Assembly: GCA_016839425.1 (NCBI GenBank)
Contig: JAEOUI010000212.1
Coordinates: 1-10,165 of the forward strand
DNA: 10,165 nucleotides
From: Promethearchaeota archaeon
Lineage (GTDB): Archaea; Asgardarchaeota; Lokiarchaeia; Sigynarchaeales; SOKP01
Direction: 5' to 3'
Both the position numbers and the translations under genes were made by a program. The notes under the pieces were generated by a model that was given only the letters and a program-made list of their open reading frames with translations, was not told the origin of the DNA and searched no databases. Below are positions 1 through 10,165 of this stretch, piece by piece (the stretch's first letter is position 1; the number at the start of each line of letters is the position of its first letter).

Positions 1-2
1 CC

Positions 3-527
3 CAATATTATATTACAAATCGCACTCGTAGCATAAACGAGACGCTTGCCCCACAAACTAGAGTGTCATCTCGTCCCGTGCAAGTTTCTTCAGTATCAAG
101 CAGAGCTAATAGACCTTCTCGTAGCACTCCAAGTTCTTCAAGATCCTCCAGAAGTAAGCCTCAACCAAGACCAAGGCAGCAAAAAGTTAAGAGTAGTACT
201 TCTAAGCCCAAACCTCAAAGAACTCAGAAACCCGTGGCCGAAACGCAGTACGCCAAGTTAAAACCAAAAGGAGTAAATTTAACCGTTGACGATTTCAAGT
301 GTATTTTTTGTTTCGAACTTCCAAAACTTCCAGACAATCACCATGGAGGCATCGTATTATGCCCCGAATGCCGTTATCCCGCTCATTACGACGAATTTAA
401 AGATTGGACATCTAACTCGCACCTTTGTTCTCGATGTGATGCCCCACTCCCACTTAGATACTTGCGAAACCCTAAAATAATCCCGACAAGCGAGTATTTA
501 AAAGTTATTAAAATGTACTCAAAATGA
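3..527 (+). CDS. Zinc-binding protein with Ser/Arg/Pro-rich N-terminal region, 5'-truncated by window edge
   Basis: Three CxxC pairs (CIFC, CPEC, CSRC) with conserved-looking His residues between them (PAH and SHLC) form a compact C-terminal zinc module of about 50 residues, probably binding two zinc ions in a RING-like or double zinc-ribbon arrangement. Counting from the first in-frame GTG at 63, the pairs are at residues 80/83, 100/103 and 122/125. Before them lie about 65 residues rich in Ser, Arg, Pro and Lys, surely disordered and basic. The frame stays open from base 3 to that GTG with no stop, so the GTG is probably not the true start and the gene continues left of the window. There is no signal peptide or membrane segment in the visible part. 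The role is unknown: nucleic-acid binding, a protein-interaction adaptor or a ubiquitin-ligase-like function are all possible. It converges on mptA and shows no functional link to it. Confidence 0.75.
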   Translation, partial: QYYITNRTRSINETLAPQTRVSSRPVQVSSVSSRANRPSRSTPSSSRSSRSKPQPRPRQQKVKSSTSKPKPQRTQKPVAETQYAKLKPKGVNLTVDDFKCIFCFELPKLPDNHHGGIVLCPECRYPAHYDEFKDWTSNSHLCSRCDAPLPLRYLRNPKIIPTSEYLKVIKMYSK

Positions 528-583
528 ATTTTGCACTGTTTTTGTTATTCAAATTTAAAAAATGATCGATTGGAATTAATTGT

Positions 584-602
584 TTATAATGTCTTATAAT
601 GT
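584..602. repeat. Tandem 9-bp direct repeat in AT-rich intergenic DNA
   Basis: TTATAATGT occurs at 584-592 and again at 594-602, a 10-base period close to one helical turn. It lies in the 157-base gap between two convergent genes, where a promoter is not expected. In DNA this AT-rich it may be chance. Nothing else recognisable was seen in this gap apart from T-rich stretches that could end transcription. Confidence 0.3.
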
Positions 603-684
603 TAAGAGCTCAATGTTATGAAGATTCTTTAATATATTTCCAAAGAAACAAGAATAAAATTATCAGCGATATTTCTTAAATAAT

Positions 685-1656
685 CTAATAATTAATGGAT
701 TTTATCTTTTTTTTTAACTCTCCCACGGTTGTTTTCATTTCGGAATATACATTGTGAGGGTGAATCGATTCGAAGCTTTCGATTTTAAATACGACCTTAA
801 AATTATCTTCTAAATCCTTGAAATCTTCCAAGATTTTAAAGCGAAAATTCTTAGCCATTTCTCTGACGACATCTTCAGAAAATAAGGGCTTTAAATGAGC
901 ATATCGTACTAATTCAGCCTCTTCAGGTCTTTTTAAGACGGATTGGATCCTTCCGCTCATACTTTCTTCGATCACATCTATTACATCGAGAACATCTATC
1001 CCATGACTGTTTAAGTCTTTTATTTGCATTATTATTGTACCCTTGGATCTTTGATTGTGCGAAGAAAAGGGTAGTAGATTGATTAATTTTTTTATATCGC
1101 CTTCGGAAACATCAATGTCTTTCCTGTTTTTTATCAGCTCTTCGGCGAATTCTTGGGACATTTCGCGTGCACAAGGACACACGGTCATGCCTACTGCACT
1201 GGCTCCAATAAAATAGTTATAATCAACTTTACCAGCTTCGTCTTTATGAGCTTTTACAAAAGAACTGATATCATAAGCTTTTTGGATGTTTCTATGTGAA
1301 TTTTCCCTGACTTGTACGATAATTTTTCCTTCGAGCTTAACTTCTACTTTAGTGGTATAAGGATGTTTTTCCAATAAAGACTTGACAATTCTATCGCCAA
1401 CGACTTCTATCGTTGGAGTTGGTTGAAAAATCACATCGTTTATGATCTCTTCTATTGTTTCCGAGGTTCTTGACATGTGAATTCCACGCTGTTGAGCTGG
1501 AAGAGAAATCAATGCTGAAATTTTAGGATAAAACGAGTAGTGCTTGTTTTTATGAACAACATCAACCTTCTTTTCTACATTCACTATTCCTACTTTATCG
1601 ATGGCGATGTCGACCAAGCTTCCAGAATCTTGCAAGTCCTTTTTAAATTCGTACAT
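685..1656 (-). CDS. mptA: GTP cyclohydrolase IV (MptA/FolE2 family)
   Basis: This cytosolic Fe(II)-dependent enzyme converts GTP to 7,8-dihydroneopterin 2',3'-cyclic phosphate, the first step of archaeal methanopterin or folate-type pterin synthesis. The 323 residues match the usual family length. Family motifs are clear: LPAQQRGIHMSR at residues 52-63, VGMTVCPCA at 155-163 with the conserved Cys pair 160/162, HNQR at 200-203, YAHLKPLFSEDVVREM from 252, and ESIHPHN near 296-302. The ATG at 1656 gives a natural family N-terminus. No Shine-Dalgarno is visible, and a TATA-like stretch on the minus strand about 30-38 bases upstream would fit a leaderless transcript. That stretch overlaps a 9-bp inverted repeat (1687-1717) that could be an operator. 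It is divergent from the amidohydrolase gene. The assignment is secure; which final pterin is made is not shown by the sequence. Confidence 0.95.
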   Translation of the reverse strand: MYEFKKDLQDSGSLVDIAIDKVGIVNVEKKVDVVHKNKHYSFYPKISALISLPAQQRGIHMSRTSETIEEIINDVIFQPTPTIEVVGDRIVKSLLEKHPYTTKVEVKLEGKIIVQVRENSHRNIQKAYDISSFVKAHKDEAGKVDYNYFIGASAVGMTVCPCAREMSQEFAEELIKNRKDIDVSEGDIKKLINLLPFSSHNQRSKGTIIMQIKDLNSHGIDVLDVIDVIEESMSGRIQSVLKRPEEAELVRYAHLKPLFSEDVVREMAKNFRFKILEDFKDLEDNFKVVFKIESFESIHPHNVYSEMKTTVGELKKKIKSINY

Positions 1657-1686
1657 GCTATAAAGTAAAATATGATCGTTTTTTCT

Positions 1687-1717
1687 ATGTTAAAAAAAGA
1701 TGAATTCGTTTTAACAT
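1687..1717. promoter_or_regulatory. Inverted repeat, possible operator before mptA
   Basis: Perfect 9-bp arms ATGTTAAAA (1687-1695) and TTTTAACAT (1709-1717) are separated by 13 bases. The left arm overlaps the place where a minus-strand TATA box for mptA would lie (30-38 bases before its ATG), as expected for a repressor site. It is more than 180 bases from the divergent amidohydrolase start. The regulator is unknown. AT-rich arms can arise by chance, so this is only a candidate. Confidence 0.35.
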
Positions 1718-1865
1718 TTTGGCAAATCCTAAGGAATTATACTAAAAATATATTTTGTAATATTATAGGAATATTAATGAAAAATAACATCCAGTTTGAT
1801 TCAAGATTGCATAATAAGAATTTATTGTTATCTGATCATTAGTTATTATATTATCTAAAAATTCA

Positions 1866-1874
1866 TTATAAATA
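1866..1874 (+). promoter_or_regulatory. TATA box (box A) for the amidohydrolase gene
   Basis: TTATAAATA is a near-perfect archaeal TATA element. Its centre lies about 30 bases before the ATG at 1901, so transcription would start at or within a few bases of the start codon. There is no Shine-Dalgarno in the intervening sequence, consistent with a leaderless mRNA. Confidence 0.55.
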
Positions 1875-1900
1875 CCTAAAAACTATAACGAAATAGAACA

Positions 1901-3073
1901 ATGTCCTATAAGACACTCTACTTTAAATACGGCTTTATCGGAGAGGATTTGGAACTAAAGCAAGACATTCAAATTGAAATCGACGAAACTGGAAGGATTA
2001 ATGATTTAAACTTTAAAGACATTGAATCACAAATCGTACGAGAAAAATTAATCGTACCGGGTTTTATAAATTCTCACATTCACATTGGAGATAGTTTTGC
2101 AAAAGAAAAAGGATATAACAAACAACTTAAAGATGTGGTGGCACCTCCAAAAGGATTAAAACATGTGCTCTTATCCAAAGTTAACAATTTGACAAAAAAA
2201 AATGGCGTTCAACATGCTGCTCTTGAACTTATTTCCAATGGAATTACATACTTTATTGATTTTCGAGAAGAGGGAGAGATGGGAGTCATGTTATTAAAAG
2301 ACGCCTTAAAAGAAATGCCTATCAAATATTTAATATTCGGTAGATATGTAAATTTGGACGATATAGAAACTATATTTGATATAGCTGACGGAATTGGATT
2401 ATCTAGCTACAAAAATAGATCAGTTAAAGAAAAAGACATTTTAAAAGATTTCAAGAAAAAAACAGGCAAGCAAGTAGCGAGCCATTGTGCTGAAGCCGTT
2501 AGAAACGAAAATGTAATACGCAAAATCCTCGAAGATCAACTAGTTGATATTATTGTTCACGGAACTAAGCTATTAAAAAAAGATCTTGAATTAATTCAAA
2601 AAAAAAAGATCTCGCTAATCATTTGTCCAAGGTGTAATGGTTATTTTGGCCTTGGTTTTCCACCCTTAATTGATATTATAAATTTAAAAATCCCAATAGC
2701 TGTTGGAACTGATAATATCATGGCAAATAGTCCTGATTTATTTGAGGAATTACGTTATCTATATCGAATAGTAAGAATTTTAGGTAATAAAACAGAATCA
2801 GGTCTTTTAACAGCAATAGATTTGTTGAAAATGATAACTATTAATCCCGCAAGAATTTTTGGAATGGATTTAAACATTGGGTCCATTTCGAAAGGAAAAA
2901 AAGCGGATTTTTTTGTAATTGATTTGGAGGATCCTAATTATCATTGCCAATTAAACGCCGAGATTGTCCCCACATTAATAGTTCAAAGAACAGGATCTCA
3001 AAATATCAAACAAGTATTTATCGATGGAAAACTTGTTTTCGAACGGAATTCTTATGGAACATTTTATAGCTAA
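1901..3073 (+). CDS. Amidohydrolase-superfamily deaminase (TRZ/ATZ, cytosine/SAH-deaminase-like)
   Basis: This is a 390-residue metal-dependent TIM-barrel hydrolase of the group that deaminates nucleobases and related rings. The whole metal site is present: HIH at 59-61 after PGF, HCAE with His195 and catalytic-type Glu198, His220 in VHG, and Asp271 in GTDN. The C-terminal NPARIFGM (from 315) and GSISKGKKADF (327-337) complete the composite beta-sandwich typical of the family. The distinctive APPKGLKH (81-88) and FREEG (121-125) may define its subfamily. The ATG at 1901 follows a good TATA box. The gene is divergent from mptA and lies 137 bases before arfC-cofG-cofH with a T7 run between. Substrate is not shown. 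The context suggests either the diaminopyrimidine of the ArfC pathway or 5'-deoxyadenosine/S-adenosylhomocysteine made by nearby radical-SAM enzymes. The family call is firm and the substrate is inference. Confidence 0.85.
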   Translation: MSYKTLYFKYGFIGEDLELKQDIQIEIDETGRINDLNFKDIESQIVREKLIVPGFINSHIHIGDSFAKEKGYNKQLKDVVAPPKGLKHVLLSKVNNLTKKNGVQHAALELISNGITYFIDFREEGEMGVMLLKDALKEMPIKYLIFGRYVNLDDIETIFDIADGIGLSSYKNRSVKEKDILKDFKKKTGKQVASHCAEAVRNENVIRKILEDQLVDIIVHGTKLLKKDLELIQKKKISLIICPRCNGYFGLGFPPLIDIINLKIPIAVGTDNIMANSPDLFEELRYLYRIVRILGNKTESGLLTAIDLLKMITINPARIFGMDLNIGSISKGKKADFFVIDLEDPNYHCQLNAEIVPTLIVQRTGSQNIKQVFIDGKLVFERNSYGTFYS

Positions 3074-3084
3074 TTATATTTCTA

Positions 3085-3091
3085 TTTTTTT
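3085..3091 (+). terminator. Poly-T tract after the amidohydrolase gene
   Basis: A run of seven T begins 12 bases after the stop codon in T-rich sequence, the usual form of an archaeal intrinsic terminator. It suggests that arfC-cofG-cofH has its own promoter. A weak TATA-like ATAATAAAT near 3175-3183 sits at the right distance for the TTG start at 3211. Confidence 0.4.
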
Positions 3092-3210
3092 GATTTGGAA
3101 TTTTAAATGCATAGAAGAAAGGAATTTCTAAATTAATTGGATGATATTTTTATCCATTCTTTCCTTATACGAGATAATAAATTAGAAATTATTCAAAACA
3201 CTTGATATAA

Positions 3211-3882
3211 TTGGTAAAACCTTATATTATTTTAAGCGCCGCAATGACCATTGATGGGAAAATTGCTTCTAAAACGGGAGATCCCGAATTATCAGACGAG
3301 CAAGATTGGCAAGAAGTTCATAAACTTCGCACCGAAGTCGATGCCATCATGGTCGGAAAGGGCACTATCCTCAAGGACGATCCGAAGCTCCACATCAAGT
3401 TTTACGACCATTCTGGCTATTATCGATTAATTATTGATAGTAATTTATCAATACCACTAACATCTAAAGTGATTAAATTTCAACCTAATACTTATCCAAC
3501 AATTATCTGCACGACGGAGAATGTTTCTGAAGAAAAAATAAAGATATTTGAATCCAATAAAGTCAAGATTATTAAAGCTGGAACTGGTGCGCAAGTTGAT
3601 CTATTAAAATTAATGCCCGCTTTATTCAAATTAGGGATCAAATCGATTCTATTAGAGGGAGGGGGAACGCTGAACTGGAGCTTTATAAAAAACGACTTAA
3701 TTGATGATATTAGACTAACAGTTGCTCCGTGGATTGTTGGCGGAAAAGACGCCATTAGTCTAGTCGAGGGCAATGGATTTGATAAAATGATTGGAGCACC
3801 ACGATTTAGATTAAAAAGCGTTAGTTCAAGAAATAATTATGTAATATTAAAATATACTAATAGTAAGTACGATGATAAATAA
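3211..3882 (+). CDS. arfC: 2,5-diamino-6-(ribosylamino)-4(3H)-pyrimidinone 5'-phosphate reductase
   Basis: This RibD reductase-domain protein uses NAD(P)H to reduce the ribosyl side chain of the diaminopyrimidine phosphate to ribityl, on the archaeal route to riboflavin and Fo. At 223 residues it has the stand-alone archaeal size and no RibD deaminase domain. Motifs seen: AAMTIDGKIA (10-19), VGKGTILKDDP (48-58), LLEGGGTLNWSF (147-158) and VAPWIVGGKDA (171-181). The start is TTG at 3211, directly after an in-frame TAA. The next in-frame ATG (3244) would cut into the AAMTIDGKIA motif, so TTG is strongly favoured. There is no clear Shine-Dalgarno. Its last 11 bases overlap cofG, so the two are very probably co-transcribed and translationally coupled. 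This fits its product feeding the Fo branch after deamination and dephosphorylation. Confidence 0.92.
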   Translation: MVKPYIILSAAMTIDGKIASKTGDPELSDEQDWQEVHKLRTEVDAIMVGKGTILKDDPKLHIKFYDHSGYYRLIIDSNLSIPLTSKVIKFQPNTYPTIICTTENVSEEKIKIFESNKVKIIKAGTGAQVDLLKLMPALFKLGIKSILLEGGGTLNWSFIKNDLIDDIRLTVAPWIVGGKDAISLVEGNGFDKMIGAPRFRLKSVSSRNNYVILKYTNSKYDDK

Positions 3883-4972
3883 CACTCTCAGCAAGTTCAA
3901 ATCTCTTTCCTTTAAAGACATAAAGGAGCAAGTCGCAAGCATTAAAGCACAACTTCCAGAGGAACGGAGGAATATTATCACATACTCAAGAAATTTCACT
4001 TTATCTCTCTCCAACTATTGCGAAAACCAATGTGGTTATTGCTTTTTTAATTATAAAATTCCAAAAATTAATGGTGAAGGAAACATCGTCGTGTTGGATA
4101 ACGAGAGAATGGTAACCTTAATCCAACAGGCTTTACATTATAATTGCAAGGAAGCACTTCTTATCTCAGGAGAAAGACCAGATAATTTTTCAGAAGTTAA
4201 AGAAAAATTGGAACAAATGGGTTGTAGCGATTTCATAGAATTCGTCAAGGATATTTGTACTTACTTAATTGATTTTAACCTCTTACCCCATACAAACATT
4301 GGTCTCTTGTCTTACAACGAGATGCGAGATTTAAAAAATTTCAACGCAAGCATGGGACTCATGTTAGAGAGCACGAGCCCAAGACTCTTTCAAAAAGATG
4401 GTGTGCACGAGTTTTCTCCCGGAAAAAATCCAGAAAAGAGAATAGAACACATCAAAAACGCTGGAAAGCTGAAAATCCCGTTTACAACGGGTTTATTATT
4501 AGGGATTGGTGAGACTTTCGAAGAACGAATTAAAGACTTGATCCTTATCAAGCAGATTCACGAGGAATATGGACACATTCAAGAAGTTATCATTCAAAAT
4601 TTCGTTGAAAAGCGGAACATTCCATATAAACCAAGTGCACCTCTTGATATTAAGGAAATGCTTAAGATCGCAGGAATTGCAAAAATCATTTTTGAAAACG
4701 ACATATCCGTTCAAATTCCTCCCAATCTCGTGCCAGGGATGGAAAAAGATTTTATTGAAATGGGTATTGACGATTTTGGAGGAATATCGCCCTTTACTGA
4801 GGATTTAATTAATCCTTCTCAACCTTGGCCCCAAATAACGAGGTTAGAAAGCTCATGTGAGAAAATTGGACACAAATTAATCGAAAGGTTACCAATATAC
4901 GAGAAATTCATAAATAAACCAGACTTTTGTTCGGAAACTATTAAAAAAAAAATTAATAATATTATCTTATAA
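3872..4972 (+). CDS. cofG: 7,8-didemethyl-8-hydroxy-5-deazariboflavin (Fo) synthase subunit CofG
   Basis: This radical-SAM enzyme closes the deazaflavin ring, turning the CofH product into Fo, the F420 chromophore precursor. The 4Fe-4S site is Cys50-x3-Cys54-x2-Cys57 (CENQCGYC). CofG-specific stretches include EALLISGERP (94-103), NLLPHTN (136-142), ASMGLMLE (159-166), IPFTTGLLLGIGET (202-215), GHIQEVIIQNF (234-244), QIPPNL (281-286) and DDFGGISP (300-307). The 366 residues are normal for archaeal CofG. The ATG at 3872 lies inside the end of arfC. The stop codon is followed at once by the cofH ATG (TAAATG). The uninterrupted arfC-cofG-cofH order, with overlap and zero spacing, argues for one transcript making the Fo precursor and then Fo. 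In many bacteria CofG and CofH are fused as FbiC; here they are separate, as is usual in archaea. Confidence 0.95.
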   Translation: MINNTLSKFKSLSFKDIKEQVASIKAQLPEERRNIITYSRNFTLSLSNYCENQCGYCFFNYKIPKINGEGNIVVLDNERMVTLIQQALHYNCKEALLISGERPDNFSEVKEKLEQMGCSDFIEFVKDICTYLIDFNLLPHTNIGLLSYNEMRDLKNFNASMGLMLESTSPRLFQKDGVHEFSPGKNPEKRIEHIKNAGKLKIPFTTGLLLGIGETFEERIKDLILIKQIHEEYGHIQEVIIQNFVEKRNIPYKPSAPLDIKEMLKIAGIAKIIFENDISVQIPPNLVPGMEKDFIEMGIDDFGGISPFTEDLINPSQPWPQITRLESSCEKIGHKLIERLPIYEKFINKPDFCSETIKKKINNIIL

Positions 4973-6106
4973 ATGACAGTATCGCACCAGTTAATTGATC
5001 AAGCAAGGGCTAGCGTAAAGAAGATCCTATTATCTGCGTTAAGTGGAAACGAAATAAGTGCAAAAGAAGCTCTCAAGTTATTGAAAGTTAAAGGAAGTGA
5101 ATTACTCGCACTCCAAAACGCGGCAACAGAAATTTGCTCTGAAAAAAAGAAAAATATAGTTAGCTTTGTTGTAAACCGAAATATTAACTTTACAAACATT
5201 TGTGATCACGGATGCAAGTTCTGTTCTTATAGCGTTTCACGCGATTCTCCCAAAGCATATTTGTTATCCATCGATGAGATCAAGAAAAAAGTTCTTGAAG
5301 CCTTGGAATATAATTGCACAGAAGTTTGCGTGCAAGGAGGAATTAACAAAGAAGTAGATTTTGAATTTTATAAAACCATATTAAAAACTATTAAAAAAAT
5401 AAGTTCTAGCATTCACATTCATGCTTATTCACCAGAAGAAGTGTTTCAAATGGCGCTATTAAACGGAGATTCTATTGAAAGCACCCTTAAAGAACTTAAA
5501 AAAGCTGGATTGGATTCAATGCCTGGTACAGCAGCAGAGATATTAGTAGACGAGATCAGACGCATTATTTGTCCTTCCAAAATAAATACAGAACAATGGG
5601 TAGACATCGTTAAAACAGCCCATAAAATGGGCGTTCCAACCACATCAACTATGATGTATGGACATATCGAAGATCTTGAACACAGAATAGAACATCTTGA
5701 AATATTGAGGAACATACAAAAAGAAACGAAGGGTTTCACTGAATTCGTTCCATTAGTGTATATGAAGGATAATCCCTCATTATCCAAGTCAAAAAAACAT
5801 CCCTTGAAACCTCACCATTATATTGACGATTTTAAGCTTTACGCCGTCTCAAGGATCTTTTTCAACAATTATATTGAAAACATTCAATGCTCCTGGGTTA
5901 AATTAGGGCCAAAAATGGCACAGGAATCACTTAAGTACGGCGTAAACGATTTTTCGGGAACTTTAATGGAAGAAAACATTTCAAGAAGCGCAGGAGCAAA
6001 TTATGGCGAATATCTCCCTTCAAGTCAAATAATTGAAATTATTAAAAGCGCGGGAAAGAAACCTGCTCAAAGAGATACTCTGTATAATTTAATTGCTTTA
6101 TTTTAA
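4973..6106 (+). CDS. cofH: Fo synthase subunit CofH (5-amino-6-ribitylaminouracil--tyrosine 4-hydroxybenzyl transferase)
   Basis: This radical-SAM enzyme transfers the 4-hydroxybenzyl group of tyrosine to 5-amino-6-(D-ribitylamino)uracil; CofG then makes Fo. The cluster motif is Cys77-x3-Cys81-x2-Cys84 (CDHGCKFC) after NRNINFTN (68-75). Other family motifs are VQGGI (120-124), HAYSPEEV (150-157), GLDSMPGTAAEIL (179-191), TTSTMMYGH (223-231), EFVPLVYM (257-264) and GTLMEENISRSAGA (329-342). The menaquinone enzymes MqnC and MqnE are close relatives, but adjacency to cofG and the overall motif set favour CofH. The ATG directly follows the cofG stop, so it probably relies on translational coupling. 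Length (377) is normal. No strong T-run follows immediately; the next T-rich stretch is about 120 bases downstream. Confidence 0.94.
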   Translation: MTVSHQLIDQARASVKKILLSALSGNEISAKEALKLLKVKGSELLALQNAATEICSEKKKNIVSFVVNRNINFTNICDHGCKFCSYSVSRDSPKAYLLSIDEIKKKVLEALEYNCTEVCVQGGINKEVDFEFYKTILKTIKKISSSIHIHAYSPEEVFQMALLNGDSIESTLKELKKAGLDSMPGTAAEILVDEIRRIICPSKINTEQWVDIVKTAHKMGVPTTSTMMYGHIEDLEHRIEHLEILRNIQKETKGFTEFVPLVYMKDNPSLSKSKKHPLKPHHYIDDFKLYAVSRIFFNNYIENIQCSWVKLGPKMAQESLKYGVNDFSGTLMEENISRSAGANYGEYLPSSQIIEIIKSAGKKPAQRDTLYNLIALF

Positions 6107-6364
6107 AAATTTAATTTAAAAATATTCCTTAAATAGATAAAAAAAATTTGTATCTAAACTTTTAATTTTGAATGAAATATATTTAATTTAAAGAGAGATT
6201 CATAAAAAACTTAGTTTATATTATAAAATTTTTTCCTGAAATGAATTATAAAAAGGTTCTTTATCCTATAAGATAATTTTGAAATTCTTGATGTTATAAT
6301 CATTTTTTTGTAAATATCCTCACACCCTCCATTTTTAAGCATTCATTTCCAATTTTTCAATTGA
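6107..6364. other. AT-rich intergenic region, no gene seen
   Basis: These 258 bases between cofH and the TnpB remnant contain only A/T tracts and a short hairpin, TTATC/GATAA at 6261-6276 with a 6-base loop. No N-terminal TnpB coding sequence can be recognised here, so the missing half of that gene was deleted or has decayed beyond recognition by eye. Confidence 0.5.
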
Positions 6365-6880
6365 ATGAAGCTCTCCGAAGTGATTCATCTAAAAAGAACG
6401 AAGAGACTCGCAAGAAAGCGGAACAATTGGATTCACGACTTTTTTCACAAGATCTCGAAACTCGTCGTGAATTACTGTGTTACTCACGATTTTGGAACGG
6501 TCGTTATCGGGTACAATCCCTCTTGGAAGCAAGGAGTTAACATCGGACGGAGAAACAACCAGAATTTCGTTCAATTGCTGTTTCTCAAGCTTGTGAGGCA
6601 GATCGCCTACAAGGCCGAGTTGGTTGGGATTGAACTCGTGATGGTGGAAGAATCGTTCACATCCAAGTGCAGTTTCTTGGACGGGGAGCCAATTAAGAGG
6701 CACAATAGTTATAAAGGCAGGCGCGCCTGCCGTGGCCTGTTTCGGTCGATCGAGGGCATGTTTATCAACGCAGACGTGAATGCTGGCTATAACATCCTGA
6801 AAAAAGCATTCCCGAATACCATTTCGGTCGACGGGATAGAAGGCTCCGGGTTGAGCCCATATTCGATTGCCCTTTGTTGA
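6365..6880 (+). pseudogene. TnpB-family (IS200/IS605, IS1341-type) nuclease remnant, C-terminal half only
   Basis: The 171 residues match the C-terminal part of transposon-encoded RNA-guided TnpB proteins, which are usually 370-450 residues. Recognisable are the Arg/Lys-rich helix (HLKRTKRLARKRNNWIHDF, 8-26), VVIGYNPSWKQ (46-56), NNQNF (64-68), VEESFTSKCSFLDGE (94-108), KGRRACRGLFR (117-127) and INADVNAGYNI (134-144). The N-terminal half, with the RNA/DNA-binding domains and the RuvC-I aspartate, is missing. An in-frame TGA immediately precedes the ATG. Instead of the common CxxC-CxxC zinc finger it has the SFLD version with unpaired Cys102 and Cys122. It is clearly richer in GC than its AT-rich neighbours, which suggests later arrival. 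No TnpA transposase, clear element end or guide RNA was recognised. It is most likely a decaying fragment, although the reading frame is intact over its whole length. Confidence 0.85.
6716..6731. repeat. Perfect 16-bp GC palindrome inside the TnpB remnant
   Basis: GGCAGGCGCGCCTGCC equals its own reverse complement. It lies over the codons for KGRRAC in the TnpB fragment, just where other TnpBs carry the zinc finger. It is far more GC-rich than the rest of the window. It may reflect only the Arg codons of the conserved motif, or form a strong structure in the mRNA or in any overlapping non-coding RNA. Confidence 0.6.
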
Positions 6881-7002
6881 CCGAATTGGCTCGCGAATAA
6901 AATTTAAATTCTATGAAGGGAATTTAAAAATAACTTCCTATAATTATATATCAGAAAAAAAGCAATATTCGTTCAATAATTTATTTATTAACGATAAAAA
7001 TG

Positions 7003-7010
7003 AAAGGTGA
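7003..7010 (+). promoter_or_regulatory. Shine-Dalgarno site of the 7017 gene
   Basis: AAAGGTGA ends 6 bases before the ATG at 7017 and matches the archaeal 16S anti-Shine-Dalgarno core (GGTGA). A TATA-like TTATATA at 6944-6950 would give a leader of about 40 bases. This contrasts with the apparently leaderless genes to the left and fixes the start. Confidence 0.6.
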
Positions 7011-7016
7011 ATAAAA

Positions 7017-7319
7017 ATGGAAAAAATTACCCCGTTCGAGAATATCATCAGGATGAAGCAAGTTTTCGTCGTTGGAGGACAATATGACGACCCATCAGAG
7101 TTTACGAGGAAGGTTAATAAAAATTTGAAAATATTGCGCGATTCTGATAATAACGCTAAAGTAATCGATATTAAATTCTCCGTTCATTCGGATCCTCGGT
7201 TTGGAAATTATGGTCCGATTTATCTAGCATTTATCGTTGCCGAATGTGATGTTGATGTGACACCTAAAACCGCGGATGATGGTATTACAAGAAAAAAAAA
7301 GAAAAGAAGATGGAGATAA
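7017..7319 (+). CDS. Small protein with basic C-terminal tail, function unknown
   Basis: This 100-residue soluble protein has no signal peptide or membrane segment. Residues about 13-75 alternate strand- and helix-like stretches (MKQVFVVGGQYDD, FTRKVNKNLKIL, NAKVIDIKFSVHS, PIYLAFIVAE), suggesting a compact alpha/beta domain. The pattern 'x-V-I-D-I-K-F-x-V ... Y-x-A-x-I' vaguely recalls the small Cse60/DUF2758 proteins of spore-forming bacteria, but this is memory of a pattern and not a demonstrated match. The last ten or so residues are almost all Lys/Arg (RKKKKRRWR), which could bind nucleic acid or acidic membrane lipid. Translation is well supported by AAAGGTGA 6 bases before the ATG. It stands alone after the TnpB remnant, with a T7 run just after its stop. 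It is likely a real gene of unknown role. Confidence 0.75.
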   Translation: MEKITPFENIIRMKQVFVVGGQYDDPSEFTRKVNKNLKILRDSDNNAKVIDIKFSVHSDPRFGNYGPIYLAFIVAECDVDVTPKTADDGITRKKKKRRWR

Positions 7320-7332
7320 CTTTATAATCATC

Positions 7333-7339
7333 TTTTTTT
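7333..7339 (+). terminator. Poly-T tract after the 7017 gene
   Basis: Seven consecutive T start 14 bases after the stop codon, the form of an archaeal terminator. The following ABM gene has its own TATA box, so the two are probably separate transcripts. Confidence 0.4.
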
Positions 7340-7369
7340 AAAATCTAGTTTTTAGAATTAATAAATTTA

Positions 7370-7378
7370 TTATAAAAA
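7370..7378 (+). promoter_or_regulatory. TATA box for the ABM-domain gene
   Basis: TTATAAAAA lies about 25 bases before a predicted transcription start near 7399. This would give a very short leader that still contains the Shine-Dalgarno GAGGT at 7401-7405, 8 bases before the ATG at 7414. Confidence 0.4.
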
Positions 7379-7413
7379 CAATTCAAATAAAAATATAATA
7401 GAGGTTTTAGTAT

Positions 7414-7707
7414 ATGACTATAACATTAATAGCAAGAATTAAAGTGAAAGAAGGAAGAATGGACGATGCAATTTCCATATTAAAGAAAATCGTCCCTATT
7501 GTTAAAGAATCTGAACCTGGCTGCTTAGAATATATTCCACATATCATAAAAGGAGATAAAAATAAGAATATTATTCTATTTTACGAAAAGTACACCGACC
7601 AAGAAGCATTTGAAATCCACAATCAAAATTTAAAGAAGAACATGGCTGATCTTAATCCTCTCCTCGAGCCTGGAGCAGAGATAGATATTTGTTCCGAAAT
7701 TCTTTAA
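7414..7707 (+). CDS. Antibiotic-biosynthesis-monooxygenase (ABM) domain protein, YgiN-like
   Basis: This is a 97-residue single-domain protein of the dimeric alpha+beta (ferredoxin-like) ABM fold. Family features are visible in order: the opening strand ITLIARIKVKEGR (2-14), a helix ending in the ESEPGCLEY turn (32-40), the strand NIILFYEKYTDQEAFEIH (52-69), and a final strand. Relatives include cofactor-free quinol and aromatic oxygenases and haem-degrading proteins, but many have no known substrate, and no haem ligand can be assigned here. GAGGT at 7401-7405 supports the ATG at 7414. Its stop is only 6 bases from the end of the oppositely oriented Fno-like gene, and a short T-run following it lies in that gene's 3' end. 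It probably acts in the cytosol on a quinone, flavin or aromatic compound, which is inference. Confidence 0.85.
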   Translation: MTITLIARIKVKEGRMDDAISILKKIVPIVKESEPGCLEYIPHIIKGDKNKNIILFYEKYTDQEAFEIHNQNLKKNMADLNPLLEPGAEIDICSEIL

Positions 7708-7713
7708 TTTTTC

Positions 7714-8355
7714 TTATTCGGGTAATTTCCGATGATGTAGCAATTTAAAAGCAATTCCAGGACCCATTCCCTGATTGTAGGCAAGTTCGATCCATAACAT
7801 TGCAACAGGCTCTAGCAATCTTGCGTTTTTCAACGGCCCACAATCTACGACTTCAAATCCAATCAATTCTCCTAATTTTTTTGCCTTCGATTTTGCTTGG
7901 GTATCGTCACCACATGTAAAGAGACTTGGTTTTGGTGTTCTTTGCTTTACTTCTAGAAGAAATTCGGGATCGAATGCACCCAAACCTTTCACTACTTTAG
8001 CACCTGAAGCCCATCCTTGAATTTTTTCAGCAGCTGAAGTTGTATGACCAATCAATAACCCACCTAAGTTCGGTGCAACGGCGTTTATCACATCTATAAT
8101 TATTTTTCCTCCAAGATCACCTAAAGAAGAAATCGTTTCTTCAACAGTTGACCATGGAATAGCAAGAACCACTATCTCTCCAAATTCTGAAGCTTCTTTA
8201 TATGTACCTGTTTTTATATTTCCATTAATGGATTCTGCTAACTTACTTGCTTTGGAGGCATCACTTGAGCCTAAAAAGACTTCCTGTCCATTTTCAGCCC
8301 AAATCTTTCCTAAACTCGTCCCAACTTTACCCGTTCCAATAATACCTATTTTCAC
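7714..8355 (-). CDS. F420-dependent NADP reductase family oxidoreductase (Fno/NpdG-like, COG2085 type)
   Basis: Fno moves hydride between reduced F420 and NADP+. This 213-residue protein opens with the Rossmann motif GIIGTGKVG (4-12), followed by EVFLGSSDASKA (25-36), IVVLAIPWSTVEE and the strand KIIIDVIN. The C-terminal stretch GPLKNARLLEPVAMLWIELAY and GPGIAFKLL is typical of this family, including bacterial dinucleotide-binding members without proven F420 use. In Fno the GSR after the second strand contacts the NADP 2'-phosphate; here it is GSS-D (29-32), so cofactor preference is uncertain. The start is GTG at 8355, because the codon before it is an in-frame TAG. A weak TATA-like TTTTAAAC lies about 26 bases upstream, compatible with a leaderless mRNA. 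F420 genes nearby favour an F420-linked role without proving it. Confidence 0.8.
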   Translation of the reverse strand: MKIGIIGTGKVGTSLGKIWAENGQEVFLGSSDASKASKLAESINGNIKTGTYKEASEFGEIVVLAIPWSTVEETISSLGDLGGKIIIDVINAVAPNLGGLLIGHTTSAAEKIQGWASGAKVVKGLGAFDPEFLLEVKQRTPKPSLFTCGDDTQAKSKAKKLGELIGFEVVDCGPLKNARLLEPVAMLWIELAYNQGMGPGIAFKLLHHRKLPE

Positions 8356-8452
8356 CTAATACACGCTCAGATTTATTGTTTAAAATTAAATGAAAATTAG
8401 TGAACTCCAGTAAAAAATAGTTTTGAGGTTCTATAAAAATATTTGCATTGTA

Positions 8453-10033
8453 TCATCTATCTTGATTGTAAGGTTTTCCTGATGATAAACAAAATTCTGC
8501 CATTTTCAATTCGCGCCCTAAATAGTTCGCATGATAAATATCAGTCGTTAATTCCATTTCTAAAATTTTTTTACTTAATGATTCTGCGTCTTGTCCTATT
8601 AAAGAATATTTTAATTCGTGTTGGTTAGAATAGAATAAGACATATATGCATTCATCATACTGATTTACATATATCTTGAAATATCCTTTTTCATCTGCTA
8701 AATAATTTTTATTAACTTTGTTAATCGAAATTGAGTTTTTTTTTTCAATTTTGGGAAGTAAAGAATTAATTTTTCCCTTTGCGCAAAAATAATCAATACC
8801 TACATTAATCGGAGGGACTTTTTTGGATCTTGAAAGATATGATAATTTTACGCATTTTTTAAGCTCCCGCACGCCACGCATTAATTTTGAGCTATGCTCC
8901 ACGGTAAACAATACACCAACATTTAATTCAATCGCAATCGTCGCAAGAAGGGCGTTTATTCCGATGGAATCCACATCCATGAGTTCTACTACATTAGAAA
9001 CTCCAAAAAAAAGAGGCAATTCTAATTCCTTATTATTTTCCTCGGAAATTGTCTTGATATAGAGAAAATAAGATTCTAGTGATTGGCAAATTCCAGGTGC
9101 CAATGGAGATTCTAATAACGGATCTGCGATGAGTTTAGTAAATCCTTGATTTTTTAATATCCTTGTAAGTTCAAGCAATCTCTTAACTCGTTCGGTCGGA
9201 TCTTTAGGAAAATATCCTTCTCTTATATTAGTTGGAAGAATAACAAGAGCAATATCTCTTGGGAGGCGTAACAATTCACCATAATTTCCAAAATCAACGC
9301 TTAATACAAGATCAATACCTGCTTCAGAAGCCGTAAGAATTTCGTCAGGATCCATTGAATCAACGCTTAAAAGAATTTCAAATTCTCTTCGAAGTAACGA
9401 AATTATTTCCTTAACTCGGAGGGGATTTGGTTTATTTGAAATGCACCCTATATCAATAATACTTGCACCAGATTTGATGTAATGTCGTGCTTTTTTTAAG
9501 ATATCTTCATCGTTTTTTTCAGTGGAATTTACGATTTCGGCAATGATGGGCGGAGGAAGCCCAATGCCAATCATAATATTCGAACGATTTTGATTAATAT
9601 AGAATGTTGTTTGTCCAATATTTTTTTTAGCTTGATTAATTGCATCTTTTACAATTTCATTATACTGTTCTTTACCTGATGTTTCATAAAGCCTATTTGC
9701 AGCGATTGAACTTGATAATTCAATTGAATCCAAGTTTTTGATTATCACGGGAATGTCTGAGGCAAATTCTGGGCCTTTCCTGATTCTAACCGAATATTTT
9801 TTTTCTAAATGAGATGTGTCCCATTGAACAAATCCAGGAATGAGTATGAGATCAAACTCTTGTAAATAATTAGACTTAATTATTTCTTCAGTCATCTCTT
9901 CTGATAAGAAGGCAGAAACTGAAATAGGAGCAACAGAAATGGTAATTTCGTGATTTTGAATTGACTTTACAATATCTTCTACGATGGCTTGGCTTTGTTC
10001 TCCGGTTATGATTAAAAGTTTAATGTAAATCAC
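8453..10033 (-). CDS. Archaeal dihydropteroate synthase-related protein
   Basis: This 526-residue cytosolic protein is of the archaeal DHPS-related type. Residues 1 to about 145 form an extra N-terminal alpha/beta domain (KLLIITGEQ at the start). About 150-420 form a pterin-binding TIM barrel with GASIIDIGCISNKPNP (189-204, matching DHPS GxxIIDIGGESTRPG), SVDSMDPDE (223-231), IADPLLESP (302-310), FFGVSN (342-347) and INALLATIA (359-367). About 100 further residues follow. The ESTRPG and SRK signatures of classical DHPS are altered, so para-aminobenzoate chemistry cannot be assumed; a role in archaeal pterin synthesis is likely but not proven. The GTG at 10033 lies inside the last codons of the upstream gene, with a 14-base overlap, indicating translational coupling. 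The Fno-like gene follows after 97 bases on the same strand. The shared theme with mptA is pterins. Confidence 0.88.
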   Translation of the reverse strand: MIYIKLLIITGEQSQAIVEDIVKSIQNHEITISVAPISVSAFLSEEMTEEIIKSNYLQEFDLILIPGFVQWDTSHLEKKYSVRIRKGPEFASDIPVIIKNLDSIELSSSIAANRLYETSGKEQYNEIVKDAINQAKKNIGQTTFYINQNRSNIMIGIGLPPPIIAEIVNSTEKNDEDILKKARHYIKSGASIIDIGCISNKPNPLRVKEIISLLRREFEILLSVDSMDPDEILTASEAGIDLVLSVDFGNYGELLRLPRDIALVILPTNIREGYFPKDPTERVKRLLELTRILKNQGFTKLIADPLLESPLAPGICQSLESYFLYIKTISEENNKELELPLFFGVSNVVELMDVDSIGINALLATIAIELNVGVLFTVEHSSKLMRGVRELKKCVKLSYLSRSKKVPPINVGIDYFCAKGKINSLLPKIEKKNSISINKVNKNYLADEKGYFKIYVNQYDECIYVLFYSNQHELKYSLIGQDAESLSKKILEMELTTDIYHANYLGRELKMAEFCLSSGKPYNQDR

Positions 10034-10165
10034 TCATGAGCCTGTCTTTTTCAAATGGAATGAAAATATCATCCAGTATAGATCCCGAAGCCTCTTTTAA
10101 TTTTAGATTCTCAGTTATATTCTCTAATATTCCCCCCATTAAGCCATTTGCAATGAAAGCTGCCC
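10020..10165 (-). CDS. C-terminal end of an unidentified gene, truncated by window edge
   Basis: On the minus strand one frame stays open from the window end to a TAA at 10022-10020, giving 47 C-terminal residues (ending FEKDRLMSDLH). The other two minus frames in this stretch contain stops. It overlaps the GTG start of the DHPS-related gene by 14 bases, an arrangement typical of genes in one operon, so this is likely a coding end and not noise. The segment is soluble-looking with a Gly-rich helix (ANGLMGGILENI) and an acidic loop before IFIPFEKDR. The family was not recognised; a partner in pterin synthesis is suggested only by the overlap. Confidence 0.65.
   Translation of the reverse strand, partial: AAFIANGLMGGILENITENLKLKEASGSILDDIFIPFEKDRLMSDLH

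Follow-up and report, generated by a model that had tools for sequence, protein, structure and literature searches.

The deaminase domain of RibD and of fungal Rib2 has a cytidine-deaminase-like fold, which is unrelated to the amidohydrolase fold. For archaea, the part consulted of a 2021 survey counts three missing steps in riboflavin synthesis and gives candidates for two of them (PMC8305020). In Table 6 of that survey, HVO_2483, which is 34% identical to MJ0699, carries a riboflavin-pathway prediction credited to Rodionova et al. 2017, and its row falls between arfC and the gap for the phosphatase (EC 3.1.3.104). The passage names no step for HVO_2483/MJ0699, and we read the row as the deaminase step because of its place after arfC. 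A 2024 survey, in the part consulted, describes a gap in the early archaeal riboflavin steps for GTP conversion rather than deamination (PMC11459464). The creatininase family includes BrbF, for which the portion of the report consulted describes an experimentally shown deformylase in Sinorhizobium meliloti (PMC9478397).

The first-pass annotation of the DNA described here read an amidohydrolase gene beside arfC as a candidate for the pyrimidine deaminase, and held that this step is not generally assigned in archaea. The latter statement stood with respect to a proven enzyme. Judged by titles and abstract openings, with most subscription journals outside coverage, the literature searched showed no assay of this enzyme and no proven enzyme for the deamination that archaeal riboflavin and F420 synthesis share. 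It probably did not stand with respect to prediction, as that for HVO_2483/MJ0699 was already in print (PMC8305020, Table 6).

Results

Organization of the locus

The window, which is the whole stretch of DNA analysed (10,165 nucleotides), contains the candidate pyrimidine C2 deaminase gene at 1901..3073 on the forward strand, encoding a 390-aa protein of the amidohydrolase superfamily. It is followed on the same strand, after a gap of 137 bp, by arfC (3211..3882), which encodes a 223-aa pyrimidinone 5'-phosphate reductase from a TTG start, and then by cofG (3872..4972) and cofH (4973..6106) for subunits 1 and 2 of FO synthase. CofG and CofH exceed their equivalog cut-offs (TIGR03550, 376.4 bits, cut-off 213.35; TIGR03551, 457.6 bits, cut-off 374.1). 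The coordinates and gene order of the first-pass annotation were confirmed. On the reverse strand, the divergent neighbour mptA (685..1656) encodes the GTP cyclohydrolase MptA (TIGR00294, 252.2 bits, cut-off 220). ArfC of the window passes TIGR01508 (197.3 bits, cut-off 186.45). Its match to the RibD model TIGR00326 begins only at model position 141, and the protein therefore has no deaminase domain, as had been annotated.

The product of 1901..3073 matched Amidohydro_1 (PF01979) at 150.4 bits against a cut-off of 25. Pfam matches at E ≤0.01 were limited to Amidohydro_1 and Amidohydro_3, with no cytidine-deaminase-like domain, and no RibD model was found among the best 25 of 57 NCBIfam matches. 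The nearest NCBIfam entry was the 'chlorohydrolase' NF005552/PRK07213, which covered residues 13-375 at 257.7 bits, below its curated cut-off of 294. The 5'-deoxyadenosine/SAH deaminase model PRK07228 reached 86.4 bits, below its cut-off of 522. The closest protein with a named source came from a Lokiarchaeota genome assembly (70% identity), which makes an Asgard origin of the window most likely. Identity was 33% to a haloarchaeal and 32% to a methanobacterial member. NF005552 also matched in 10 of 14 control genomes, including those of M. jannaschii and Hfx. volcanii, and the match was over cut-off in two of the 14. MJ0699 is presumably a member of the same amidohydrolase family as the window protein, and these control matches are compatible with such membership.

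Further downstream, the interval between cofH and an ABM-domain gene contains a 171-aa TnpB/OrfB-like fragment (6365-6880) with a Cas12f1-like TNB domain (39 bits), which is likely a mobile-element remnant. An NpdG-like gene at 7714-8355 (79.9 bits, cut-off 149.8) has a counterpart only in L004 among the Loki-type loci described below, and a dihydropteroate-synthase-like gene with DUF4346 (8453-10033; TIGR00284) was present in 14 of these 18 loci.

Metal site and subfamily signature

The deaminase-type metal site proposed in the first-pass annotation was complete. It consists of the HxH motif at residues 59-61 (2075..2083), the HxxE motif at residues 195-198 (2483..2494), H220, and D271 in the GTDNxM motif at residues 269-274 (2705..2722), all encoded on the forward strand, as are the motifs below. 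H59, H61, H195, E198, H220 and D271 were invariant in all 28 rows of alignment A3, window included, and likewise in each of the 107 rows that represent the subfamily in a larger alignment. By analogy, the HxxE motif would supply a metal ligand and the catalytic glutamate.

The larger alignment had 127 rows (125 distinct). The subfamily rows comprised 87 of the main group, nine of group II and 11 of group III, and the other 20 rows were paralogs sampled from two phyla. Groups II and III contributed 20 weaker Thermoproteota matches (9 of 15 and 11 of 18, respectively). Six residues, in columns that were selected for conservation within the subfamily, set it apart from the 20 sampled paralogs, none of which had any of them. 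D64, K87 and N272 were present in 107 of 107 subfamily rows, E123 and R244 in 106, and R363 in 105. K87 belongs to the APPKGLKH motif noticed in the first pass (residues 81-88; 2141..2164), where all 20 paralogs have a gap. E123 lies in a DFRE motif (residues 120-123; 2258..2269), R244 in a CPRxN motif (residues 242-246; 2624..2638) and N272 in the GTDNxM motif. R122 and R148 were near-invariant in the main group, and not so in group III.

In a tree of 75 rows, the 20 paralogs fell on one side of a branch with 100/100 support and a length of 1.11, the longest inner branch printed; this separation is partly expected, given that long, lower-scoring frames had been chosen as paralogs. Many genomes carry both a subfamily member and a paralog. 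The predicted structure of the window protein, which the first-pass annotation had suggested as a check, resembles adenosine, guanine and isocytosine deaminases, and comes closest in fold to deaminases and triazine hydrolases.

Conserved gene neighbourhood

One scan of a genome collection with the alignment of Loki and haloarchaeal sequences provided 78 loci, taken from the best 80 of at least 581 confirmed places. Among these 78, arfC was directly downstream on the same strand in 50 and elsewhere within about 2.3 kb in four more. The adjacency of the two genes by chance is therefore excluded. The remaining 24 had no arfC match in the stretch examined, and several of those stretches were short. 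They came from methanogens, ANME and related Euryarchaeota, haloarchaea, Altiarchaeota, one member of the Thermoplasmata and two bacteria. In the 18 Loki-type loci, the amidohydrolase gene and arfC overlapped by 4 bp in 16, CofG followed in all 18, and CofH followed in 17 (the stretch of L009 ends first). The conserved neighbourhood that the first pass had proposed as a check was thus found, with many of the other loci in riboflavin operons.

Genes up to 7 kb away from the amidohydrolase gene were clustered for 80 loci (the 78 and two plasmid loci), and each cluster was named from one to four scanned members. The neighbours included an ArfA-like GTP cyclohydrolase (32 loci; 211-305 bits, under the model cut-off of 306), lumazine synthase (29), RibB (27) and the riboflavin synthase RibE (21), and more rarely a creatininase-family gene (5) and archaeal RibC (4). 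In three Nitrososphaeria loci (L028, L058 and L079) the order was ribE-ribB-ribH-arfA-amidohydrolase-arfC. Five divergent Thermoproteota loci (L090, L091, L093, L094 and L096) had ribB-ribC-ribH-arfA-amidohydrolase, and the more divergent L097 had arfC-arfA-ribB-ribC-ribH-amidohydrolase with a creatininase-family gene adjacent on the opposite strand. A creatininase-family gene followed arfC in L020, L022, L029 and L044, and directly followed the amidohydrolase gene in L051 of the Altiarchaeota. The four creatininase-family neighbours that were scanned matched the NCBIfam ArfB model weakly (28-40 bits, cut-off 180). Once ArfA, a candidate deformylase, ArfC, RibB, RibH and a riboflavin synthase are assigned, deamination and dephosphorylation remain, and the fold fits deamination.

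In the Halobacteriota loci L134-L140, the amidohydrolase gene is followed by a Usp gene and a four-CBS-domain gene, both annotated in L134 and L138 and assigned elsewhere from their size and position. These two genes sit between the amidohydrolase gene and arfC in L134-L137 and L140, and a four-CBS gene also follows the amidohydrolase gene in L145 of the Thermoplasmatota. The missing phosphatase was considered among the intervening genes of several Halobacteriota genomes, and the annotated ones encode the Usp and four-CBS-domain proteins, which may have a nucleotide-sensing role near this pathway.

A plasmid search returned 226 records, the best of which were haloarchaeal (27-30% identity), and two were used to widen the alignment. 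In Halobacterium salinarum R1, a homologue is on plasmid PHS3 (L001, 5944-6963) amid genes for metal transport and gas vesicles. Viral contigs, scanned with two peptide patterns, yielded no relative.

Two bacterial homologues (L040 and L053) carry all six signature residues. The neighbours of L040 are ABC permease genes, and those of L053 are dehydrogenase, FGGY kinase and DeoC genes. Neither genome had a match to ArfC or to RibD. Because both proteins carry the signature outside a riboflavin context, the six residues mark the subfamily and not the pathway, and some subfamily members may have other substrates.

Distribution relative to ArfC and RibD

The profile covered 613 genomes in five samples, each of the phylum of one centre genome and labelled after the record title of that centre, at a requested completeness of 90% (80% for Asgard). 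Alignment A3 and the RibD model TIGR00326 served as queries. The family was found in 402 of 430 genomes with ArfC only (379 by strict scores), in none of the 34 with RibD over cut-off, and in 4 of the remaining 149. An absence of the subfamily from most archaea that make riboflavin or F420, which the first-pass annotation had named as counter-evidence, was thus not seen. The p-values below ignore kinship between genomes, which are not independent within a phylum, and serve as a guide only.

In Thermoplasmatota (n=120), 34 genomes had RibD over cut-off, with scores above 250 bits in 32, and every match started at model position 1 (those of G329, G364 and G370 are partial). None of these 34 had the amidohydrolase gene at E ≤1e-35, and it was present in 76 of the 77 ArfC-only genomes (74 when two weak matches are left out; p 9e-28). 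In Thermoproteota (n=151), no genome had RibD over cut-off and ArfC was present in 74. All 42 genomes with the gene at ≥200 bits had ArfC (Fisher p 2e-17), and inclusion of 18 weaker matches (119-166 bits), hand-picked for shorter frames, raised its presence to 59 of the 74. In Asgard (n=119), ArfC was found in 57 genomes and the gene in 51 (≥193 bits). All 51 had ArfC (p 3e-27), directly downstream in 47. The first pass had also named a RibD-type deaminase in the same genome as counter-evidence, and RibD over cut-off occurred in none of these 119 sampled Asgard genomes.

All 96 genomes of Methanobacteriota had an ArfC-type match and none had RibD over cut-off. The gene was found in 93 of them, with 92 scores of at least 334 bits and one cut fragment at 212 bits, and other matches reached at most 172 bits. 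In Halobacteriota (n=127), no genome had RibD over cut-off and 126 were ArfC-only, of which 119 had the gene at ≥178 bits and four more at 162-173 bits. Co-occurrence in these two phyla says little because nearly every genome has both genes.

No clear copy was found in 28 of the 430 ArfC-only genomes, namely 15 of Thermoproteota, six of Asgard, three of Methanobacteriota, three of Halobacteriota (G489, G490 and G518) and one of Thermoplasmatota. Three archaeal genomes (G204, G369 and G371) had the gene and no ArfC match. In G450 of the Halobacteriota the gene was present, and a very weak RibD/ArfC-type match left this genome outside the ArfC-only count.

Five Halobacteriota genomes (G026, G441, G466, G481 and G491) have two family copies each, both above 329 bits. 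A RibD-deaminase-like match of 66 bits was found in Methanobacteriota (G057:C9:1514-1954), in a 156-aa frame with one internal stop; the amidohydrolase and ArfC are present in this genome as well. In Asgard, frames of 359-540 aa in G574, G550 and G568 gave RibD-type deaminase-domain matches of 60-80 bits, and these genomes had no ArfC match at E ≤1e-10. Deamination by a separate enzyme of the cytidine-deaminase type was also considered and set aside. Deaminase-like matches occurred in 9 of 36 genomes at no more than 46 bits, whereas RibD exceeded 250 bits in 32 of its 34 genomes.

Discussion

The gene neighbourhood, the ArfC/RibD profile, the subfamily signature and the predicted fold all support the initial reading of the amidohydrolase as a candidate deaminase. 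Our analysis of sequences and predicted structure suggests, with a probability of about 0.86, that the window protein serves as the archaeal deaminase in the pathway common to riboflavin and F420. The best explanation is that it is a metal-dependent C2 deaminase that acts on the ArfC product and is not homologous to RibD. We are nearly as confident in the wider proposal that an enzyme of amidohydrolase fold replaces the cytidine-deaminase-fold domain of RibD across most archaea, that lineages which acquired bacterial RibD lost it, and that a single family, from Asgard to haloarchaea and crenarchaea, fills the archaeal gap even at <25% identity. The exclusion between RibD and the amidohydrolase gene could also mean that the bacterial pathway was taken over as a whole, and not that the deaminase step alone was replaced.

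The substrate would be the ArfC product, 2,5-diamino-6-ribitylamino-4(3H)-pyrimidinone 5'-phosphate, so that the enzyme would act after ArfC. Removal of its 2-amino group would yield 5-amino-6-ribitylaminouracil 5'-phosphate, and the dephosphorylated 5-amino-6-ribitylaminouracil would then serve CofH in the F420 branch and lumazine synthase in the riboflavin branch. The chemistry may be a C2 deamination of the guanine or isocytosine type by a metal-bound water. The metal would be held by H59, H61, H195 and D271, with E198 and H220 completing the site. Recognition of the phosphate and the 4-oxo pyrimidine would fall to the subfamily-specific K87, E123, R244 and N272, joined in most members by R122 and R148.

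The protein could instead be the deformylase of the ArfB step, which would hydrolyse the formamide of the ArfA product and not the 2-amino group. Amidohydrolases are able to cleave amides, the gene is directly after arfA in many loci, and use of bacterial GTP cyclohydrolase II by the RibD genomes of Thermoplasmatota, should it occur, would be consistent with the exclusion there. However, creatininase-family genes share the gene run of the amidohydrolase in L020, L022, L029, L044 and L051, and one adjoins it on the opposite strand in L097. An enzyme of that family is already the shown deformylase in S. meliloti, according to the part of the report consulted (PMC9478397). The nearest folds, too, are deaminases and triazine hydrolases, and we consider a deformylase very unlikely.

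A nucleoside deaminase of the 5'-deoxyadenosine, SAH or guanine type that lies in the operon by chance appears even less probable. The best matches among solved structures, by sequence and by fold, are indeed atrazine chlorohydrolase, deaminases of the adenosine/SAH type and guanine deaminase, but the 20 sampled paralogs, which look to be of such a type by length and score, form their own clade across the 100/100 branch of 1.11 and lack all six signature residues. The presence of both a subfamily member and a paralog in many genomes also argues against it. Least probable of all is a pterin or tetrahydromethanopterin enzyme tied to the divergent mptA. This gene is near the amidohydrolase gene in 16 of the 18 Loki-type loci and in L031, but the stretches of the other 59 of 60 non-Loki loci, some of them short, contain no mptA match, and riboflavin genes recur there.

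The value of the C2 deaminase reading is strong, specific and testable evidence for a candidate pyrimidine deaminase. The profile over five phyla, the exclusion by RibD and the residue signature turn a prediction into a direct assay. If the outcome is positive, databases could rename proteins that are now labelled chlorohydrolase or amidohydrolase. The novelty is modest because the window candidate probably belongs to the family already predicted in print for the riboflavin pathway.

Among known systems, the closest family across nearly the full length is NF005552/PRK07213, for which the window protein is below cut-off and whose name implies no tested function. The 5'-deoxyadenosine/SAH deaminase family (PRK07228 and kin) shares the superfamily and the metal site, whereas the sampled paralogs of this kind form a separate clade without D64, K87, E123, R244, N272 and R363. 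Guanine deaminase and the isocytosine deaminase Vcz are 15-21% identical to the window protein and differ in substrate. HVO_2483/MJ0699, which may be orthologues of the window protein, are listed at the presumed place of the deaminase in the part consulted of the 2021 survey (PMC8305020), and both organisms have an NF005552 match. The deaminase domain of RibD and fungal Rib2 carries out the same reaction as that proposed for the amidohydrolase, and in Thermoplasmatota the amidohydrolase gene is absent from every genome with RibD over cut-off.
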